Shown here piece after piece: positions 1-64,000 of a DNA stretch of 64,000 nt. A model generated the notes under the pieces. That model saw only the letters and a program-made list of their open reading frames with translations. It ran no database searches and had not been told where the DNA came from. The stretch lies in contig MEOQ01000042.1 of the NCBI GenBank assembly GCA_001769275.1, positions 1 to 64,000 of the forward strand. The letters are read 5' to 3'. Each line of letters starts with the position of its first letter. The stretch's first letter is position 1. The translations under genes were made by a program, and so were the position numbers. Origin of the DNA: Bacteroidetes bacterium GWF2_43_63. GTDB lineage: Bacteria; Bacteroidota; Bacteroidia; Bacteroidales; DTU049.

Positions 1-187
1 TCTTCAGAGCTAACCAAAGAGGTGTTGTTGACACAAGTTTTTTCCTATTCAGATTGCACAAACTTTTTGCTTTCTCCCCAAGAAATTGATGTGACCCGCT
101 TTTTACAAGTACAAAAAAAGCCAGAATCACTTCTGGCTCCTGTAAAATCTAAAAAGATTTTGTTGTTATTTGGGTTGTCTTTAAAAC
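1..187. other. intergenic region at window start
   Basis: No convincing gene is seen. The only recognisable element is the terminator of the adjacent minus-strand secreted-protein gene, at about 113-140. A short plus-strand reading frame at 22-207 runs through that terminator and has no family resemblance. Confidence 0.6.
113..140 (-). terminator. rho-independent terminator of the 1372-aa secreted protein gene
   Basis: On the minus strand an AGCCAGAA / TTCTGGCT hairpin with a short loop is followed by a run of seven T. It lies about 50 bp past the stop codon at 188. Near-identical GCCAG hairpins follow the other two large secreted-protein genes (5615-5640 and 9760-9789). Confidence 0.85.
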
Positions 188-3100
188 TTATTTATTCAGG
201 ATTGTGAAGCGCTGGCTCTCGAGTCCTTCAATATTCAACAGATATAAACCATCCTGCAGATTATCGAAATAAATTCGTGGCATCACGCCATCCAGCGTGC
301 CTTCCATGATTATCATTCCCATCAGGTTAAACACTTTGTACGGCTTATTCACAAAGTAGCGGCTGGCGCGCACAGTCATGTAGTCATCAGCCGGATTTGG
401 AAAAAGTTCTACAATAAGAGGCTCTTCATCTGTTGCGAAGTCAACGGCTACAATATCACTATACTCAAATTCTCCATTAAAATCGGTCTGTTTGATGCGG
501 TAATAAACAACACCGCTAAGTGGGCCGTAATCGGAGAATTGGTATGTCCTTACCACATTGCTGTTGCCGGCGCCATCCACAATTCCGATGGCCTCGAATT
601 CAATGCCGTCGAGCGAGCGCTCAACAGTGAAATAATCATTGTTGTTTTCGGTGGCAGTAATCCACGTGAGCTCTGAGCCATCAAATACTTTCTCTGCATA
701 GAAGCCAATCATCGATACCGGCAGCGGTTCGGTAATGTCGCAATCAAACGATGCGCCGTTGGTCAGGGTCCAGTCAATGGTGTACTGGTTCGGATTGGGT
801 TTGTCCCATTCGTTTACCATTAGATAATAATACTCACCAGCTACCACATTTACTTCTTCTACCCATTGATCTCCAGCAACATCTTCGGAAAAATCAGTTG
901 TGCCCGGCGCTTGTTCCATGCCGGTTTTGCCAGGCGACGTTCTTGCAGCATAGGAACAACGAATAGGTGTTCCAAGCGATCCGCAGTTGTTGGCCTTAAA
1001 GAATGCAAAGTCGAGGTCGCTGACACCGTTGGGAACAATTTCCATTTCAACGGTGCCGCTTGTGGCAATGTGAACATAATACCACTCTGTAAAATATTCA
1101 GAGGTAATACATCCTTCACAATTATCCGAGGTCAAACCGGGCCCATAAGTAAACGAACTGGCAGTGACATCGGAGCATACCGGCGTGGAATTAACGCAGT
1201 CGGTGTTGGTTTCGCCCGAAGGTCCGGTCGGGAAATCGACACAAGTGAGATTGATTTGCCAGCCATCCCATGGGCCGACACTTGATGCTCCCGATGAAAA
1301 TCTAAAGGTGAGACATCCACTTACATGGGTAGATGTAAAAACTCCGCCATTCCAAGCGCCACCAGCGGTATATACTGGTGCGGGACTACTGCCGCAGCCA
1401 TACCACATGTTTGGAGATCCTTGTCCAGGGCCATTCTGAACATAAAGAACATCGCTGCAAACCGGCCCTGCAGCATATTCCACATCAATCATGGATATAG
1501 TAGCACGAACAGCCTTTAACGGAGTGTTCGGACAAAAAGTCCTGAATACTTGGTTGACGTTGTTGGAATAAGGATTAGCAGCGCCACCATCGTCATAATA
1601 AGAGGCATTGCAGGTAGCAGTCATACAGGCGCCTACATAAGTACTCTGGAGACCTACGGTTGGATGCAGATAAATAAGCGGTAACGTGCTGACTGAGAGT
1701 ATTGCCCCGTTTGAATTGGTTTCATATGTGCAATGTCCATCAACAATACAACGATATTGATATAAATTGCAACTAACGGGAACACTAAATAATGATAGAG
1801 AAGAGGTTGTCCATCCACTGTACGTCGGCGAACTTCCGGCTGCCGCTATGTTGGTCCAGGTAGATCCATTATCGGTCGAAACCTGCCATTGAAAACCGGT
1901 TGCACCATTTGCAGAAACGGAAAAACTTGTTCCACTTCCTTCGGCAACGGTTTCATCAGTAGGTTGTGATGTAACTACCGGAGCTGAATAAATTTCTGCT
2001 ACAATCGGTGTTCTTGGATAGCTTTCACAAAGTGTTGTTGTGTTGAATGTAGCAACATAGAAAGTTGTAGTGGTTCCCACTGTTGGTGCATAACTGGACC
2101 CTGTTGCAGCCGGGGCACCTCCTGTAGCGGCGGTGTACCAGTGATAACTCTCTCCTGCAGCTGCTCCTGATGCACCAAGTGTAATGGTTGCAGGGGTGGA
2201 ACAACTTCCGCCGTCTGTTACCGATGGATAACCGGTAGGCGTTACGTTAAGTATTGCTGAAGCTGAAGAATTACACTCGGTCATGCATTTGTACAAAAAG
2301 CCATTATTGGAGGCGCCAATACCGGTCAATCCAAGTGTTCCGGTGTTCCATCCTGAATAGGTTGGTTCTGAACCGGCGTCTGTTATGGGTTCCCATGTCG
2401 TTCCTCCGTCAGAACTTACCATCCATTGATAAGGCCCTCCGGCTGGACTGGTTGTGGCCGTAAAGATTGCCGAGCCATTCTGGCAAGCCTGCGCATCTGT
2501 TGGGGAAGTTGCAATTGTTGCTCCAGAGCCCGAAACAGTCATGGTTATTACATTGGAGGAGCCTGTTGCCGGCGATGCGCACATGAAGTCGGAAGTCACA
2601 ACACAGGATATCTGATCTCCACTGTTGAGTGTCATTGTTGAATAGGTCGATGCATCGGCATTGGCAATATCAACACCATTCAGCTTCCATTGATATTCAG
2701 GAGAGGTGCCTCCGTTAATGGGCACACATGTAAAGGATACGTTCTGACAAGGCGCTATGGTGCTTCCTGGATCGGCTGCAATTGTTCCACCAGGAGTAAC
2801 AAATCCATTGATGATGGCGTCAACTTCGGTGCGGGAGCTGATGCAGGATTTTTTCTGGTAATATACAGCTCCAATAATTCCGTAGCCGTTTACGCCGGCA
2901 GCTGATAATGGACTTAATAATCCTCCCTGTACACTTCCTCCTGACATCGAGAGCGTTCCGTCATTTGCTGTAGATGTGCCGGTACAGTAAATAACCTGAC
3001 TGGTTGTGTATATATATATTCCCGTCAATTGCCCGGCAGGAATTGTAAAGTCATCTACATCAATAATCGTTGGTGTTCCGATGGCTGCAGTAGTTACTGT

Positions 3101-4306
3101 ATATGTGCCTCCAGCTTGAGTCCAGTTTCCGGGAATGGCTTCATTGCCAGAAAAGGTGCCGGTACGGTAATATACCTGAAAGTTTCTTGAAACACTTCCT
3201 TCGTTTACCCGGATTGAAATCTGTGTGACAATCAAAGGATCAGAAGAGAGGTTTGTGATATTATAGGCAGCAAAGGAATTAGCGCTGAGGGCGCCAGTTA
3301 CAACTGTTAAGCCGCTATTCAACGATGTTTCAGAACTCAACGAAACGCTCTCAACATAATATGGTGTTGTCGTCGAAATACTCGGTGTTGTATAGGTGTT
3401 TCCAGTGCCCAAACATGTTCCTCCGGTGGCAGCATCGTACCAGAAATAGTTTGAAGACGAGCCGCCGCTGGCTCCCAACGTGACTGTTCCCGGATCGCAA
3501 CGAATGACATCGGGTGCAACCGGCGCTGTTGGCTGAACTGTAGTGAATGAATTCACAGTAGAGGCATTCAAGCTTCCGCTGGCAGGCACAACTTTCCAGT
3601 AGTAAGTTGTCCCTAGTGTAAGACCGCTGGCGTTGTATGTCGTGGCTGCCTGATCGTTGCTGACCAATGTTGCTGGCGGATTTGTTGTTCCAAGATATAC
3701 ATCCCATAAAGGTGAGCACCCGCCGGCACTCCAGGAAAGAGTGGTGGATGTCGCATTGCATGTAAGGCTGGAGCCGTTGGTTGGGGCGGTGAGGGTAGGT
3801 GCTGATGTACTAGTAGTTGATAATGTGGCAAAAACAGCTCCGTTAAGAATGCTTGAAACGCCAGTCCCACCATTGCGTGTAATATCTCCAATTGAAACTG
3901 ATGACGATTGCACAACTATTCCAGCAATTGTAACTGTATTTATTTTATTACCACCGCTGACATTAATTGTTATCGTTAAAGTTGTAGAACTGGAGAGAAC
4001 AATTGATGCGGAAGAAATATTAAGCCCTGTATAAGAAACCGTTCCTGGACTCGTGAAAATATAATTTGCTGGAGCTGCTAAAATAATCGTATGGGTGCCG
4101 TCAGTAAGGTCAGCAGTATTTGTTTCTGTTAATACAATATTTGTTACTGTTCCTGACACAGGGAAATTATTACAGGCATCAATACTAACCGAGCCGGGCA
4201 TTATTGTAACCTGACCAATACCATTGAGCCCAAACACAACAACCAACACCAACCCCAACAAAATCCGGCTAATAAAGCCCGCTTTAAACGAATAAAGTTT
4301 CTTCAT
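188..4306 (-). CDS. large secreted multidomain protein with CUB-like domain and T9SS sorting tail
   Basis: This 1372-residue protein is predicted to be exported and then secreted or anchored at the cell surface by the type IX system. The N-terminus has a signal peptide (about residues 1-31). A fibronectin-III-like segment lies near 170-260, followed by several Ig-like segments of the SQPTD...G..FQW type. A CUB-like domain spans about 875-1027 and starts with a Y.HPT.G.Q.TY.GAC pattern. A Cys-containing module follows at about 1030-1190 (TNTDC..TPVC...GPGLTS..C.GC, then a WYY strand and an NEWDKPNPNQYTIDW segment). The last 85 or so residues are a T9SS type-A tail with the ELFPNPADD motif. Two neighbouring genes encode paralogues of the CUB plus module plus tail part. 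The ligand is unknown; adhesion or matrix binding is an inference. Confidence 0.85.
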   Translation of the reverse strand: MKKLYSFKAGFISRILLGLVLVVVFGLNGIGQVTIMPGSVSIDACNNFPVSGTVTNIVLTETNTADLTDGTHTIILAAPANYIFTSPGTVSYTGLNISSASIVLSSSTTLTITINVSGGNKINTVTIAGIVVQSSSVSIGDITRNGGTGVSSILNGAVFATLSTTSTSAPTLTAPTNGSSLTCNATSTTLSWSAGGCSPLWDVYLGTTNPPATLVSNDQAATTYNASGLTLGTTYYWKVVPASGSLNASTVNSFTTVQPTAPVAPDVIRCDPGTVTLGASGGSSSNYFWYDAATGGTCLGTGNTYTTPSISTTTPYYVESVSLSSETSLNSGLTVVTGALSANSFAAYNITNLSSDPLIVTQISIRVNEGSVSRNFQVYYRTGTFSGNEAIPGNWTQAGGTYTVTTAAIGTPTIIDVDDFTIPAGQLTGIYIYTTSQVIYCTGTSTANDGTLSMSGGSVQGGLLSPLSAAGVNGYGIIGAVYYQKKSCISSRTEVDAIINGFVTPGGTIAADPGSTIAPCQNVSFTCVPINGGTSPEYQWKLNGVDIANADASTYSTMTLNSGDQISCVVTSDFMCASPATGSSNVITMTVSGSGATIATSPTDAQACQNGSAIFTATTSPAGGPYQWMVSSDGGTTWEPITDAGSEPTYSGWNTGTLGLTGIGASNNGFLYKCMTECNSSASAILNVTPTGYPSVTDGGSCSTPATITLGASGAAAGESYHWYTAATGGAPAATGSSYAPTVGTTTTFYVATFNTTTLCESYPRTPIVAEIYSAPVVTSQPTDETVAEGSGTSFSVSANGATGFQWQVSTDNGSTWTNIAAAGSSPTYSGWTTSSLSLFSVPVSCNLYQYRCIVDGHCTYETNSNGAILSVSTLPLIYLHPTVGLQSTYVGACMTATCNASYYDDGGAANPYSNNVNQVFRTFCPNTPLKAVRATISMIDVEYAAGPVCSDVLYVQNGPGQGSPNMWYGCGSSPAPVYTAGGAWNGGVFTSTHVSGCLTFRFSSGASSVGPWDGWQINLTCVDFPTGPSGETNTDCVNSTPVCSDVTASSFTYGPGLTSDNCEGCITSEYFTEWYYVHIATSGTVEMEIVPNGVSDLDFAFFKANNCGSLGTPIRCSYAARTSPGKTGMEQAPGTTDFSEDVAGDQWVEEVNVVAGEYYYLMVNEWDKPNPNQYTIDWTLTNGASFDCDITEPLPVSMIGFYAEKVFDGSELTWITATENNNDYFTVERSLDGIEFEAIGIVDGAGNSNVVRTYQFSDYGPLSGVVYYRIKQTDFNGEFEYSDIVAVDFATDEEPLIVELFPNPADDYMTVRASRYFVNKPYKVFNLMGMIIMEGTLDGVMPRIYFDNLQDGLYLLNIEGLESQRFTILNK

Positions 4307-4838
4307 AAGGCATAATTTAGTAATGCGATATTTTCTACACTCGGTGCTATTTGGATATTAAGTATAAACAGAGGTTCGCGCTGAAATAAATCAGGCGAAA
4401 AAACACAGCTGTAATTACAGCGAATAGAATTTCTGAACATGACAATAACCCCCAAATAACGGTGCTAAGATACGAAAAAGCCCGTGAGGTTTAATATGAA
4501 AGGAGCGTGTTTAACAATTATATTATCTGATTATAAGATATATAGCAATATATGTTGTGTTTGTTAATGCAAGAATACGTAGACAAAATACTGTTTATGC
4601 AACATAAGGTGAGTTTTTTATTGCTTAAGACATTGGCCGCGGTGTTTCGGTGTTTTGTAAATTAAACCCCGGGGTTTTTTGATGTTCACCGATGATTTAA
4701 CAAAATATCTTGTCGAAAGGAGCAAATATGGCCTACATATGTCGATTTTGAGCACATGTAGCGACTTGAATATTTAGTTGCATTGAGGTGCGTTGGAATT
4801 TCGCCACGATGGCACGACGTGTCACGTTTTACGTGAAG

Positions 4839-5113
4839 ACACAAGTTTTTTTGAGGCTTTTACATCTTGCTGGCATTATTGCAATAAAAGGATCAGGTCA
4901 CGCGTCTGGAGACGCGCGCCCAGAGAGGCTGCGAATGTTTTTCAGGAGATCCCGGCTCTCAATGAACATTGAACAGCGAACAATCCGTGCATTCTTACGG
5001 ATCAAGAGGAAGTGAGAATATCGAAGTAAAAATTCTCCTCACTTCATAATTCCTTGTTCCTTGTTCATGATTCGAAAGCTCCGGCCGGGAACTCAGTGGT
5101 GATGATTTATGTG
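4839..5113. repeat. dispersed intergenic repeat, copy A
   Basis: About 275 bp. It is near-identical to 9378-9626 over its whole length, apart from a stretch of about 25 bp (near 4981-5006) that can itself fold (TCCGT...ACGGA) and is absent from copy B. It contains the hairpin CGCGTC-TGGA-GACGCG. Neither copy contains a transposase or a conserved reading frame. Confidence 0.8.
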
Positions 5114-5614
5114 CCTTGGTGTCTTCGTGGCTTAAGCACCTTTGGGCGCGCGTCTCCCGACGCGTGCCCATGAATAATTTATTTGTGCCTTCGTGCCATT
5201 GTGGCAATTCCGATAGCTATCGGAACTCTCTGCGCCTCTGCGAGCTTTGCGCGATGAAACTGAACCAAGATTCATCGCAGATGAAGATTGGTTCGAATTC
5301 GCGTTCATTAGCCCTGCTGAGGGAGGCAAAATCTTTCGCGTGAACCGAAGTGCCTAACAGGCACGAGCTCATGAACACCGATAAATACAAAATAATGAGT
5401 GAATAATACGCGTTAATTCGCGGACAAGCGGAGCGCCGAAGTTGTTGCTTTAATGGTTTTCGCGGAGATCCCGGCACGCATGAACTCTGAATAGCGAACA
5501 AGGAAGTGAGAATGATGAAGGATTATTTACTTCAAACTTACTTCTTACCTCATATTTCCTTGCTCCATGTTCAAGATTCAGTTTTTGTGTCTTGGTGTCT
5601 TCGTGGCAAAACAA

Positions 5615-5640
5615 GAGAGCCAGAATTTCTTCTGGCTCTC
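5615..5640 (-). terminator. terminator of the 932-aa secreted protein gene
   Basis: A perfect inverted repeat, GAGAGCCAGAA / TTCTGGCTCTC with a 4-nt loop. On the minus strand it is followed by a T-rich stretch (TTGTTTTG). It lies about 55 bp past the stop codon at 5697. Confidence 0.8.
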
Positions 5641-5696
5641 ATAAAACCGGGTCAGGGTTTTAGGGTGTTATTTGGGTTGAAATTATTTTTTCTTTT

Positions 5697-8495
5697 TCAA
5701 TAAACAATCAGTTTTGTGGCGGGTTCACCGTTTATAACAATCGTGTACATTCCTTTTTCAAGATTTTCTTTATAATGTTCGCGGCCATATATATCGAAAA
5801 TCCGCATCTCGTCTCCGCTCACCATGCCTTCAATTTTCCAGTTTTCGCCTTGAGTTGCGGGATTCGGCACAGCTTTGAACGTGCGGGTGTCGGCCCCGCA
5901 ATTGGCAACAATTGGCTCTGAATAAGCAAAGGCCCCATCAAGGTCAATTTGCTTCAATTTATAATATACGGTGCCCGGATTTTCTTCCAGGTAGCTGGTT
6001 TCGTATTTCATGTAGCTGTTTGCATTGCCGCGGCCGTCGATGGTATCAACCGCTGCAAAGGCAATTCCGTTATACGATTTCAGCACAACGAAGTAATCGT
6101 TGTTTGTTTCCGAAGCCACTTCCCAGGCGATGTCAACGAGTCCATCGTTGCATATTGCGTCGAATGAGAGTAGTTCCACCGGCAACACAATTGCACAATC
6201 CATAGCGCCGCCTTCTGCGAACTGCCATACAAGGTCAAAGCCATTGGCGCCCGGCGACCAGTTGTTGATTAAAATATAATAGCGCTGGCCGGCAGTCACA
6301 CTCTGCCAATTGACCCAGCTGTCGCCCGATACATCTTCGCTGTAATCTGTGGAGGTTCCGTTCATTCCGGTATTGGTTGGCCAGCTGCTTTTGCTGCAAT
6401 CAACACAATCTGCACCACCGCAATCAACACCGGTTTCGTCAGCGTCTTTCACGTTGTTGCTGCAATGGGTGCCGTCGCTGATGAAGATGGCGTAGGTTTC
6501 GGCTTCACCAGTGGGGGTGGCGGCACAAGGGTTGGCTTGATAGCTTGCGTATTGAGAAAACACTCTAAAAGCTGTTTTGCCAGGACGAGCTGTTAATGGA
6601 ATCGGTATTGATAAAGTAAGGTTTTGCGGACTAACTGTGGCGCCCCCAAGATCAAATATTTCTCCTGCATCAAAAACAAGATTTTTGTTCCAGTCGAACC
6701 AAGCTCTAACGTAAGCTTGTTTCCATGTTTGGGCTCCTGTGGCTCCTATAACATTTACTGTTAAGTTATACGAGGACCCAGCATTAACGGTTGTCGACAG
6801 ACTTGTATAGTTTGCATAATGTCCTGAAGTAAGGCCATTACTGTTATTACTAATAGTGTTAAACACTACATTGTAAATGCCAGTTGAAAACCCCCCTGCA
6901 TAGGATTGTCTGCAATATGTTGGAGACATGGCATAAGAGCAACGAACCGGATCACCCAGTGTTGCGCAAGTGTCTGCTTCATATAAGGCAAAATCATAAT
7001 CTTCAAAAAACTCTTCCGGTTTCATATCCAACGCCAGTTTTCCATCGGCAGTAATTTCAAAATAGTACCAGCTTGAAAAATTCTCCGACAGGTTACAGCC
7101 ACCACAAGTAGAAGTGAGGCCTGGTCCCGGGCTGGATGAATTCAGATTGGTAGCTCCACAAATTGGAATTGCAGTATTACAGTCATTATTTGTTTGAGAT
7201 ACTTGACTGCAATTAACACACCCCAATGTGATGTTCCAGCCATCTAAATTTGTAATTGCGTTTGAGTAAAAAACAAATGTCAAACAGCCACTGCTGTTTG
7301 TAGAAGTTATTGTCAATGGCAATGATGCAGACCAATTGCCGCAACCACCCCATAAAAATGGCGAGCCTTGTGTTGGACCATCTCTGATAATTAGAGCGTC
7401 ATTTACACAACCTGATGAACTCTCAATAACTAAACTGTTAATGGTGGCAGTCATACATTTGCCAGGAAATTCCGGGCAAAAAGTTCTGTAAATTTCATTA
7501 ATGTTGGGCGAATATGGATTTGCATTTCCGTCATCTACATAAGTTCCGGAGCAGGTGTTCACCATGCAGGCTCCGTTGTATGTCCCCTGTATTCCTTCGG
7601 TTGGATGTTCATAATAGCCGGGAATTTCAGGACAGTTAATGTAAAAAGAAACATTGGTGATATTGCTCGAAGCATCTTCGTTGTCGCAAATGAAATAGTA
7701 AGTAACACCTGAATCAAGAGCAAGAGGTCCAAAAGTTGCGCTACTGGCAGCGGTGCGACCAATACAAGTCCAACCAGTTGAAGTACAGCTTGTGTTGTAG
7801 GCAAAGTTGATATATTCTGCGCTGGGGTTTCCCGAAAGTGTCAGAAAAGTACCAGTGTTTTGGGTGGGGGTATAAGCAAAGATGGCTTCTTCGCCAGGTG
7901 CAGCATTGCCGCAATACTGGTTATTCCAATCTCCGCCTCCCTGGAAATTCAGTGTTTGTGTTTGACCGCAAAGAATGGTTGGTACGCTCGCGCAGGGCCC
8001 GGTTCCAAGTGGTTCATACACACAGAAATTGAAATTTCCAAATGAATTGTTTCCGTATTCCCAGACACGGATATAAATGGTTGTGCCTGGTGCAAGTCCG
8101 ATCCGGTCTATTTTTGGCATATAATAACCGTTGTCGCTGTCGTCGTCGTCGCATTCAATCAGGGTTAGACCTGTGGTACAATCGCCGGAGTAAATGGCCA
8201 TGGCAATATCGGTCAGACCACCGCTGGGTGTTTGTGTGTCGAAAATCAGATGGCCGGAGGCCGGAACAGTAACCGAAAACCACACATCGCCGCCCAGATA
8301 GTTGCCGCAGCCGGGGGCCGGGGGCACTGTTGGCGAGGTTGTAGGAGTTGCGCCAACGTTGGAATAAGTTGAAAAGGTGCATGAACTGCTTGCTGTGAGT
8401 GCAATGGCTCCGGTGCAATTATCATTGGCTGGCTGAGCAACGGAGACAGCCGATAAACAACAAACAGCGGTAATTATGGATATAAATCTTTTCAT
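5697..8495 (-). CDS. secreted CUB/GEVED-domain protein with T9SS tail
   Basis: This 932-residue protein has a signal peptide (MKRFISIITAVCCLSAVSVAQ). Two jelly-roll-like pre-peptidase-type segments with NDNC.GAI motifs follow (about 22-290). A CUB-like domain lies at about 300-428 (YEHPTEGIQGTYNGAC start) and the shared Cys module begins at about 437. Inside that module, after RCSYAMSP, a GEVED-type domain (ARAWFDWNKN.VFD.GEIFDLG, then PTGEAETYAIFI) and a Cys loop (NGVKD.DETGVDCGG-like) are inserted at about 525-705; the module then resumes at TGMNGTSTDYSED. A T9SS-like tail ends the protein (about 865-932). The gene starts 15 bp after a small secreted-protein gene and is preceded by a strong AAAGGAGG site, so the two are probably one operon. 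Confidence 0.85.
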   Translation of the reverse strand: MKRFISIITAVCCLSAVSVAQPANDNCTGAIALTASSSCTFSTYSNVGATPTTSPTVPPAPGCGNYLGGDVWFSVTVPASGHLIFDTQTPSGGLTDIAMAIYSGDCTTGLTLIECDDDDSDNGYYMPKIDRIGLAPGTTIYIRVWEYGNNSFGNFNFCVYEPLGTGPCASVPTILCGQTQTLNFQGGGDWNNQYCGNAAPGEEAIFAYTPTQNTGTFLTLSGNPSAEYINFAYNTSCTSTGWTCIGRTAASSATFGPLALDSGVTYYFICDNEDASSNITNVSFYINCPEIPGYYEHPTEGIQGTYNGACMVNTCSGTYVDDGNANPYSPNINEIYRTFCPEFPGKCMTATINSLVIESSSGCVNDALIIRDGPTQGSPFLWGGCGNWSASLPLTITSTNSSGCLTFVFYSNAITNLDGWNITLGCVNCSQVSQTNNDCNTAIPICGATNLNSSSPGPGLTSTCGGCNLSENFSSWYYFEITADGKLALDMKPEEFFEDYDFALYEADTCATLGDPVRCSYAMSPTYCRQSYAGGFSTGIYNVVFNTISNNSNGLTSGHYANYTSLSTTVNAGSSYNLTVNVIGATGAQTWKQAYVRAWFDWNKNLVFDAGEIFDLGGATVSPQNLTLSIPIPLTARPGKTAFRVFSQYASYQANPCAATPTGEAETYAIFISDGTHCSNNVKDADETGVDCGGADCVDCSKSSWPTNTGMNGTSTDYSEDVSGDSWVNWQSVTAGQRYYILINNWSPGANGFDLVWQFAEGGAMDCAIVLPVELLSFDAICNDGLVDIAWEVASETNNDYFVVLKSYNGIAFAAVDTIDGRGNANSYMKYETSYLEENPGTVYYKLKQIDLDGAFAYSEPIVANCGADTRTFKAVPNPATQGENWKIEGMVSGDEMRIFDIYGREHYKENLEKGMYTIVINGEPATKLIVY

Positions 8496-8510
8496 AGGCC
8501 CTCCTTTCTT

Positions 8511-8888
8511 TTAGTTCAAATCCGGAAGAACCGGGTCTTTATGAATCTGAACCGGTGGGTTTTGTATAATTTTCAACTCATCCTGCAGCTGCTGGATTTC
8601 GTCGTTGAGGGTTGCTTTCCGCACATTGTCGGCCGAGTTTTCGAGTTCGGTTTTCTTTGCACGTATCTGTACATGAATTTCATCTTCGCGCTGCGAATTT
8701 ATCGCCGGAAGCGTTTTTTGTATCTGAACCGGCTGAACAGCTTCAGTCTGCATCTTCGATTCATTCGGGGCGATGCTTATCGTCGTTCCCTCAGAAACCA
8801 CAGTAATGCTGTTCTGAGCAACCACGTCAGAACAAGCGAAAACACAAAGCAAAAAGACCCCCGTCCCAAATAACAATAGCGTTTTCAT
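8511..8888 (-). CDS. small secreted protein, partner of the downstream CUB/T9SS gene
   Basis: A 125-residue protein with an N-terminal signal peptide (MKTLLLFGTGVFLLCVFACSD, cut near VVAQ or lipidated at a Cys). The rest is Gln/Lys/Glu-rich, with a predicted helical or coiled-coil stretch at about 65-110 (HVQIRAKKTELENSADNVRK and onward) and a Pro-rich end. No known domain was recognised. It sits directly upstream of the 932-aa gene. The gene at 12172-12468, upstream of the 790-aa paralogue, resembles it in its MKTLL start, size and Q-T-x-x-V-x-x-V/A-x-x-x-K patches, so a partner role is inferred. Confidence 0.7.
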   Translation of the reverse strand: MKTLLLFGTGVFLLCVFACSDVVAQNSITVVSEGTTISIAPNESKMQTEAVQPVQIQKTLPAINSQREDEIHVQIRAKKTELENSADNVRKATLNDEIQQLQDELKIIQNPPVQIHKDPVLPDLN

Positions 8889-9377
8889 ATGGCATATATT
8901 TTTTGAATGATATGAGATGCGAAATAAATCAGTCTACATAAGATTGTTTGAGCGCCGAAAAGTAAAAACAAGTCGAAAAAAAAATGATGTAAGTATTAAA
9001 TAAAAGTCGCTAAGGCAGAAATAGTGAGGCGATAAAACACGTAAAGCCAGGATTACTCAGCTAAAAATAATAAATTTCAAGTGAAAACGCAAATATTGTG
9101 GACAAAGTTAACACATAAGACCTCTTTTTGTATGTTTTTTCTGAAAATATGTAAATGGTTGTATATTACTTAAATGAGTTTTAACGTCTTAAAAGACAGT
9201 TGGTTACAAGTTGATTTAATTATAATATTTTTATTGGGAAAAGCTATCTTGGTGATTATCAGTACGTGATATTTGGTATTATTTCGCGATAAATTTAACA
9301 AAGTGATTGGATTTTGCCACAATGGCTTAAGACGCATAATCCTAATATAGTGCGGATATCGCCACAAGGGCACGAAT

Positions 9378-9626
9378 ACACAAGTTTTTTTATGCTTCTA
9401 CATTTTGCTGGCATTATTGCTATAATAGGATCAGGTCACGCGTCTGGAGACGCGCGCCCAGAGAGGCTGCGAAGGTTTTCGAGGAGATTCCGGCTCGCAT
9501 GAACACTGAACAGCGAACAAGGAAGTGAGAATATCGAAGTAAAATTTCTCCTCACTTCATAATTCCTTGTTCCTTGTTCATGATTCGAAAGCTCCGGTCG
9601 GGAACTCAGTGGTGATGATTTATGTG
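9378..9626. repeat. dispersed intergenic repeat, copy B
   Basis: Second copy of the block at 4839-5113, same orientation, about 4.5 kb away, also downstream of a large T9SS gene on the minus strand. Differences are scattered substitutions and the lack of the 25-bp insert. The end facing the gene carries the tgcg-rich word array. Confidence 0.8.
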
Positions 9627-9759
9627 TCTTCACGTAAAACGTGACAAGTGGTGCCTTGGTGGCGAATCTCTCTGTGCCCCTGCGCCCTCCGCGCGATATT
9701 TTCGTGCAATCTCTCTGCGGCTTTGCGATCTCTGCGCGAAATTCTCTGCGGCTCAGCGC

Positions 9760-9789
9760 AAAAAAAGCCAGGTGATTTCCCTGGCTTTT
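9760..9789 (-). terminator. terminator of the 790-aa secreted protein gene
   Basis: On the minus strand an AGCCAGG / CCTGGCT hairpin with a short loop is followed by seven T. It lies 24 bp after the stop codon at 9813. Confidence 0.85.
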
Positions 9790-9812
9790 CAATGCTCTTG
9801 CGGTTGGATGAA

Positions 9813-12185
9813 TTAATCGTCGGTTCTTAATACCATAAATGAATGCCGCGAAAGCCCTTTTACTTCAAAGTAATACGCGCCTTCTTCGAGATCACTCACC
9901 GGTAGTTTGAAGTGGGTTGTTGTAACTATTCCGAATTCCACTTCGGCTCCGGCAGAATTGTAAATCGTGTATTCCCTGTCAAGCAAAGTAGCGTCGCATG
10001 AGATGAACATGGCTTCGGAGGAGGGGTTGGGATAAATGTTGAGCCATGGTTCTTCGTTACTGAGAAAATCCACCGCAATTACATTGCTGAAATTAAATTT
10101 TCCGTCGAAATCGGTTTGTTTTATTCTGTAATAAGCCACTCCTTTCACCGGTTCCGGATCGGAATATATGTATCGGATAATTGTGTTGCTGTTTCCTGCT
10201 CCGTCAATGTCGTAGAGCGGGTAAAAATCGAAAGCATCTGTTGAACGTTCTATTGTAAAATATGCGTTGTTGCTTTCCGTAGCTGTTTTCCAGATGAGAT
10301 CAATGGTGCTTTCATTCACTACAGCGTAGAAATCGAGAAACGAAACCGGCAACACTTCTGAACAATCGAACGAGGCGCCCCCTGATAGCTGAAAATCTAT
10401 GGTGTAGGCGTTGGGCTCTCGTTTGTCCCATTCGTTGATCATGAGAAAATATTCTTCACCTGCCTTAATTTCCATTTCGGCCACCCACTGGTCGCCTGCT
10501 ACGCCTTCTGCCATATCTCCGGCTTCGACAGTAAGCCCGGTTTTTCCTGGAGGAACATAGGCGGCATAACTGCAGCGGATCGGCATTCCAATATCGCCGC
10601 AGGCGTTGGACTTGTAAATGGCAAAATCCATATCGCTGTTGCCGAGCGGAGTTAGCTCTAATTCCATGATGCCTCCTGAACTCACTTTAAATCTGTACCA
10701 TTCGGTGAAGTTTTCCGAAGTCACACAACTTCCACAGCCTTCCGATGAGGTTCCGGGACCCCATACCTCAGATGAAATTGTTTGATCATCGCAGATGGCT
10801 GTGTTTCTTGGACAATCGTTGTTGTACGAAGAGTCAGGCCCCGCAGGGCTTGGTACGCAGGCCAACTCGGCATTCCATCCTTCCCAGGTTCCGTTGGGTC
10901 TGTTGTTGGAATAGAATGTAAAGGTGAGGCATCCGCTTAGATGAGTAGAGCGAAAAATGCCGCTGGTGTATATCCCGGCCAGTGTAATTATTTTTTTATT
11001 GATGCTGTTTCCACAACCGGCCCAGATAATATCACTGTTTTGAGTAGGTCCGTTGCGAACGATAATATAGTCGTTGCAGACATTTGGATTTAAGGTGTAG
11101 TCAATATCGAGCAGGTTGAACGAGGCCTGAATGGCACTGTAAGGAGTGCCCGGGCAAAATGTGCGGTAAACCGAATTGATATTGTCGTTGTATGGATTGC
11201 CAGGCCCGCCATTGTCATAGTAAGATCCGGTGCAGGTATTCACCAGGCAGATGCCTAAATAAGTGTTTTGGATTCCGACCACAGGATGGAAATAGGGCCC
11301 ACCCTCGGCTTCGGGGCACGCACCACAATCAAACGGACAGTTGTTGCAGGATTCCGACGAACCGCAGAAATAGTCGCCACAAATGTCTGTAAAACTTTCC
11401 GTCGCTCCTATATCAAATGTGCCCTCAGTTATGCTGGTCACACCCAGCCAGTAATATCCTTCGGTCAGCCCTGTAAACTGCACTGTGTCTGAAGATGAAG
11501 CACACACCGCAGAAGCAACAGACGCTGTTTGCCCGGTTGGTGTACATACGTAATCGTACATCAATAAATATTGCACATCGCTCATCGTGGCATTTTGCAT
11601 AAATACATCCACCGTGTTGTTTCCTTCATCGGTTGAGAATCCGTACCAGACGGTGTTTCCGGAGGTCGCGCAGCCGGAACTGAAATCAGCCGTAGCCCCT
11701 ATATTTGATTGCGATGTCAGGTATGTTCCATTGAGCGGAAGCGTTACTGCACTATGAATGTTATCGTTTGAGGTTAAACATCCGATCACACCTCTCCATC
11801 CAGCCAGGACGCCAATTTTATCAGAGACAAATTTAATAGTCAGGCAGCCACAACTGGAATAAACAATTTGAGGCGTTGCCCCTAAACTGAAAGTTTTGAT
11901 TAACGGATCTGCGGTGCTTGGGCCATCGTAAATTGTCATTACATCTTTCAGTGCAATATTCAGCATTGTGAAATCGATATACAACAGTCCTGTGGGACTG
12001 CAAAAGGTCACAATATAGTTTTCATAGCCATTGTAGTTCCCGGTGGAATCGCCGGAGTCGTAAAAAGTGCCGCTGCAGGTTGTAACAGTATCGCCATCGA
12101 ATAAATTAATAAGGTATTTCTGAGCGTGTAAACCACAACTCAACGACAGTAATAGTAATGTAAGGAGCGCTTTATTTTTCATCAT
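9813..12185 (-). CDS. secreted protein with two CUB-like domains and T9SS tail
   Basis: A 790-residue protein from the ATG at 12185, which is preceded by a strong AAAGGAGGCG ribosome site; a start upstream at 12218 is possible but would overlap the previous gene more. The signal peptide ends near LHAQ. The first CUB-like domain is at about 28-142 (CSGTFYDSGDSTGNY..., VMTIYDGPS). A pre-peptidase-like segment and a short Cys knot (YFCGSSESCNNCPFDCGAC) follow. The second CUB-like domain is at about 295-438 (YFHPVVGIQNTYLGIC), the shared Cys module at about 445-605, and the T9SS tail (NIYPNPSSEAM) at about 708-790. It overlaps the small upstream gene by about 14 bp, suggesting translational coupling. 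The function is probably surface binding; no catalytic domain was recognised. Confidence 0.85.
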   Translation of the reverse strand: MMKNKALLTLLLLSLSCGLHAQKYLINLFDGDTVTTCSGTFYDSGDSTGNYNGYENYIVTFCSPTGLLYIDFTMLNIALKDVMTIYDGPSTADPLIKTFSLGATPQIVYSSCGCLTIKFVSDKIGVLAGWRGVIGCLTSNDNIHSAVTLPLNGTYLTSQSNIGATADFSSGCATSGNTVWYGFSTDEGNNTVDVFMQNATMSDVQYLLMYDYVCTPTGQTASVASAVCASSSDTVQFTGLTEGYYWLGVTSITEGTFDIGATESFTDICGDYFCGSSESCNNCPFDCGACPEAEGGPYFHPVVGIQNTYLGICLVNTCTGSYYDNGGPGNPYNDNINSVYRTFCPGTPYSAIQASFNLLDIDYTLNPNVCNDYIIVRNGPTQNSDIIWAGCGNSINKKIITLAGIYTSGIFRSTHLSGCLTFTFYSNNRPNGTWEGWNAELACVPSPAGPDSSYNNDCPRNTAICDDQTISSEVWGPGTSSEGCGSCVTSENFTEWYRFKVSSGGIMELELTPLGNSDMDFAIYKSNACGDIGMPIRCSYAAYVPPGKTGLTVEAGDMAEGVAGDQWVAEMEIKAGEEYFLMINEWDKREPNAYTIDFQLSGGASFDCSEVLPVSFLDFYAVVNESTIDLIWKTATESNNAYFTIERSTDAFDFYPLYDIDGAGNSNTIIRYIYSDPEPVKGVAYYRIKQTDFDGKFNFSNVIAVDFLSNEEPWLNIYPNPSSEAMFISCDATLLDREYTIYNSAGAEVEFGIVTTTHFKLPVSDLEEGAYYFEVKGLSRHSFMVLRTDD

Positions 12186-12468
12186 CGCCTCCTTTCTTTG
12201 ATTCATCGCGGGGTTCAACCACTGCTGTGATTTTTTCTCCCGGAATGGTTACAACAACTTTAATTTTATTTTCCGAAGCAACGTCTTCTGTCTCCGGTTT
12301 CTGCATTATTTTCGATGTCTGGAGAACCAGCCCGGCATCTGCTTTTACAGCATTTGCAGAAGTCTGTATTTTCATGGATTGAGTCTGATTGCTTATCCCT
12401 TGAGCAAGGATTGTTTCGCTCCACAAAAACGATACAGACAAAACGACTACAAATAGTAATGTTTTCAT
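12172..12468 (-). CDS. small secreted protein, partner of the 790-aa CUB/T9SS gene
   Basis: A 98-residue protein from the ATG at 12468 (MKTLLFVVVLSVSFLWSETILAQ signal peptide). The mature part is hydrophilic (QTQSMKIQTSANAVKAD) and ends in a charged tail (DESKKGGDDEK). No domain was recognised. It overlaps the start of the large T9SS gene and resembles the 125-aa protein at 8511-8888 in position and N-terminus. The two small genes look like divergent members of one family, each paired with a CUB/T9SS protein; this is an inference from context. Confidence 0.65.
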   Translation of the reverse strand: MKTLLFVVVLSVSFLWSETILAQGISNQTQSMKIQTSANAVKADAGLVLQTSKIMQKPETEDVASENKIKVVVTIPGEKITAVVEPRDESKKGGDDEK

Positions 12469-13037
12469 ATTATATCCCTCCCACATTTTATTGCCTTAAG
12501 TTACAAAACATCACATATAAAGACAATAAAAAAATAGGCGAAAAAGTGTTAATTAACGACATAAACCAAAAATCGATTTCCGGTTATTGCATTGTGAATA
12601 CACAAAAATGAGTTGGAAAGCGGATGTCTGAAATTATTTGTTGGATTTCAAATTAAATGAACGATTCAAAAATTAATTATAAATGAAAACAGCTGATTAT
12701 TTTTAACAAAACCCTCTTCAGTCCTCATCTTTGGTGTGTTAAGACTGTTGGAAAATCATTGCTTTCGTTACGCGTTGCAAATAGCTGTCAGTAATCAACA
12801 ATCAGCTCTGAGAAGGAGCTTTAAAGGCCAACCTCTCTGCGTCGCAAAGCGACCTGAGTGCTTTGTGCCGCATGCCTCATCATCTCTCCGACTTTTCCAG
12901 GTCACTGCGTGATTCTTGAAGGTCGGGAGCTAAGCCATGCCCTATGCTCTGTGCTTTGTGCCTTGCGCGTTGTGTCTCACGCGTTGCGCTTTGTGCTTTG
13001 TGCTTTGCGCCTCATGCCCTACGTCCCGCGTGTTACG
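12469..13037. other. intergenic region with hairpin-forming repeats
   Basis: About 570 bp. An AT-rich part (12480-12720) probably carries the promoter of the minus-strand pair. Then come repeat-like words: a CTCTCTGCGTCGC...GCGACCTGAGTGC hairpin at 12833-12861, which has a sequence-variant relative at 25995-26025, and a run of 'gctttgtgc/gcgttgcgc' words up to the M23 gene end. Plus-strand open frames here are low-complexity and not credible. Confidence 0.65.
12833..12861. repeat. hairpin repeat, variant 1
   Basis: Contains GTCGC-AAA-GCGAC flanked by CTCTCTGC and CTGAGTGC. The same flanks occur at 25995-26025 around GTCGAT-GAA-ATCGAC, so the stem is kept while its bases change. That is what a selected hairpin would look like. 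Confidence 0.7.
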
Positions 13038-14705
13038 CTATTGCATAAGCCGGTATTCTTTTTCCGTTTTATTCCCGGCCAAATCGGTGAAATCGACGCG
13101 GAGTATTTTCAGTGTGGTTTTTTTTGCCGTACTCAGCGGAATAGTGAAGGTGTCCGATTTTAAATCATAAGTCATCAGCGTCCATTCGCCGTTGATGTAA
13201 GCATTGAATTGGTCAATGTCGGTGCTGTTATCGGTAACCTGCAGTGAGATTTCTTTTTGCCATGTAAGTTTTGAAGTGGCGGGAATATTTGTTTTTGAAA
13301 TCACCGGTGGAATAGTGTCGGTCATGAGTCGGAAAATACCGCTGCGATCAATGTCCGCAGTCATTTTACCATCCTCATTCATCGCGGGTTTCCAGACTTT
13401 GTCAATGTTTTTTCCGGATACTTTTGCCAACAGTATTTTTTCATTTTTTTCTTCCTTCGGAGCGAATGAAACGTGAATGGGTTTTATCAACGGAATTTCG
13501 TTGTAACCAATCTTCCAATACACGTCGGCACCTGTTCCGAATTCGGCCAGCAAAGGCTCGTCCAGGGCCAGATCGCTGTAAAAAGTCCCGGTATCGCATT
13601 TCACTGTCAGATGCTCTGTTGAGAATTCATGAAAATATTTTGTACAGATTACATGCTTTCCAACAGATGGCGCAACAATGTTGCCTTTTCGAATGGTGGT
13701 GCTGAAAACCGAAGGGTTGAATTCCGTATCGGTAGCTTTTACTGTGAGTTTGTGCCGAAGTGTGTCCGTCAGAATAATCAATCCATCGTTTGAATATTGT
13801 TTGAAAAAGCGCTGCCTGAGATGATTCCCGGTGTATGTTGTAACGATCTGCTTGTTGCTGTTTAATCCCGCATAATGATCGAAAACGCCGCGACAGGCGC
13901 CGGACTGGTCAAATGAAAAACGGTCGAAGTTGATACTCCAGATTGGAACATCATCAATCAGGACTTCTATAATTTGCGGCAGGAGCCGGTAGTAGGAAAA
14001 CGACTGAAAATCCTGAACGTCGAAGCCCAGAAAAAACGTGTCGGGGACAATGATTTCGGTGGCCGTGGTAAAAATATTTCCTTTTTTTATTGTTTTGTAA
14101 TAGGTTGCTTTTGCAGGCAGGAAGCCACCTGGCTGCATCCGGTAAATGCTGAGTTGACGAAACTGCGGTTCCATCAGATCATCGACAGGGATGAATTTGA
14201 GCGGGTTCACCGGATCATCGGTGGCGGCATCGCGTATTTCGAAGTGGAGGTGAGCACCAAACGAAAAGCCGCTGTTTCCTGCAATTCCCAGCACCTGTCC
14301 TTTTTTCACAGTGACGGTTCCGGCAGGAATCTGAATATCGGTTTCAAATACTTTGTTTGCGTACTGGTATTCTAAAACCAGCGAATCGATGAATGGTGCA
14401 AAGGAATCGAGATGGCCATACACCGATGAATAGCCGTTGGGGTGGGTGATATAAACCGCTCTTCCATATGACGCAGAATTGTAGCGCACACGCGAAACAT
14501 AGCCGTCCCAGATGGAAAAGACATTCATGTTTGTCCGGTTTCTCACACTCACATCAATGCCTGAATGAAAGTGGTTTTTACGATATTCGGCAAAATTGCT
14601 TGTAAGCTGAATCGGCTTTGTCATTGGAGGATAGGCATTGCTGCTTACCTGTGTCAGAGCGACCAGTGCGTTTGTGAGAAAAATTAAAGTGAGGATATAT
14701 CGCAT
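13038..14705 (-). CDS. M23 family metallopeptidase (LytM-type), secreted
   Basis: A 555-residue secreted protein. The signal peptide covers about residues 1-20. The M23/LytM endopeptidase domain is near the N-terminus (about 25-165), with the zinc ligands H47 and D51 (HFHSGID), a GHL motif at 97-99, and HLH at 152-154 (AHLHFEIRD). All expected catalytic positions are present, so it is probably active on peptide cross-links of peptidoglycan. The rest (about 170-555) is beta-rich with a C-terminal Ig/Big-like segment. Bacteroidota have many such long M23 proteins. Its start codon lies directly after the T tract of the terminator of the upstream TPR gene, and the 3' arm of that hairpin supplies a GGAG ribosome site. 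Confidence 0.9.
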   Translation of the reverse strand: MRYILTLIFLTNALVALTQVSSNAYPPMTKPIQLTSNFAEYRKNHFHSGIDVSVRNRTNMNVFSIWDGYVSRVRYNSASYGRAVYITHPNGYSSVYGHLDSFAPFIDSLVLEYQYANKVFETDIQIPAGTVTVKKGQVLGIAGNSGFSFGAHLHFEIRDAATDDPVNPLKFIPVDDLMEPQFRQLSIYRMQPGGFLPAKATYYKTIKKGNIFTTATEIIVPDTFFLGFDVQDFQSFSYYRLLPQIIEVLIDDVPIWSINFDRFSFDQSGACRGVFDHYAGLNSNKQIVTTYTGNHLRQRFFKQYSNDGLIILTDTLRHKLTVKATDTEFNPSVFSTTIRKGNIVAPSVGKHVICTKYFHEFSTEHLTVKCDTGTFYSDLALDEPLLAEFGTGADVYWKIGYNEIPLIKPIHVSFAPKEEKNEKILLAKVSGKNIDKVWKPAMNEDGKMTADIDRSGIFRLMTDTIPPVISKTNIPATSKLTWQKEISLQVTDNSTDIDQFNAYINGEWTLMTYDLKSDTFTIPLSTAKKTTLKILRVDFTDLAGNKTEKEYRLMQ

Positions 14706-14728
14706 AAAAAAAGCTCCATTGAGGAGCT
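14706..14728 (-). terminator. terminator of the TPR lipoprotein gene, abutting the M23 start codon
   Basis: On the minus strand AGCTCCTC / (A)ATGGAGCT forms a hairpin followed by seven T and then immediately the ATG of the M23 gene. It ends the gene at 14754-15197, and its GGAG sequence lies at ribosome-site distance from the next ATG. Confidence 0.75.
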
Positions 14729-14753
14729 AAAATTAATAAATTCGGGCCAGATT

Positions 14754-15197
14754 CTAGTTTTCAATCTGCTCGTCCCAGCAAAATTCTTTGATTAGGTCAA
14801 AAGCGCCTTTCAAACCAAGTTCAAAAGCTTTTTTCCAGTCAGCGCAGGCGCCTTCTTTGTCGCCGAGCTCGCCTTTGGCAATTCCGCGCAGGTCATACAC
14901 CTCGGCATAGCCGGGTTGCATTTCCAAAGCTTTATTATAATCGCGGATAGCACCTTCAAAATCTTTTAAATGATATTTGCACAAGCCGCGGTAAGCTACA
15001 GCTTCTGCATTGTCAGGGTTCATTTCAGACACTTTGGTGAAAATCTGAATTCCCCCTTTGTAGTCTTTAACTGAAATACGATTGTATCCTTTTTTCAATA
15101 ATTCGTACTCATCCTCAGATCCGGTCAGCTGACTGCTGGTCGTACAGCTTCCCAAGGCAATGAGTAGAATCATCAGCGGAAAGAGTAACTTTTTCAT
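14754..15197 (-). CDS. tetratricopeptide-repeat lipoprotein
   Basis: A 147-residue protein from the ATG at 15197. The N-terminus is a lipoprotein signal with lipobox LGSC (Cys18). The mature part consists of about three TPR units (KGYNRISVKDYKGGIQIF, PDNAEAVAYRGLCKYHLKDFEGAIRDYN, PGYAEVYDLRGIAKGELGDKEGACADW). The last one is of the Sel1/TPR type common in Bacteroidota lipoproteins of unknown function. It probably serves as a periplasmic or outer-membrane protein-binding scaffold. The gene ends with its own terminator and seems monocistronic. Confidence 0.85.
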   Translation of the reverse strand: MKKLLFPLMILLIALGSCTTSSQLTGSEDEYELLKKGYNRISVKDYKGGIQIFTKVSEMNPDNAEAVAYRGLCKYHLKDFEGAIRDYNKALEMQPGYAEVYDLRGIAKGELGDKEGACADWKKAFELGLKGAFDLIKEFCWDEQIEN

Positions 15198-15616
15198 TTT
15201 TCTCAAGTTGGTAATGTCCCCGTTTGTACGATAACAAAAATATTCGGTTTCAAAATTACGAAAATTTCTGTATATGAAATCATTAAAATGTTATTAAAGT
15301 CAAAATCGACTGCTTTGGGGGATGTTGAGAATGTGTTGGTCGGTGAAATATAGTACAAGACCTAGGTCAGCCACCATGAATCATGAACAAGGAGCAAGGA
15401 ATTTTGAAGGAAGAAGTAATCTCCTTAAATCATGAACATAGAACAAGTAATTATGAAGTAAGTTTAAAGTATCCTTCAACGTTCTCACAGCCTTGTTCGT
15501 TATTCCTTGATCAATATTCCTTCATAATTCTCACATCCTTGTTCCTTGTTCAATGTTCAGACGGTCTCAATAAAATATTTTCTACCTTTACTCGTTGTTA
15601 CACACAAAACCAATCT
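15198..15616. other. intergenic region with repeat-derived sequence upstream of porQ
   Basis: About 420 bp. From about 15375 to 15565 it consists of direct and inverted copies of 'catgaacaaggagcaagg' / 'ccttgttccttgttca' words also seen at 5045-5065, 5555-5575 and 9560-9580. An open frame runs through it into porQ, but it has no protein-like character before the GTG at 15617. Confidence 0.7.
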
Positions 15617-16651
15617 GTGAAACGCGTATTCCTTTTTATTTCGATGCTGATGCCTTTGGCTCTCCTCGCACAAAACGGAGCCAACAGAGTGTTTCCTTTT
15701 CTTGAACTTTCCAATAGTTCCCGATTGACGGCTTTGGGTAGCAACATGGCGAGTATTCACGATAATGATGTCAGCCTTGTACTTGCCAATCCATCCTATA
15801 TCAACGATTCGATGCACACGGCACTGGCTCTTAATTATACGGATTATTTTTCTGACATCAATTACGGCTTTGTTACTTATTCGCATACCGCAAAAAAGAT
15901 CGGAAGTTTTGCAGCAAGCGTTCAGTATCTGAATTACGGATCATTTCAGGAAACCGATATTTATGGAAACACACTCGGTGATTTTAATGCTTACGATATG
16001 GCCGTCACCTTGGGCTGGGGCCGCAAACTGCATGATAATTTTTCTATCGGTGCCAATGCAAAATTAATTTATTCCGATTTGTATAAAGTTGTTTCATCAG
16101 GCCTGGCGGTAGATCTGGCGGGCAGTTATTTTAACGACAAAAAGTATTTCAGTGCTACGCTGGCTGTCCGGAACGCTGGTCGGCAGATGAATACTTACGT
16201 TCAGGGCGTTTCCGAACCATTGCCTTTCGATGTTCAACTCGGTGTTTCAAAACGATTGTTGCACATGCCTCTGCGGTTTTCTGTACTCGCGCACCATCTG
16301 TATAAATGGGATATCCGCTATAATAATCCTGCTGATGCCGAATACGACCCACTCACAAGTTTGATTATTGAAGAAAGAAAATTGAGCGCGTTCGGCGATA
16401 AGCTGATGAGGCATTTCGTTATCGGCGCAGAGATTGCTCCGTCGAAATCTTTTGCCTTTCGTATTGGATATAATTATCAGCGACGAAAAGAACTTACCGT
16501 GTCCTCGCGTTTATCAACAGTTGGACTCAGCTGGGGCTTTGGATTCCGTATAAAGAAATTCTATTTTTCCTATGCACGCAGCGCCTATCATTTGGCCGGT
16601 TCTCCCAATGTGATTACGCTCTCGACAAAGATTGATGATTTTTTGAATTAA
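15617..16651 (+). CDS. porQ: type IX secretion system protein PorQ-like outer-membrane barrel
   Basis: A 344-residue protein counted from the GTG at 15617. That start gives a clean signal peptide (MKRVFLFISMLMPLALLAQ); the longer frame from 15383 runs through repeat DNA. The mature sequence NGANRVFPFLELSNSSRLTALGS and the following alternating strands match the PorQ family, a PorV/FadL-like barrel involved in T9SS function. The length fits the family. It stands alone on the plus strand between minus-strand genes. The presence of several T9SS cargo genes in the window supports the call. Confidence 0.85.
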   Translation: MKRVFLFISMLMPLALLAQNGANRVFPFLELSNSSRLTALGSNMASIHDNDVSLVLANPSYINDSMHTALALNYTDYFSDINYGFVTYSHTAKKIGSFAASVQYLNYGSFQETDIYGNTLGDFNAYDMAVTLGWGRKLHDNFSIGANAKLIYSDLYKVVSSGLAVDLAGSYFNDKKYFSATLAVRNAGRQMNTYVQGVSEPLPFDVQLGVSKRLLHMPLRFSVLAHHLYKWDIRYNNPADAEYDPLTSLIIEERKLSAFGDKLMRHFVIGAEIAPSKSFAFRIGYNYQRRKELTVSSRLSTVGLSWGFGFRIKKFYFSYARSAYHLAGSPNVITLSTKIDDFLN

Positions 16652-16735
16652 GTCGTTACACGTGGAATTTATCCCGATGCAAGCGGGAATCGTTACACGT
16701 GGAATTTATTCCGCTGAAAGCGGAAGGCGTTACGG
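16652..16735. repeat. tandem short repeat with hairpins after porQ
   Basis: Two copies of a CGTTACACGTGGAATTTAT unit of about 37 bp, each followed by a short hairpin (TCCCG..CGGGA and TTCCGC..GCGGAA), plus a third partial CGTTACG. The hairpin stems differ in sequence but pair. A TCACGTTTTACGTGA palindrome follows at about 16782. The rest up to 16901 is tgcg-type repeat words; nothing coding is seen. Confidence 0.65.
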
Positions 16736-16901
16736 ATTCTCAGTTAAATCTCTCTTCACACATTTCCACACCGGCGAACGAGTCACGTTTTACGTGAGCC
16801 TCACATCTGCGAAGCAGCACATCTTCACATATTTCTTCGCACTGGCGCGGATCTGTCATTCGTGACAGTGAGTTTGCGCGTTGTGCCGCATGCCGTATGC
16901 T

Positions 16902-17732
16902 TCATGCCTTATGCCCAGCCTCAAACGCCAGATACTGCTTATACGGGTCCTGATTGAATACATCACAAAGCTCGCTGTAGAGCGGTGATCCAGAGTTAGC
17001 CAGATATTCGGGTTTCTCAAAAAACAATTCAGTGGAAACTGCAAAATACTCGTGAATGTTTGAATAACCGTATTCACGCAGCAATCCATGACGCTGGTAG
17101 GGATTGTAGATCTCGAATTTTGCGCGCATAAAAACCGGTTTCAGTTTCATGAGTAAATGATGATAGCTCGCATCTTTTTCAATGATCTCAATCGCAAATG
17201 CATGAGCGAGCTCGTGCAGCCCAACGTTGCGGCCATCTGTTGCATCGCGAAGGCCTATTTCAAAATCTTCCCATGAAAGACAAATCATTCCGTTTACATC
17301 CACCTCCCCTTTGTATTGTCGCTTGGTGCGCGGGTCGAGATAATGTGCAGGAAAAACTTTTATTTTATTCAGATAGCCCAACAGACTTTTTTCAAGTCCA
17401 AAAGTAATCTCAACAAATGTTGCTGAAATCAGGATTACCTGTCTGGGGCCCAATATTAATCCGGCCTGCGGATAAAAAACGGTGCTGCGGTTAAATTTGA
17501 TTACGCGCCAGATAAATTCCCGTTTCTTTTCCGGAGATAATGTTTTGTAATAATACATTTCGTTCAGCAGAATTTTATCAATGTCTGCTTCGTGACGATG
17601 CAGCGGTATATGAACGCCTTGTTCGGTTTCAGTATCGCTTGCTGTAAGAAACATGGAGGGAAATTTTAATTTGAGGTACATTATTCCCCCCAAAAAAACA
17701 GCAAATAAAATAATTGCACCGGCTTCGCTCAT
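16902..17732 (-). CDS. mtfA: MtfA-like zinc metallopeptidase (M90 family) with N-terminal membrane segment
   Basis: A 276-residue protein from the ATG at 17732; a GTG at 17738 is the alternative. An N-terminal hydrophobic segment lies at about 5-22 and the M90 catalytic motif HELAHAFAIE at residues 173-182, with H173, E174 and H177. The family includes E. coli MtfA, which modulates the Mlc repressor; that role should not be assumed here. The membrane segment is common in Bacteroidota members. It follows kdsB almost directly (stop at 17739), so kinase, kdsB and this gene likely share a transcript. Confidence 0.85.
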   Translation of the reverse strand: MSEAGAIILFAVFLGGIMYLKLKFPSMFLTASDTETEQGVHIPLHRHEADIDKILLNEMYYYKTLSPEKKREFIWRVIKFNRSTVFYPQAGLILGPRQVILISATFVEITFGLEKSLLGYLNKIKVFPAHYLDPRTKRQYKGEVDVNGMICLSWEDFEIGLRDATDGRNVGLHELAHAFAIEIIEKDASYHHLLMKLKPVFMRAKFEIYNPYQRHGLLREYGYSNIHEYFAVSTELFFEKPEYLANSGSPLYSELCDVFNQDPYKQYLAFEAGHKA

Positions 17733-17738
17733 AAACAC

Positions 17739-18518
17739 CTACAATAACGAATTTCTGAAGATATCGGGAAAATGCTCTTTCAGACTTTCGATATCGGAGG
17801 GAACATCTACGGAATGGCCACGGTAGCGGGTTTCAATTACCCTGATAGAATATCCGTTTTCGAGCCAGCGCAATTGCTCGAGCGATTCGGCTTGCTCAAG
17901 TCGCGATGGCTGCAGCTTTATAAGTTGCGATAACGTTTTGATGCGGTATGCATAAACACCGATGTGCTGACGAAACGGAAACTGTTCGAACAGAAACTTG
18001 TCGCGGCGCGGATTCCGGATGAAGGGAATTATTGACCGGCTAAAATACATGGCATTGCCCGAAGTATTTACAACCACTTTCATGCAGTTTTCCGAAAACA
18101 ATGCATCATCCGAATCGAAGGGCCTTACAAGGGTTGCAATGTTTACTCTCGGGTCGGTGAATGCTGCTGCAAGCTGATCAATAATAGCAGGATCGATAAA
18201 TGGTTCATCACCCTGAATGTTTATGATAACAGTTTCCTCATCGTTGGCATCTGCACCGGCCAGCAAAGCAGCTTCGAAACAACGGTCGGTTCCGCTTGGA
18301 TGATTTGATGCCGTCATTAAAGCTTTCCCCCCAAACATTTCTGCTTTCTGGAGGATGCGGTTGTCGTCGGTAGCAATAAATAATTGCGACAACCAGGTGG
18401 CCTTCGACGCATTTTCAAATACCCACTGTATCATTGGCTTTCCGGCAATGATGGCGAGCGGTTTTCCGGGAAACCTCAGTGAGGCATAGCGTGCAGGTAT
18501 GATTCCGATGAATTTCAT
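17739..18518 (-). CDS. kdsB: 3-deoxy-manno-octulosonate cytidylyltransferase
   Basis: A 259-residue cytosolic enzyme that makes CMP-Kdo from CTP and Kdo for lipid A core synthesis. The start at 18518 gives the canonical IGIIPARYASLRFPGKPL N-terminus; the longer frame adds nine residues overlapping the previous gene. Visible motifs are FIATDDNRI, INIQGDEPFID (nucleotide and Mg binding), HIGVYAYRI and the C-terminal LEQLRWLENGY.I.V. Length and motifs are complete. Only one base separates the upstream kinase stop codon from this ATG. Confidence 0.97.
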   Translation of the reverse strand: MKFIGIIPARYASLRFPGKPLAIIAGKPMIQWVFENASKATWLSQLFIATDDNRILQKAEMFGGKALMTASNHPSGTDRCFEAALLAGADANDEETVIINIQGDEPFIDPAIIDQLAAAFTDPRVNIATLVRPFDSDDALFSENCMKVVVNTSGNAMYFSRSIIPFIRNPRRDKFLFEQFPFRQHIGVYAYRIKTLSQLIKLQPSRLEQAESLEQLRWLENGYSIRVIETRYRGHSVDVPSDIESLKEHFPDIFRNSLL

Positions 18519-18519
18519 A

Positions 18520-19134
18520 TTAGAAAAGTCCGAAAAGTTCGGCATTTACTTTATCAATAATGAGTCCCAGGTCTTCCTTGCTTTCGTGAAATTTCACTTT
18601 CTCCACATCGATGATGAGCAGCTTGCCGTCTTTGTATTCGCTGATCCAGCTTTCGTAGCGCTCATTCAGACTTTTCAAATAATCGAGACGAATCGAAGCT
18701 TCATAATCGCGTCCTCGTTTCTGAATCTGACTCACAAGTGTGGGAACATCAGCGCGAAGATAAATAAGAAGATCAGGCGCCTTGATGAATGACACCATCA
18801 GCTCGAAAATGGATTGATATGTTGCGAAGTCGCGCGACGACATAAGACCCATGTCGTGCAGGTTGGGAGCGAAAATACAGGCGTCTTCATATATCGTGCG
18901 ATCCTGAATAACGTTCTGTGCCTGTCGGTGCAATTCAACAATCTGGCGGAACCGGCTGTTGAGAAAATAAATCTGAAGATTGAACGACCAGCGCTTCATA
19001 TCTTCATAAAAACTGGTCAGATAGGGATTGGTGTCAACATCCTCATATTGCGGAGCATATTTATAGTGTTTGGCCAGCAGCGCGGTGAGGGTGGTTTTGC
19101 CGCTTCCGATATTTCCTGCGATTGCTATGTGCAT
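18520..19134 (-). CDS. deoxynucleoside kinase
   Basis: A 204-residue deoxynucleoside kinase of the dGK/dAK type, acting in the salvage of deoxynucleosides by ATP-dependent 5'-phosphorylation. The P-loop GNIGSGKTT is at residues 7-15, YEDVDTNPYL follows, and the ERS-like substrate motif is in RTIYEDACIFAPNLH. The LID region is RDYEASIRLDYL. Such single-domain dNKs are typical of Bacteroidota. It heads a cluster with kdsB and the MtfA-like gene. Confidence 0.93.
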   Translation of the reverse strand: MHIAIAGNIGSGKTTLTALLAKHYKYAPQYEDVDTNPYLTSFYEDMKRWSFNLQIYFLNSRFRQIVELHRQAQNVIQDRTIYEDACIFAPNLHDMGLMSSRDFATYQSIFELMVSFIKAPDLLIYLRADVPTLVSQIQKRGRDYEASIRLDYLKSLNERYESWISEYKDGKLLIIDVEKVKFHESKEDLGLIIDKVNAELFGLF

Positions 19135-19207
19135 AAGACGATATTTATTTAATCAGGGTGCTAATTTCAGATTTTTATTTCAAAAAAAGAAAAAATAAAT
19201 TGACGTA

Positions 19208-20008
19208 TCAGTTATTTTTTCTGAAGAGGAGAATTTTTTTGTGAACTAGAATGGCGATCCATTGGGCCGAGACAGCTATTCCGCGAATGTCTTTAAGTTC
19301 TGTTTCAACAATTGCTTTTTCGTGCAGCCGGGTGTGATAGGCCTGGAGCGTATCGTTGAGTACATAGTACAATACATCTCCATCGAGCGACCAGTAATCA
19401 GCCGCTTCATTAAAGCGCAATTGCAGATTTCCGAACTGATCAAAAATATATGCCGGACCTTTTTTTTGTGCCAGCAAAACATGATCATCCGATTCCTGCA
19501 GAACGGTGGGTGAGTACATTTTTACATCCATCAGCAGCCCTGCGTTTGTTTTTGAAGTCACGGTCAGTTGCTCCGAAAATCGCACCAACTCTACAGTTGA
19601 AGATGTAAGTGTCCAGAAGGCGTTGTCGTACGAACTGCAAAGCATGGCAATATCACCAGTCTCCAGCAATGTGAAATCGATGGAATTTATTTTTGCAAAT
19701 TGCGAGCTGTAGATATCGGCCACCTGCATGTCGCGATTGAAAACGATAATTTTGTATGGATTCGAAGCATCAATCTGCCAAACACTGCTTTTACCCTTGC
19801 GGCCGGGAATCGCTACCGGTGTTCCGGTGGTGTCGTATTTCAACATGCTTCCGTTGTCGAAAACAACATATATGGAGCCCATCGGGTCAACGGAAAAAGC
19901 AGCCGGTTGTTCAGTAAGAATGTATTCCCGCATTTGTTGCAGGTTCTGCGCGTGTGTTGAAAAAGCCGCACACAAAAGGAGTATATTGAATAAAATAAAA
20001 GGCCTCAT
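19208..20008 (-). CDS. secreted protein of unknown function, possibly beta-propeller-like
   Basis: A 266-residue protein with a signal peptide (MRPFILFNILLLCAAFSTHAQ). The mature part has repeated short beta patterns of the type (F/A)SVDPMGSIYVVFDNGSMLKYDTTG, FDQFGNLQLRF and YYVLNDTLQAYH, which resemble blades of a small propeller. No catalytic motif was recognised. Genes of this type occur near dNK in other Bacteroidota, from memory only. It is separated by 73 bp from the kinase and transcribed in the same direction. Confidence 0.7.
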   Translation of the reverse strand: MRPFILFNILLLCAAFSTHAQNLQQMREYILTEQPAAFSVDPMGSIYVVFDNGSMLKYDTTGTPVAIPGRKGKSSVWQIDASNPYKIIVFNRDMQVADIYSSQFAKINSIDFTLLETGDIAMLCSSYDNAFWTLTSSTVELVRFSEQLTVTSKTNAGLLMDVKMYSPTVLQESDDHVLLAQKKGPAYIFDQFGNLQLRFNEAADYWSLDGDVLYYVLNDTLQAYHTRLHEKAIVETELKDIRGIAVSAQWIAILVHKKILLFRKNN

Positions 20009-20052
20009 AGGTACAATCAGTCAAAGATAATAATTTTTGAGGGAAAGATGAA

Positions 20053-20084
20053 TTGACAATGATATTGATTTTTTTGTATTTTTG
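20053..20084 (+). promoter_or_regulatory. probable promoter of tRNA-Leu
   Basis: A TTG element at 20053-20055 is followed after 21 bp by TATTTTTG at 20077-20084, matching the Bacteroidota consensus TTTG / TAnnTTTG. It lies about 70 bp before the tRNA. Confidence 0.6.
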
Positions 20085-20156
20085 CACCCCGCGAACGAGT
20101 TATTGGAATATGAGATTGAAAATCTCAAATCGTATATCTAATTTCTCAAATCATTT

Positions 20157-20240
20157 GCCCGAGTGGCGGAATTGGTAGACGCGCTGGTCTCAAAAACCTG
20201 TGAGCGCAAGCTCGTGCCGGTTCGATCCCGGCCTCGGGTA
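20157..20240 (+). tRNA. tRNA-Leu (anticodon CAA)
   Basis: An 84-nt class II tRNA without an encoded CCA. The acceptor arms GCCCGAG and CTCGGGT pair (first pair G-U), the D arm is normal, the T arm is GCCGG-TTCGATC-CCGGC, and the variable arm is GAGC-GCAA-GCTC. The anticodon loop CTCAAAA gives CAA. The anticodon stem CTGGT/ACCTG has one T-T mismatch. The 3' end serves as the attachment site of the integrated element downstream. Confidence 0.93.
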
Positions 20241-20243
20241 CAG
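20225..20243 (+). repeat. attachment site repeat (tRNA side)
   Basis: The 19-bp sequence atcccggcctcgggtacag at the tRNA 3' end is repeated exactly at 25431-25449. The flanking bases differ on both sides, so the identity block is exactly 19 bp. It is the classic mark of integrase-mediated insertion into a tRNA gene. Confidence 0.93.
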
Positions 20244-20258
20244 ATTATAAACAATAAG

Positions 20259-20291
20259 CCCATGTAATTTAGTTAATTGCATGGGTTTTTT
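20259..20291 (+). terminator. element-borne terminator behind tRNA-Leu
   Basis: CCCATG...CATGGG with an AT-rich loop, followed by six T, starts 19 bp after the tRNA. It belongs to the element and can replace the original tRNA terminator, which now lies beyond the right att site (25454-25490). Confidence 0.75.
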
Positions 20292-20297
20292 GTATAG

Positions 20298-20321
20298 CTG
20301 CGGAAACATTGCGGAAACATT
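20298..20321. repeat. arm-type repeat, left end of the element
   Basis: A 24-bp block made of two tandem copies of tgcggaaacat. It is identical and in the same orientation at 25273-25296 near the other end. The placement, 55 bp inside the left att and 135 bp inside the right one, suits recombinase or excisionase arm sites. Confidence 0.7.
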
Positions 20322-20364
20322 TGGGCAAATTCTGCCTTTTGAGGTGTTTTTTACCCGGTCAAAT

Positions 20365-20976
20365 TTATTCTGATTGAAACATCAGTTGAAACATTTTTGG
20401 TGATAGCTGCCACCGCAGCATATCGAATTTGTCCAATGCCTTTTCAGTCTTTATTAATCTGATGTATCTTTTTGTCGGCTTTCCTTTGTATGTATAGGAT
20501 TTCCGCTGCCGATGCATTTGCTGCAGCCTTTCTTCAGCTTCAAAATATGATTCAATGTAATAGCTTCGCTTTGTTAGCATCTGTTTGTTGTAATATATCC
20601 GATGCTTATATGCCTGCCGGGATTTCCAAATGTGGCTACCGTAGCATTTATATAAGATTCTGCACTTGCGGCCTGTTTCCGGGCAGATAAAATACAATAC
20701 TTCACCCCTGCCCAAATTTGATTTTTTTGTGGTGAATGATATTTGCCGCTGATATCCGAAGCTTTCACCTGATGCCAATGTGATTGTATATGTTAGCTGA
20801 ATCCACTTTTCAGCTGCCATGTAGTTTGTTTCAATACTGATATTGCTGCCATCAGTCCATTCGATAACTCCTTTGATTCTGCAGCCCTTTTTAATATAGC
20901 CTTGGCGCAAAAGTTTCGAAAGTTCGATTCTTAATACTTCCTTGGTGCATACCGATCCGGTTGTGTTTCTGCCCAT
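20365..20976 (-). CDS. element protein of unknown function with a Cys-pair core
   Basis: A 203-residue cytosolic protein. The N-terminal part looks beta-rich (KGVIEWTDGSNISIETNY...). It is followed by a short motif VLYFICPETGRKCRILYKCYGSHIWKSRQAY, with Cys residues that could bind zinc, and by a basic C-terminal half with many Tyr/Lys/Arg. The F-x-C-P-x-T-G-x-x-C-R-x-L-Y pattern resembles small uncharacterised proteins of phages and integrative elements; nucleic-acid binding is an inference. It is the last gene of the element before the tRNA. Confidence 0.7.
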   Translation of the reverse strand: MGRNTTGSVCTKEVLRIELSKLLRQGYIKKGCRIKGVIEWTDGSNISIETNYMAAEKWIQLTYTITLASGESFGYQRQISFTTKKSNLGRGEVLYFICPETGRKCRILYKCYGSHIWKSRQAYKHRIYYNKQMLTKRSYYIESYFEAEERLQQMHRQRKSYTYKGKPTKRYIRLIKTEKALDKFDMLRWQLSPKMFQLMFQSE

Positions 20977-21061
20977 AATAACCTAAATTCTTAAGGTTTG
21001 CAGCTGATTAGTGATGCATCAAATGAGCTGTATAGCTGTCCTGATGTGCGATGCAGCCACT

Positions 21062-21271
21062 TCATTCTGTTTCCGACTTTATCCAATCAGTATCAATAAC
21101 AGGCCAATCCAAATCAATAACAGGCCAATCCAATGTAATTTCCGGCCAATCCATTTTTGGAAAGTCCCAATCCATCTTTGGAAAGTCGAATTCCACTTTC
21201 GGTATTTCCAAATTGATTTTCGGTAATTCCAAATCGAATCTGATTTCTTCAAATCTTGTTTCTTCATGCAT
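21062..21271 (-). CDS. small acidic heptad-repeat protein encoded by 21-bp tandem repeats
   Basis: A 69-residue frame starting MHEETRFEEIRF and continuing as about seven heptads of the form D-(W/F/L)-x-x-P-K-(M/I/V), for example EFDFPKM, DWDFPKM, DWPEITL and DWPVIDL. The product is strongly acidic, with alternating charged and aromatic or aliphatic residues. The DNA is a 21-bp tandem array (about 21079-21246), so two minus-strand frames stay open. The other frame (from 21267, 62 aa) is basic and hydrophobic. The acidic frame is preferred because its heptads remain regular even where the DNA repeats have diverged. No family was recognised. Confidence 0.5.
   Translation of the reverse strand: MHEETRFEEIRFDLELPKINLEIPKVEFDFPKMDWDFPKMDWPEITLDWPVIDLDWPVIDTDWIKSETE
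21079..21246. repeat. 21-bp tandem repeat array
   Basis: About eight units of 21 bp, of the type caggccaatccaaatcaataa. Two neighbouring units are almost identical and the units become more diverged towards 21246. The period is a multiple of three, keeping reading frames open. There are no spacers, so this is not a CRISPR. Confidence 0.85.
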
Positions 21272-21330
21272 ATATTTTCTATTGTGTAGGGTAAGAAATC
21301 ATACCCATTTGATTAGGGTAATAAAAAGGG

Positions 21331-22290
21331 TTAGGCTGTCCGGTGATATAACATTGCATCCTGCAGCAAGGGTGATAAATCGTATTTACTTGTTATATCA
21401 GTTGAAATTTGCTTCAGTAGCTTTCTTATTTGCGCCCTGCGGGCTTTTTTGTCATTTGGTGATAGTACTTCATCGGGTATCTGATTAAGTATGCCGTAGG
21501 CTAAATCTTTGGGTGATTTACCAATGTTTCCGGATACTTCAGCTAATGCGAGCATGAGCAAATTATCTGTTTTGAGGTGTTTTTTATTCATGGGTATTTC
21601 AACTGATTTGATGAAAGAAAGTCGGCTATATTGGTACAGGAAATTTTCTTCAGTCTTGCGTATGAAATCAGGCCGAAACAGATCAGAAAGAATGATTCCT
21701 GCACCCTTATTGATTGCCATGTGTGGCTTTAAATAGTGAGCCTCCACCTTTACCCAATCAGCCTTTCTGTCGAATCCTGCGGCCTCAATTTCATGCTGTG
21801 TGCCTTTGTCTAAATTCTGAAAGATCCTGGCCTTTGCATTATACATTTTTACTTTACAGGCCGAATCGCTGAAGTATCTGCCATTGTCATATATTACTGA
21901 CTTCATGCCCTTGGCTGATGAATGAGCGGATATAATCTGATTTGCCGGCAGCGATGTATTTACGATTGCGCCAAATTCCATCACATCCACAATAGCATCG
22001 GATATTTTCACTTTTAATAAGTCTGCCATGTAATCCAGTCCGGTATTATATTCGGCCATCGTAATACTGAAGTTGTGGCCATTTACCCAATACGGCACAC
22101 TGCCGGTGATCCGCATTAGTTTGTTATCCTTATTGTATTGTAGTTTCATTGGCTTAATGCCCGGGATCAGGTAGTGTTCACAATTACGGCTGCTTGCGAT
22201 ATGTTCCAAATTTGACAAATTAATATTATCTTTGTGCAGCTGTTTTGTTATGCCGATATAGTCATACATCGCATTCATGCAGTATCCCAT
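21331..22290 (-). CDS. probable filamentous-phage-type (gene II/X-like) replication initiator
   Basis: A protein of about 319 residues from the ATG at 22290; a GTG at 22320 and ATGs at 22278 and 22269 are alternatives. The start MYDYIGI, the central G-S-V-P-Y-W-V-N-G-H-N-F motif, a later K-x-Y-N-A-K stretch and a W-V-K-V-E-A-H-Y-L-K strand are arranged like gene II/X replication proteins of inoviruses and related plasmids, which nick one strand and start rolling-circle copying. The match is from memory of the family layout, not a search; catalytic Tyr assignment is not possible. It overlaps or abuts the upstream 156-aa gene. Confidence 0.55.
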   Translation of the reverse strand: MGYCMNAMYDYIGITKQLHKDNINLSNLEHIASSRNCEHYLIPGIKPMKLQYNKDNKLMRITGSVPYWVNGHNFSITMAEYNTGLDYMADLLKVKISDAIVDVMEFGAIVNTSLPANQIISAHSSAKGMKSVIYDNGRYFSDSACKVKMYNAKARIFQNLDKGTQHEIEAAGFDRKADWVKVEAHYLKPHMAINKGAGIILSDLFRPDFIRKTEENFLYQYSRLSFIKSVEIPMNKKHLKTDNLLMLALAEVSGNIGKSPKDLAYGILNQIPDEVLSPNDKKARRAQIRKLLKQISTDITSKYDLSPLLQDAMLYHRTA

Positions 22291-22307
22291 TGAAAGGTGC
22301 AGCCCGA

Positions 22308-22778
22308 TTAAGGATTGCACCTTTTGATTTTATATAAATACTCAAATGCTTCGGGCAGTTTCTTCAGCATACCCGGAAAGAAATGCAATTCGATTTCATC
22401 CCATGCGGAGGTGCTGCAATAAAGAATCACCAAATCACCGGTTTCCGATATCTTGCCGCTATTATTGGAAATGCCGATGCTGCCATATCCTATAAACAAG
22501 GGACAATCGGGATATTGATAAATGCTTGTATGTACATTGAAAGGATAATTCAGCTTGTATACTGCACTTTCTTTCTTGGTGAAAGTCGCTTTTATTTGGC
22601 CGACTGGCTTATGCAAATGATTTCCGGTCTGCCGTATCACTGCAAATGCATCCTGTGTAATACAAATTCTGTTTGGCAGTAAATCAGTACCGGATTGATA
22701 ATAGTAACTTGTGGAGGTGCCGGGCTTCAGCTTGTATATGGCTGTGCGGTGCATTGCTGCGATAAAGTCATTTTTCAT
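22308..22778 (-). CDS. element protein of unknown function
   Basis: A 156-residue soluble protein with no signal or membrane segment. The sequence alternates short strands (AIYKLKPGTSTSYYYQSGTDLL, CPLFIGYGSIGISNNSGKI) and ends in a helical basic tail (LPEAFEYLYKIKRCNP). No domain was recognised. It lies between the HTH gene and the probable initiator in the same direction, with 17-18 bp spacing on each side, and is probably co-transcribed. Its position next to a replication gene might point to an accessory replication or single-strand-binding role; that is only an inference. Confidence 0.65.
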   Translation of the reverse strand: MKNDFIAAMHRTAIYKLKPGTSTSYYYQSGTDLLPNRICITQDAFAVIRQTGNHLHKPVGQIKATFTKKESAVYKLNYPFNVHTSIYQYPDCPLFIGYGSIGISNNSGKISETGDLVILYCSTSAWDEIELHFFPGMLKKLPEAFEYLYKIKRCNP

Positions 22779-22795
22779 ATCAGTATCCCTCCCGA

Positions 22796-23080
22796 TTATT
22801 TAATGATATTACCTTGCATGAATGCATCCAAATCCGACCGCCTGACATAGATTTTTCGGCCAAATTGACTAAATGGCAATGCCTTTTTGTTTCGGTAATT
22901 CTGCCATGTTTTACGGCACACTCCCAATTCTTTCCGGGCTTGCTCACTTTCGAGCCATTCGGCCATGAAAGATTCTTTTTTATTATCAAAGATTGCCGAC
23001 CGTATTAATTTAATATCGGCTTCGAGCTGTTGCAATCTTATTTCCGGGATTGCAGTAATTGAAATACTTGCTGTTTCCAT
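22796..23080 (-). CDS. excisionase-like helix-turn-helix DNA-binding protein
   Basis: A 94-residue protein with a helical N-terminus and a MerR/excisionase-type HTH_17 domain at about 39-90 (MAEWLESEQARKELGVCRKTWQNYRNKKALPFSQFGRKIYVRRSDLDAFM). This layout is standard for small HTH proteins next to integrases in Bacteroidota mobile elements, where they may act as recombination directionality factors or regulators. It is preceded by a 73-bp gap after the 252-aa gene. Confidence 0.85.
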   Translation of the reverse strand: METASISITAIPEIRLQQLEADIKLIRSAIFDNKKESFMAEWLESEQARKELGVCRKTWQNYRNKKALPFSQFGRKIYVRRSDLDAFMQGNIIK

Positions 23081-23153
23081 ATTGGTACTGGTTTTAATTG
23101 ATTATTCCAGTACAAATGTAAGTCATTGAATATAAACAAGTTGATATAAAACT

Positions 23154-23912
23154 CTATTCTTTTTTAGCTGTTTTATATATTTTTTGTTGATAATTACTGA
23201 TTAGGCTTCTAATATACTTAATGCCATCGGCTTTGGTTTCCTTTTCAATGCCATACCCATATAATAAAAAGAGATCATAGATAAAGCCTGCATTTTGATC
23301 GGAAATTATTTTGTTAGTGTTGGCCGATATTTCATCTGTCAGCAATCCATTAAGATCATTTGCAAATGCCGCTAAAGCTGCCCGGATATTCTTTCTGCCG
23401 GTTTTATTCGAATTCGGCTTGCTGTTTTCATTATAGTTTTCCAATTCTTTAATTATGCCATCCACAAATTTGGCACCCTTAGATTCCATGTATCCATCTA
23501 TTAAATTCTGAATAAACATCGAATCTTTAATTGTTATTTTCTTTTCAATGCCACCATCCAAATATGATATCTGCATTGCGAAATCTTGGGTTTTTTTGCT
23601 TGATTCAAAGTAGTTTTCTAACAAATGGCAAAGCCGAATTAGTGTATTATTAAATTCATTTGTATATTGTATGCTATCATATTGGGTGCCCAATATTGTA
23701 TTATTTATTCTGCTTGAATTAATGATTCCCATATAGATTATAACATCTCTTTTATAGGCCGGCAGTGCGTATGAATCAAATAGGCTTTTTGTTAGATATT
23801 CAAAATATTCCCATCCCAATTTGTACGCAAATTCAATGTAGCTTGCATCGACTTCCTGTGAAAAGTATTTCAGCAATAGATCCCGGGCAAGTTTGTTTCT
23901 GTCATTTTTCAT
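23154..23912 (-). CDS. element protein of unknown function, overlapping the integrase gene
   Basis: A 252-residue, mainly helical, soluble protein (MKNDRNKLARDLLLKYFSQEVDASYIEFAYKLGWEYFEYL...). A Lys/Asn-rich linker sits near 170 (NENSKPNSNKTGRKN). No family was recognised. Its start overlaps the integrase stop by 4 bp (ATGA), so translation is probably coupled. The codon and base use is A/T-rich like the rest of the element. Confidence 0.7.
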   Translation of the reverse strand: MKNDRNKLARDLLLKYFSQEVDASYIEFAYKLGWEYFEYLTKSLFDSYALPAYKRDVIIYMGIINSSRINNTILGTQYDSIQYTNEFNNTLIRLCHLLENYFESSKKTQDFAMQISYLDGGIEKKITIKDSMFIQNLIDGYMESKGAKFVDGIIKELENYNENSKPNSNKTGRKNIRAALAAFANDLNGLLTDEISANTNKIISDQNAGFIYDLFLLYGYGIEKETKADGIKYIRSLISNYQQKIYKTAKKE

Positions 23913-25237
23913 TCAAATATCCTTTCCATGCTTTCATCCATACTTTCACTGTCGAATTCCTGTAAGTAAGTTTCCGTAATTTTAATACTGCTATGCCCTA
24001 ACATCTTTGAAACATCATAAACACTGATGCCCTTTTGCCGGGCTATATTGCTGAATGAATGCCGGCTGATGTGAAATGATATCTTTTTTGAAATCCCGGC
24101 CAATTCGGCCAGTTTCTTCAGCTGCTTATTGATTGCTGCATTCTTTGCGCTGATATCCTTATACATCATTACTTGAATATCTGCCGGCAGCGATGCCCTT
24201 TCTTGCTCATTGCCTGCTATTGCATAAGGTGCAGCATTATTCAGCAATGGAAAGATATATTCATTTGCTTTTGATGCCTTGCGCTTATAAAATTTCAGAA
24301 TTTCCAATGCTTTTGGCTGCAGTTTTATGGACTTGGTTTGTTTTGTTTTGGACATCTGATATCCCAACCTGCCCGCCTTGGAAATAGAATTCCACTTCAG
24401 CGACATTAAATCACCCGCCCGGATTCCGGCACAATAGAAAGAAAACATGAAGTAATTTCGGGAATGCCACATCGGGCTGTATTTAGCCAATTCAAGCCCA
24501 TTTAAGACATCTATTTCTTCAGCTGTTAGCTTTTCTTTGGTGGTCTTGGTTTCTTTCGGCCTATGTACTAAAAATGGGTTATCTGCGGCATTCATCAGGC
24601 CATTATTTATTGCTTCATTTACGATTGATCGAAATACTATCAAATGCCGGGCTACGGTGTTCTTATGCAGCATGAATTGTGGCTGCCTTGAATTTGGCTG
24701 CTTTTTCAAATAGCTTTCAAATCCGGTGATCAGTTTTAAGGTGATTTCTGCAAAGGTCAAATCCTTTCCTTTAAGATATGCCTGCAATTTACTGATGAAG
24801 CTTTTGTATTTCTTGTAATTCCTATACCCGCCCGAATCATAGAAATATTGCGCCCGCATATTTGCGTACTGAAAGAATGAATCCGAATCACTGCCGGCAA
24901 TTCTTGATATAATCACTTCGGGTGTGGCTATACCTGATTTTTTTATATCCCTTTGATGCTGCTTGGCCTTTTCAATTTCCTGTTCGATTGAATCATTATA
25001 GGCCTTGGCTTTTGGGTGTTCGGTAATCCATTTGCCATATTTGGCTTTCTTTAGAAAATACCTTGCTTTTTCTAACCTTATATCTAATTTCAGCTTTCGA
25101 TGCTTTCTGTTTTGGGTGATCCGCAGATATAGATTGAATGTGCCATCCTTATTTGCCCTATCTGATAGCATCACATTGTATGTAATATTATCAGCCTTGG
25201 CCTTTTTAATTTCGCTGTTTGCCATTTTGATTTTCAT
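23909..25237 (-). CDS. tyrosine recombinase (integrase) of the tRNA-Leu element
   Basis: A 442-residue Bacteroidota-type phage/ICE integrase. The N-terminal arm-binding region (about 15-100) is followed by a SAM-like core-binding domain (about 118-215) and the catalytic domain. The catalytic set appears complete: R273 (CAGIRAGDL), a Lys in SKTKQTK near 297-302, H389 and R392 (FHISRHSF), H415 (LGHSS) and Tyr424 (TETYL). It should therefore be active. It lies at the end away from the tRNA, about 195 bp from the right att site, and is read into the element. Confidence 0.95.
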   Translation of the reverse strand: MKIKMANSEIKKAKADNITYNVMLSDRANKDGTFNLYLRITQNRKHRKLKLDIRLEKARYFLKKAKYGKWITEHPKAKAYNDSIEQEIEKAKQHQRDIKKSGIATPEVIISRIAGSDSDSFFQYANMRAQYFYDSGGYRNYKKYKSFISKLQAYLKGKDLTFAEITLKLITGFESYLKKQPNSRQPQFMLHKNTVARHLIVFRSIVNEAINNGLMNAADNPFLVHRPKETKTTKEKLTAEEIDVLNGLELAKYSPMWHSRNYFMFSFYCAGIRAGDLMSLKWNSISKAGRLGYQMSKTKQTKSIKLQPKALEILKFYKRKASKANEYIFPLLNNAAPYAIAGNEQERASLPADIQVMMYKDISAKNAAINKQLKKLAELAGISKKISFHISRHSFSNIARQKGISVYDVSKMLGHSSIKITETYLQEFDSESMDESMERIFE

Positions 25238-25272
25238 TAAGTATCCCGATTCAAAGATACAAAATTTAAGGT

Positions 25273-25296
25273 CTGCGGAAACATTGCGGAAACATT
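25273..25296. repeat. arm-type repeat, right end of the element
   Basis: Exact copy of the 24-bp block at 20298-20321 (two tgcggaaacat units), same orientation, lying just upstream of the integrase start. It could bind the recombinase and at the same time control its promoter. Confidence 0.7.
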
Positions 25297-25430
25297 ATTT
25301 ACATTTAATTACATTTTAAGATATTCTATTATCACTTCAGTATGAATATAAATATTATCTTTGCGGTTGTATATCAGTAATATAAGGAAATGCCAAATTT
25401 GCTTGCGAAGTAATAAAAAGTAATATTAGT

Positions 25431-25449
25431 ATCCCGGCCTCGGGTACAG
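25431..25449 (+). repeat. attachment site repeat (distal side)
   Basis: Second copy of atcccggcctcgggtacag. It is a displaced fragment of the tRNA-Leu 3' end and marks the right border of the element. The host sequence resumes with the original tRNA terminator. Confidence 0.93.
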
Positions 25450-25453
25450 TAAC

Positions 25454-25490
25454 AAAAAAGAGGATTTGCAATGCAAATCCTCTTTTTTTT
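25454..25490. terminator. bidirectional terminator, originally of tRNA-Leu
   Basis: GAGGATTTGC-AAT-GCAAATCCTC with six A before and eight T after, symmetric on both strands. It now also ends the minus-strand gene at 25502. Its place right after the distal att shows that it followed the tRNA before insertion. Confidence 0.85.
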
Positions 25491-25501
25491 CATAATGCGG
25501 G

Positions 25502-25843
25502 TCAGATTTTCAGCCCGTATTTTTGCTGAATAAATGTGCCGATTTCGGTCTCCAGCTGTTTCTGGTTCTTGTGAAAAACGATGAAATAAACAATCAGCGG
25601 AATCAGAAAACCAAGCAGGAAAATACAAAGCATGAAAAGCAATGTGCCTCCCATTGTTGGGAAACCGCCATTGATAACGACTTTCGATTTTCTTAAAAGG
25701 ATATTCGCGCCGGTGCTACCGTTTTTGCGGGCCACAAGAAAATTCTTTGTCTTCACGTGAAAAGCATACTGCGGAAACTGGTTCTCGACATCAGCTTTCA
25801 ACTGTTCAAATGTGATCTGGTTTTCAGGAATTTTTATTCTCAT
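25502..25843 (-). CDS. small membrane protein of unknown function
   Basis: A 113-residue protein from the ATG at 25843 (MRIKIPENQITFEQLKADVENQFPQY); the longer frame upstream runs through repeat DNA and is rejected. The cytosolic N-terminal part looks alpha/beta (residues 1-60). A single long hydrophobic stretch at about 65-90 (GTLLFMLCIFLLGFLIPLIVYFIVF) is one or two membrane segments, followed by a charged helix. No family was recognised. Confidence 0.7.
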   Translation of the reverse strand: MRIKIPENQITFEQLKADVENQFPQYAFHVKTKNFLVARKNGSTGANILLRKSKVVINGGFPTMGGTLLFMLCIFLLGFLIPLIVYFIVFHKNQKQLETEIGTFIQQKYGLKI

Positions 25844-25994
25844 AGGTTTTGTGTTTGGGCCAAAGATAAAGAACAAATGTGTTTCTGATGCAAATGGCCT
25901 CGTGCAATAACAAATATTTATTGTGGGGTGGGTGTTGGAAGAGCTTTGTTTTTTTTCACTGCGTTGAGAAATCGCTATGTGATGAACAGCCAAT

Positions 25995-26025
25995 CTCTCT
26001 GCGTCGATGAAATCGACCTGAGTGC
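25995..26025. repeat. hairpin repeat, variant 2
   Basis: Same flanks as 12833-12861 but with stem GTCGAT-GAA-ATCGAC. It is followed by a larger inverted repeat, CTTCCTCAAC (about 26042) with GTTGAGGAAG (about 26101), enclosing an ACGTGA-type palindrome. Confidence 0.7.
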
Positions 26026-26113
26026 ATTGGCTAGTACGTGTCTTCCTCAACGCAGAGAGCTCGCTCCGCGAGTCACGTGACACAGCCGCGAGGCACTCAG
26101 GTTGAGGAAGGAG

Positions 26114-28543
26114 CTACTCCTTCACCACCCGGAAATACTCCGGGCTGTTTTGAGCGTCAACGCGTATCAGATAAATGCCTGGCAAAATATTCTGCAGATC
26201 AATGCTGAATGGCTCTGAAAGGTGATTGCAGCTGTATGCTGCTATGATTCGACCGGTAAGATCGCACAGATAAATGTTGGCTGGAACATCCTGGCTACCC
26301 ACCACCAACACATTTTCCTGTGCGGGATTCGGGTAGGCGATAATCCCATTCGCGCCTTCATTGCAATTGACAGTTACCGGTCCGAAATATTCAAATTTTC
26401 CATCGAAATCCGTCTGCTTCAACCGGTAATACGATGTCCCCGACATGGGCTCCACATCTTCGAATTCATAATTGACCAGCTCATTGGAATTACCCGCACC
26501 ATCTACTGTTTCAATTGACACCCAATCTTCGGCATTGATGCTTTTCTCAATGGTGAAATAATCATTATTGGTTTCGGTGGCGGTGGTCCAGGAGAGGGTT
26601 ATTTTATTATTCTTGTTGAGAGCTGCCAATTCAATTATCTCAACTGGCAGTGGTCCGTTTGTAATACCGATTGCAAATTCAGAAAAAGAGGTTAATCCAT
26701 TTCTTTGGGCATATCCAATTTCAAGAGTACTACTATATTCATGAATTCTTCCTGATGTCCCTGCAGTATTTAGAGTTCCGTTGCCATTTGTCCAGTCACT
26801 GCAGAGTGAGCTTCCATCTATTCGTTTTAATAATCCATATTTGTTATTTACTGGCACAGGGGCTCCTGTGAATCCATAAATATATCCTCGGGCATTATAG
26901 GTGGTAGAAGTTATTCCAGCATCAGGAATCACGCTCCACCATCCTTCGGGATGAAGTTGATTATAGTTTATTCCATCATCCCATGCATTAATTAATGTGC
27001 CACTGCAAACATCAGGATTAAAAACTGTGTTGAAATTCACTTTGATATTACATGGGCTTGCTGCAACAGATAATAACTGGATTTGAAAATGACGGTATTT
27101 CGGGTAATCACTTGCAAAAGTTGTTACATCTGTTCTGCCAACAGGGAACTCATAATACAGTCCCGAACTACAGGCCCTTTTCAAATTTCCAGAAACCCAT
27201 CCTACTGTCGATGAAAAACCAACAGTATTGTATGTCAAAGACGAAGGAGTTGTGTTACTTAAATATAAAATATAAGAATTCGTTTTGAGAATGCCTCTGC
27301 GAAGCGACAATGTGCCACTAACATTAACATTATCGTTAATTGTCACTACATCCTCTCTATATAAATCCAGACTATTTAAAAATCCAGTTGATCCTCCAGC
27401 TGGCGAAAATCTTAAGAGAGGTTGCATGATGTTGACTGATGTGTTTTCAGAACTTACAGTTGATACAACTCCAGCAGTATTGTCTGCACAAATTGTTGAA
27501 GCCCCTATGTAGCCGTGAACAGCCAGATTACTGGAACTTGAAGTTTTAATATAGCTGTTTCCAGTATATTTGATCGTTCCGCGGATAAATAATTTGGCAC
27601 TGCCAATATTTATGAAAGATGAAGTATTAGCGAGGTTTAATATGCTTGTTGAGTAACAATATGTTGAATACAATAAAACACATAATGCATTGGTGTTGCT
27701 AATTTTTAATGTGTGATAAGTTCGCTGTGAGTATAAACCAAAAGAAATGTCTGAAGTACCATAATACTCAACGGTTCCCCCATATGTTGAATTGAAACCG
27801 AAAAAGTTATTTGCAGCTGACCAGGTATTATTGGAGGGAATATAGGCAGTTTGCGATCTGATTAGTCCTGTTGAGGTTCCTGAGGTGACCATAATAAATC
27901 CGAAGTCAAAGTTGTAATAATTTGAAGAAGTCAATATTCCATTGCACTCAATGGTCCCATCCATTGGATTTGTTGTGTTTGAGCCGGTTCCTGTATAATT
28001 CAATTTTGCACTCGAGTGATTAATATTAACAACTCCTGTAGTTGAAACAATTATATTGCTTTTATTATTAATTTGACCACCGCCAATTCCTGCAGCTCCA
28101 AGGTTAAGTGTTCCGTTAACAACAAGTGAGTTTCCACTAGTATTGGTTAAGGAAATTGTTCCGCCATTTACATTCAAAGTTCCACCAGAATTAATTGTAA
28201 TGCTGGAACAGGTAAAAGTTCCTCCTGTAATTGTGAATACTCCACCGCTGTTTATAACTAAGGCGCCAACGGTCCCATTTGTACTGCATTTCCAGGTCCC
28301 ATTTACTGTTAATGATCCTGAGGTGTTTAATGTTGTGAGATTGTAAGTAACGACATGCCCTGCTGAAATCAACATACTGTGGCTTGTGCTTCCTGTTGGG
28401 AATAGTGCATTACAGCCAGTTCCAGTATTCCAATTACCAACAACACCTGGCCAGATCATTGTTGCGCAAGAAGTATATGTAGCTGCACCAGAGCTAAAAC
28501 ACAAGGCCATCAATATGCAAACCAATGTAAATTGCTTATGCAT
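26114..28543 (-). CDS. large secreted beta-helix-like protein with T9SS tail
   Basis: An 809-residue protein from the ATG at 28543, which gives a clear signal peptide (MHKQFTLVCILMALCFSSGAA); a longer frame to 28642 exists. After W-P-G-V-V-G-N-W-N-T-G comes a series of short repeats of the type LVINGTLNLG and ITINSGGTLNVNGG (about 55-200), typical of right-handed beta-helix adhesins. A long beta-rich region follows. The tail has an FTIEKS/DGAGNSN/YRLKQTDFDG segment (about 640-715) shared with the other T9SS proteins here, and a type-A sorting domain (IAYPNPAQENVLV, about 730-809). It lacks the CUB part. Surface or secreted; substrate unknown. Confidence 0.85.
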   Translation of the reverse strand: MHKQFTLVCILMALCFSSGAATYTSCATMIWPGVVGNWNTGTGCNALFPTGSTSHSMLISAGHVVTYNLTTLNTSGSLTVNGTWKCSTNGTVGALVINSGGVFTITGGTFTCSSITINSGGTLNVNGGTISLTNTSGNSLVVNGTLNLGAAGIGGGQINNKSNIIVSTTGVVNINHSSAKLNYTGTGSNTTNPMDGTIECNGILTSSNYYNFDFGFIMVTSGTSTGLIRSQTAYIPSNNTWSAANNFFGFNSTYGGTVEYYGTSDISFGLYSQRTYHTLKISNTNALCVLLYSTYCYSTSILNLANTSSFINIGSAKLFIRGTIKYTGNSYIKTSSSSNLAVHGYIGASTICADNTAGVVSTVSSENTSVNIMQPLLRFSPAGGSTGFLNSLDLYREDVVTINDNVNVSGTLSLRRGILKTNSYILYLSNTTPSSLTYNTVGFSSTVGWVSGNLKRACSSGLYYEFPVGRTDVTTFASDYPKYRHFQIQLLSVAASPCNIKVNFNTVFNPDVCSGTLINAWDDGINYNQLHPEGWWSVIPDAGITSTTYNARGYIYGFTGAPVPVNNKYGLLKRIDGSSLCSDWTNGNGTLNTAGTSGRIHEYSSTLEIGYAQRNGLTSFSEFAIGITNGPLPVEIIELAALNKNNKITLSWTTATETNNDYFTIEKSINAEDWVSIETVDGAGNSNELVNYEFEDVEPMSGTSYYRLKQTDFDGKFEYFGPVTVNCNEGANGIIAYPNPAQENVLVVGSQDVPANIYLCDLTGRIIAAYSCNHLSEPFSIDLQNILPGIYLIRVDAQNSPEYFRVVKE

Positions 28544-28698
28544 TTCTCTGACATAAAATGAAATAGCTCCTGTAATTTTCATAAGCAGATGGTTTTGAAG
28601 AGATTTTCTGGCAAAATCAATCCCACAAATATACACCCCCACCCACGCGCATGCAACACCTTTAACAATAAAGGTGGGTTACAAACGGTTAACAGAGC

Positions 28699-30021
28699 TT
28701 AAAAAAGTTTCAGGATATCGTTGAGGTTGGCCCAGACCAAAAGCGTGAGCAGAAGCCCAAACCCGATGTATTGGGCAATTTCGAGCACCTTTTCCGAAGG
28801 CTTTCGGCCGGTTATCATCTCAATGAGTACAAACATTACATGACCTCCGTCGAGTGCCGGAATGGGGAGAATGTTGAGCACAGCAAGCATGAGCGACAGA
28901 AAGGCGGTCAGATTCCAGAAGGCCTGCCAGTCCCAGACACCCGGGAAAATCTTGCCCATGGTGATGAATCCACCTACATTTTCATAGGCGCGCACATCAC
29001 GGTTAAACATGAGCTTGAGCTGTTTCCAGTATTCCGATATCTTGGTGCCGGCTTTGCTGAATCCTGCCGGAATGGCTTCCCAAAAGGTGTAGTCGTGCGT
29101 TGCAATATTGAAAAAGCGGTTCAGGTCGGTCACAATCATCACTTCGAGCTGGCCTTTGTCGTTTACCTTGACCGGATAAGTCAAATCTTCGGTGCCTCTG
29201 AGAACGCGCAGCGTGATTTCCTGGTTTTTATATTTTTCAACTTCAGCTTTAAACTCATCATGGTAATGAATCAGTTTTCCATTGACTCCAATCACGCGGT
29301 CGCCTTTATTAATCTTTGATGCGGCATTAACGGAGCCGGGCACAATGCTGTCGATGATCATCGGCATACGCGGCATAATCATGTTGGCGCGCTCCGAATC
29401 GATCATTTTCTTTAGAAAGTCACTTGGAATATCCAATACTTTTTCGGTGTCATTGCGAACAACCGTCAGTGTTTTTGCGTTTTCAAGCAACATGTTGGGA
29501 ACAATATCGAAAAAGTCTTCAATAACAATATTGTCCACTTTCATGATTTTGTCGCCGGTGCGAAGTCCGGTCTGCATGGCCAGTGAATCAACGGCAATAC
29601 CATCCTTCAATTCAGCATTGGGCAAATATTTTTCACCCCAGGCTGCCAGCATAATTATGTAGATAAGTATGGCGAGAATTACATTCATCATAACGCCGGC
29701 TACCATGATTATAAAGCGCTGCCAGGCTTTCTTGCTGCGGAATTCCCACGGCTGAGCCGGTTGTTTCATCTGCTCCTTGTCCATCGACTCGTCAATCATC
29801 CCAGAGATTTTCACATAGCCACCGAGGGGCAGCCAGCCAATTCCGTATTCGGTATCGCCCCGCTTAAATTTAAACAGCGAGAACCAAGGGTCAAAAAACA
29901 GATAGAATTTTTCCACCCTTGTTCCAAACATGCGGGCAGTAATGAAATGTCCGAATTCATGCAGGATAACAAGAATTGAAAGACTGAGAAGGAGTTGAAC
30001 GATTTTGATGAATATTTCCAT
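28699..30021 (-). CDS. rseP: RIP metalloprotease RseP (site-2 protease)
   Basis: A 440-residue inner-membrane zinc protease that cleaves membrane-embedded anti-sigma factors and signal peptides. The zinc site HEFGH is at residues 21-25 in the first membrane helix, with a second site LDGGH at about 390-394. One or two PDZ domains lie between (about 130-310, with GLRTGDKIMKVDN and KINKGDRVIGVNG). Length and motifs are full. It follows dxr with one base between and belongs to the M23-dxr-rseP operon. It could act on the anti-sigma protein at 42640-43401, though that is only an inference. Confidence 0.95.
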   Translation of the reverse strand: MEIFIKIVQLLLSLSILVILHEFGHFITARMFGTRVEKFYLFFDPWFSLFKFKRGDTEYGIGWLPLGGYVKISGMIDESMDKEQMKQPAQPWEFRSKKAWQRFIIMVAGVMMNVILAILIYIIMLAAWGEKYLPNAELKDGIAVDSLAMQTGLRTGDKIMKVDNIVIEDFFDIVPNMLLENAKTLTVVRNDTEKVLDIPSDFLKKMIDSERANMIMPRMPMIIDSIVPGSVNAASKINKGDRVIGVNGKLIHYHDEFKAEVEKYKNQEITLRVLRGTEDLTYPVKVNDKGQLEVMIVTDLNRFFNIATHDYTFWEAIPAGFSKAGTKISEYWKQLKLMFNRDVRAYENVGGFITMGKIFPGVWDWQAFWNLTAFLSLMLAVLNILPIPALDGGHVMFVLIEMITGRKPSEKVLEIAQYIGFGLLLTLLVWANLNDILKLF

Positions 30022-30022
30022 T

Positions 30023-31177
30023 TTACTTGAGATTCAAAGTTTGACAATAGGCGCGGGTTTCGAGATCGAGTGCCAGATATTCTTCGATGCTGGCAGGTAC
30101 ACCCGCAGAAATGTTGTTGAGTGCAGACTCCGACATTTTTTGCATGCCGGTGAATGAAATTTTATTATTTAGAAAAAGCTCGACAGCGACTTCGTTCGAA
30201 GCATTGAGTACGCAAGGTGCGCCGCCACCTTTATTCAGCGCTTCAAAGGCAAATTGGAGGTGACGAAATGTGGTAGTATCGGCTTTTTCAAAGGTCAGCG
30301 ACCAGATGTCTTTTATGCCTTCGGTTTGAAAAGGTGCTGGTATGCGTTCCGGCCAGGTGAGTGCATACAGAATGGGCAGACGCATGTCGGGGCGGCTCAT
30401 CTGTGCTTTTACCGAACCATCGACAAACTGCACCATCGAATGAATAATGGATTGCGGGTGAATGACGACATCGATTTTTTCTGCCGGAACATTAAAAAGC
30501 CAGCGTGCTTCGATCACCTCAAACCCTTTGTTCATCATGGTTGCTGAATCGATGGAAATTTTATTTCCCATGCTCCAAACCGGGTGTGCAAGCGCTTGTT
30601 CACGAGTTACATTTTGCAGCTGATCCATATTGAATCCGCGGAACGGACCACCGGATGCTGTCAGAATTATTTTTTGAATAGTAGCCGACGATTCACCTTG
30701 CAAACATTGCATGATGGCCGAATGTTCGCTGTCGATGGGAATAATGGCAGCGCGGTTTTCGATGGATGTTTTTGCAATAAGTTCACCAGCCACAACCAGC
30801 ACTTCCTTGTTGGCAAGGGCAAGTTTCTTTCCGGCTTTCAATGCGGCATAGGCGGGTGCAAGTCCTGAAATTCCCACCAGGGCCAGAACCACCGTATCGA
30901 CTGATTCAACGGTTGCTGCCTCTGCGATGGATTTGCTGCCGCAGAAAACCTTGATATCGGTATTTTTTAAGGCTTCGGAAACAACGTCATATTGCGATTC
31001 GTCGCCTATGACAACCATGTTCGGATTGAATTCCAGCGCCTGTCGAATGAGCTCTCCGCCTTGTTTTCCGGCTGTCAGTACTTCAACTTCGAAGCGATCA
31101 GGAAATTTTCGGCAAACATCCAGTGTTTGCAGGCCGATAGAACCGGTTGAACCAAGTATGGCTAATCGCTGCTTCAT
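30023..31177 (-). CDS. dxr: 1-deoxy-D-xylulose 5-phosphate reductoisomerase
   Basis: A 384-residue cytosolic enzyme converting DXP to MEP with NADPH in isoprenoid synthesis. The Rossmann motif ILGSTGSIGLQTLD lies at the start. The substrate and metal residues are visible in KEVLVVAG, DSEHSAIMQCL, ASGGPFRG and HPVWSMGNKISIDSATMMNKGFEVIEA. Full family length. The start overlaps the stop of the upstream peptidase gene by one base (TGATG). Confidence 0.97.
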   Translation of the reverse strand: MKQRLAILGSTGSIGLQTLDVCRKFPDRFEVEVLTAGKQGGELIRQALEFNPNMVVIGDESQYDVVSEALKNTDIKVFCGSKSIAEAATVESVDTVVLALVGISGLAPAYAALKAGKKLALANKEVLVVAGELIAKTSIENRAAIIPIDSEHSAIMQCLQGESSATIQKIILTASGGPFRGFNMDQLQNVTREQALAHPVWSMGNKISIDSATMMNKGFEVIEARWLFNVPAEKIDVVIHPQSIIHSMVQFVDGSVKAQMSRPDMRLPILYALTWPERIPAPFQTEGIKDIWSLTFEKADTTTFRHLQFAFEALNKGGGAPCVLNASNEVAVELFLNNKISFTGMQKMSESALNNISAGVPASIEEYLALDLETRAYCQTLNLK

Positions 31178-31965
31178 CAGAAAGTAATATAATTTTCGGG
31201 GTTCACCGGTTGCAGGTTAATCCAGAGTTCAAAATGCAAATGAGGTCCAGTAGAATTTTCACCCGAATTTCCAATGACGGCAATCGGATCGCCTGCGCGG
31301 ATGGTTTCGCCTTGCTTTACAAATAGCGAAAGATTGTGCATATACACTGAAATAACTTTTCCGGGATGCAGGATGATGAGCGTGTTTCCGCCGGAAAGAG
31401 TCCAGTCGGAGAAAAGCACCGTTCCTTCAGAAATGCTGCTGATAAGACTGCCTTTCGGAGCACTGATATCAATGGCGTAATGCCTGTTTGCAGGCGTATA
31501 TTTACTTACAATACTTCCTTCAAGTGGAGTAAGAAAATAAAGTCCTGTGGCGTCTGTGTTTTCTGAAACAACGCTGCTGGTACTGCTTTCGGAGTAATTG
31601 GAATAATTGCTGACGAGAATATTTGAATCTGCATCGGTCAGAACAGCAAAGAAATTACGAAAATACACATCGCGTGCAACCAGCTCCTGTTCAAGACTAT
31701 CGGATTTGAGCGAGAGTTCGTACACCATTTCCCGAGCTTCAACATTGCCGTAACCCGGGATGTACTCACGTATTGGAGTGAATGCGATCAGAAAAACGGT
31801 CAGGGTTATTAAAAGAAACGAAAGCAGGGCAAATACTACAAATACGTTCAGACGCGACAGCTTGAGAGAGAATTTTTCTTCAAAGGTGCTGTCATTCATA
31901 ATCACAAGCCGGTATGGTATCCGCAGCTTGTGAAGCAGTCGTTTGAATGCATTGTCTTTTTTCAT
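31177..31965 (-). CDS. M23 family peptidase, membrane-anchored
   Basis: A 262-residue protein from the ATG at 31965 (MKKDNAFKRLLHK); the longer frame runs through an inverted-repeat region and is rejected. One transmembrane helix lies at about 40-62 (VFVVFALLSFLLITLTVFLIAF), then a coiled-coil-like stretch and the M23 domain (about 155-260). The metal ligands are in HYAIDIS (His/Asp) and HLHFELW. The HxH motif and the second-half His residues are intact. Probably a peptidoglycan endopeptidase or its regulator. It is the first gene of the M23-dxr-rseP operon, an order seen in many Bacteroidota. Confidence 0.9.
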   Translation of the reverse strand: MKKDNAFKRLLHKLRIPYRLVIMNDSTFEEKFSLKLSRLNVFVVFALLSFLLITLTVFLIAFTPIREYIPGYGNVEAREMVYELSLKSDSLEQELVARDVYFRNFFAVLTDADSNILVSNYSNYSESSTSSVVSENTDATGLYFLTPLEGSIVSKYTPANRHYAIDISAPKGSLISSISEGTVLFSDWTLSGGNTLIILHPGKVISVYMHNLSLFVKQGETIRAGDPIAVIGNSGENSTGPHLHFELWINLQPVNPENYITF

Positions 31966-32066
31966 TTGCTTTTTAAGAAGAGGTGCAAATATCGTTAAAA
32001 TTTTCCATTTGGGGCTAATCCTGAAACAATATCGCACAACTGCTTTATTCAAATTCATGCAGAAGT

Positions 32067-32193
32067 GCAAAACCGATATTCCATCGTTCGGAGGGAATCG
32101 CAGAATATGGAATCGTCGGTTTTGCTGCAAACATAACGATTCCATATCCTCTGGCTCCTGCGTCGCCATCAGACGATGGAATATTATGTTTGC
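32067..32193. repeat. two adjacent related long inverted repeats
   Basis: Hairpin 1 (32067-32125) pairs GCAAAACCGA with TCGGTTTTGC and the inner ATTCCAT with ATGGAAT. Hairpin 2 (32127-32193) pairs GCAAACATAA with TTATGTTTGC and again ATTCCAT with ATGGAAT. The arms also cross-pair between hairpins (for example ATATTCCATCGT with ACGATGGAATAT). They sit between the xseB stop at 32215 and the start of the M23 gene at 31965. Length and internal symmetry exceed a normal terminator and suggest a MITE- or REP-like element. Confidence 0.8.
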
Positions 32194-32214
32194 CTGAAAA
32201 CGATCGATATTTTT

Positions 32215-32433
32215 TTATTGGCTTTCGCTACCATCCGACATCTCTTTCAATTTCGACAACACGGTGTTAATCTCCGTTTCGGTGTTCAGCAGCCGCTTGC
32301 GGCAGAACTGAATCAACTCGGCAGCACGCTTTACCTTAACAATCAGCTCATCCGGATCCGGGTTGTCGTTTTCAATGGCGTTCACAATTTCCTCAAGCTC
32401 CGCCATGGCTTCGGAATACTTTTGTTCACTCAT
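32215..32433 (-). CDS. xseB: exodeoxyribonuclease VII small subunit
   Basis: A 72-residue helical protein (YSEAMAELEEIVNAIENDNPDPDELIVKVKRAAELIQFCRKRL), the typical XseB pattern. It forms the small subunit that assembles along XseA to degrade single-stranded DNA. The ATG overlaps the xseA stop (ATGA), so the two are translationally coupled. Confidence 0.95.
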   Translation of the reverse strand: MSEQKYSEAMAELEEIVNAIENDNPDPDELIVKVKRAAELIQFCRKRLLNTETEINTVLSKLKEMSDGSESQ

Positions 32434-33830
32434 TTTTTATCTTTTTTATTTTTCTGAACAATGGATTTGACGCGGCCGTCAAGAAGCACCGTTTCAATTT
32501 CGCTTCCGTCTTTAAGAGCTTTGCCGCTTTTCACAATCTTACCTTCATGCAATGTGATGGAGTATCCGCGACGAAGAATATTTTGCGGATCGAGCATCGT
32601 CACTTTGCTTTCCAGAATATCGAGTGTTGAATTATTCTTCCGGATAAAACTCTGAAAATGCTGACTTAGCGATGAGTTTAGCATATCGGTGCGGTGCTGT
32701 TGTGTCATAATAACCCGCTGTGAAGCCGTCCGGAGTTCAGCAGCGCTTGAATCAAGTTTTGTTGTTGCAGCTGCAACTTTCTGAAATGATTTCTGCTGAA
32801 TAATGTTTCCGGCCTGCATCAGAAAGTCTTTTTGTTGCTGAAATTCTTCGCGGGCGATTTCGGAAACCGATTGCGCCAAATCCTGTAAAAACTGCTCTTG
32901 TTCGGCTATAGTCATAAGTGCTTGAGCGCTTAGTTGCGCAGTGAGATCCTGCAGTCGCATCAGTTGTTCCGAAAACTTTCCGACAACAAAATAGGCTACA
33001 TCGGTCGGTGTAATCTTGTTTGTATGTGCAACCATTTCGGTCACCGTTTCATTCGTTGAGTGCCCGATTCCAGTGATAACCGGCAGCTGACATTCGCACA
33101 CTGTGCGGGCCAGCGCATAATCGTCGTAGCAGTCCATTCCGGTGTCATCGCCGCCGCCGCGAATGATGAGAATGGCATCGAATTCATCAGCGCGCTTTCC
33201 AATCTGTAGAATTCGCGACGCAATGGTTTCGGCTCCGCGAGCGCCTTGCAGCACTGCTGTAAATAATGTCATTTTTATTTTATAGGCGGCACCTGCTGTG
33301 AAAATAATATTTTTCAAATCGTGCATACCCCTGCTGGTAGCGGCACTGATGATGGCCAGTCGTCCGGGAATTTCAGCAAGAGAAATCTGTTTGTTTAAAA
33401 AAAACAGCTCCTCTGTTTTCAGTTTTTCAATGGTTTTTTTGCGTTCCATCGCCATCTGACCGAGCGTGTATTGCGCGTCGATGTCAATGATGCGGAGCCG
33501 CATTCCGAATTGTTCATGAAATCGAATTTCGGCGCGAAACAAAATCTCAATACCGTCGGAGAGTGTTTTGCCAGTGACCTGACGAAAGTTTGTGGCAATT
33601 CGTTGCAGGTCGTCGGCCCAGATCATTGATTGACATTTGGCGGTGACTTTCCCATTGGTTTTTTCCACCAGCTCCGGAAAAGCATGGCCCGATGCCGAAT
33701 AGTGATTCAGCTTGAGCATGTCGGCTTTGATCCATATCGGCATCGAAAACTCACGGGCAACAACAATCCGAACCTGCGACAGAATCTCGCTCAGAGTCAG
33801 GAATTTGTTGGTGTTGTTTGCCGCAGGCAT
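32430..33830 (-). CDS. xseA: exodeoxyribonuclease VII large subunit
   Basis: A 466-residue protein from the ATG at 33830; an ATG ten codons upstream is possible. The N-terminal OB-fold (about 10-110, WIKADMLKLNHYSASGHAFPEL) is followed by the catalytic domain. It contains IIRGGGDDTGMDCYDDYALARTV and the GIGHSTNETVTEMVAHTNKITPTDVA motif, with the conserved His. A long coiled coil is at about 280-400. It cleaves single-stranded DNA in repair. Full length; co-transcribed with xseB. Confidence 0.95.
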   Translation of the reverse strand: MPAANNTNKFLTLSEILSQVRIVVAREFSMPIWIKADMLKLNHYSASGHAFPELVEKTNGKVTAKCQSMIWADDLQRIATNFRQVTGKTLSDGIEILFRAEIRFHEQFGMRLRIIDIDAQYTLGQMAMERKKTIEKLKTEELFFLNKQISLAEIPGRLAIISAATSRGMHDLKNIIFTAGAAYKIKMTLFTAVLQGARGAETIASRILQIGKRADEFDAILIIRGGGDDTGMDCYDDYALARTVCECQLPVITGIGHSTNETVTEMVAHTNKITPTDVAYFVVGKFSEQLMRLQDLTAQLSAQALMTIAEQEQFLQDLAQSVSEIAREEFQQQKDFLMQAGNIIQQKSFQKVAAATTKLDSSAAELRTASQRVIMTQQHRTDMLNSSLSQHFQSFIRKNNSTLDILESKVTMLDPQNILRRGYSITLHEGKIVKSGKALKDGSEIETVLLDGRVKSIVQKNKKDKK

Positions 33831-34203
33831 GTAAATTAAATTTGTTTGTAAAGATAGCAAATTCTCAAGTCAACAAAGATGAAAAATATCAGGTCCGTAC
33901 GGTGATGTTAGGTTCAATCTCTCTGCGAGAAAATCCTCAGCGTCGTTGCAATCTCAGCGCGTTGTCTTTTGAGCGATGCAGCGTTTTCTTCAACCTCTCT
34001 GCGACTTTGCGCCCTCTGCGCGCGATTTTCGAGCGACCAACTGAATCAGTCTTCATCGCAGATGAAGGGTGATTCTATTAGCGTTAATCGAAGGGTTATA
34101 TCGAGTAATAAAAAATGATTTTCGCGTGAATTTGCGTCATTCGCGGAAGAAAGATGTTTGTGTCTTCACGTAAAACGTGACACGTCGTGCCCTTGTGGCG
34201 AAA
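33831..34203. other. intergenic region of repeat words
   Basis: About 370 bp with 'ctctctgcg' words (33915-34030), a 'cgcagatgaag' patch like one at 5276, and a TCACG-TAAAA-CGTGA palindrome near 34156. No gene. Part of the dispersed repeat family of this window. Confidence 0.65.
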
Positions 34204-35298
34204 TTACTCTGCGTCTGTAAAGTCCTGATTTCTCCGACGTGGCCCAAACCCTGAATCGCTGATCAGCTGCTGCATTTCATCAGCATGCATTCGATACGAT
34301 GCGCCGGCCGATGACACTACATTTTCTTCAATCATGATGCTGCCCAGATCGTTGGCGCCCGCATAAAGACAAACCGCAGCCGTTGTTTTTCCTACCGTCA
34401 GCCACGATGCCTGAATGTTCGGAATATTGTTCAAAACCAATCTGGCCGTGGCAATCAAACGTATGTATTCAAGCGGTGTTGGAAAGTTTTGTACCAGTCC
34501 TTCTTTCATGAGTGTCGTATCTTTTCCGTAAAACGGCCAGGGAATGAACGATAAAAATCCAGGCGCACCTGTGGGTTTTTCTTTTTGTAAATCTCTGATA
34601 CGAATCATGTGCTCAATGCGCTCTTCTATGGTTTCCACATGACCAAACATCATGGTAGCTGATGTAATCAACCCAAGTTTATGTGCAGCACGCATCACTT
34701 CAATCCAGCCATCAGCGCTGATTTTAGAAGGTGATACAATCTTCCGCACGCGATCACTCAGTATTTCAGCTCCGGCACCCGGAAGGCTGTCGAGGCCTGC
34801 ATTCATCAATGTTTGCAGAACTTCTGTGTGTGACAATTTTTCGGTACGCGCCATAAAATCCACTTCGGCGGGACTCAATGCATGTAATTTTAATTCCGGA
34901 AATGCTGATTTCATCCAGCGAAATAGATCACAATGAAATTGCAGATCCAGCGCAGGATTCAGGCCGCCCTGCAACAACAATTGATTGCCGCCAAGCGCAA
35001 ACAATTCGCTGATTTTTTTGCGGTATTCATCTCGTGTTGTAACATAAGCCGAAGTACTGTTTTTTGAGCAGCTGAAGTTGCAAAACCGGCATCCGGTGAT
35101 GCAAATGTTGGTGATGTTTACATTACGATCGATGATCCATGAAACTTCATTTTCAGGATGTAGCTTCATACGCATTGCATGCGCAGCGACCATCAGCTGA
35201 GGAAAGGATGCCTGTTCATAAATTTGCAAAGCGTCTTTTGGAGAAAGTTCTTCTCCATTGAGTGGCTTTGCAAGCAAGGTAGAGCAATCGGTATGCAT
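34204..35298 (-). CDS. mqnC: cyclic dehypoxanthinyl futalosine synthase (radical SAM)
   Basis: A 364-residue radical SAM enzyme of the futalosine route to menaquinone. The iron-sulfur motif is C66-x3-C70-x2-C73 (NICITGCRFCNF), preceded by the typical WIIDRNVNITN. Further family motifs are QGGLNPALDLQFHCDLFRWM, LHALSPAEVDF and GAGAEILSDRVRK. The full length and NITNICITGCRFCNF favour MqnC over MqnE. The start directly abuts the upstream barrel gene (one operon). It shows that the organism uses menaquinone for respiration. Confidence 0.93.
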   Translation of the reverse strand: MHTDCSTLLAKPLNGEELSPKDALQIYEQASFPQLMVAAHAMRMKLHPENEVSWIIDRNVNITNICITGCRFCNFSCSKNSTSAYVTTRDEYRKKISELFALGGNQLLLQGGLNPALDLQFHCDLFRWMKSAFPELKLHALSPAEVDFMARTEKLSHTEVLQTLMNAGLDSLPGAGAEILSDRVRKIVSPSKISADGWIEVMRAAHKLGLITSATMMFGHVETIEERIEHMIRIRDLQKEKPTGAPGFLSFIPWPFYGKDTTLMKEGLVQNFPTPLEYIRLIATARLVLNNIPNIQASWLTVGKTTAAVCLYAGANDLGSIMIEENVVSSAGASYRMHADEMQQLISDSGFGPRRRNQDFTDAE

Positions 35299-36039
35299 TT
35301 ATTTTTTTGTAAACCAGTTGGCTGGTATGAATGAATAACTGGCGGTAAACTGTGCGAACATATTGTTGAGCGAGTAATCGATTTTTTCGTAGTCATCAAC
35401 AAAAACAGATTCCATTCCGAATGAAATACGGATGTTGATATCGATGCGGTCGCTGGCTTTATAGGTAGTGCCTATCAATGCTCCGTAATCGTATTCTCGA
35501 GTATTTTCGGCAAAATCAAGCACTTCTTCACGTAATGCCGGATCGTAACCGACATACCCGGTAGCTGTTGCATGCGTCTCTGTCTGTGCAAGCCAACCAT
35601 AATATCCACCCACCATTAAAGACCATTTTGACTGACCGATTTTGTACGACAGCAACAAAGGAAATTCAAGATAATAATTATCGAAAGCGCCTTCAGCAGT
35701 GCCATTGAAGAATGTTTCCACATCAAGCCAGACATCGGGATACAAAGGATGCTGCATATGGTCGGTATAAGACATGCTGTCGAGCGGAGTGGTGAAATGA
35801 GCTCCTTTGCGGTTGTACAGTATTTCTGCCTGAATGCTGAATTTTTCTGAGATTTTGTAATTGACAAAAACGCCCAGATTATGACAGGCGAGCGGCGTAC
35901 CTTTGGCGCCTTCCGGAATGTTGCCAAGAGGCAGCGGAGCTCCGATGTTGAATCCGATTTTTGGCCCAATGGTCACATCCTGTGCCGACGAATAATTCGG
36001 CAAAAAAAAGATACTTAAGAAGGCAACAAAAAAACGCAT
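35299..36039 (-). CDS. outer-membrane beta-barrel protein (PorT-like type)
   Basis: A 246-residue protein with a signal peptide (MRFFVAFLSIFFLPNYSSAQ). The mature part begins DVTIGPKIGFNIGAPLPLG and continues with alternating amphipathic strands (FSIQAEILYNRKGAHF, YYLEFPLLLSYKIG, WSLMVGGYYGW, INIRISFGMESVF). This matches the outer-membrane-beta-barrel families with a porT-like domain. Its function is unknown. It shares the TAATG overlap with the upstream gene and abuts mqnC. Confidence 0.8.
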   Translation of the reverse strand: MRFFVAFLSIFFLPNYSSAQDVTIGPKIGFNIGAPLPLGNIPEGAKGTPLACHNLGVFVNYKISEKFSIQAEILYNRKGAHFTTPLDSMSYTDHMQHPLYPDVWLDVETFFNGTAEGAFDNYYLEFPLLLSYKIGQSKWSLMVGGYYGWLAQTETHATATGYVGYDPALREEVLDFAENTREYDYGALIGTTYKASDRIDINIRISFGMESVFVDDYEKIDYSLNNMFAQFTASYSFIPANWFTKK

Positions 36040-36977
36040 TATTTGACCAGTTTGCCGCTGAAGGTTTTTTCTCCTTCAACAATTTTGTACAGAAATATTC
36101 CGTGATTCAAGAAGTCTGACGACGTCTTGTGATTGAGCTCAGAAGTTGACTTTTTGTAAATTAAACGGCCCGAAACATCGTACAGAAAAATGCTGCGATC
36201 AGCATTCGTTCGGAAAGAAAAAATCCAGTTTTCGCCATCGTTCCAAACTTTGCTGAAGGTATTGTCTTCAGCATATCCAACCGGGTAAACAAATTCCACA
36301 TCGTCAATCATCAACGTGCTTCCAATGCCGCCCTCAAACAGATCGCCGTATTTGCTAGATGCAAAAACCACAGAAACAGTATCGGGCGTTGTATTAGAAT
36401 AATATATAAAATCAAGATCAAACAAAGTGTAAGAAGATGCAATATTGGCTGAATACATTTCAGCTCTGGCGATTTCCACTCTTTGCATGCCGTCCCAATA
36501 GGAAAGGATGGCGTAAATGGCGCAGGTGTCCGGAACAGTGGCGCTTCCATTGTTGTAATTGGCCGGCGTATATTTGTAATATCCCTTAATAGATTTCGGT
36601 TTGTCAGTAAACGGAACGCCCCGCAGGGCCTGCGAATTGAATCCATCAGCAACAAATGTTCCTGTGAAAAGATTGCCGGCAGCAGGAACACCAAAAATGC
36701 TTTTTGTTTCAAGATGTGCCGCATAGCTTCCACTATTGCAGTCTGAAGTGCGTTCGCAACAGAAATCATTAACAATGGTAGTCGCAGCATTTGAGTTGGC
36801 CCAGAAACTTGTTGGCTGATTTTCCCAATAACAATTTGAAGGAAACATTACATTGTAATAATTCTGACTCCAATTTTCGAAATCCATTCCGGCGAGCTGG
36901 GTATTCTGAGCTGATACGATGTTTAACAGAGTCAGGAAAAACGCAGTGGGTGCAGAGAATAGTATAAATTTCTTCAT
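36039..36977 (-). CDS. secreted PCMD-domain protein with T9SS tail
   Basis: A 312-residue protein with signal peptide (MKKFILFSAPTAFFLTLLNIVSAQ). The main part matches the putative carbohydrate metabolism domain (MDFENWSQNYYNVMFPSNCYWENQPTSFWANSNAAT, AAGNLFTGTF, YKYTPANYNNGS, DTCAIYAILSYWDG), a beta-jelly-roll fold thought to bind glycans. The C-terminus (about 235-312) is a T9SS-type tail (IFLYDVSGRLIYKKST...GIFLYKIVEGEKTFSGKLVK). First gene of an operon with the barrel gene and mqnC, an odd mixture. Confidence 0.85.
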   Translation of the reverse strand: MKKFILFSAPTAFFLTLLNIVSAQNTQLAGMDFENWSQNYYNVMFPSNCYWENQPTSFWANSNAATTIVNDFCCERTSDCNSGSYAAHLETKSIFGVPAAGNLFTGTFVADGFNSQALRGVPFTDKPKSIKGYYKYTPANYNNGSATVPDTCAIYAILSYWDGMQRVEIARAEMYSANIASSYTLFDLDFIYYSNTTPDTVSVVFASSKYGDLFEGGIGSTLMIDDVEFVYPVGYAEDNTFSKVWNDGENWIFSFRTNADRSIFLYDVSGRLIYKKSTSELNHKTSSDFLNHGIFLYKIVEGEKTFSGKLVK

Positions 36978-37052
36978 GCCGTTTTTTTGCGAAGATAAAA
37001 AACATTTATAAAATCACGGCAAATTGCACTAATCTCAGAAAGTCATCCGATT

Positions 37053-37532
37053 TTAATCCTGTCTTTCAGAGTCTTCAATTTTACACAGTTTGTCCATGAC
37101 ATAAATGTTGATGAGCCAGTAAACGAAAATGAACATAAAGCTATATATCGCGTCAGTAATATAATCAAAAGGAGTTGAATCTAAGCTTGAAACCTGGTAT
37201 GCGAATGCTACTGAGCCAAAAACGGAAATTATAAATAGGGCAATTATACCAATGGTTTGCTGTCGGATTGTTGTAAACTGATATTTGCAAAAAACAGGAA
37301 TAACAATAAGTATTTGAAAAAGAATAGCAATAATAAGGCACAATGGGGCATAATAAAGGAAAAAATGTTTGTATCCTAGTGAAAGTGCGTGATTCTGGCC
37401 AACAATTATGAAAAACAAAAGCAACATCAGAATATTGGCGAATAATCCTGCGACTACCGGAAAAACAACCTTTATGGCTTTCTCCATTACTTCAGAACCC
37501 TTTTTTTGTTGTCTGTTGTCTTTTTCTTTCAT
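37053..37532 (-). CDS. multi-pass membrane protein of unknown function
   Basis: About 159 residues if translation begins at the ATG at 37532 (MKEKDNRQQKKGSEVMEK); an ATG at 37589 gives 178 residues. Four predicted membrane helices follow a basic N-terminus (VVFPVVAGLFANILMLLLFF, FLYYAPLCLIIAILFQILIVI, IIALFIISVFGSVAFAY, YSFMFIFVYWLINIYVM). No family was recognised. Confidence 0.6.
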   Translation of the reverse strand: MKEKDNRQQKKGSEVMEKAIKVVFPVVAGLFANILMLLLFFIIVGQNHALSLGYKHFFLYYAPLCLIIAILFQILIVIPVFCKYQFTTIRQQTIGIIALFIISVFGSVAFAYQVSSLDSTPFDYITDAIYSFMFIFVYWLINIYVMDKLCKIEDSERQD

Positions 37533-37659
37533 TTCTTTTCTCACTAAATTGTCGATATTGATTAATATGCAAAGTTCGGTATTATTCATAATGGCAAGGG
37601 TCAGCCTAATGTTATTATCGACAGAGTCTCTAGTTTTACAAAAGGTTTATACAGGAATA

Positions 37660-37689
37660 TTTGACAAGCCTTAATATTTAGTATTTTTG
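37660..37689 (+). promoter_or_regulatory. promoter of the M17 aminopeptidase gene
   Basis: TTTG at 37660-37663 and TATTTTTG at 37682-37689 with 18 bp between, a good match to the Bacteroidota consensus, and 14 bp before the ATG. Confidence 0.7.
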
Positions 37690-37703
37690 TAAAAACAAAA
37701 ATC

Positions 37704-39149
37704 ATGGAAGTCAAAATTGGACTATATCGCCGCCGCACTGTAGTAGGCACTACCGTTTATCTGACCGATTCGCCCGAAAGTCTGCCTGCCGGCTTGTTTT
37801 CGAAGGAGGAAAAGGCGTATATGAAAACCCGGCTGCGAAAAGACAAAGCTAAAATTGTGTATTTCAACCGACTTCCAAATTTGGACATTGTGGCTTTTAT
37901 TCCTGAAAAAATCAAGCAGGAATCGGATCTTGAGAAGCTTCGTCGCCTTGGTAACGATGTTGTAAAAATCACGAATAAGGAGAAAATTCAGGAAATATCG
38001 CTGGATGTTTATCTCGAAGAACAAGCGCTGACGCAATATTTTCTGGAAGGAATGCTGCTTGGCAATTACGAGTTTCTGAAGTATAAAACAAACAACGAAC
38101 CCAAGAAGCACCTTAATTCAATTTTGATTCGCCAGACAATGGTGGAACATGTTCATATATTTGAATTGATGCGTATGCATAATGCTGTCTCTTTTGCTCG
38201 TGATCTGGTGAATGAGATTCCATCGGCGCTTACTTCTGTTTCGTTTCCTAAGCAGATTGCTTCTTTTCTGAAAGATGTTCCGGTGAAAGTTGAGGTACTT
38301 TCAAAACAAAAAATCACAGCGCTGAAAATGGGTGGATTGCTTGGCGTAAACAGGGGCAGCGTTGATGAACCAACTTTTACTATTTTGGAATACAAGCCCA
38401 AAAAACATGTCAATAAAAAACCATTTATTCTCGTTGGCAAAGGGGTAATGTACGACACAGGCGGACTGAATCTTAAACCCGGCGCTTCTATGGCCGATAT
38501 GAAATGCGATATGTCGGGCGGAGCTGCTGTGGCCGGTGCCCTGCAATTAATTGCATCCATGCAGCTGCCGGTTTATGTGGTCGGACTGATTCCGGCTACC
38601 GACAATCGTCCGGGAGGCAATGCCTATGCGCCTGGCGACGTGCTCACTATGATGAACGGAAAAACGGTCGAAATACAAAACACCGACGCCGAAGGCCGTC
38701 TCATTCTCGCCGACGCACTGGCCTATGCTCAGAAATATGATCCGGCTGTTGTTATTGATATTGCAACTCTCACCGGAGCCGCTCATGCTGCTATAGGTCA
38801 TTATGCCATTGTTGGTATGGAATCAGGAGCCTCTGGTTATTTCGAACGTCTGCATGCTGCTGCTGAAGAGGTTTTTGAACGTATTGTCGAGTTTCCTTTT
38901 TGGGATGAATATGCCGAACAGCTTAAATCGAGTGTAGCTGACATGGCCAATATCGGAGGCAAGTATGCCGGTGCCATCACAGCAGGAAAGTTTCTCGAAA
39001 AATTTACCGACTATCCATATATCCATCTCGATATCGCTGGCCCTGCCTTTATGGAAAGCGCCTGGAATTACTGGCCACAGGGCGGAACCGGTGTCGGCGT
39101 GCGGCTTTTCTATCAGTTCCTGAAAGACGAAGCGGAGCGAAAGAGATGA
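37704..39149 (+). CDS. leucyl aminopeptidase family (M17) metallopeptidase
   Basis: A 481-residue cytosolic aminopeptidase. The N-terminal domain is less conserved (about 1-165). In the catalytic domain the metal and substrate residues are visible: K246 and D251 (GKGVMYDTGGLNLKP), an Asp in KCDMSGGAA, and D328 and E330 (NTDAEGRLIL). It should act as a two-zinc hexameric enzyme that removes N-terminal residues from peptides. Whether it corresponds to PepA or PepB is not decided. The gene is monocistronic with its own promoter. Confidence 0.93.
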   Translation: MEVKIGLYRRRTVVGTTVYLTDSPESLPAGLFSKEEKAYMKTRLRKDKAKIVYFNRLPNLDIVAFIPEKIKQESDLEKLRRLGNDVVKITNKEKIQEISLDVYLEEQALTQYFLEGMLLGNYEFLKYKTNNEPKKHLNSILIRQTMVEHVHIFELMRMHNAVSFARDLVNEIPSALTSVSFPKQIASFLKDVPVKVEVLSKQKITALKMGGLLGVNRGSVDEPTFTILEYKPKKHVNKKPFILVGKGVMYDTGGLNLKPGASMADMKCDMSGGAAVAGALQLIASMQLPVYVVGLIPATDNRPGGNAYAPGDVLTMMNGKTVEIQNTDAEGRLILADALAYAQKYDPAVVIDIATLTGAAHAAIGHYAIVGMESGASGYFERLHAAAEEVFERIVEFPFWDEYAEQLKSSVADMANIGGKYAGAITAGKFLEKFTDYPYIHLDIAGPAFMESAWNYWPQGGTGVGVRLFYQFLKDEAERKR

Positions 39150-39246
39150 TATCAGATATTCGATTTGCTCCCGACCGTCCAGAGTCACGAAGTGTCCTGG
39201 AAGAGTCGGTGAGAAGAATAACCAGAACCTCCAAATTTTCCAGAAT

Positions 39247-40107
39247 ATGAAATATCTTTCATTTTTTCTTCTGCTTATTTCATTTAGCGCAACAGCGCAG
39301 AAACCCGCCTATGTGCTTTCAAATCCTGCGGGTAAAGAAGTTGGCTGGACAACATTTATTGATCAGCTCGCTGTTGCCGACATTGTATTTATCGGCGAAT
39401 ACCACAACAACCCGATCTGTCACTGGATGGAATATGAAATTACTGCGGCGCTTCACGAAAAGAAGGCCGGAAAAATTATATTGGGTGCCGAAATGTTCGA
39501 AACCGACAACCAGCTATTGCTTGATGAATATCTGGCCGGCAAAATCAAACAGAAAAATTTCGAGGACGAAGCAAAACTGTGGAATAATTATCAGACCGAC
39601 TATAAACCACTGATTGAATTTGCCAAAGAAAAGAAGCTGACATTTGTAGCTTCAAACATTCCGCGCCGCTATGCGTCGATGGTGGCTGCAGGCGGATTTG
39701 AGGCACTTGATTCATTAAGTGCTGACGCAAAAAATTTTATGGCAACATTGCCCATGGCCTACGACGAAAATCTGAATTGCTATAAAAGTATGATGAGTAT
39801 GGGCGGCATGGGCGGAGGTCACGCAAACGCCAATCTGCCAAAGGCGCAGGCCGCCAAAGATGCAACCATGGCGCAATTCATTCTGCAGAACATGAAACCC
39901 GGACACACCTTTATTCATTATAATGGCTCTTTTCACAGCGATTACGGCGAAGGCATTGCATGGTATATTAAAAAGAAAAATTCTGCTTTAAAAATCATAG
40001 TCATCTCCGTTTCAGAAGTGGATGACATTCTGAATCCCGCTCCGGAAGACCTGAACAAAGGTGATTTCACCATTCTTGTTCCGGCTTCGATGACGAAGAC
40101 GTATTGA
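39247..40107 (+). CDS. ChaN/Tiki-type haem-binding uptake family protein
   Basis: A 286-residue exported protein (signal MKYLSFFLLLISFSATAQ). The family motifs are VFIGEYHNNPICHWMEYEI, ILGAEMFETDNQ, ASNIPRRYASMVAA and FIHYNGSFHSDYGEGI, as in ChaN-like haem-binding lipoproteins of the erythromycin-esterase/Tiki fold. The GEYHNN and NGSFHSDYG His/Glu residues, which form the potential metal or haem site, are kept. A Met/Gly-rich loop (SMMSMGGMGGGHANANL) lies at about 180-196, a possible metal-binding insertion. It could take part in iron or haem acquisition. Confidence 0.85.
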   Translation: MKYLSFFLLLISFSATAQKPAYVLSNPAGKEVGWTTFIDQLAVADIVFIGEYHNNPICHWMEYEITAALHEKKAGKIILGAEMFETDNQLLLDEYLAGKIKQKNFEDEAKLWNNYQTDYKPLIEFAKEKKLTFVASNIPRRYASMVAAGGFEALDSLSADAKNFMATLPMAYDENLNCYKSMMSMGGMGGGHANANLPKAQAAKDATMAQFILQNMKPGHTFIHYNGSFHSDYGEGIAWYIKKKNSALKIIVISVSEVDDILNPAPEDLNKGDFTILVPASMTKTY

Positions 40108-40158
40108 TAGTAGCCTCCTAATAATTCACGGGCTTCATATTTTTCACTACAAACATTG

Positions 40159-42630
40159 ATGAATAGAATAATAATTTTTACTGTTTCTTTATTTGTTGTA
40201 CGTTTTTTAAATGCTCAACCCTGCGCACTTGAATCTGAAATTGCTGTCCTTAAAATGAATTGCAGCACTCAGAATAGTGCTTCGGATAGTGTTCTGCAAA
40301 ACTTGAACAAACTTAGTTTTTTATATATAAAACATGGAAACATTGACGAAGCAGTATCACTTAATGATTTTGTAATCAAATCACTTTATAAAAATGGAAT
40401 AAAAGTAACCCCTGCATTGACTGGAGCATTGGATGTTAAAGGTCACATTTTATATTCTGTGAATGATATTGAAGAAGCAAAGCGTGTGTGGGAACTTTCC
40501 TTATCAGTTAAGCGCCGTTTTTTTTCAAACAGGAAAGGCCTGCTTGCCGAAAGTTACAGTAATCTGGCGCGGTGTTTTAATTATATGATTGCCATCGACA
40601 GCGCCATGATTTATTCATCAGAGGCAGTTGAGCTAATTAATTCATGCTCCATTGAAGAGCGTAACAAAGTAAATGCTCCGGAGATTTTGCGGACATATGT
40701 TTATGCGTACAAAATTTATTATATGCGCGGTAATGAAAAGAAAACTTGTATTCAGGTAGCAGCAAAACTTGACTCTATCGCCGCAATACCGCACCCATGG
40801 CTGAATTATTACCTGCCTGATTTTATTCATGACAAGGCAAATGCATTTACTGACCTTGCCCTTCATTTTCGTGATGAGCCTTCCAATAAGAATCCCGATC
40901 GTGCATTTTCTGAGTATTGTTATATCAGGGCACAGGAACTTTATGACAGGGAGTTGTATCTTAGAAACAAATTCAATGACAACCCAAATCCGTTATCAAC
41001 ACTGTATTTCACAAAGGCGCTGGTTCAAAAGTATACTTTTGGGAATACGATTGACAATAATTTGAATTGCTTGAGTTATGCGAACCAATCAATTCAGATT
41101 CTTAATGAAAACAATGTGTCAGGGAAGCTTGACCGTATGTTTTTTAAAACAGGCAAATTGAATGTGATGATGTTTAAGAGTGATTTTCTTATCAATTTAT
41201 ATCTTCTTCAAAAAAAGAAAGAACATTTGAACGAGTTGTATGCAAATACTTCAGCTGCATATGAAGTATATATTGACTTAATTAATAATCTGAAAACAGA
41301 CAAACTGGGATCTGTTTTTGAAGTGTATAATTTATTTCAGTTTGATGCTTTGATTTTTGCCGAACTGGAACTGTACAAGTTAACCGGCAATAAAAAATAT
41401 TTAACGGATGCTTTTTGCCACAGTCAGCAATCGAGATACCTTGATTTGCTTGCTTCCCGGAAGGAAAAACAAAACAGTAAATACAACGAACAATATTTTA
41501 TTGATGGGATACAAAAAAATATTTTTTTCACTAAATATACAAGGCATGTTTTTCTTGATTATTATTCATCATATTATAATCCTTTCGTGATATTCATTGT
41601 GTCAAACGGGGAATTGAACTATTATACCGGAACAAAACCCGATTTTTCTGATTTGTCTGTACTTGCCAATCCTGAATTTATAAACGACACACAAGATTCG
41701 GTTTATATTGCTTTGAATTCATTATACAATTCATTTATAAAGCCTGTTTGCGGATATATGATTGGGAAACGATTTGTTCACATCTCCTCTAAGGCTGATT
41801 TTTGCAATGTGCCGTTTGATGCATTACTTCCCGATTTAAAAAATAAAAATCATTTTTTTGGTGATGAATACAACATTCAGAATCGCTTTTCCTTATTGAT
41901 TAATCCACTATTCAGAAAGGACCATTTCGATAGTAATGTAGCGGTTTTTACGGTGAATCCAAGTTATAAGAAGTATCCTGACTTATTGTTCAACCGCAAA
42001 CTGTGCGATGATTTAAAACATCAATACGATGCTGTTTCGGCAAATCATTTAAAGGAAATTGAAAATTCGAATCCCTATATTTTACAGATAAGTGCGCATG
42101 GCTATTTCGATAGCTCGATAATGAAACCAGCATTGCTACTTAATGATTCAGCTGTTGTGACGTATAGTGAAATTGAAAATCTTTTATCAACGCCAATAAT
42201 TGCCTGCTTGATTATGTGCGAAAGTGGGAAAGGCGTTTTAAAAATGTACGAAGGCTCCGATAACCTTGGACGTAGTTTTGCAGTAAACGGCACTCCTGCT
42301 GTTATCACTTCTTTATGGAAAGCTGATGATAAGGCTTCTGCTCTGATAATGTCTTCATTTTACCGCTTTCTGAGCGAGGGATATCCCGTTCACGCAGCTT
42401 TGGTTGAGGCAAAAGCTTTGTTCAGGAAAGAACATCCCGAAATGGCTCATCCGTTTTACTGGGCTTCGATACAATGTACAGGCGATAATCTGACTGTTTC
42501 ATTAAAGAGTACTCAAAGGAAAAATCAGTATTTTGTGTTAGCAGCCGTAGCGGGATCGGCTGTGCTGGCTGGATTGCTGTTGCTGGTGTTTTTACGCCGA
42601 CGGAAAAAGTTGAGTCAGAATAAGAAATAA
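40159..42630 (+). CDS. exported, membrane-tethered CHAT-domain (caspase-like) protein with TPR-like repeats
   Basis: An 823-residue protein from the ATG at 40159. A signal peptide (about 1-20, ending NAQ), a long helical TPR-like region (about 20-450) and a C-terminal CHAT domain (about 550-785) are followed by one transmembrane helix (about 795-815) and an RRRKK tail. The tail charge predicts that the CHAT domain faces the periplasm. The catalytic dyad is visible: H647 (ISAHGYFD) and C687 (MCESGKG), followed by FAVNGTPAVITSLWKADDKAS and HPFYWASIQCTGD. It is therefore likely an active cysteine protease. It faces the anti-sigma and sigma genes, 9 bp away in convergent orientation; this trio recurs in Bacteroidota, from memory. 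Confidence 0.9.
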   Translation: MNRIIIFTVSLFVVRFLNAQPCALESEIAVLKMNCSTQNSASDSVLQNLNKLSFLYIKHGNIDEAVSLNDFVIKSLYKNGIKVTPALTGALDVKGHILYSVNDIEEAKRVWELSLSVKRRFFSNRKGLLAESYSNLARCFNYMIAIDSAMIYSSEAVELINSCSIEERNKVNAPEILRTYVYAYKIYYMRGNEKKTCIQVAAKLDSIAAIPHPWLNYYLPDFIHDKANAFTDLALHFRDEPSNKNPDRAFSEYCYIRAQELYDRELYLRNKFNDNPNPLSTLYFTKALVQKYTFGNTIDNNLNCLSYANQSIQILNENNVSGKLDRMFFKTGKLNVMMFKSDFLINLYLLQKKKEHLNELYANTSAAYEVYIDLINNLKTDKLGSVFEVYNLFQFDALIFAELELYKLTGNKKYLTDAFCHSQQSRYLDLLASRKEKQNSKYNEQYFIDGIQKNIFFTKYTRHVFLDYYSSYYNPFVIFIVSNGELNYYTGTKPDFSDLSVLANPEFINDTQDSVYIALNSLYNSFIKPVCGYMIGKRFVHISSKADFCNVPFDALLPDLKNKNHFFGDEYNIQNRFSLLINPLFRKDHFDSNVAVFTVNPSYKKYPDLLFNRKLCDDLKHQYDAVSANHLKEIENSNPYILQISAHGYFDSSIMKPALLLNDSAVVTYSEIENLLSTPIIACLIMCESGKGVLKMYEGSDNLGRSFAVNGTPAVITSLWKADDKASALIMSSFYRFLSEGYPVHAALVEAKALFRKEHPEMAHPFYWASIQCTGDNLTVSLKSTQRKNQYFVLAAVAGSAVLAGLLLLVFLRRRKKLSQNKK

Positions 42631-42639
42631 AAATCCGTT

Positions 42640-43401
42640 TTATTTGTTGAAATACTCTTCACACAGCAATGCTGATGCACTTTTACTGAATGAGTGATGC
42701 GGATTGTTTTGAATTTTTTCAAGACTTATTGCCGCTTCTGCTTTTTTATCTTCAGCTACCAGCGTTAAAGCCAGCCACCATTCCGCTTTTTGATTCCAAA
42801 CAGATTCCTTTTCCAAAAGAAGTTTTTTGAGATTCTTTTCGGCCATTGAATAATTGTTTGTTTCAAAATGACAGAGGGCGGAAAAGTATAACAAGGTGTC
42901 ATTGACGGGTTTTTTGCTTAGCATTTCGTTGAAATTGCGCCCTGCGGCGGAAAAGTCTCCCGACCGGAAAAGATTCATCGCCTCGTTGAAATTAATATTT
43001 GTAGTATGATCCATCAATACCGGCAAACCTGGCTCGGAGGGTTTGTATTTCGTGGCCAGTTCTATGGTATTTGATTGATTACTGCGCAATGATGGATACA
43101 GGATGGCAAACAAAGCGAGCATAAGTATCAGAATGGCAGCTGCACGAAATACGATACGCCGTATAGGCTTTCTGTTGCCGCGCTTGTCGCTGAATCCGGC
43201 TTCTTTGTTTTTTAATACCGACCTCAGATTTTTCTCGTCTTCTTCTTTAATCTTGTCAATTAATGTGCGCAATATTTCAACATTGGTTACCAACTCTTCG
43301 TCAGCAATCATGCGTTTTTCAAATGCCGCTGCTTCCTGCTCCGTCATCCGGTGCAACAGGTATGATTCTGCCAGTTCTATGTCTTTTTCTTCATCCATCA
43401 T
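42640..43401 (-). CDS. membrane anti-sigma-like protein with periplasmic TPR domain
   Basis: A 253-residue protein from the ATG at 43401; the one at 43398 is equally possible. The cytosolic N-terminus has the anti-sigma-like pattern LAESYLLHRMTEQEAAAFEKRMIADEELV. One transmembrane helix lies at about 81-100 (IVFRAAAILILMLALFAILY). The periplasmic part is TPR-like (INFNEAMNLFRSGDFSAAGRNFNEML, YFSALCHFETNNYSMAEKNLKKLL). It overlaps the sigma gene stop (ATGA), so both are made together. The inferred role is to hold the sigma factor at the membrane until a periplasmic signal arrives; the TPR part might bind the CHAT protein. Confidence 0.8.
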   Translation of the reverse strand: MMDEEKDIELAESYLLHRMTEQEAAAFEKRMIADEELVTNVEILRTLIDKIKEEDEKNLRSVLKNKEAGFSDKRGNRKPIRRIVFRAAAILILMLALFAILYPSLRSNQSNTIELATKYKPSEPGLPVLMDHTTNINFNEAMNLFRSGDFSAAGRNFNEMLSKKPVNDTLLYFSALCHFETNNYSMAEKNLKKLLLEKESVWNQKAEWWLALTLVAEDKKAEAAISLEKIQNNPHHSFSKSASALLCEEYFNK

Positions 43402-43982
43402 AATACACTCAAACAAACCAACAGAATTTTTTTTGCTTTTAATGACAAGCGTTTCAGTATATCAAACTTTCGCTTGCGAAGGGCTCCTTCGCTAATGCCC
43501 AGATCAGCAGCAATTTCTTTCAGAGGTTGCTCCTGTATATAATATTGATCCAGAATCACCCTTTCCTCTTCGGAGAGTTCGGTCAGAAACGCTCCCACCT
43601 GTTTTTTTATATGCTCCGAATTGCTTTTTGTTTCCATCAGATTCACATCGCATGTGTTCCCATTAATCAATTCGTGCGAACAAAAGTTACCATGCAGGAG
43701 CTTTCTTTTCTGCAGGTTGATTAGTTTGAATTTGCCAATCGAAAACAAATAAGTTTTAACCGAAGAATTCATCTCCGTCAAACGTTTGTCTCTGATATTT
43801 TCATACAATGCAATCACGGCTTCCTGAAAAGCATCGGCGCATTCTTCTTCTGTGCAGCCCGATTTTTTGCAGCCAAAGCGTATGAAATCGTTTCGGTATA
43901 CGGCATACAAATCGCCGAAAACAACATGGTTTCCTGCTGTAATAGCTTGCTGCAATATGTGAAACGACACCTCCGGATTCAT
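43398..43982 (-). CDS. ECF-type RNA polymerase sigma factor
   Basis: A 194-residue protein from the ATG at 43982. Region 2 (about 25-90, FGDLYAVYRNDFIRFGCKKSGCTEEECADAFQEAVIALYENI) and region 4 with its HTH (about 140-190, LSEEERVILDQYYIQEQPLKEIAADLGISEGALRKRKFDILKRL) are clear. A Cys-rich patch (GCKKSGCTEEEC) is unusual but not otherwise explained. A TAAGTTTG box lies on the minus strand only about 5 nt before the ATG (43988-43995), suggesting a very short leader. It probably drives its own operon and unknown targets. Confidence 0.9.
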   Translation of the reverse strand: MNPEVSFHILQQAITAGNHVVFGDLYAVYRNDFIRFGCKKSGCTEEECADAFQEAVIALYENIRDKRLTEMNSSVKTYLFSIGKFKLINLQKRKLLHGNFCSHELINGNTCDVNLMETKSNSEHIKKQVGAFLTELSEEERVILDQYYIQEQPLKEIAADLGISEGALRKRKFDILKRLSLKAKKILLVCLSVL

Positions 43983-44166
43983 TGTCGCAAACTTACGTAA
44001 AAATGTGATATACATAGGTTGCATTTTCGATTATTAATAATCTTTATTCTTTTGTATCGCGAAAAAGTTCAAAACGTCTATTAAATCAATCATAATCAGA
44101 AATATACAATATTTATTACGCATTGTAACATTTACATTTTTCGATTGATTAATACGGTATAAAACC

Positions 44167-44203
44167 AAAAAACGCGGAAGCCGAAAAGCGGGAAGAGAGT
44201 AGG
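44167..44203 (+). repeat. 37-bp repeat, copy 1
   Basis: Begins aaaaaacgcggaagccgaaa and ends gagagtagg. Three copies are perfect over 37 bp (44167, 45396, 46882), all in the direction of the genes. The ATG of the first gene lies 22 bp after this copy. The flanking sequence differs between copies. Confidence 0.92.
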
Positions 44204-44225
44204 CATGGATTAAAATAAGAGAAAA

Positions 44226-44495
44226 ATGAAAAAGAAAATTTTGTTTGGATTTGCTATTCTAATCATTTCAAGTTTGTTAGTTTTTCAAGTTGGCTGCTCT
44301 GGAAAAAAATCAAACAACAAAAGTTCTTCAGATTCTAAAGTCACTACAGAATCTAGCCAATCTTCTTATGATTGTCCTCATTGTAATGGGTCGGGTGAAA
44401 GAATAAACAATGTAACAGGAGAATATACAACTTGCTCATCTTGCGGTGGAGATGGAAAAGTTACTAAGGAACAATATGACCATTTAAGTAAATAG
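44226..44495 (+). CDS. small lipoprotein with DnaJ-type zinc-finger module
   Basis: An 89-residue protein. The signal peptide ends in a lipobox (VFQVGC, Cys24). After a Ser/Lys-rich linker the protein has CPHCNGSGE and CSSCGGDGK: two CxxCxGxG repeats, one half of the DnaJ zinc-binding module. The exported, lipidated context is unusual for this motif. Zinc or thiol binding outside the cytosol is inferred. First gene of the first repeat-headed unit. Confidence 0.8.
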   Translation: MKKKILFGFAILIISSLLVFQVGCSGKKSNNKSSSDSKVTTESSQSSYDCPHCNGSGERINNVTGEYTTCSSCGGDGKVTKEQYDHLSK

Positions 44496-44524
44496 TAGTG
44501 AATCAAAATTTTAATAATAACAAA

Positions 44525-44908
44525 ATGAATATGAGAAATAGGTTGGCGTTTGTTTATGTATCCATTGTTATAATTGGCCTTTCTGCATGCGGGCCAAAGG
44601 AAGTAAGGAAGGCGTATGACTGCGAATGTGGCCAGGATGCGTGGAAATATATTAAAGGTCACGAATATGGGGATTTTTATAGAGCATGGGGATATCCGTC
44701 AGGGAAAAGGGAAACTCACAATGCTGATGGCGACAGACAAGTATTGTATACGTGGAAAATTCCTGGTTTATTCCAAAGTGGAAAATATGAATCTGACGAA
44801 ATTAGTATTGCGTTTGATGCATACACATCCACAGCACATGAAGACCCGCTGCAGGATTTCGGAACTGCATTATATTTTTACTGCGGTAATTCTGGACCAT
44901 TTAATTAA
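44525..44908 (+). CDS. small lipoprotein of unknown function
   Basis: About 127 residues from the ATG at 44525; an ATG two codons later is possible and a GTG at 44498 is less likely. A lipoprotein signal ends at GLSAC. The mature part contains CECGQDAWKYIKGHEYGDFYRAWGYPSGKRETHNADGDRQVLYTWKIPGLF, a compact beta-rich sequence without a recognised family. It follows the zinc-finger lipoprotein by 29 bp and is probably co-transcribed. Confidence 0.65.
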   Translation: MNMRNRLAFVYVSIVIIGLSACGPKEVRKAYDCECGQDAWKYIKGHEYGDFYRAWGYPSGKRETHNADGDRQVLYTWKIPGLFQSGKYESDEISIAFDAYTSTAHEDPLQDFGTALYFYCGNSGPFN

Positions 44909-44914
44909 CATAAG

Positions 44915-45136
44915 ATGAAAAAAGTTGAAATAACTATTCACTATGCGAACAATAGCAAAAGTACTTCTGCGATTTTCTATACTGAAAATGTAGAAAAATT
45001 GAAAGAATTCTTTGAGATTTTATCTGATGAAAATATTTTTGATAGGACTTTCTCTACATTCGAAAATATATCTTCTACAGAAGAAGTTGAAGACATGAAA
45101 CAACTAGCAGGTATTAAAAAACAGACAGAGCTATGA
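44915..45136 (+). CDS. small protein of unknown function
   Basis: A 73-residue soluble protein (MKKVEITIHYANNSKSTSAIF...), starting 6 bp after the previous gene. It begins with a beta strand and continues as acidic helices. Its stop overlaps the next start (ATGA). No family was recognised. It differs from its neighbours in lacking a signal peptide. Confidence 0.6.
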   Translation: MKKVEITIHYANNSKSTSAIFYTENVEKLKEFFEILSDENIFDRTFSTFENISSTEEVEDMKQLAGIKKQTEL

Positions 45137-45378
45137 ATGCAGAATTAAAAGAATTCAGAGACCAAAATGGTCGTGTTTTTATTGCAGTATTTTGGGTGAT
45201 CATACCACCATTTGATATCCTGATGATGAATGATGCAAGAATACGCCTCAATAACTATATTAGTTCATATGTAGGTAATCGTGGGCACAACATCTATTTG
45301 CATAAAGAGAAGGACACTGTATCTGCAATCATTACATTTGATTTAAACAATTATCCTGGACAGACAATTGAAATTTAA
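45133..45378 (+). CDS. small protein of unknown function
   Basis: An 81-residue protein without a clear signal peptide (MNAELKEFRDQNGRVFIAVFW). It contains short beta strands (IYLHKEKDTVSAIITFDLNN). The start overlaps the stop of the previous gene. Last gene of the first repeat-headed unit. No family was recognised. Confidence 0.6.
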   Translation: MNAELKEFRDQNGRVFIAVFWVIIPPFDILMMNDARIRLNNYISSYVGNRGHNIYLHKEKDTVSAIITFDLNNYPGQTIEI

Positions 45379-45395
45379 AACAGTAAAACTAATTC

Positions 45396-45432
45396 AAAAA
45401 ACGCGGAAGCCGAAAAGCGGGAAGAGAGTAGG
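45396..45432 (+). repeat. 37-bp repeat, copy 2
   Basis: Identical to copies 1 and 3 over 37 bp. The ATG of the 471-aa gene lies 20 bp after it. Confidence 0.92.
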
Positions 45433-45452
45433 CGTTGAAATAAATATTTTTT

Positions 45453-46868
45453 ATGCGACTGTTTATTTTTGGTGCTTTAGTGTTTTTGTCGTTTTGTCTT
45501 TCAGCTCAGAAAGCAACAAATTACAAAAAGGATATTGAGCCTTTATTGAAGGAACAAAAGTTTGATGAGGCATTGCCTTTACTTAAAAAGTTTTATAATG
45601 AACGACTTGATAAGTATGGGGTTTGGACAAATAAGGCTATTCTACAAATGGATTTTATGTATTTAGCTAGTGAAAATATAGCTGTGATTTATTTCAATAA
45701 AGCTACGTCAATGATTTCAGTTGAATATGCTGATTCGGCGGATGTATGGTTTGAAATAATGAAGCACGATGATCACCCTAAAAAAGGCAACATAGATACA
45801 TATATTGAAAAATTAAATGATGTTAAAATTAAAGCTGCGGAAATACAACAAAAAAAGCAGGAAGAAGAGAGAAAAGTAAAGGAAAGGCTCGCAATGGCTG
45901 AAATCATTGATGAAATTGTGCATTATAAATTTGTTGCAGAGTGTGTTGAATTTGAACATGTTTATTATGAAACAAAAATATATGATTATAAAAAAGCAAA
46001 TGAAATGTATATTGTTGCTAAAGAACAAATGGCCGCACTTGGATTACTGAAGTTGCCCATTGATATTGTTTTGTCAGATGTTCCTGATGAGGTTGAGCAC
46101 CCTGGTACAATGAGTTCAAATCTTTATAGTTATTTTGATAATAGAAAAAAATCTTTAAAGTATAACAGCGTTAGTTATCAAATGGATGGTAATAATTTAT
46201 CTGAAGTGAGTTATTATTCACAAGTGGATAATCAATCACATTATTATTCATTAGAACCAGTGCAAATTGCGGACTCATCTTTAATAAATGATTTGTGCAC
46301 TGAAAAATTAAAAGAACTCAATAATGTCAATAAAAATATACTTTATTCTTTATTAGAAACTGCCCGACACGAACAGTATGCCGTTGAAGCAAAAAAAGCA
46401 AGGGAAGAACTATTGGCAGCAAATTCGCCAAATGAAAAGATAATGCTCGAAGACAAAACGTTACCATATGCATCAACAAAACTGTGTGATTATCGAGATG
46501 GCAGATTTGTAGCTTACTATCAAAATAACACAGTATATAGACGTCATTATAGTAGGTTGGAAAATTCATTTGGAGAATGGAAAGCGACTGGATCAAAAAT
46601 TTTGATTAGAAATGGAAAGAAAATATTTTATCGGCAAAAACACTATAATGAAGCTGTAATTGAGGCGGATGGTTCTGTTAAGATTTATACTGTGTCAGAA
46701 TCAACGGGAGAGAGACTTTCTGATCATTATTATAATTATGGATATGTGAATGGGAATAGATTTGATTCAGAAGCTGACAGCAAAGAAAAAGCTGAAGATG
46801 GGTTTTTATTTAAAGGTAGTGCAATAGAGGCGATCATTATCGTTAGCCTTTGCAACAGTTTTAAATAA
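45453..46868 (+). CDS. secreted protein of unknown function
   Basis: A 471-residue protein with a signal peptide (MRLFIFGALVFLSFCLSAQ). The N-terminal half is helical, TPR-like in style (EPLLKEQKFDEALPLLKKFYNERL) and continues into a coiled coil (KIKAAEIQQKKQEEERKVKERL). The C-terminal half is beta-rich with Tyr-rich strands (YHYYSLEPVQI..., RFVAYYQNNTVYRRHYSRLENSFGEWKATG). No known catalytic motif. It forms the whole second repeat-headed unit. Confidence 0.7.
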   Translation: MRLFIFGALVFLSFCLSAQKATNYKKDIEPLLKEQKFDEALPLLKKFYNERLDKYGVWTNKAILQMDFMYLASENIAVIYFNKATSMISVEYADSADVWFEIMKHDDHPKKGNIDTYIEKLNDVKIKAAEIQQKKQEEERKVKERLAMAEIIDEIVHYKFVAECVEFEHVYYETKIYDYKKANEMYIVAKEQMAALGLLKLPIDIVLSDVPDEVEHPGTMSSNLYSYFDNRKKSLKYNSVSYQMDGNNLSEVSYYSQVDNQSHYYSLEPVQIADSSLINDLCTEKLKELNNVNKNILYSLLETARHEQYAVEAKKAREELLAANSPNEKIMLEDKTLPYASTKLCDYRDGRFVAYYQNNTVYRRHYSRLENSFGEWKATGSKILIRNGKKIFYRQKHYNEAVIEADGSVKIYTVSESTGERLSDHYYNYGYVNGNRFDSEADSKEKAEDGFLFKGSAIEAIIIVSLCNSFK

Positions 46869-46881
46869 CAATAGAGCGATT

Positions 46882-46918
46882 AAAAAACGCGGAAGCCGAA
46901 AAGCGGGAAGAGAGTAGG
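46882..46918 (+). repeat. 37-bp repeat, copy 3
   Basis: Third perfect copy, 20 bp before the ATG of the 325-aa gene. All three copies keep the same distance and orientation to a gene with an export signal. Confidence 0.92.
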
Positions 46919-46938
46919 TGCTTTTGAAAAAGGATAAA

Positions 46939-47916
46939 ATGAAGAAAATATCATTTGCAGGCATGGCCTTTTGCATGTTAATTAATTTAAGCCTGTTTTG
47001 CCATGCACAAACAAATACCACCGAAGCAGTTTTTGACACAGCCTATTATTACGATATTATGGATGTAACTCATTATTTCTATGAGTTCCATGATTCAAAA
47101 AACAACAAGATTGAATTTGTAGAAATTTCGAATGTGCCATTTGATTTCGTACCAATACAATTTGGTTTACTTAGCAACACCACGACATCTGCATTTGGTG
47201 ATGGGTTCGGTGAAATAAATGCTTCTTTAAAAAATAAATTGTTTCGGGTTTCTTATGAGAATGGGCAATATATGAATGGTGATTTTGAGAAAACCGAATG
47301 CAGGTTTATTAAAGATGCAAAGGAAATTATGATGGGAAATTCTGTCGTTTACGAAGATAAGTACATTGTAGTCAGAAGTATAAATCAGGCTGATTACATT
47401 GCATCTAAAGCATTTGTGAGCAATATGTATGACACCAGTCGCCTTATAAAAACTATAAATCATGTTTTAGTCTTGCCACTTGCGACGGGCAAAAATGTGG
47501 TTTATAAAGAAACACCATGCGAGGCAGTCGGTCCAGAATATTTTACTGTATATGAACACATTGGTGATTTTAAAGATTTTTTTGTTGTTCAAACTGGTTG
47601 TTATGAAAGTTCATCTTTCATATTCGTCAGCAAAGCTACCGGAGCTGAATTTACGTTTAATGAACTGCCTGTTTTATCACCGGATGGGTCAGTTCTTTTC
47701 ACATTTGTCAACAGTCTTTTTGGGTTATCCTGGAGTGACCCCAATTATAAAATATATTCGGCCATAGGCGCAAATATTGTTATGCTCTGTGAAAAAGATC
47801 TTTCATCGGGTTCGTTTCAGATTTCTGAGGTTGGCGAGTGGAAATCGACAAATGAATTGTATGCAGTGTTGTATATGGACAGTGCAGAAAAGTATTGTGT
47901 TATCACGTTTAAATAG
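46939..47916 (+). CDS. secreted protein of unknown function
   Basis: A 325-residue protein from the ATG at 46939 (MKKISFAGMAFCMLINLSLFCHAQ signal peptide); a GTG at 46918 would start in the repeat. The mature part is beta-rich with no recognised domain (VEISNVPFDFVPIQFGLLS, YFTVYEHIGDFKDFFVVQTGCYESSSFIFVSK, VLFTFVNSLFGLSWSDP). Those sequence features (short strands with conserved Gly/Tyr) hint at a propeller-like protein. Third repeat-headed unit. Confidence 0.65.
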   Translation: MKKISFAGMAFCMLINLSLFCHAQTNTTEAVFDTAYYYDIMDVTHYFYEFHDSKNNKIEFVEISNVPFDFVPIQFGLLSNTTTSAFGDGFGEINASLKNKLFRVSYENGQYMNGDFEKTECRFIKDAKEIMMGNSVVYEDKYIVVRSINQADYIASKAFVSNMYDTSRLIKTINHVLVLPLATGKNVVYKETPCEAVGPEYFTVYEHIGDFKDFFVVQTGCYESSSFIFVSKATGAEFTFNELPVLSPDGSVLFTFVNSLFGLSWSDPNYKIYSAIGANIVMLCEKDLSSGSFQISEVGEWKSTNELYAVLYMDSAEKYCVITFK

Positions 47917-48117
47917 CTTCTTTTACATTGTTGTTTTCTTGTTTGCGAAAACGTCAGCAAACTCCTAAAATAACTGTAGCATCTTGTGTTTAAATTGTTT
48001 ATACAAATCACACTAATTCAACAATGTAGACATTCCTTATCTTTATGTAATTTTCAAATTCTTTCATCCGGCATTGTAGCAATTCAGTGCCGGATGTTTT
48101 TTGTGTGGTGCTGATAC

Positions 48118-48178
48118 AAAGTTTCCATTCAAAATGGATACATTTACTCAAAAGTCTCCATTCAGTCTGGATACTTTG
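48118..48178. repeat. two tandem copies of a TCCATTCA/TGGATAC inverted-repeat unit
   Basis: The units read aaagttTCCATTCAaaaTGGATAc and aaagtcTCCATTCAgtcTGGATAc, about 33 bp apart. Tandem units of this kind resemble multiple terminal repeats of IS21-type insertion sequences; no transposase gene is nearby. Confidence 0.6.
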
Positions 48179-48421
48179 CAAATACAATTCACTTAAAATG
48201 GCCGGGAGATACCAAAAAATGCACAGATAATCGGGAAAAAGTCGATTATCTGTGTAAAAATTCGTATGATGCTCAATCCAAAAATGAAAGCGCTGCAAGA
48301 GTGAAAATCAACAGAAGTCTGAAGTATACGAAGAGATCCCGGCTTTCACAGGCAAAGCTTGTGGTCATTTAGTGACCGGGAACTTCATTCGGCTATTTCT
48401 GGTGATTTTCAGAAATTTGAG

Positions 48422-48429
48422 TAAGTTTG
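48422..48429 (+). promoter_or_regulatory. -7 element of the permease promoter
   Basis: TAAGTTTG matches the Bacteroidota TAnnTTTG box, 19 bp before the ATG at 48449. The upstream element is weak (TTTC at 48396-48399). Confidence 0.5.
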
Positions 48430-48448
48430 CGCAACTAAAATTTTCCGG

Positions 48449-50137
48449 ATGAGCTTCCGCGAATTATTCAGACGTAAATCGGTTGCCGATATTGTCGCGC
48501 AGCACGAAAAGGACGATAAGCCCATGAAACGCACATTGGGCGTGGTCGATCTGACGGCGCTGGGAATTGCTGCTATCATTGGGGCCGGAATCTTTGGCAC
48601 CATCGGAAAAGCCGCTGTCGAAGGCGGTCCATCTGTTTCGTTATTGTTTGTGATAACTGCGATTGCGTGCGGATTTTCGGCCATGGCCTATGCACAATTT
48701 GCCAGCTCCATACCTATCAGCGGAAGTGCTTACACGTATGCTTATGCCAGTTTTGGGGAGCTGTTCGCCTGGATTATCGGGTGGGACCTGATTATGGAAT
48801 ACGCCATCGGAAATATTGCCGTAGCCATTTCGTGGAGCGATTATTTTACGGGCTTTCTAACGGGCTTCGGATGGCATTTGCCGGAATTTATGACGGTGGA
48901 TTTTCTCACTGCTTCTCGGGCGCATGAAACGGTTTCAGCGTTGTTAGCGAAAGGTTCCGAACTTGGTAGTATTGATGCGCCTTTGCGCGAGGGTTATCTG
49001 GCCTGGATCAATGCGCCACAAATTGGCGGTGTGCATCTGATTGCCGATATTCCTGCATTCTGTATTGTTGCACTGATTTCCATTCTTGTTTTTCGCGGTA
49101 TCCGCGAATCGAAAATTGCAAGTAATCTGATGGTGGCGCTGAAGCTGATTATTTTGATAGTTGTAATCGCCGTGGGTTCCTTTTATGTGAATCCCGACAA
49201 CTGGTCACCTTTTGCACCCAATGGTTTTTCGGGCATGATGAAAGGAGTGGCTGGTGTCTTTTTTGCCTACATCGGATTCGATGCCATCAGTACCACGGCA
49301 GAAGAATGTAAAAATCCGAAGCGCGATTTGCCGAGATCCATGATGTATGCGCTGGGTATAACAACGGTGATTTATATTGTCATTGCGCTTATTCTGACCG
49401 GAATGGTGCCTTATGAAAAACTTGGAGTAGGTGATCCACTGGCATTCGTGTTTGATGAAGTTGGAATGTCGCAGCTCAGTGGCATTATTGCTTTGTCTGC
49501 ATTGATTGCAATGGCGGGTGTGCTGCTTGTTTTTCAGGTGGGTCAGCCGCGCATCTGGATGAGCATGAGTCGCGATGGACTGCTCCCAAAGCGGTTTTCG
49601 AAACTTCACCCCAAATATAAAACGCCGGCATTCAGCACGGTCATTACCGGAATTATGGTTGCGGTACCTGCGTTGTTTACAAATCTTACGGAGATGACCG
49701 ACCTGACCAGCATCGGGACATTGTTTGCGTTTGTGCTGGTAACCGGTGGCGTCATTCTGCTTGATAAAAGCGATCCTGAAATCAGAAAAGGTTTTCGCAT
49801 TCCATATATGAATTCGCGCGTTTGGGTTCCGCTGTTGCTGGTTCCTGCTTATATTGCACTGTTCATGTTCACCAGCGATTTTTCGTTGGAAGCATTTATG
49901 GGGGAAAGAATTCCGGTTTTAATCTATTTTGGTGTGGCCATCGTGGTGATGATAGCTGCTACAATCCGCCAATGGAGCTTTATTCCGGTGGTTGGACTGC
50001 TGATTAATTTATACCTGATGTCAGAACTTGGTGTCACCAACTGGCTGCGTTTTTTCGTTTGGCTGGCTGTTGGCCTCGTTATTTATTTTACTTTCGGACG
50101 CAAGCATAGCAAACTTGGAAAGCGCCATGGAGACTAA
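48449..50137 (+). CDS. APC-family amino acid permease (cationic amino acid transporter-like)
   Basis: A 562-residue inner-membrane protein with 12 or more predicted helices. The N-terminus begins like the APC/CAT group (KPMKRTLGVVDLTALGIAAIIGAGIFGTIGKAA) and the consensus FFAYIGFDAISTTAEECKNPKRDLPRSMM (helix 6-7) is intact. It imports amino acids by proton or sodium symport; the substrate is not certain. The stop overlaps the start of the TauE gene by 11 bp, suggesting a transcript with it. Confidence 0.9.
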   Translation: MSFRELFRRKSVADIVAQHEKDDKPMKRTLGVVDLTALGIAAIIGAGIFGTIGKAAVEGGPSVSLLFVITAIACGFSAMAYAQFASSIPISGSAYTYAYASFGELFAWIIGWDLIMEYAIGNIAVAISWSDYFTGFLTGFGWHLPEFMTVDFLTASRAHETVSALLAKGSELGSIDAPLREGYLAWINAPQIGGVHLIADIPAFCIVALISILVFRGIRESKIASNLMVALKLIILIVVIAVGSFYVNPDNWSPFAPNGFSGMMKGVAGVFFAYIGFDAISTTAEECKNPKRDLPRSMMYALGITTVIYIVIALILTGMVPYEKLGVGDPLAFVFDEVGMSQLSGIIALSALIAMAGVLLVFQVGQPRIWMSMSRDGLLPKRFSKLHPKYKTPAFSTVITGIMVAVPALFTNLTEMTDLTSIGTLFAFVLVTGGVILLDKSDPEIRKGFRIPYMNSRVWVPLLLVPAYIALFMFTSDFSLEAFMGERIPVLIYFGVAIVVMIAATIRQWSFIPVVGLLINLYLMSELGVTNWLRFFVWLAVGLVIYFTFGRKHSKLGKRHGD

Positions 50138-50915
50138 TGTTGTTGTTATTCTCATTTGTTCCGGACTGCTTGTCGGATTCATCAATACTATGGCGGGCGG
50201 AGCAACCATTATTTCTTTGTCGGTTCTCACATGGCTCGGATTGCCGCTTACAGTGGCCAACGGTACCAACCGGCTGGCGGTGTTTTTTCAGACACTCACC
50301 TCGGTTTCAAGTTTTCAGAACAGTCACCTCGTCGACTGGAAAAAAAGTTTACGTGTCGGAATACCAACGGTCATCGGGTCTGTGGCGGGGTCATTCATTG
50401 CTGTAAAACTGAACGAAGATATTATTCGTTACGCTTTTGTGATCATCATGATCATCATGCTTGCTTTTATTTTGTTCAAACCTTCGTTGTGGCTGAAAGG
50501 TAATGCTGCATTGCTTGAGTTGCCTGTGAAAAAATGGAATTATCCGTTGTTTTTTGTAATTGGCGTTTATGGCGGATTTCTGCATGTGGGTGTCGGATAT
50601 TATTTGTTGGCCGCCATAGTGCTGGGACTGGGTCTTGATCTGATGAAAGCCAATGTGATGAAAAATCTGCTGGTGATGCTGTATGTTCCTTTTTCACTCA
50701 TCATTTTCATTATCAACGATCAGGTGATGTGGAAATACGGACTCATTCATGCAATCGGAAATGTGATTGGAGCTTTTGTTGCTTCACGCATGGCAATAAA
50801 AAGGGGCTCAGAAATTATTCGGTGGGTAATGATTGTGGTCATTGTCGTTTTGACTGCCGACATGGCTGGCCTGATAAATATTAAGGATGCCATCGTTGTT
50901 TTACTTGCCGATTAG
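50127..50915 (+). CDS. TauE/SafE family sulfite/organosulfonate exporter-like permease
   Basis: A 262-residue membrane protein from the ATG at 50127, which overlaps the permease end. It has about 7-8 hydrophobic helices. The duplicated TauE motif is seen in GLLVGFINTMAGGATIISLSVL.WLGLPLTVANGTNRLAV and GVYGGFLHVGVGYYLLAAIVLGLG. The family exports sulfite or sulfonates; here the substrate is unknown. Confidence 0.9.
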   Translation: METNVVVILICSGLLVGFINTMAGGATIISLSVLTWLGLPLTVANGTNRLAVFFQTLTSVSSFQNSHLVDWKKSLRVGIPTVIGSVAGSFIAVKLNEDIIRYAFVIIMIIMLAFILFKPSLWLKGNAALLELPVKKWNYPLFFVIGVYGGFLHVGVGYYLLAAIVLGLGLDLMKANVMKNLLVMLYVPFSLIIFIINDQVMWKYGLIHAIGNVIGAFVASRMAIKRGSEIIRWVMIVVIVVLTADMAGLINIKDAIVVLLAD

Positions 50916-50935
50916 CGTTGGTTGTATTATATTTG
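50905..50935 (+). promoter_or_regulatory. probable promoter of the VTT-like gene
   Basis: TTG at 50905-50907 and TATATTTG at 50928-50935 with 20 bp between, 15 bp before the ATG at 50951; the upstream element lies within the end of the TauE gene. Confidence 0.6.
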
Positions 50936-50950
50936 CCTAAATTCTTATAA

Positions 50951-51571
50951 ATGGGAAAAGGTGGATTTTTGCGAAGATGGCGCTTGCGTTATCATTATTT
51001 CAAAAGAACAGGATTCTACACTGAGGTTGGGAAGAGCATGCTCAACTTTCTTCTTCTGCTTGCAGTGGTAGTGGGGTTGGTTCTTATTGCTGAGAAAACC
51101 ATTTTCGATATCGACGCGACATTTGACTATTTGGTTAACCATGTGCCGCGATGGCTGGTGTTTCTGGTCGCATTTGGAGCTGAACTTTTGTTGGGTTTGA
51201 TTCCTTCTGATTTGTTTATCATCTGGAGCGAAGGACTTGAATATAAGTGGCTGGCGCTTTTTATACTTGCAAGCATGTCATATCTGGCCGGTATTCTCAC
51301 TTTTGGTTTCGGAAAGCTGATCAGGAAAAATAAAAAAGTGAATGCATATTTTACGTTGCGATTTGAAAAGTATATCCGCAATACAAAGAAATGGGGTAGC
51401 TGGCTGGTTGCCGCTGCAGCATTGACTCCTCTGCCGTTCACGTTGGTAATGGCGATCGTCGGAATGATGAACTATCCAACAAAAAGGATGTTGCTGTGGT
51501 CATCACTTCGCATTCCGCGTTATTTTCTGATGGCGCTGATATACTACCATACGGTGAATATTGGCTTGTAA
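50951..51571 (+). CDS. small VTT/DedA-like membrane protein
   Basis: A 206-residue inner-membrane protein with a basic N-terminus (RRWRLRYHYFKR) and 4-5 hydrophobic segments. The part WGSWLVAAAALTPLPFTLVMAIVGMMNYPTKRMLL is close to the VTT (SNARE-associated/YqaA) motif, in which GALTPLPF..V....G is conserved. Members of the superfamily are lipid scramblases or transporters. The exact role is unknown. Confidence 0.75.
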   Translation: MGKGGFLRRWRLRYHYFKRTGFYTEVGKSMLNFLLLLAVVVGLVLIAEKTIFDIDATFDYLVNHVPRWLVFLVAFGAELLLGLIPSDLFIIWSEGLEYKWLALFILASMSYLAGILTFGFGKLIRKNKKVNAYFTLRFEKYIRNTKKWGSWLVAAAALTPLPFTLVMAIVGMMNYPTKRMLLWSSLRIPRYFLMALIYYHTVNIGL

Positions 51572-51619
51572 TTGCCTTGCTGCAAAGTGTGTGGTTGAAA
51601 AAACGGTTCGTGATGTTTA

Positions 51620-51649
51620 TTGATATTTCAGAAAAATAATGTAGGTTTG
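51620..51649 (+). promoter_or_regulatory. promoter of the large histidine kinase gene
   Basis: TTG at 51620-51622 and TAGGTTTG at 51642-51649 (19 bp apart) match the Bacteroidota consensus; the ATG is at 51666. Confidence 0.65.
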
Positions 51650-51665
51650 TATAACATCTCTCAGC

Positions 51666-54600
51666 ATGATTCTGAAAAAACTCCGGCAATTATCACCAGT
51701 TCTGTTCCTCTGTCTTTCGGCAGTGCTGCTGATTATTATCTATTTTATTCCTGCCGGAAATCTCCGCAATTCGGAAAAGCAGATCGATCTGTTTAGCTCT
51801 GGGTTGGAGGAGACAATTTCAGAAACAGATTCTTTGCTGAATTGGGCTTCAAATCCGATGTATCTGGATGATCCATTTTCGATGCTTTCCATTGGATCGT
51901 TTAGTAAAAAAGCAGAATCGCTGAATGCCACAATTTTTATTAATCATCACGATTCTCTAATCTTTTGGAGCGACAACCGGACACCGTTGCCAGATAGCGC
52001 AGACACGCTGCGTTCGGGGAGCATCGTTTTCGACGGAAATGGTTATTATCTTGTTCGCAGTATTCAAGAAGGGAGTTATAGGTTTTACGCGCTGGTGCTA
52101 TTGCAAAGCAGCTATTTTTATCAGAATAGTTATCTCATCAGCCGTGTGAGTCCGAATCTGTGCAGCGATTGCAGATTCAGCATTGTAGCAGAAAAGAATG
52201 AAGCAGACACCTTGATTTCGGTTGAGGGGATTACAAATCCGATTCCTGTTGTTTTCAACAAAGAAGACAAACCTTTATCTGCTGTGCAGGATATAACGGT
52301 GGTTTTGCTTTTATTTCTTTCGCTGGTATTGCTTGCTATGGCGTTTTACGCCGTTGCTGAACGCGCATCTTTGTTGAAGAAGTTTTATTGGCTCAAGCTT
52401 CTTTATCTTGCAATAGTTCCGCTGATTTTATTTTTATTTGGAAAAGAATTTTTGTCGCTTCAGATCTATGAGCAACTGAGTGTAAATAATCCTGCTTTTT
52501 TTGCTTTTTCCAGCAGATTTCCGCAGCTGGCACCGCTCCTGATGGCGGCCTTTCTGTTTGTAACCTGGATTTCTTTTTTTAGTCGCGAACTGCTTTTGCT
52601 TGCCGGAAGAAAACGAAAAAATGTTTTTCCACGCATTGCTTTTCTTTTTGTGACTTATGCGTGTACAGCCACTTTGGCGTATTTTGTAATTTCCGGGATC
52701 AACGCTTTTCTTTTTAACACGTCAATCAATTTCACGTTCAATAATATTCTGTCGCTCGACATTCGCTCGGCGCTCATGCTTTTTACGCTCTTCCTTTTAT
52801 TCTGCTGCATTATTTTGTTGCATTATCTTATGATTTCGCTGGTAAGTCGTCTGCGTCTGTATTTCCGCACATGGCTTCTGATCTCGCTTGTGTTTCTGTC
52901 AATTGGAGTTGTTGTTTCGTTTCTTGCAGGCCTCAATGTCTGGTTGTTTTTGTCCATTTCTGCATACCTGCTCATAATGCAGTTTGTTTTTTCGCGCCAC
53001 ATGTACAGCAACCGGACGGTGTATTTGTTGCTCAATCTTGTGCTGGCTGCAGGGATTACAACGGTGTCGCTCAATTATGCGATACAACAAAAACAATACG
53101 ATCAGCTGAAACTGCTTTCGCTCAATCTTGCGACAGAACAGGATCCGCTTACGGAAGAATTTCTCGGTGACTTGCTTCCTGAAATTTCTGGCGATAGTGT
53201 TTTGTTGAATGATCCGTATAAAAAAATAAAAGATTTCAATGTAACTCAATATCTGAAACGCAGATATTTCAATGGTTATCTGGGACAATATTTTTTGCAG
53301 ACGACCTGGTGTCATTCAGGCGAAGAAATCCTGATACAGCCTGCAGACACCAACGTTTCCTGTATTGATTTTTTTGACGATATTTCTTTCAGAACCGGGA
53401 TTCCTTCTCTTGCCGATAATGTGGTTTTTATTAATGACGGAACCGGAAGAGGATATTATCTCTGCAAAATAAAACTGGAAGCTCCGGGCGATACATCCTA
53501 TATCTTCGCGGAACTGATTCCTGCCTCATACGAAAAAGGTCTGGGCTATCCCGATTTGCTCGTTGATGTAAACAGCGGAATAAAAACAGTTCCGTCCAAT
53601 ATTGCATACGCAAGATATCTCGACGACGGGCTCGTTTCGCGTTACGGAAAATTCAATTATCCGACGCGCATAAGTGCTCTGTTCAATTCAATGCCTGATG
53701 AAACGGTCATTCACGAAAATGGCTATATACATTTTAAGCTGACAGTTTCTGACCGGCTTGTGCTGATCATTACTGAAAGCGATCGAGACATACCTTCTTC
53801 ACTGGCGCCTTTCAGCTACATTCTGCTTTTCTTCGGCTTGCTCGCTGTTTGTTTCATGTTGATTGCAGGTCGGGTATTTGGATTCAGAATTCGACTGGCA
53901 GTCTCGTTTTCTTCGCGTTTGCAGTGGATGATTATTATGATTATTCTCGTTATTTTCTTCGTGGCCGGAATGATATCGGTACTCAATCTGCGAAGTCTTA
54001 ATAAAAGCAAGAATGAAGAAATTGTGAGCGAAAAAGCCCATTCGCTTGTGGTGGAATTAGAACATAAACTCTCGCAATATGGTCCGCTTTCACCGGGCGA
54101 TGATCAATATGTTACGGAATTATTGCTGAAGTTTAGTCAGGTTTTTTTCACGGATCTCAATGTGTATTCTCTCAATGGAAAGCTGCTGGCAACTACACGT
54201 CCGCAGATATTCGACAAGCAGCTGATTTCTGATCGTATGAGTGCAGGCGCGTTTGCCATGCTCTCGCAGCGTAATCATTCTTTTCTGCTGATCACAGAAC
54301 ACATTGGCGAAATGGCTTTCATGTCAGTATATATTCCGGTGCGCAACGATAGAAATGAAAATATTGCGTATCTGAATCTTCCTTATTTTGCACGTGAAAA
54401 TGAGCTCAGCAGAGAGATTTCTTCGTTCATCAGCACATTCATCAATATCTACATGCTGATCATTTTACTTACAGTTCTCATCACGGTTGTTGTGTCTAAT
54501 TATGTCACTCAACCGTTGCGACTGATCAAGGATAAATTGAGGAATATTAAACTGGGCACAACCAACGAAAAAATCAAGTGGAAGCGTCGCGATGAGATTG

Positions 54601-55340
54601 GCGACCTGGTGTTTGAATACAATCGCATGATCGAAGAATTGGCTTTTAAAGCTGAGTTGCTGGCACAGTCGGAGCGCGAAATGGCCTGGCGCGAAATGGC
54701 CAAGCAGGTTGCACACGAAATTAAGAATCCGCTCACTCCCATGAAACTCAGCACGCAGTATCTCGAAAAGGCATGGAACGATAAAGCGGAAGATTTCAAT
54801 GAACGTCTGAAACGCTACTCGCAGACAATGGTTGAGCAAATCGATAGTTTAAGTGATATTGCAACAGCCTTCTCGCATTTTGGAAAAATGCCCGAATCCA
54901 CGGTGGTGAAAATTTGTCTCAACGATGTGCTGTCAAGTGTTATTACTTTATACAGAAGCGAAGATTACGACATCACGCTGCAGCTCCCTGATACTGCGCT
55001 CTATGTGTATGCCGACGAAAGTCAGTTGCTGCGGGTATTCAACAACTTGCTTAAAAATGCGCAGCAGGCCTTTGTTCCTGAGCGCAGGGGCATGATCCAC
55101 GTGACGCTTAAAGTTGAAGATGGGAAAGCGCTGGTTGTTGTACAGGACAACGGAACCGGGATGTCGGAGGAACAAAAGAAGAAAATTTTCCAGCCAAATT
55201 TCACAACGAAATCGTCAGGAACCGGACTGGGTCTCGCCATGGTGAAAAACATTGTCACTGGCTTCGAAGGCCGCATATGGTTTGAATCAATTGAAAATTC
55301 CGGCACAACATTCAGCGTCGAATTATCGCTTGCTGAGTAA
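51666..55340 (+). CDS. large multi-pass sensor histidine kinase, NtrY-like
   Basis: A 1224-residue inner-membrane kinase. One helix (about 13-28) and a periplasmic domain (about 30-205) are followed by a multi-helix membrane block (about 210-470), a second extracytoplasmic domain and further helices (about 710-775, then 915-945). A HAMP domain (about 945-1000) leads to the kinase core: H-box QVAHEIKNPLTPMKLS with H1017, N-box FNNLLKNAQQAF, G1 VVVQDNGTGM and G2 SGTGLGLAMVKNI. All ATPase motifs are present. No response regulator lies next to it, so the partner is unknown. It is unusually long because of the membrane block. Confidence 0.92.
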   Translation: MILKKLRQLSPVLFLCLSAVLLIIIYFIPAGNLRNSEKQIDLFSSGLEETISETDSLLNWASNPMYLDDPFSMLSIGSFSKKAESLNATIFINHHDSLIFWSDNRTPLPDSADTLRSGSIVFDGNGYYLVRSIQEGSYRFYALVLLQSSYFYQNSYLISRVSPNLCSDCRFSIVAEKNEADTLISVEGITNPIPVVFNKEDKPLSAVQDITVVLLLFLSLVLLAMAFYAVAERASLLKKFYWLKLLYLAIVPLILFLFGKEFLSLQIYEQLSVNNPAFFAFSSRFPQLAPLLMAAFLFVTWISFFSRELLLLAGRKRKNVFPRIAFLFVTYACTATLAYFVISGINAFLFNTSINFTFNNILSLDIRSALMLFTLFLLFCCIILLHYLMISLVSRLRLYFRTWLLISLVFLSIGVVVSFLAGLNVWLFLSISAYLLIMQFVFSRHMYSNRTVYLLLNLVLAAGITTVSLNYAIQQKQYDQLKLLSLNLATEQDPLTEEFLGDLLPEISGDSVLLNDPYKKIKDFNVTQYLKRRYFNGYLGQYFLQTTWCHSGEEILIQPADTNVSCIDFFDDISFRTGIPSLADNVVFINDGTGRGYYLCKIKLEAPGDTSYIFAELIPASYEKGLGYPDLLVDVNSGIKTVPSNIAYARYLDDGLVSRYGKFNYPTRISALFNSMPDETVIHENGYIHFKLTVSDRLVLIITESDRDIPSSLAPFSYILLFFGLLAVCFMLIAGRVFGFRIRLAVSFSSRLQWMIIMIILVIFFVAGMISVLNLRSLNKSKNEEIVSEKAHSLVVELEHKLSQYGPLSPGDDQYVTELLLKFSQVFFTDLNVYSLNGKLLATTRPQIFDKQLISDRMSAGAFAMLSQRNHSFLLITEHIGEMAFMSVYIPVRNDRNENIAYLNLPYFARENELSREISSFISTFINIYMLIILLTVLITVVVSNYVTQPLRLIKDKLRNIKLGTTNEKIKWKRRDEIGDLVFEYNRMIEELAFKAELLAQSEREMAWREMAKQVAHEIKNPLTPMKLSTQYLEKAWNDKAEDFNERLKRYSQTMVEQIDSLSDIATAFSHFGKMPESTVVKICLNDVLSSVITLYRSEDYDITLQLPDTALYVYADESQLLRVFNNLLKNAQQAFVPERRGMIHVTLKVEDGKALVVVQDNGTGMSEEQKKKIFQPNFTTKSSGTGLGLAMVKNIVTGFEGRIWFESIENSGTTFSVELSLAE

Positions 55341-55498
55341 GTGAAATCCGTACAAAGCGAGGGTTTCCACCTAAATCAAAAATGACTCAAAAGCTGCTGT
55401 CATCCTGAGTGCCGCTCTCATAGCTCTTTGGAAGTAAATAGCTTGCGGCGTATCGAAGGAGACAGCGACCGGAATTTAATACCTTCTTCTGTTGATTT
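55341..55498. other. convergent intergenic region
   Basis: About 160 bp between convergent genes. It contains a 'gtcatcctgag...gtatcgaagga' stretch of a type recurring in many bacterial intergenic regions, and no clear terminator hairpin. Confidence 0.5.
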
Positions 55499-57094
55499 TC
55501 AATACTCCAGATTCCAGCTCAATTTCGAGTCCCAGCTTTTTTTCACCTGTACGGGGCGGGGGATTGTGAATACTTTTTCTGGCTGCAACCGCTGATCGAA
55601 AACCCCGGGAGTCCACTCTCCGTCTTCGTTTTCGTCAACTATTATTTTTAATTCGTACTCTCCGGGAAGCATGTTTTTGAAAATAACTTTATCGCTTTCG
55701 GGCGCTGATACCTGCGTGTATGATTTTTCTTTGGTGCTTGCTGAAACAATCAATGGCTTGCCGGGCAGATTCATTAAATCAATCACCAGCGTCCCGACTT
55801 CATTTTCAGCGATCATTCTGAAACTGATTTTTGTGCTGTCTGTTTTATATCCAAAAATGTCGGTGGCAGCACCTTTTTTAATAATGAGCACAGCGTTGTC
55901 GCCTGGCTTCAGCTGGTGCTGCAGCTTCCAGCGTTGGCCCGTTTCATCAGCTTTTGTAAAAACGGCGGGAAGTGTGTCTTTGTTCAGCGCAAAGATGATT
56001 TTTGAGGTGTCCCATACTTCGATCGGTATCATACACGACAATATAAAATCCTCTCCGGGAGCAATTTTTTCAAGCAACGCCGAGGATGATAACCGCAGCA
56101 ATGTATCAGTTGAAAAATCCTTCTGCCGTCCTTTAAACTTCAGCGCCTGCGCCAATGTATCACTGAATGTTCCATCCTGTATGATGTATTTAAGCGAGTC
56201 AGCTTCTGTCCCTTTTACGTAGAAAACTATTGAATCTTTTTTTTCATTCCATGCAAAAGTTGTTTCACCTTTTTTATTGAGAATAGTGACTTTTGGATTT
56301 TCAAGTGGTAAGCGGAACGATGATCGCACAGTGTGATAATGGATCATTTCTGTTTTCAGATGTTTTTGAATGGTGGCCTTTTCTGTAAACAGATATAGAT
56401 TGGCAGAATCAATGGTGGCTTTTTCAGCAGACAAAACAAATGGTTCCGTGAAAAATGCAATTCTTTCGTCGGGAACATCAAATTTGTAATTTGAATTATT
56501 GTCTTCCAAAGCGCACAGATAGTACGTTCCGGGCGCAACGTTTCTGAACTTGAAAGCGCCTCTGTCGTTAACATGCGAAATATAGACGGGCAATGTGTCG
56601 CGCAAATCACTCAGATTTTTATACAGCATTACCCATGCTTTGTCGGTAAATTTTTGAGTGAAAGCGTCTCCGGCAAATCCGCTCAGCGAGCAGCTGTCGA
56701 GAAACGATCCTGTCGAAAAAACATAATCAAGTCCAGCTGCCGGATTATTTTCAGTGATGTCCTGAATGGCATTGCCAAAGAAAATATGATAAGTGGTGTT
56801 TGGCAACAACGGATCTTTAAGCTCAATTTTTACTTTTTTTCCCTGTACGGTCAACGCTGGTTTTTCCTGCGGAAAAGGATTGATGAGCACCTGACTGTTC
56901 GGATTGTTCAGTTTTACAAATTCATCGAATTCCAAAACAATTTGATTGCTGCTGAAATTTACCGCGGAGTCCGCCGGTGTAGCTGCAGCCATTTTGGGCG
57001 CTGTTCTGTCCGACGGCCCGCCATTGGGTTTTTCAACGGTCGCACAAGCTGAGAATAAACACAAAACGCCAAGGGCATAGAAAAAATGCAACAT
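55499..57094 (-). CDS. lipoprotein with bacterial Ig-like (SbsA-type) domain
   Basis: A 531-residue protein from the ATG at 57094, which gives a lipoprotein signal with Cys17 (CLFSACATVEKPNGGP); an ATG at 57178 is also open but lies in AT-rich repeats. After the lipobox is an SbsA-like Ig domain (about 30-125, TAPKMAAATPADSAVNFSSNQIVLEFDEFVKL...PNTTYHIFFGNAIQDITEN). A carboxypeptidase-regulatory-like beta domain follows (about 140-225, GAFKFRNVAPGTYYLCALEDNNSNYKFD), and a similar one ends the protein (KIIVDENEDGEWTPG). Common in Bacteroidota as an outer-membrane lipoprotein; the function is unknown. Confidence 0.88.
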   Translation of the reverse strand: MLHFFYALGVLCLFSACATVEKPNGGPSDRTAPKMAAATPADSAVNFSSNQIVLEFDEFVKLNNPNSQVLINPFPQEKPALTVQGKKVKIELKDPLLPNTTYHIFFGNAIQDITENNPAAGLDYVFSTGSFLDSCSLSGFAGDAFTQKFTDKAWVMLYKNLSDLRDTLPVYISHVNDRGAFKFRNVAPGTYYLCALEDNNSNYKFDVPDERIAFFTEPFVLSAEKATIDSANLYLFTEKATIQKHLKTEMIHYHTVRSSFRLPLENPKVTILNKKGETTFAWNEKKDSIVFYVKGTEADSLKYIIQDGTFSDTLAQALKFKGRQKDFSTDTLLRLSSSALLEKIAPGEDFILSCMIPIEVWDTSKIIFALNKDTLPAVFTKADETGQRWKLQHQLKPGDNAVLIIKKGAATDIFGYKTDSTKISFRMIAENEVGTLVIDLMNLPGKPLIVSASTKEKSYTQVSAPESDKVIFKNMLPGEYELKIIVDENEDGEWTPGVFDQRLQPEKVFTIPRPVQVKKSWDSKLSWNLEY

Positions 57095-57245
57095 GGTTAA
57101 TTGTCTTGCCTTCACAGTTATATTATTTATGTAGCCTTTCAACTTTACAAACTTAATGAACTTTACAAACTTTAACATCCTCGACCTTCACCTTGACCTC
57201 AACCTGGGCGCGCGTCTCCCGACGCGTGACATAATCTCAACTTCG

Positions 57246-58544
57246 CTATTTCTTATTCTTTCCAAGCAACTCAAACATCTTCTGCTTATAGGCCTCCACA
57301 CCGGGCTGATCGAATGGATTTACTCCAAGCGTGTAAGCGCTCAGAGCGCAGGCAAATTCAAAGAAATACATGATTTCGCCAAGAGTGAATTCGCTCAGTT
57401 CCGGCATTTCGAGTGCCAAAACCGGCACCCCGCCTTGCACATGGGCAAACCTTGTTGCCTCTTCGGCTTTGCGGTTCACATAACTCATTTTCTTGCCTTC
57501 GAGATATAGCAATTCGTCGCTGTTGCTGTTCAGCACTGGTATTTCGATGTCTTTTTCCGGCTTTCCGACTGACAGAAAAGTTTCGAAAAGAATGCGGTTT
57601 CCATCCTGAACAAATTGTCCGAGCGAATGCAGATCTGTTGTAAACACCAGCGAGGCCGGAAAAATTCCCTGCTGCTCCTTGCCTTCACTTTCGCCGTACA
57701 GTTGTTTCCACCATTCGCTTAGTGTAGATAAACGCGGACAGAAGGTGCTCAATAACTCAACATTCTTTCCCTGTCGGTATAGAATCTGCCTGATGGCAGC
57801 ATAGAGCATGGCTTGATTATCTTTTATTGAATCGAACGATGACAATTCTTTTTCACACTCGGCTGCACCTTGCAGCAGTTCGCGCACCGAAAAGCCGCAG
57901 AGTGCCAGAGGTAGCAACCCGACTGGCGTCAGAACCGAAAAGCGGCCACCGATGTCGTCGGGAATAATATATGATTCATAACCTTGTGAATCGGCCAAAG
58001 AGCGCAAAGCGCCTTTTTTTTCGTCGGTAATGGCGATAATTCGTTGATTGGCGTCGTCGCCATATTTATCCTCCATCAGCGTGCGGATGAGCCGAAAGGC
58101 AATTGCCGGTTCGGTGGTGGTCCCCGATTTTGAAATGACAACCACTACGGGATTCCGCTCCTGGAGATATTGCAAGAGCAATGCGTGATAATCAGCGTCG
58201 AGCTGGTGGCCGGCAAATATCATTTCCGGTCTGCACCGGCCAATGGGCGGTGTGAGTGCATCATAAACCGCTCTGGCTCCCAGATAACTGCCTCCGATGC
58301 CTATAACAACAATTACATCGGGATCAAATGCTGCGATCCGTTCGCGTGTTTTTTCAATTCTGTTGATAATTTCGCCTGAGTCAAGCAAGGATGATGGCCA
58401 GTTTACCCAGCCCGTAAACTCAGCTCCAGCCCCGGTTTTCTCAAGAAGTGATTTACGGGCCTTTTGCAGCGCCGGCTCAATATCCGAAAAGTCTTTTTCA
58501 GATATAAAATTCTTCACTAAATTTACATCCGCTTTTGTTTTCAT
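57246..58544 (-). CDS. pgi: glucose-6-phosphate isomerase
   Basis: A 432-residue cytosolic enzyme interconverting glucose-6-phosphate and fructose-6-phosphate. Phosphate-binding and catalytic motifs are visible: GIGGSYLGARAVYDAL, ISKSGTTTEPAIAFR, GGRFSVLTPVGLLPLALCG and GIFPASLVFTTDLHSLGQFVQDG. It is the shorter form seen in Firmicutes and Bacteroidota. The region between its stop and the lipoprotein start (57095-57245) carries a GCGCGTCTCCCGACGCGT hairpin of the dispersed repeat family. Confidence 0.97.
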   Translation of the reverse strand: MKTKADVNLVKNFISEKDFSDIEPALQKARKSLLEKTGAGAEFTGWVNWPSSLLDSGEIINRIEKTRERIAAFDPDVIVVIGIGGSYLGARAVYDALTPPIGRCRPEMIFAGHQLDADYHALLLQYLQERNPVVVVISKSGTTTEPAIAFRLIRTLMEDKYGDDANQRIIAITDEKKGALRSLADSQGYESYIIPDDIGGRFSVLTPVGLLPLALCGFSVRELLQGAAECEKELSSFDSIKDNQAMLYAAIRQILYRQGKNVELLSTFCPRLSTLSEWWKQLYGESEGKEQQGIFPASLVFTTDLHSLGQFVQDGNRILFETFLSVGKPEKDIEIPVLNSNSDELLYLEGKKMSYVNRKAEEATRFAHVQGGVPVLALEMPELSEFTLGEIMYFFEFACALSAYTLGVNPFDQPGVEAYKQKMFELLGKNKK

Positions 58545-58587
58545 ACATTTGTGCTTGCAATGGTCAAAGGTACAAACTATATAAAAA

Positions 58588-58617
58588 CAAAAATGCAGGA
58601 GTGGCGTCCTGCATTTT
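58588..58617. terminator. terminator-like hairpin between divergent genes
   Basis: AAAATGCAGGA / TCCTGCATTTT with a short loop. It lies upstream of both pgi (minus) and the histidine kinase (plus), where a terminator would not be expected; it may instead act as an insulator or be a relic. Confidence 0.5.
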
Positions 58618-58761
58618 GTGATAAACCAATAAATAAACCAAAAACCTGAAAATATTTTTACGTGTGTGTGAATCAGATTTTACTCCACAAAGATATGTTG
58701 GAAGCAGGGTCTCTCTTGTTAATGGGTGTTAAGAAGTGTTAATAATTGTTAATCGCGCATC

Positions 58762-60438
58762 ATGAGTAAGGAAAACAGGCTAAAGACAATCATTATTGCA
58801 GTATCGGCGGTGGCGTTGATTGGAATTGCGGTCATTCAATATTATTATATACGAACAGCCGTTAATGCCAGCGAGGCTACTTTCGACAGGAATGTGAATG
58901 ATGTGATGTCGAAAATCGTTTTTCAGATGGAAAAAAACGAGGTGGCATCGCAGGTGCGCAGAAAGCTGAAATCATTCTCGCGTGAACAGGAACTCATCAA
59001 TACATTAGACTCCTTAAATCAGGAATTGTTCCGCTCACTTCAGCAGATTGGTATTGACAGTATGCGAACCGACAGTATTATTCGCCGTACGCGAAATGAA
59101 ATAAGCGAAAAAGTCGCTATGAATCAATATGGAGAGTATCTGAAAAACATCGACACCTCAAAGATTCAAACAGACGTGATAATTCCGGAGGCAGACTCAT
59201 TATTGCGCATGGAGCTGCCGTTTGCCCTTATTGAAAAGCTGGAACGTGCTAAAGCACAGAAAGACCTCCAGACCATTCAGGAGCGAAAAATGGATCAGCT
59301 CTATCGCAATGTGGACCGCTTTCTACGCAGAACATACCTTATCGGCGATGTAATGGAAGACTTTTTCAACATTAATCACTTCTTTCCGGTTGAAAGTCGC
59401 ATTGATTCAGTATCTCTCGATTCAATGATCCGTGCGGAACTCGCATTTCGTGGTATCGTGGCCGATGTTGTCTTTGGTATTTACAGCTCAAAGCGTGACA
59501 CGGTAATCATGCAAAGCGTTCCTGGATACGAAGAGAAGCTTCGAAACTCAAATTTCGGATACCGGCTTTTCCCAAGCGACATGTTTTCTTCGCCCGATTA
59601 CATCATGCTTTATTTTCCTGACAAGAGAAATTATATTTATTCTGAAGTTTCAGGAATGCTTTCTCTAAGCTTGTTTCTGGTAGCCCTCATTGCGGTGTCT
59701 TTTTTCTTTATTTTATTCAATCTTTTGCGGCAGAAGCGGCTTTCGGAGATGAAAACAGATTTCATCAACAATATGACCCACGAGATAAAAACACCAATTT
59801 CGACCATCTCGCTGGCCTGTGAAATGCTTTCCGATAAATCTGCAGCACTCGATGCCGGCCAACAGACTGGCTTTATTAATATCATTGCCGAAGAAAACAA
59901 ACGGCTCGCTGCCATGGCAGAAAAAATTCTGCAGACCGCCATTATCGACCGGGGACGAATGGATCTGAAAAAGGAAAGAACTGATATCCACCGGTTGATA
60001 GAAAAATCCGTAAACAACATTAAATTGTGGGTGAATCAGAAAGAGGGAGATGTCTTCACCAGTCTGAATGCTGAAAATTATTTTGCTGAAGTCGACCCGG
60101 TACATTTCGAAAACGTAATATTCAACCTGCTCGACAACGCTATTAAATACTCACCACATCATCCTGAAATTTTTGTACGGACTGAAAACACCAACGGACA
60201 CCTTGTTATATCTGTTCGCGACAATGGAATCGGAATTGAAAAAAAAGAGCTGAAAAAGATATTTGATAGCTTATACAGGGTTCCGACAGGAAATATTCAC
60301 AACGTGAAAGGCTTCGGACTTGGTCTTTGCTATGTGAAAGCTATCATTTCAAGTCACGAAGGTCATATTAACGTGGACAGTGAAATGGGTAAGGGAACAA
60401 CATTCACCATAAAAATTCCTGTATTGCATGAAAAATAA
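58762..60438 (+). CDS. sensor histidine kinase, RprX-like
   Basis: A 558-residue inner-membrane kinase. Two membrane helices (about 9-29 and 298-320) enclose a large helical periplasmic sensor domain. The kinase core has the H-box NNMTHEIKTPISTIS with H340, an N-box FENVIFNLLDNAIKYS, G1 VRDNGIGI and G2 GFGLGLCYVKAI. Its stop overlaps the start of the response regulator gene by 11 bp, so they form one unit. The pair resembles RprX/RprY of Bacteroides. The signal is unknown. Confidence 0.93.
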   Translation: MSKENRLKTIIIAVSAVALIGIAVIQYYYIRTAVNASEATFDRNVNDVMSKIVFQMEKNEVASQVRRKLKSFSREQELINTLDSLNQELFRSLQQIGIDSMRTDSIIRRTRNEISEKVAMNQYGEYLKNIDTSKIQTDVIIPEADSLLRMELPFALIEKLERAKAQKDLQTIQERKMDQLYRNVDRFLRRTYLIGDVMEDFFNINHFFPVESRIDSVSLDSMIRAELAFRGIVADVVFGIYSSKRDTVIMQSVPGYEEKLRNSNFGYRLFPSDMFSSPDYIMLYFPDKRNYIYSEVSGMLSLSLFLVALIAVSFFFILFNLLRQKRLSEMKTDFINNMTHEIKTPISTISLACEMLSDKSAALDAGQQTGFINIIAEENKRLAAMAEKILQTAIIDRGRMDLKKERTDIHRLIEKSVNNIKLWVNQKEGDVFTSLNAENYFAEVDPVHFENVIFNLLDNAIKYSPHHPEIFVRTENTNGHLVISVRDNGIGIEKKELKKIFDSLYRVPTGNIHNVKGFGLGLCYVKAIISSHEGHINVDSEMGKGTTFTIKIPVLHEK

Positions 60439-61123
60439 TAAGATTTTTATATTGCTGGCCGAGGATGATGTAAATATGGGGCTCATCCTTCAGTCGTTTC
60501 TGAATGCCAAGGGGTTTGAAGTGTTGCTGGCCCGCAATGGTGTCGAAGCATTGACGCAGTACAACCAGAGCACAGGAATTGATATGGCGCTGGTTGATGT
60601 GATGATGCCCGAAAAAGACGGGTTTTCGCTTGCAGCTGATTTGAAATCTTTGTCACCTGCATTGCCGCTCATTTTTCTGACAGCCAAATCGATGCAAAAC
60701 GACATTTTGAAAGGATTCGAAATTGGTGCCGATGATTACATCACCAAACCTTTCAGCATGGATGTGTTACTCGCACGTATTACCGCACTCATAAACCGCT
60801 CGGTGAATATTCAGCACGATTCCGATCAGCCGCTCCTGCTGGGAAAACTTGTGTTCGATTATAGCAGGCAAACCATCAGCGACGGGAAAGAATCTGTGAA
60901 AATGACGTCGAAAGAAGCACAATTGCTCAAATTTCTGGCGGAAAACAAAAACAGCATAACAGACCGAAAACTGGCGCTGGAATTGATCTGGGGCAAGGAC
61001 GACTATTACAGCTCGCGCAGCATGGATGTATATATCACCAAACTGCGTAAAATGTTGAAACTGGACAAATCAATCGAACTTATCAACGTGCATGGACAAG
61101 GATACAAACTTATGTGCAGTTGA
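60428..61123 (+). CDS. OmpR-family response regulator, RprY-like
   Basis: A 231-residue protein. The receiver domain has the acidic pocket AEDD at 11-14, phospho-acceptor D57 (MALVDVMMPEKDG), T85 and K107 (YITKPF). The C-terminal winged-helix domain is about 135-230 (KLVFDYSRQTISDGKESVKMTSKEAQLLKFL, SRSMDVYITKLRKML). It acts as the transcription regulator for the upstream kinase. Confidence 0.94.
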   Translation: MKNNKIFILLAEDDVNMGLILQSFLNAKGFEVLLARNGVEALTQYNQSTGIDMALVDVMMPEKDGFSLAADLKSLSPALPLIFLTAKSMQNDILKGFEIGADDYITKPFSMDVLLARITALINRSVNIQHDSDQPLLLGKLVFDYSRQTISDGKESVKMTSKEAQLLKFLAENKNSITDRKLALELIWGKDDYYSSRSMDVYITKLRKMLKLDKSIELINVHGQGYKLMCS

Positions 61124-61128
61124 TTTTG

Positions 61129-61136
61129 TATTTTTG
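61129..61136 (+). promoter_or_regulatory. -7 element upstream of the DUF5063 gene
   Basis: TATTTTTG 16 bp before the ATG at 61153. It suggests a separate promoter within the gap after the response regulator gene. The -33 element is not clear. Confidence 0.45.
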
Positions 61137-61152
61137 TAATTCATAAAACTCG

Positions 61153-61683
61153 ATGTTAGAAGAAAACATTCAACATACTTCGGTTCAGGAACTCATGGCT
61201 GTTGCCAACGAATACTGCTGGTTGCTGGAAAATATTTCCGGATTCGAGCCAGATAAAGTTCTTGAATTTCTGCGGAAAATTATGCCGTTGCTTTATATCA
61301 AGGGCTGCATGATCAGTGCTCCTGAAGGAGCCGAAGAGGGAGATATGCAACGTTATGTGACCGAAGAAAATTATGAAATTATCTTCAACGATGTCCGCAA
61401 CAAATTGAAGAAATTTGAGAAATTCTACGTTTTCAATCATGACCTTAAGGAGCCTGAGGAAAAAAGCATAGCTGAATGTTTGACCGACATTTATCAGGAC
61501 CTGAAGGATGGGTTGATTGCGTACACCAAGGGAATTGAAGCAGAACAGGCTGGGGCAGTGTATTGTCTGAAGCTCTGGTTTAATGAGCGATGGGGTGCTC
61601 ATGCAGCCAACCTGCTTCCCGTTCTGCACAATATATTTGAAAAGAAACAATTATCTGAACAATCTGGAACAGAGTTTGATTAA
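61153..61683 (+). CDS. DUF5063 domain protein
   Basis: A 176-residue soluble helical protein (VQELMAVANEYCWLLENISGFEPDKVLEFLRKIMPLLYIKGCMI) matching DUF5063, a family of Bacteroidota whose function is unknown. In other genomes it is often next to a 3'-5' exonuclease; here it is not. It ends 9 bp before the thioredoxin-fold gene and is probably co-transcribed with it. Confidence 0.8.
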   Translation: MLEENIQHTSVQELMAVANEYCWLLENISGFEPDKVLEFLRKIMPLLYIKGCMISAPEGAEEGDMQRYVTEENYEIIFNDVRNKLKKFEKFYVFNHDLKEPEEKSIAECLTDIYQDLKDGLIAYTKGIEAEQAGAVYCLKLWFNERWGAHAANLLPVLHNIFEKKQLSEQSGTEFD

Positions 61684-61692
61684 TCCGGCGCC

Positions 61693-63117
61693 ATGAAAAA
61701 AATTCTTCTTTTTGCAGTTTTGTCACTGACAGTTTTGTCACTTTCCTTCGGACAGGGATACAAAATTTCCGTTAAAGTTAACGGCCTAGCCGATGACACC
61801 TTGCTTTTAGGGTATTATTACGGAAAATACCAATATGTCAGAGATACCATCGCTTTGGATAAAACCGGCAAAGGCGTGTTTGAAACCAGAGACACCATAG
61901 GTGGCGGCATATATTTTATTGTGCTTCCAAACAAAAATTTCATTGAGTTTGTTCTGGATAAAGAACGCGAGTTTTCGATTGAAGCCGACACTGCAGATTT
62001 GGTGAAAAGCGTTCGCGCAAAAGGATCTGCCGAAAATTCCCTTTGGTTCGCCTATAAGGTTTTTATTGCGGACCGCGGAACAAAAATCGATGCGCTTGGC
62101 AAATCAATGAAACGCTTACAGGATGCAGGGAAAGCGGACTCGGTGAAAATCATTGAACAGCAAATGAAGGATATCAACACAGAAGTGGCTGATTACAAAA
62201 ACAAGTTTATTAAGGATAATCCAAAGTCGCTTATCGCAAAAATATTTGATTGTTCCCGCGAACCCGAAGTACCCGAAGCCCCGCTGCTGTCAAACGGACG
62301 CAAAGATTCTACTTTTGCCTATCGTTACTATCGCGCACATTTCTGGGACATGTACGATTTTACCGACGACAGATTATTGCGGACTCCTATTTATCATGCT
62401 AAACTCGATCAGTACCTCACTAAAATTATCCCGCAGATTCCCGATACATTGATTGCAGAAATTGATGTGATCATTGAGAAAACCCGTCCCAATAAAGAGG
62501 TTTTTAAATACACGGTCTGGTATCTTACACATTACTACGAAACCTCGCAGGTGATGGGAATGGATGCTGTTTTTGTTTTTATAGCCGACAAGGTTTATCG
62601 TCCGGGCGATGCAACCTGGGTTTCGGAAAATGTGAATAAAAAAATTCTGGAACACGCAGATAAACTCAAACCCAACCTGATTGGGAAAACCGCTCCTGAG
62701 CTTATTTTACTGGGCCTCGACAATCAACTGATTTCAATGCATTCCATTCCGGCAGCATTCACAATCCTTTATTTCTGGGATCCAACGTGCGGTCATTGCA
62801 AAACTGAAACACCAAAACTGGTTGAGTATTACAATAACGTGAAAGATACAATGGATTTAAAAGTGTATTCCGTTTGTTCCGACACAAGTCTCACAGCCTG
62901 GCGAAACTATGTTATAGAAAAGAAAATGGATGCTTTCATTAATGTAAATGGAACGCGCACGGCAAAAGGCAATTTCCATGATTTGTATGATATTTTTTCA
63001 ACACCGGTCGTTTATGTACTCGACAGCAAAAAACGTATTATAGGCAAAAAAATTCCGGTAGATCAAATTGCTAATTTCCTCGCTTTCTACCGCAAACACC
63101 CAACATTGAAGGATTGA
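61693..63117 (+). CDS. thioredoxin-fold (TlpA/ResA-like) exported protein with DUF4369/DUF5106-like N-terminal part
   Basis: A 474-residue protein. The signal peptide is MKKILLFAVLSLTVLSLSFGQ. A DUF4369-like beta domain lies at about 22-110, a helical DUF5106-like part at about 115-310, and a thioredoxin domain at about 330-470 with active site C366-G-H-C369 (WDPTCGHCKTETPKL). A cis-Pro equivalent lies in FSTPVVYVLD. It is probably a periplasmic thiol-disulfide protein. Confidence 0.87.
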   Translation: MKKILLFAVLSLTVLSLSFGQGYKISVKVNGLADDTLLLGYYYGKYQYVRDTIALDKTGKGVFETRDTIGGGIYFIVLPNKNFIEFVLDKEREFSIEADTADLVKSVRAKGSAENSLWFAYKVFIADRGTKIDALGKSMKRLQDAGKADSVKIIEQQMKDINTEVADYKNKFIKDNPKSLIAKIFDCSREPEVPEAPLLSNGRKDSTFAYRYYRAHFWDMYDFTDDRLLRTPIYHAKLDQYLTKIIPQIPDTLIAEIDVIIEKTRPNKEVFKYTVWYLTHYYETSQVMGMDAVFVFIADKVYRPGDATWVSENVNKKILEHADKLKPNLIGKTAPELILLGLDNQLISMHSIPAAFTILYFWDPTCGHCKTETPKLVEYYNNVKDTMDLKVYSVCSDTSLTAWRNYVIEKKMDAFINVNGTRTAKGNFHDLYDIFSTPVVYVLDSKKRIIGKKIPVDQIANFLAFYRKHPTLKD

Positions 63118-63120
63118 TTT

Positions 63121-64000
63121 GTGAATAGCTCTATCCCAAGGCGCATTCGGAATCAGGGCATCGCATTTGCCATGACCGACGTGCTCGCCATGACGGGCGT
63201 TTACATCTTTTCAAAAATATTTCTTCAGGATCTTCCTTTCCCTGTCTTCGGTGTTTACTGGTTTTCCGCCGGGTTGATCTGGAATCTTTTTCTTTCATTA
63301 CTTGCACCCGGGACATATTCTAAATTTGAAATTAAAGGGTCGTACCTGTTGTTTCTGGTCATTGTCGGAATTCTTGATATGACGGCAACGATTATGTGGT
63401 TCGAAGCGGTTGATAAAACCGACAATCCGTCATTGGTTTCGTTTATGACCAACATAAGTCCGGTCTATGCAGTTGTTCTGGGATATCTTTTTCTTAAGGA
63501 AAAACTTTCGCTGAGCGAAGGCGTTGGAATTATTATCACACTGGCAGGTGCTGTGCTGATCGGCTACCGGAGCGACTTTACATGGGCCGGATTTCTTTTT
63601 TCGGGTGCAGGAATTATTCTGATTTCGTCACTTATCAGCCAGGGTGGAAAGGTGATTCTTAAAACCCGGATCCGGAATTATCATCCCATTGTGCTAAGCA
63701 TGAACCGCGTTGTTTTTCTGCTTGCATTTTCAATTATTTTTACTTTTATCTATGACTATTCGCTCGATATTGGAGTGGAAACAATTATATATATTTCTAT
63801 TGGAGCGCTCATGGGGCCTGTGATTTCAGCGTTTGCCGGATACAATGCCCTCGCGCGCCTGAAAGTTTCCACATGGTCCATTCTGAGCACCAGCCGTTCA
63901 TTTTTTGTTATGCTTGTTTCATTTCTGGTGCTGCATAATCTTCCTGACATGATTCAGATTGTTGGTGGATTGCTCACGGTAGCAGGCGTTGTTGTTATTT
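63121..64000 (+). CDS. EamA/DMT-family transporter (3' end outside the window)
   Basis: At least 293 residues read from the GTG at 63121, three bases after the upstream stop; the frame is open to the window edge, so the C-terminus is missing. Hydrophobic helices alternate with short loops in the two-fold EamA pattern. One EamA repeat ends in SLVSFMTNISPVYAVVLGYLFLKEKLSLSEGVGIIITLAGAVLIGY. The other includes VISAFAGYNALARLKVSTWSILSTSRSFFVMLVSFLVL. Substrate unknown; it may share the transcript of the thioredoxin-fold gene. Confidence 0.88.
   Translation, partial: MNSSIPRRIRNQGIAFAMTDVLAMTGVYIFSKIFLQDLPFPVFGVYWFSAGLIWNLFLSLLAPGTYSKFEIKGSYLLFLVIVGILDMTATIMWFEAVDKTDNPSLVSFMTNISPVYAVVLGYLFLKEKLSLSEGVGIIITLAGAVLIGYRSDFTWAGFLFSGAGIILISSLISQGGKVILKTRIRNYHPIVLSMNRVVFLLAFSIIFTFIYDYSLDIGVETIIYISIGALMGPVISAFAGYNALARLKVSTWSILSTSRSFFVMLVSFLVLHNLPDMIQIVGGLLTVAGVVVI

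Follow-up and report, generated by a model that had tools for sequence, protein, structure and literature searches.

DUF805b leader RNA in three exact copies

The window, which is the whole stretch of DNA that we analysed, comprises 64,000 nt of Bacteroidetes bacterium GWF2_43_63 (GCA_001769275.1, contig MEOQ01000042.1, positions 1–64,000, forward strand). It contains a repeat of 37 nt, AAAAAACGCGGAAGCCGAAAAGCGGGAAGAGAGTAGG, identical at 44167–44203, 45396–45432 and 46882–46918, always on the + strand, and no other 37-mer has three occurrences on the window's + strand. The re-scan confirmed the original prediction of three exact copies in one direction, with unrelated flanks and at 20–22 nt from an ATG: the gap is 22 nt for copy 1 and 20 nt for both copies 2 and 3, no extension of the identity on either side is common to all three copies, and in ungapped comparisons only 6–11 of 30 nt upstream and 6–9 of 20 nt downstream are identical. 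Copies 2 and 3 begin 17 and 13 nt, respectively, behind the stop codon of the ORF before them.

Copy 1 is followed, on the same strand, by an ORF of 89 aa of lipoprotein type (44226–44495), with a sub-threshold match to DnaJ CXXCXGXG, and by three further ORFs. The second (44525–44908) has a lipoprotein-type N-terminus; it is listed from a GTG at 44498, with 136 aa, and the ATG at 44525 is its likely start. The third (73 aa, 44915–45136), like the second, has no Pfam family above the cut-off, and the fourth (81 aa, 45133–45378) has no Pfam family. Copies 2 and 3 precede ORFs of 471 aa (45453–46868, +) and 325 aa (46939–47916, +), both with a signal-peptide-type start; a search of 98 other genomes of the order gave a single weak match for the former, and the latter has no Pfam family above the cut-off. 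It had been proposed that these genes belong to no known family, and in fact none of the first genes behind the three copies reached a Pfam cut-off; their N-termini are, by eye, of lipoprotein or signal-peptide type. A sigma-70 family (ECF-like) sigma factor gene (43398–44024, − strand) adjoins copy 1 and is divergent from it.

A search of the whole genome allowing up to 3 mismatches returned the three window copies and no others, and the 33-nt core of the repeat, at the same limit, had matches in 0 of 100 shuffles. An assembly duplication, which the original prediction had mentioned as a possible source, is unlikely, because the flanks and the genes differ, the window contains no N run, and copy 1 has an orthologue in a same-genus genome that differs at one position of a 30-nt pattern. 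A plasmid origin of the array was rejected, since the region 44100–48000 had no match in the plasmid collection.

All three occurrences of the repeat belong to the DUF805b leader RNA family (Rfam RF02914, clan CL00115), with which they share the sequence and the helix S1. The matches, at 44171–44205, 45400–45434 and 46886–46920, covered the full model (1–35) with 45.2, 42.8 and 41.4 bits (gathering threshold 35.6). The unpaired GAAAA and GAGUA blocks are present in the copies, as is S1, with core pairs C-G, G-C and C-G and a non-standard pair at the outermost position of the model; moreover, the copies lie 5' of a protein gene, 20–22 nt before the ATG, as is proper to a Cis-reg family. In copy 1, S1 is formed by 44173–44175 with 44188–44190 and S2 by 44180–44182 with 44202–44204, and the blocks GAAAA and GAGTA occupy 44183–44187 and 44197–44201, respectively. 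RF02914 is already known, as a cis-regulatory RNA that Rfam lists without a function, and the repeat is not a new element. What is added here is the second helix, as the Rfam covariance model contains S1 only, the fixed spacing of 20 nt, the occurrence in viruses and the exact three-copy array. The DUF805 RNA (RF03081) belongs to the same clan and its 3' end spans the same pseudoknot, but it is 68 nt long and has an additional upstream hairpin (GTGGAG..CCAC type, by eye); at gathering it gave no match in the window, where its clan-mate RF02914 was reported instead, and in relatives it was matched 18 times, over 11 stretches.

The original prediction had suggested listing the repeat and its next gene in relatives. 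RF02914 was found in 47 of the 59 genomes searched, with 149 matches; in the elements read, an ATG ORF mostly followed about 20 nt downstream. Counting a further search as well, genomes with the element had 1–29 matches each, and Kordia algicida had 29. Two archaeal control genomes gave matches below the cut-off at E ≤ 0.01; with stricter limits, 0 of 14 controls did. Exact scans with 27 nt of window sequence found no match in genome contigs or viral contigs (own genome possibly left out). Judging from these searches, the exact window sequence is local and the RNA family is wide.

A pseudoknot at a fixed distance from the start codon

The host counts given below refer to 126 elements, namely 80 read of the 149 RF02914 matches in the 59 genomes and 46 read of 75 further matches outside the own genome; they are a non-random sample, because preference was given to arrays, to higher scores and to the family of the source genome. 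Two further scans matched 115 and 120 stretches, of which the 80 listed in each were read. Covariation of S1 and S2 was analysed in the 94 elements with a first loop of 4 nt, out of 120 distinct ones, and the other 26 were handled separately.

The alignments indicate that the DUF805b family is an H-type pseudoknot of about 33 nt with two short helices, S1 of 3–5 bp and S2 of 3 bp. The block GAAAA, between the 5' strand of S2 and the 3' strand of S1, is almost invariant, and GAGUA precedes the 3' strand of S2. A check for covariation had been proposed, and the pairs do covary: in the 94 sequences, 92.4% of the cells were paired, compared to 65.4% in shuffles, and the covariation score was 0.697 versus 0.176, with 0 of 500 shuffles as high and slid controls at or below 0.10. 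The outer S2 pair, which is G-U in copy 3 of the window, was formed in 89 of the 94 elements (shuffle maximum, 58). Two of the five covariation measures, both-side changes and further pair types, were not above the shuffles, and the 26 elements with a different first loop mostly form two S2 pairs only. S1 reached at least 3 bp in 80 of 81 viral elements, even though the pattern of the viral scan did not require its pairing. When folded without pseudoknots, no copy was unusually stable, with or without flanks (z-scores from 0.00 to 0.76), and no inverted repeat of at least 20 nt was found at the copies; the hairpin typical of attC sites was not seen there, and a simple hairpin or attC reading was rejected for this lack of stability.

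The supposition that such elements could stand at random positions, with no link to start codons, fails: an ATG ORF begins within 60 nt behind 114 of the 126 elements, compared to 562 of 2520 random positions, at a median distance of 20 nt (10–90% range, 17–25 nt). The remaining 12 have no ATG ORF of at least 50 aa in this interval, some of them because of a short ORF or a contig end. Among the elements read, an ATG ORF was present behind 77 of 81 in viruses, 71 of them at 15–25 nt, and behind 76 of 83 in named genomes, 52 of them at 15–25 nt. The suggestion of a 5' leader element was right, as shown by the Rfam assignment, the strong covariation of the pairs and the fixed distance to the ATG. 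The element often lies close behind an upstream gene: its start was at most 40 nt from a same-strand stop for 46 of 80 elements in viruses and, in two host sets, for 19 of 126 and for 12 of 77; in viruses the median distance from this stop was 8 nt (75 elements with such an ORF).

The other half of that suggestion, a shared promoter, was rejected. Conservation follows base pairing, and the Bacteroidetes −7 box (exact TAnnTTTG) was inside 0 of the 126 elements and enriched before them, in the 60 nt upstream of 25 of 125 elements (in 200 shuffles, mean 4.2 and maximum 10); in the window, no exact box precedes any of the three copies within these 60 nt. In addition, the many copies at most 40 nt behind a stop leave little room for a promoter. 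A related proposal, a DNA site for a sigma factor, perhaps the ECF-like one encoded next to copy 1, could appeal to the divergent position of that gene and to the fact that both gene and leader are kept in the same-genus genome. Nevertheless, a search of 19 relatives gave a close relative of the sigma factor (61%) in only one of them and otherwise weak matches, against 47 of 59 genomes for RF02914, and neither the base-pair covariation nor the many copies directly behind a stop codon fit a promoter or sigma site, which we regard as highly improbable.

In 12 cases an exact −7 box ends 6–15 nt before the element, which would place it at or near the 5' end of the mRNA, as would be expected if it were a 5'-end stabiliser or an RNA-processing site rather than a translation element. 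Stability, however, needs no fixed spacing to the ATG, and many copies are tight behind the upstream gene, although processing could still yield 5' ends there; on balance we consider this explanation unlikely.

The start region behind the element was only slightly more open than that of background genes (unpaired fraction of 0.59 in hosts and 0.65 in viruses, versus 0.55). A classical off-switch by sequestration of the start site is without support, because the expected pairing between element and downstream sequence was not above that of shuffled elements (8.9 versus 9.9 in hosts and 5.4 versus 6.9 in viruses, by folding that ignores pseudoknots).

Genes behind the leader in hosts and viruses

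Exported proteins had been proposed as the common feature of the downstream genes. As a tendency this was found in hosts, where exported-type genes follow 71 of 110 elements (versus 345 of 929) and 51 of 76 elements read in named genomes; as a rule it was rejected, failing in viral contigs, where an N-hydrophobic protein follows 5 of 65 elements read. The host genes have mixed functions, including T9SS-tail proteins, OMP barrels, DUF805, TM2, a rhodopsin and a ThsB-like TIR protein; of 111 listed downstream proteins the family scan covered 105, leaving out five that repeat or nearly repeat a listed one and one with X residues. In viral contigs the element is found at the same spacing as in hosts, mostly before non-exported proteins, and ParB-like and DNA-metabolism families were the commonest assignable ones. 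A blast of 35 nt against phages matched ten Flavobacterium phage records. The same search returned many short partial matches in other phages, with E of about 1 or more, which we took as chance. Among named phages, no relative of the viral protein L307 was found.

As regards the relation between neighbouring leaders and their genes, 29 near pairs were compared, a number that depends on the choice of elements read. Eight could not be evaluated because an ORF was missing or cut, one of them (G011:C35:91 and 1473) being homologous-looking by eye; of the 21 testable for gene homology, 3 were homologous and 18 unrelated. In these 18 neighbouring pairs with non-homologous genes the leaders were 88% identical, compared to 73% in 258 distant pairs of the same genome (p = 9e-9). 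Between the genomes G011 and G007 the leader was kept and the gene behind it replaced. A leader chimera at G011:C35:91–123 was set aside, because it is on the far side of a nearby N gap and could be an assembly artefact.

In integron gene-cassette arrays, repeats in one direction separate unrelated accessory genes. The window array is similar in this respect, but its repeat is not of the hairpin type and its position is tied to the ATG. The elements could be integron-like DNA recombination sites heading mobile cassettes, with an incidental RNA-like conservation, and the arrays with unrelated genes, the alike copies within an array and the gene exchange behind the leader would suit such sites. 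Against them, the covariation describes a pseudoknot instead of one long hairpin, the ATG spacing is fixed, the fold is no better than in shuffles, 20 viral records have only 1–3 matches each at E ≤ 0.01, many viral copies are tight behind the upstream gene, and no integron integrase was found beside the array, the nearest tyrosine recombinase in the genome (PF00589, C42:23951–24487) being 20 kb away. We consider this origin very unlikely. The earlier idea that the repeat is the head of a cassette stands as regards alike neighbouring leaders, mostly unrelated genes and the gene swap, and not as regards a hairpin-type site or an adjacent integrase.

A possible role at translation initiation

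The explanation that we favour for the whole, with a probability of roughly 0.6, is that the DUF805b pseudoknot leader acts in the mRNA at translation initiation and that the array was made by a portable module. The folded knot would lie over the A/U-rich, G-poor spacer, where the initiating 30S subunit has its upstream edge, and would determine the frequency of ribosome starts at that AUG, either as a constitutive docking or enhancer element or gated by a bound protein or ligand. The shortness and portability of the leader as a module may account for the three-copy array; neighbouring copies would stay alike through recombination or conversion, with different accessory genes exchanged behind them.

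Shine-Dalgarno pairing is not used in Bacteroidota, as indicated in two reports (PMC9976891, PMC6847099), the former of which also lists toeprinting and initiation assays with purified Flavobacterium johnsoniae 30S subunits. Tentatively, DUF805b could be a structural initiation element, which from its fixed distance of 20 nt recruits or positions 30S subunits with a sequestered anti-Shine-Dalgarno, is used by phages within their gene clusters, and recruits new and often orphan accessory genes while spreading by recombination, because it is short and portable; the window array would be an instance of this.

DUF805b resembles the preQ1-I riboswitch in being an H-type pseudoknot of very small size that precedes a start codon. 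It could be asked whether the element is a small ligand riboswitch of this type, or an RNA-binding-protein site, connecting one signal to a surface and accessory regulon. The compact fold beside the start codon, with its two unpaired blocks that hardly vary, the number of matches per genome, up to 29, and the bias of host genes to exported proteins and lipoproteins are consistent with it; the mixed functions in hosts and the ParB-like and DNA-metabolism genes in viral contigs count against it. Moreover, no known riboswitch family matches the element: at gathering none was found in the window, including the three copies, and a single sub-threshold SAM-II match lay on the opposite strand, at a distance from the repeats. 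We regard such a sensor as rather doubtful, although a global signal would be compatible with all of these observations.

For DUF805b, so far catalogued simply as a cis-regulatory RNA, a structure that can be tested, the pseudoknot, and a rule of geometry, an AUG at about 20 nt, are now available. A conserved structured element upstream of the start and common to hosts and phages is a possible, testable answer to how Bacteroidota choose start sites without Shine-Dalgarno pairing. Flavobacterium phage lillamy, in which the element stands at the same spacing before a ParB-like gene, and its host Flavobacterium sp. LMO9 offer a tractable phage-host pair.

The repeat array and its RNA family

The three exact copies of the 37-nt repeat, found by sequence comparison at 44167, 45396 and 46882, all on the + strand, have in common an identical block that cannot be extended further in all three, while their flanks have little identity and the gaps from copy to ATG are 22, 20 and 20 nt. 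The array noticed in the original prediction, with exact copies in one direction, unlike flanks and an ATG at 20–22 nt, is thus real. With up to 3 mismatches allowed, the repeat core had no match in 100 dinucleotide-preserving shuffles; in the own genome (3.98 Mb, 51 contigs) the three copies were the only matches at this tolerance, and a reversed control pattern gave no match. The stop codons of the ORFs ahead of copies 2 and 3 lie just 17 and 13 nt before them, which gives the block the look of a single operon whose genes are separated by leaders. The 471-aa ORF behind copy 2, with one weak match among 98 other genomes of the order, is close to an orphan.

By cmscan, all three copies were assigned to RF02914 'DUF805b RNA' (type cis-regulatory) with 45.2, 42.8 and 41.4 bits, the gathering score being 35.6 bits. 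The repeat therefore belongs to an RNA family that is already known and listed with no function, and the proposal of a leader element was right, given this assignment on all copies and the near-constant distance from the start codon. Three additional, more diverged matches were found in the own genome, on contigs C39 (36.9 bits, above the cut-off), C40 and C18 (both about 31 bits, under it). The search of the genome and its relatives thus returned three exact-type copies at home and, at E ≤ 0.001, the family in 47/59 genomes of the relatives set (own included; above the cut-off in 28/59); none of 14 named control genomes had a match at the same E-value. Of 118 genomes across the phylum, the own one among them, 36 had RF02914 at E ≤ 1e-4. 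At least 80 records of named genomes matched in a pattern scan: one of the 80 listed is titled as a Proteobacteria MAG, and the other 79 are presumably Bacteroidota, judging by titles and general knowledge of the genera. Eighteen of the genomes listed, picked by hand (among them Pedobacter, Chitinophaga, Chryseobacterium, Flavobacterium and Kordia), had 1 to 29 matches apiece.

The motif was reportedly first described by Weinberg et al. in 2017. The names 'DUF805b' and 'DUF805 RNA' were not found in the open-access papers searched, and we do not claim the pseudoknot and the phage occurrence as unpublished. RF02914 is named in one machine-learning paper (PMC7682815), and a F. psychrophilum transcriptome study reports structured 5' regions as well as Flavo-1 hits (PMC9723704).

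Pseudoknot fold and distance from the start codon

The Rfam model pairs a single stem. Aligning 126 elements by reading revealed a second helix, in which the 3 bases before GAAAA (conserved in 124/126) pair with the 3 bases after GAGUA (125/126), and the element is almost certainly an RF02914 RNA folded as an H-type pseudoknot with helices S1 and S2. The covariation check was run on 94 distinct elements, taking both helices together, against 500 shuffles and slid versions. Standard pairs occupied 92.4% of the cells (65.4% when shuffled), double-change cells numbered 178 (55 in shuffles), and the covariation score was 0.697 (shuffles 0.176, slid versions ≤0.10); 0/500 shuffles reached the observed value on any of these three measures. 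In the same 94 elements, cruder counts (both-sides-changed pairs, further pair types) were not above shuffles. The first loop differed from 4 nt in 26 of 120 distinct elements, and there the outer S2 pair was mostly lost (7/26 paired). One double change is seen between orthologous elements of the relatives G000 and G005, where the inner S1 pair is U-A and C-G, respectively; the genes behind them encode homologous lipoproteins (44% identical, E 1e-32). In the viral scan, whose pattern demanded S2 and one S1 base but not S1 pairing, at least 3 bp of S1 were nevertheless formed in 80/81 elements among the matches listed.

An ATG ORF lies within 60 nt downstream of 114/126 elements, at a median distance of 20 nt (10–90% range 17–25), compared with 562/2520 random positions on the same strand, which speaks against a random placement unrelated to start codons. 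Among the matches listed, the same was observed behind 77/81 elements of 80 viral loci (71 at 15–25 nt) and 76/83 of named genomes (52 at 15–25 nt). The spacer is rich in A/U and poor in G. The repeat had also been suggested to be a shared promoter, and the Bacteroidetes –7 box (exact TAnnTTTG) is indeed enriched in the 60 nt upstream (25/125 elements; mean 4.2 and maximum 10 in 200 shuffles), twelve boxes ending 6–15 nt upstream of the element. However, none occurs inside the elements or in the 60 nt upstream of the three window copies, and many copies hug an upstream stop codon, starting within 40 nt of it in 46/80 viral cases (matches listed), 19/126 host cases and 12/77 of a second host set (matches listed). 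The common denominator is therefore the distance from the start codon, and the promoter reading was abandoned.

Genes behind the element and its possible role

The link to exported proteins held only in hosts, where, by a simple heuristic, hydrophobic or lipoprotein N-termini are found in 71/110 genes behind the element versus 345/929 other ORFs of the same stretches, and, among the matches listed, in 51/76 genes of named genomes; in viral contigs they are only 5/65 (N-hydrophobic, matches listed). Among 105 proteins, the Pfam matches were scattered: Por_Secre_tail 9, OMP_b-brl 6, DUF805 3, TRL 3, TM2 3, DUF2589 2, and one each for bacteriorhodopsin (PF01036, 154 bits; locus L188, 1178–1924, +, 19 nt past the element) and a Thoeris-type ThsB-like TIR (PF08937, 101 bits; locus L073, 216–710, +, 21 nt past it). 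The commonest assignable viral families were ParB-like partition/nuclease proteins, with phrog_12305 in 18/63 (matches listed). Twenty viral records searched entire at E ≤ 0.01 had 1–3 matches each, the weakest far under the cut-off. An isolated phage, Flavobacterium phage vB_FspS_lillamy9-1 (NC_048835.1), has the element within the 59-nt gap from gp40 to the ParB-like gp41, 20 nt before the gp41 ATG and ahead of the single-strand binding protein gene. One viral contig with the leader, L319, also has a permuted tmRNA match (RF04321, 72.9 bits; 5512–5670, +) and a tRNA match.

The fixed spacing, the copies set tight behind upstream genes and the breadth of gene functions suggest that DUF805b works as an RNA at the translation initiation step, a statement to which, taken whole, we give a probability of about 0.6. 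According to two studies, Bacteroidia ribosomes are blind to Shine-Dalgarno sequences, the 16S tail being sequestered on the 30S platform (PMC9976891), and in F. johnsoniae the bases and structure upstream tune initiation (PMC6847099). Ending 20 nt ahead of the AUG, the knot would sit on the platform side. The main rival is a gated version of the element, as a riboswitch or through a protein. With an exact three-copy array before unrelated genes, a start-codon rule and use by viruses, the family is of more interest than its current label suggests.

Origin of the arrays and neighbouring features

Neighbouring copies (<4 kb apart, same strand; n=29 pairs) have a mean element identity of 86%, against 73% for 258 other same-genome pairs and 71% between genomes. 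Their genes are homologous in 3 of 21 comparable pairs, and in the 18 pairs without gene homology the leaders still average 88% (p=9e-9 versus distant pairs). In another genome, G253, two leaders have 97% identical elements and 93% identical upstream 40 nt; one stands before an ORF of 399 aa, the other before a short one (<50 aa) with a different start. The relatives G011 and G007 have a conserved upstream flank and leader (93%) with a swapped gene behind, in a stretch free of N runs, and their next segment is again 99.7% identical; in the same-genus G002, the leader beside the sigma gene shares its upstream flank with window copy 1 and about 16 nt downstream with window copy 2. The swap behind a kept leader and the mixed flanks fit cassette loss or exchange between leaders by homologous recombination. 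The exact identity of the copies had been attributed to recent copying or strong selection; very recent copying is not required, since the element differs from that of G002 by 1 base over a 30-nt pattern beside a sigma factor only 61% identical, and we prefer conversion plus constraint.

Elements less than about 100 nt from a contig end were noted in draft genomes (G002:C140, G002:C538, G050:C215, G006:C101, G027:C182), as if leaders were assembly breakpoints, and array counts may be too low. The TPR-CHAT protein, the TPR protein (anti-sigma-like by position) and the ECF-like sigma factor at 40156–44024 recur as a module in G002:C140, with sigma gene and leader separated there by an AAA_14/DUF4143 ATPase gene. 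Elsewhere in the window, in-register repeated 20-mers at about 4889–5060 and 9427–9570 (among the matches listed) are a diverged direct duplication. A tRNA gene (52 bits; 20157–20240, +) has a tyrosine recombinase (PF00589; 23951–24487, –) following within 4 kb; this may be an island anchored at the tRNA, some 20 kb away from the array.
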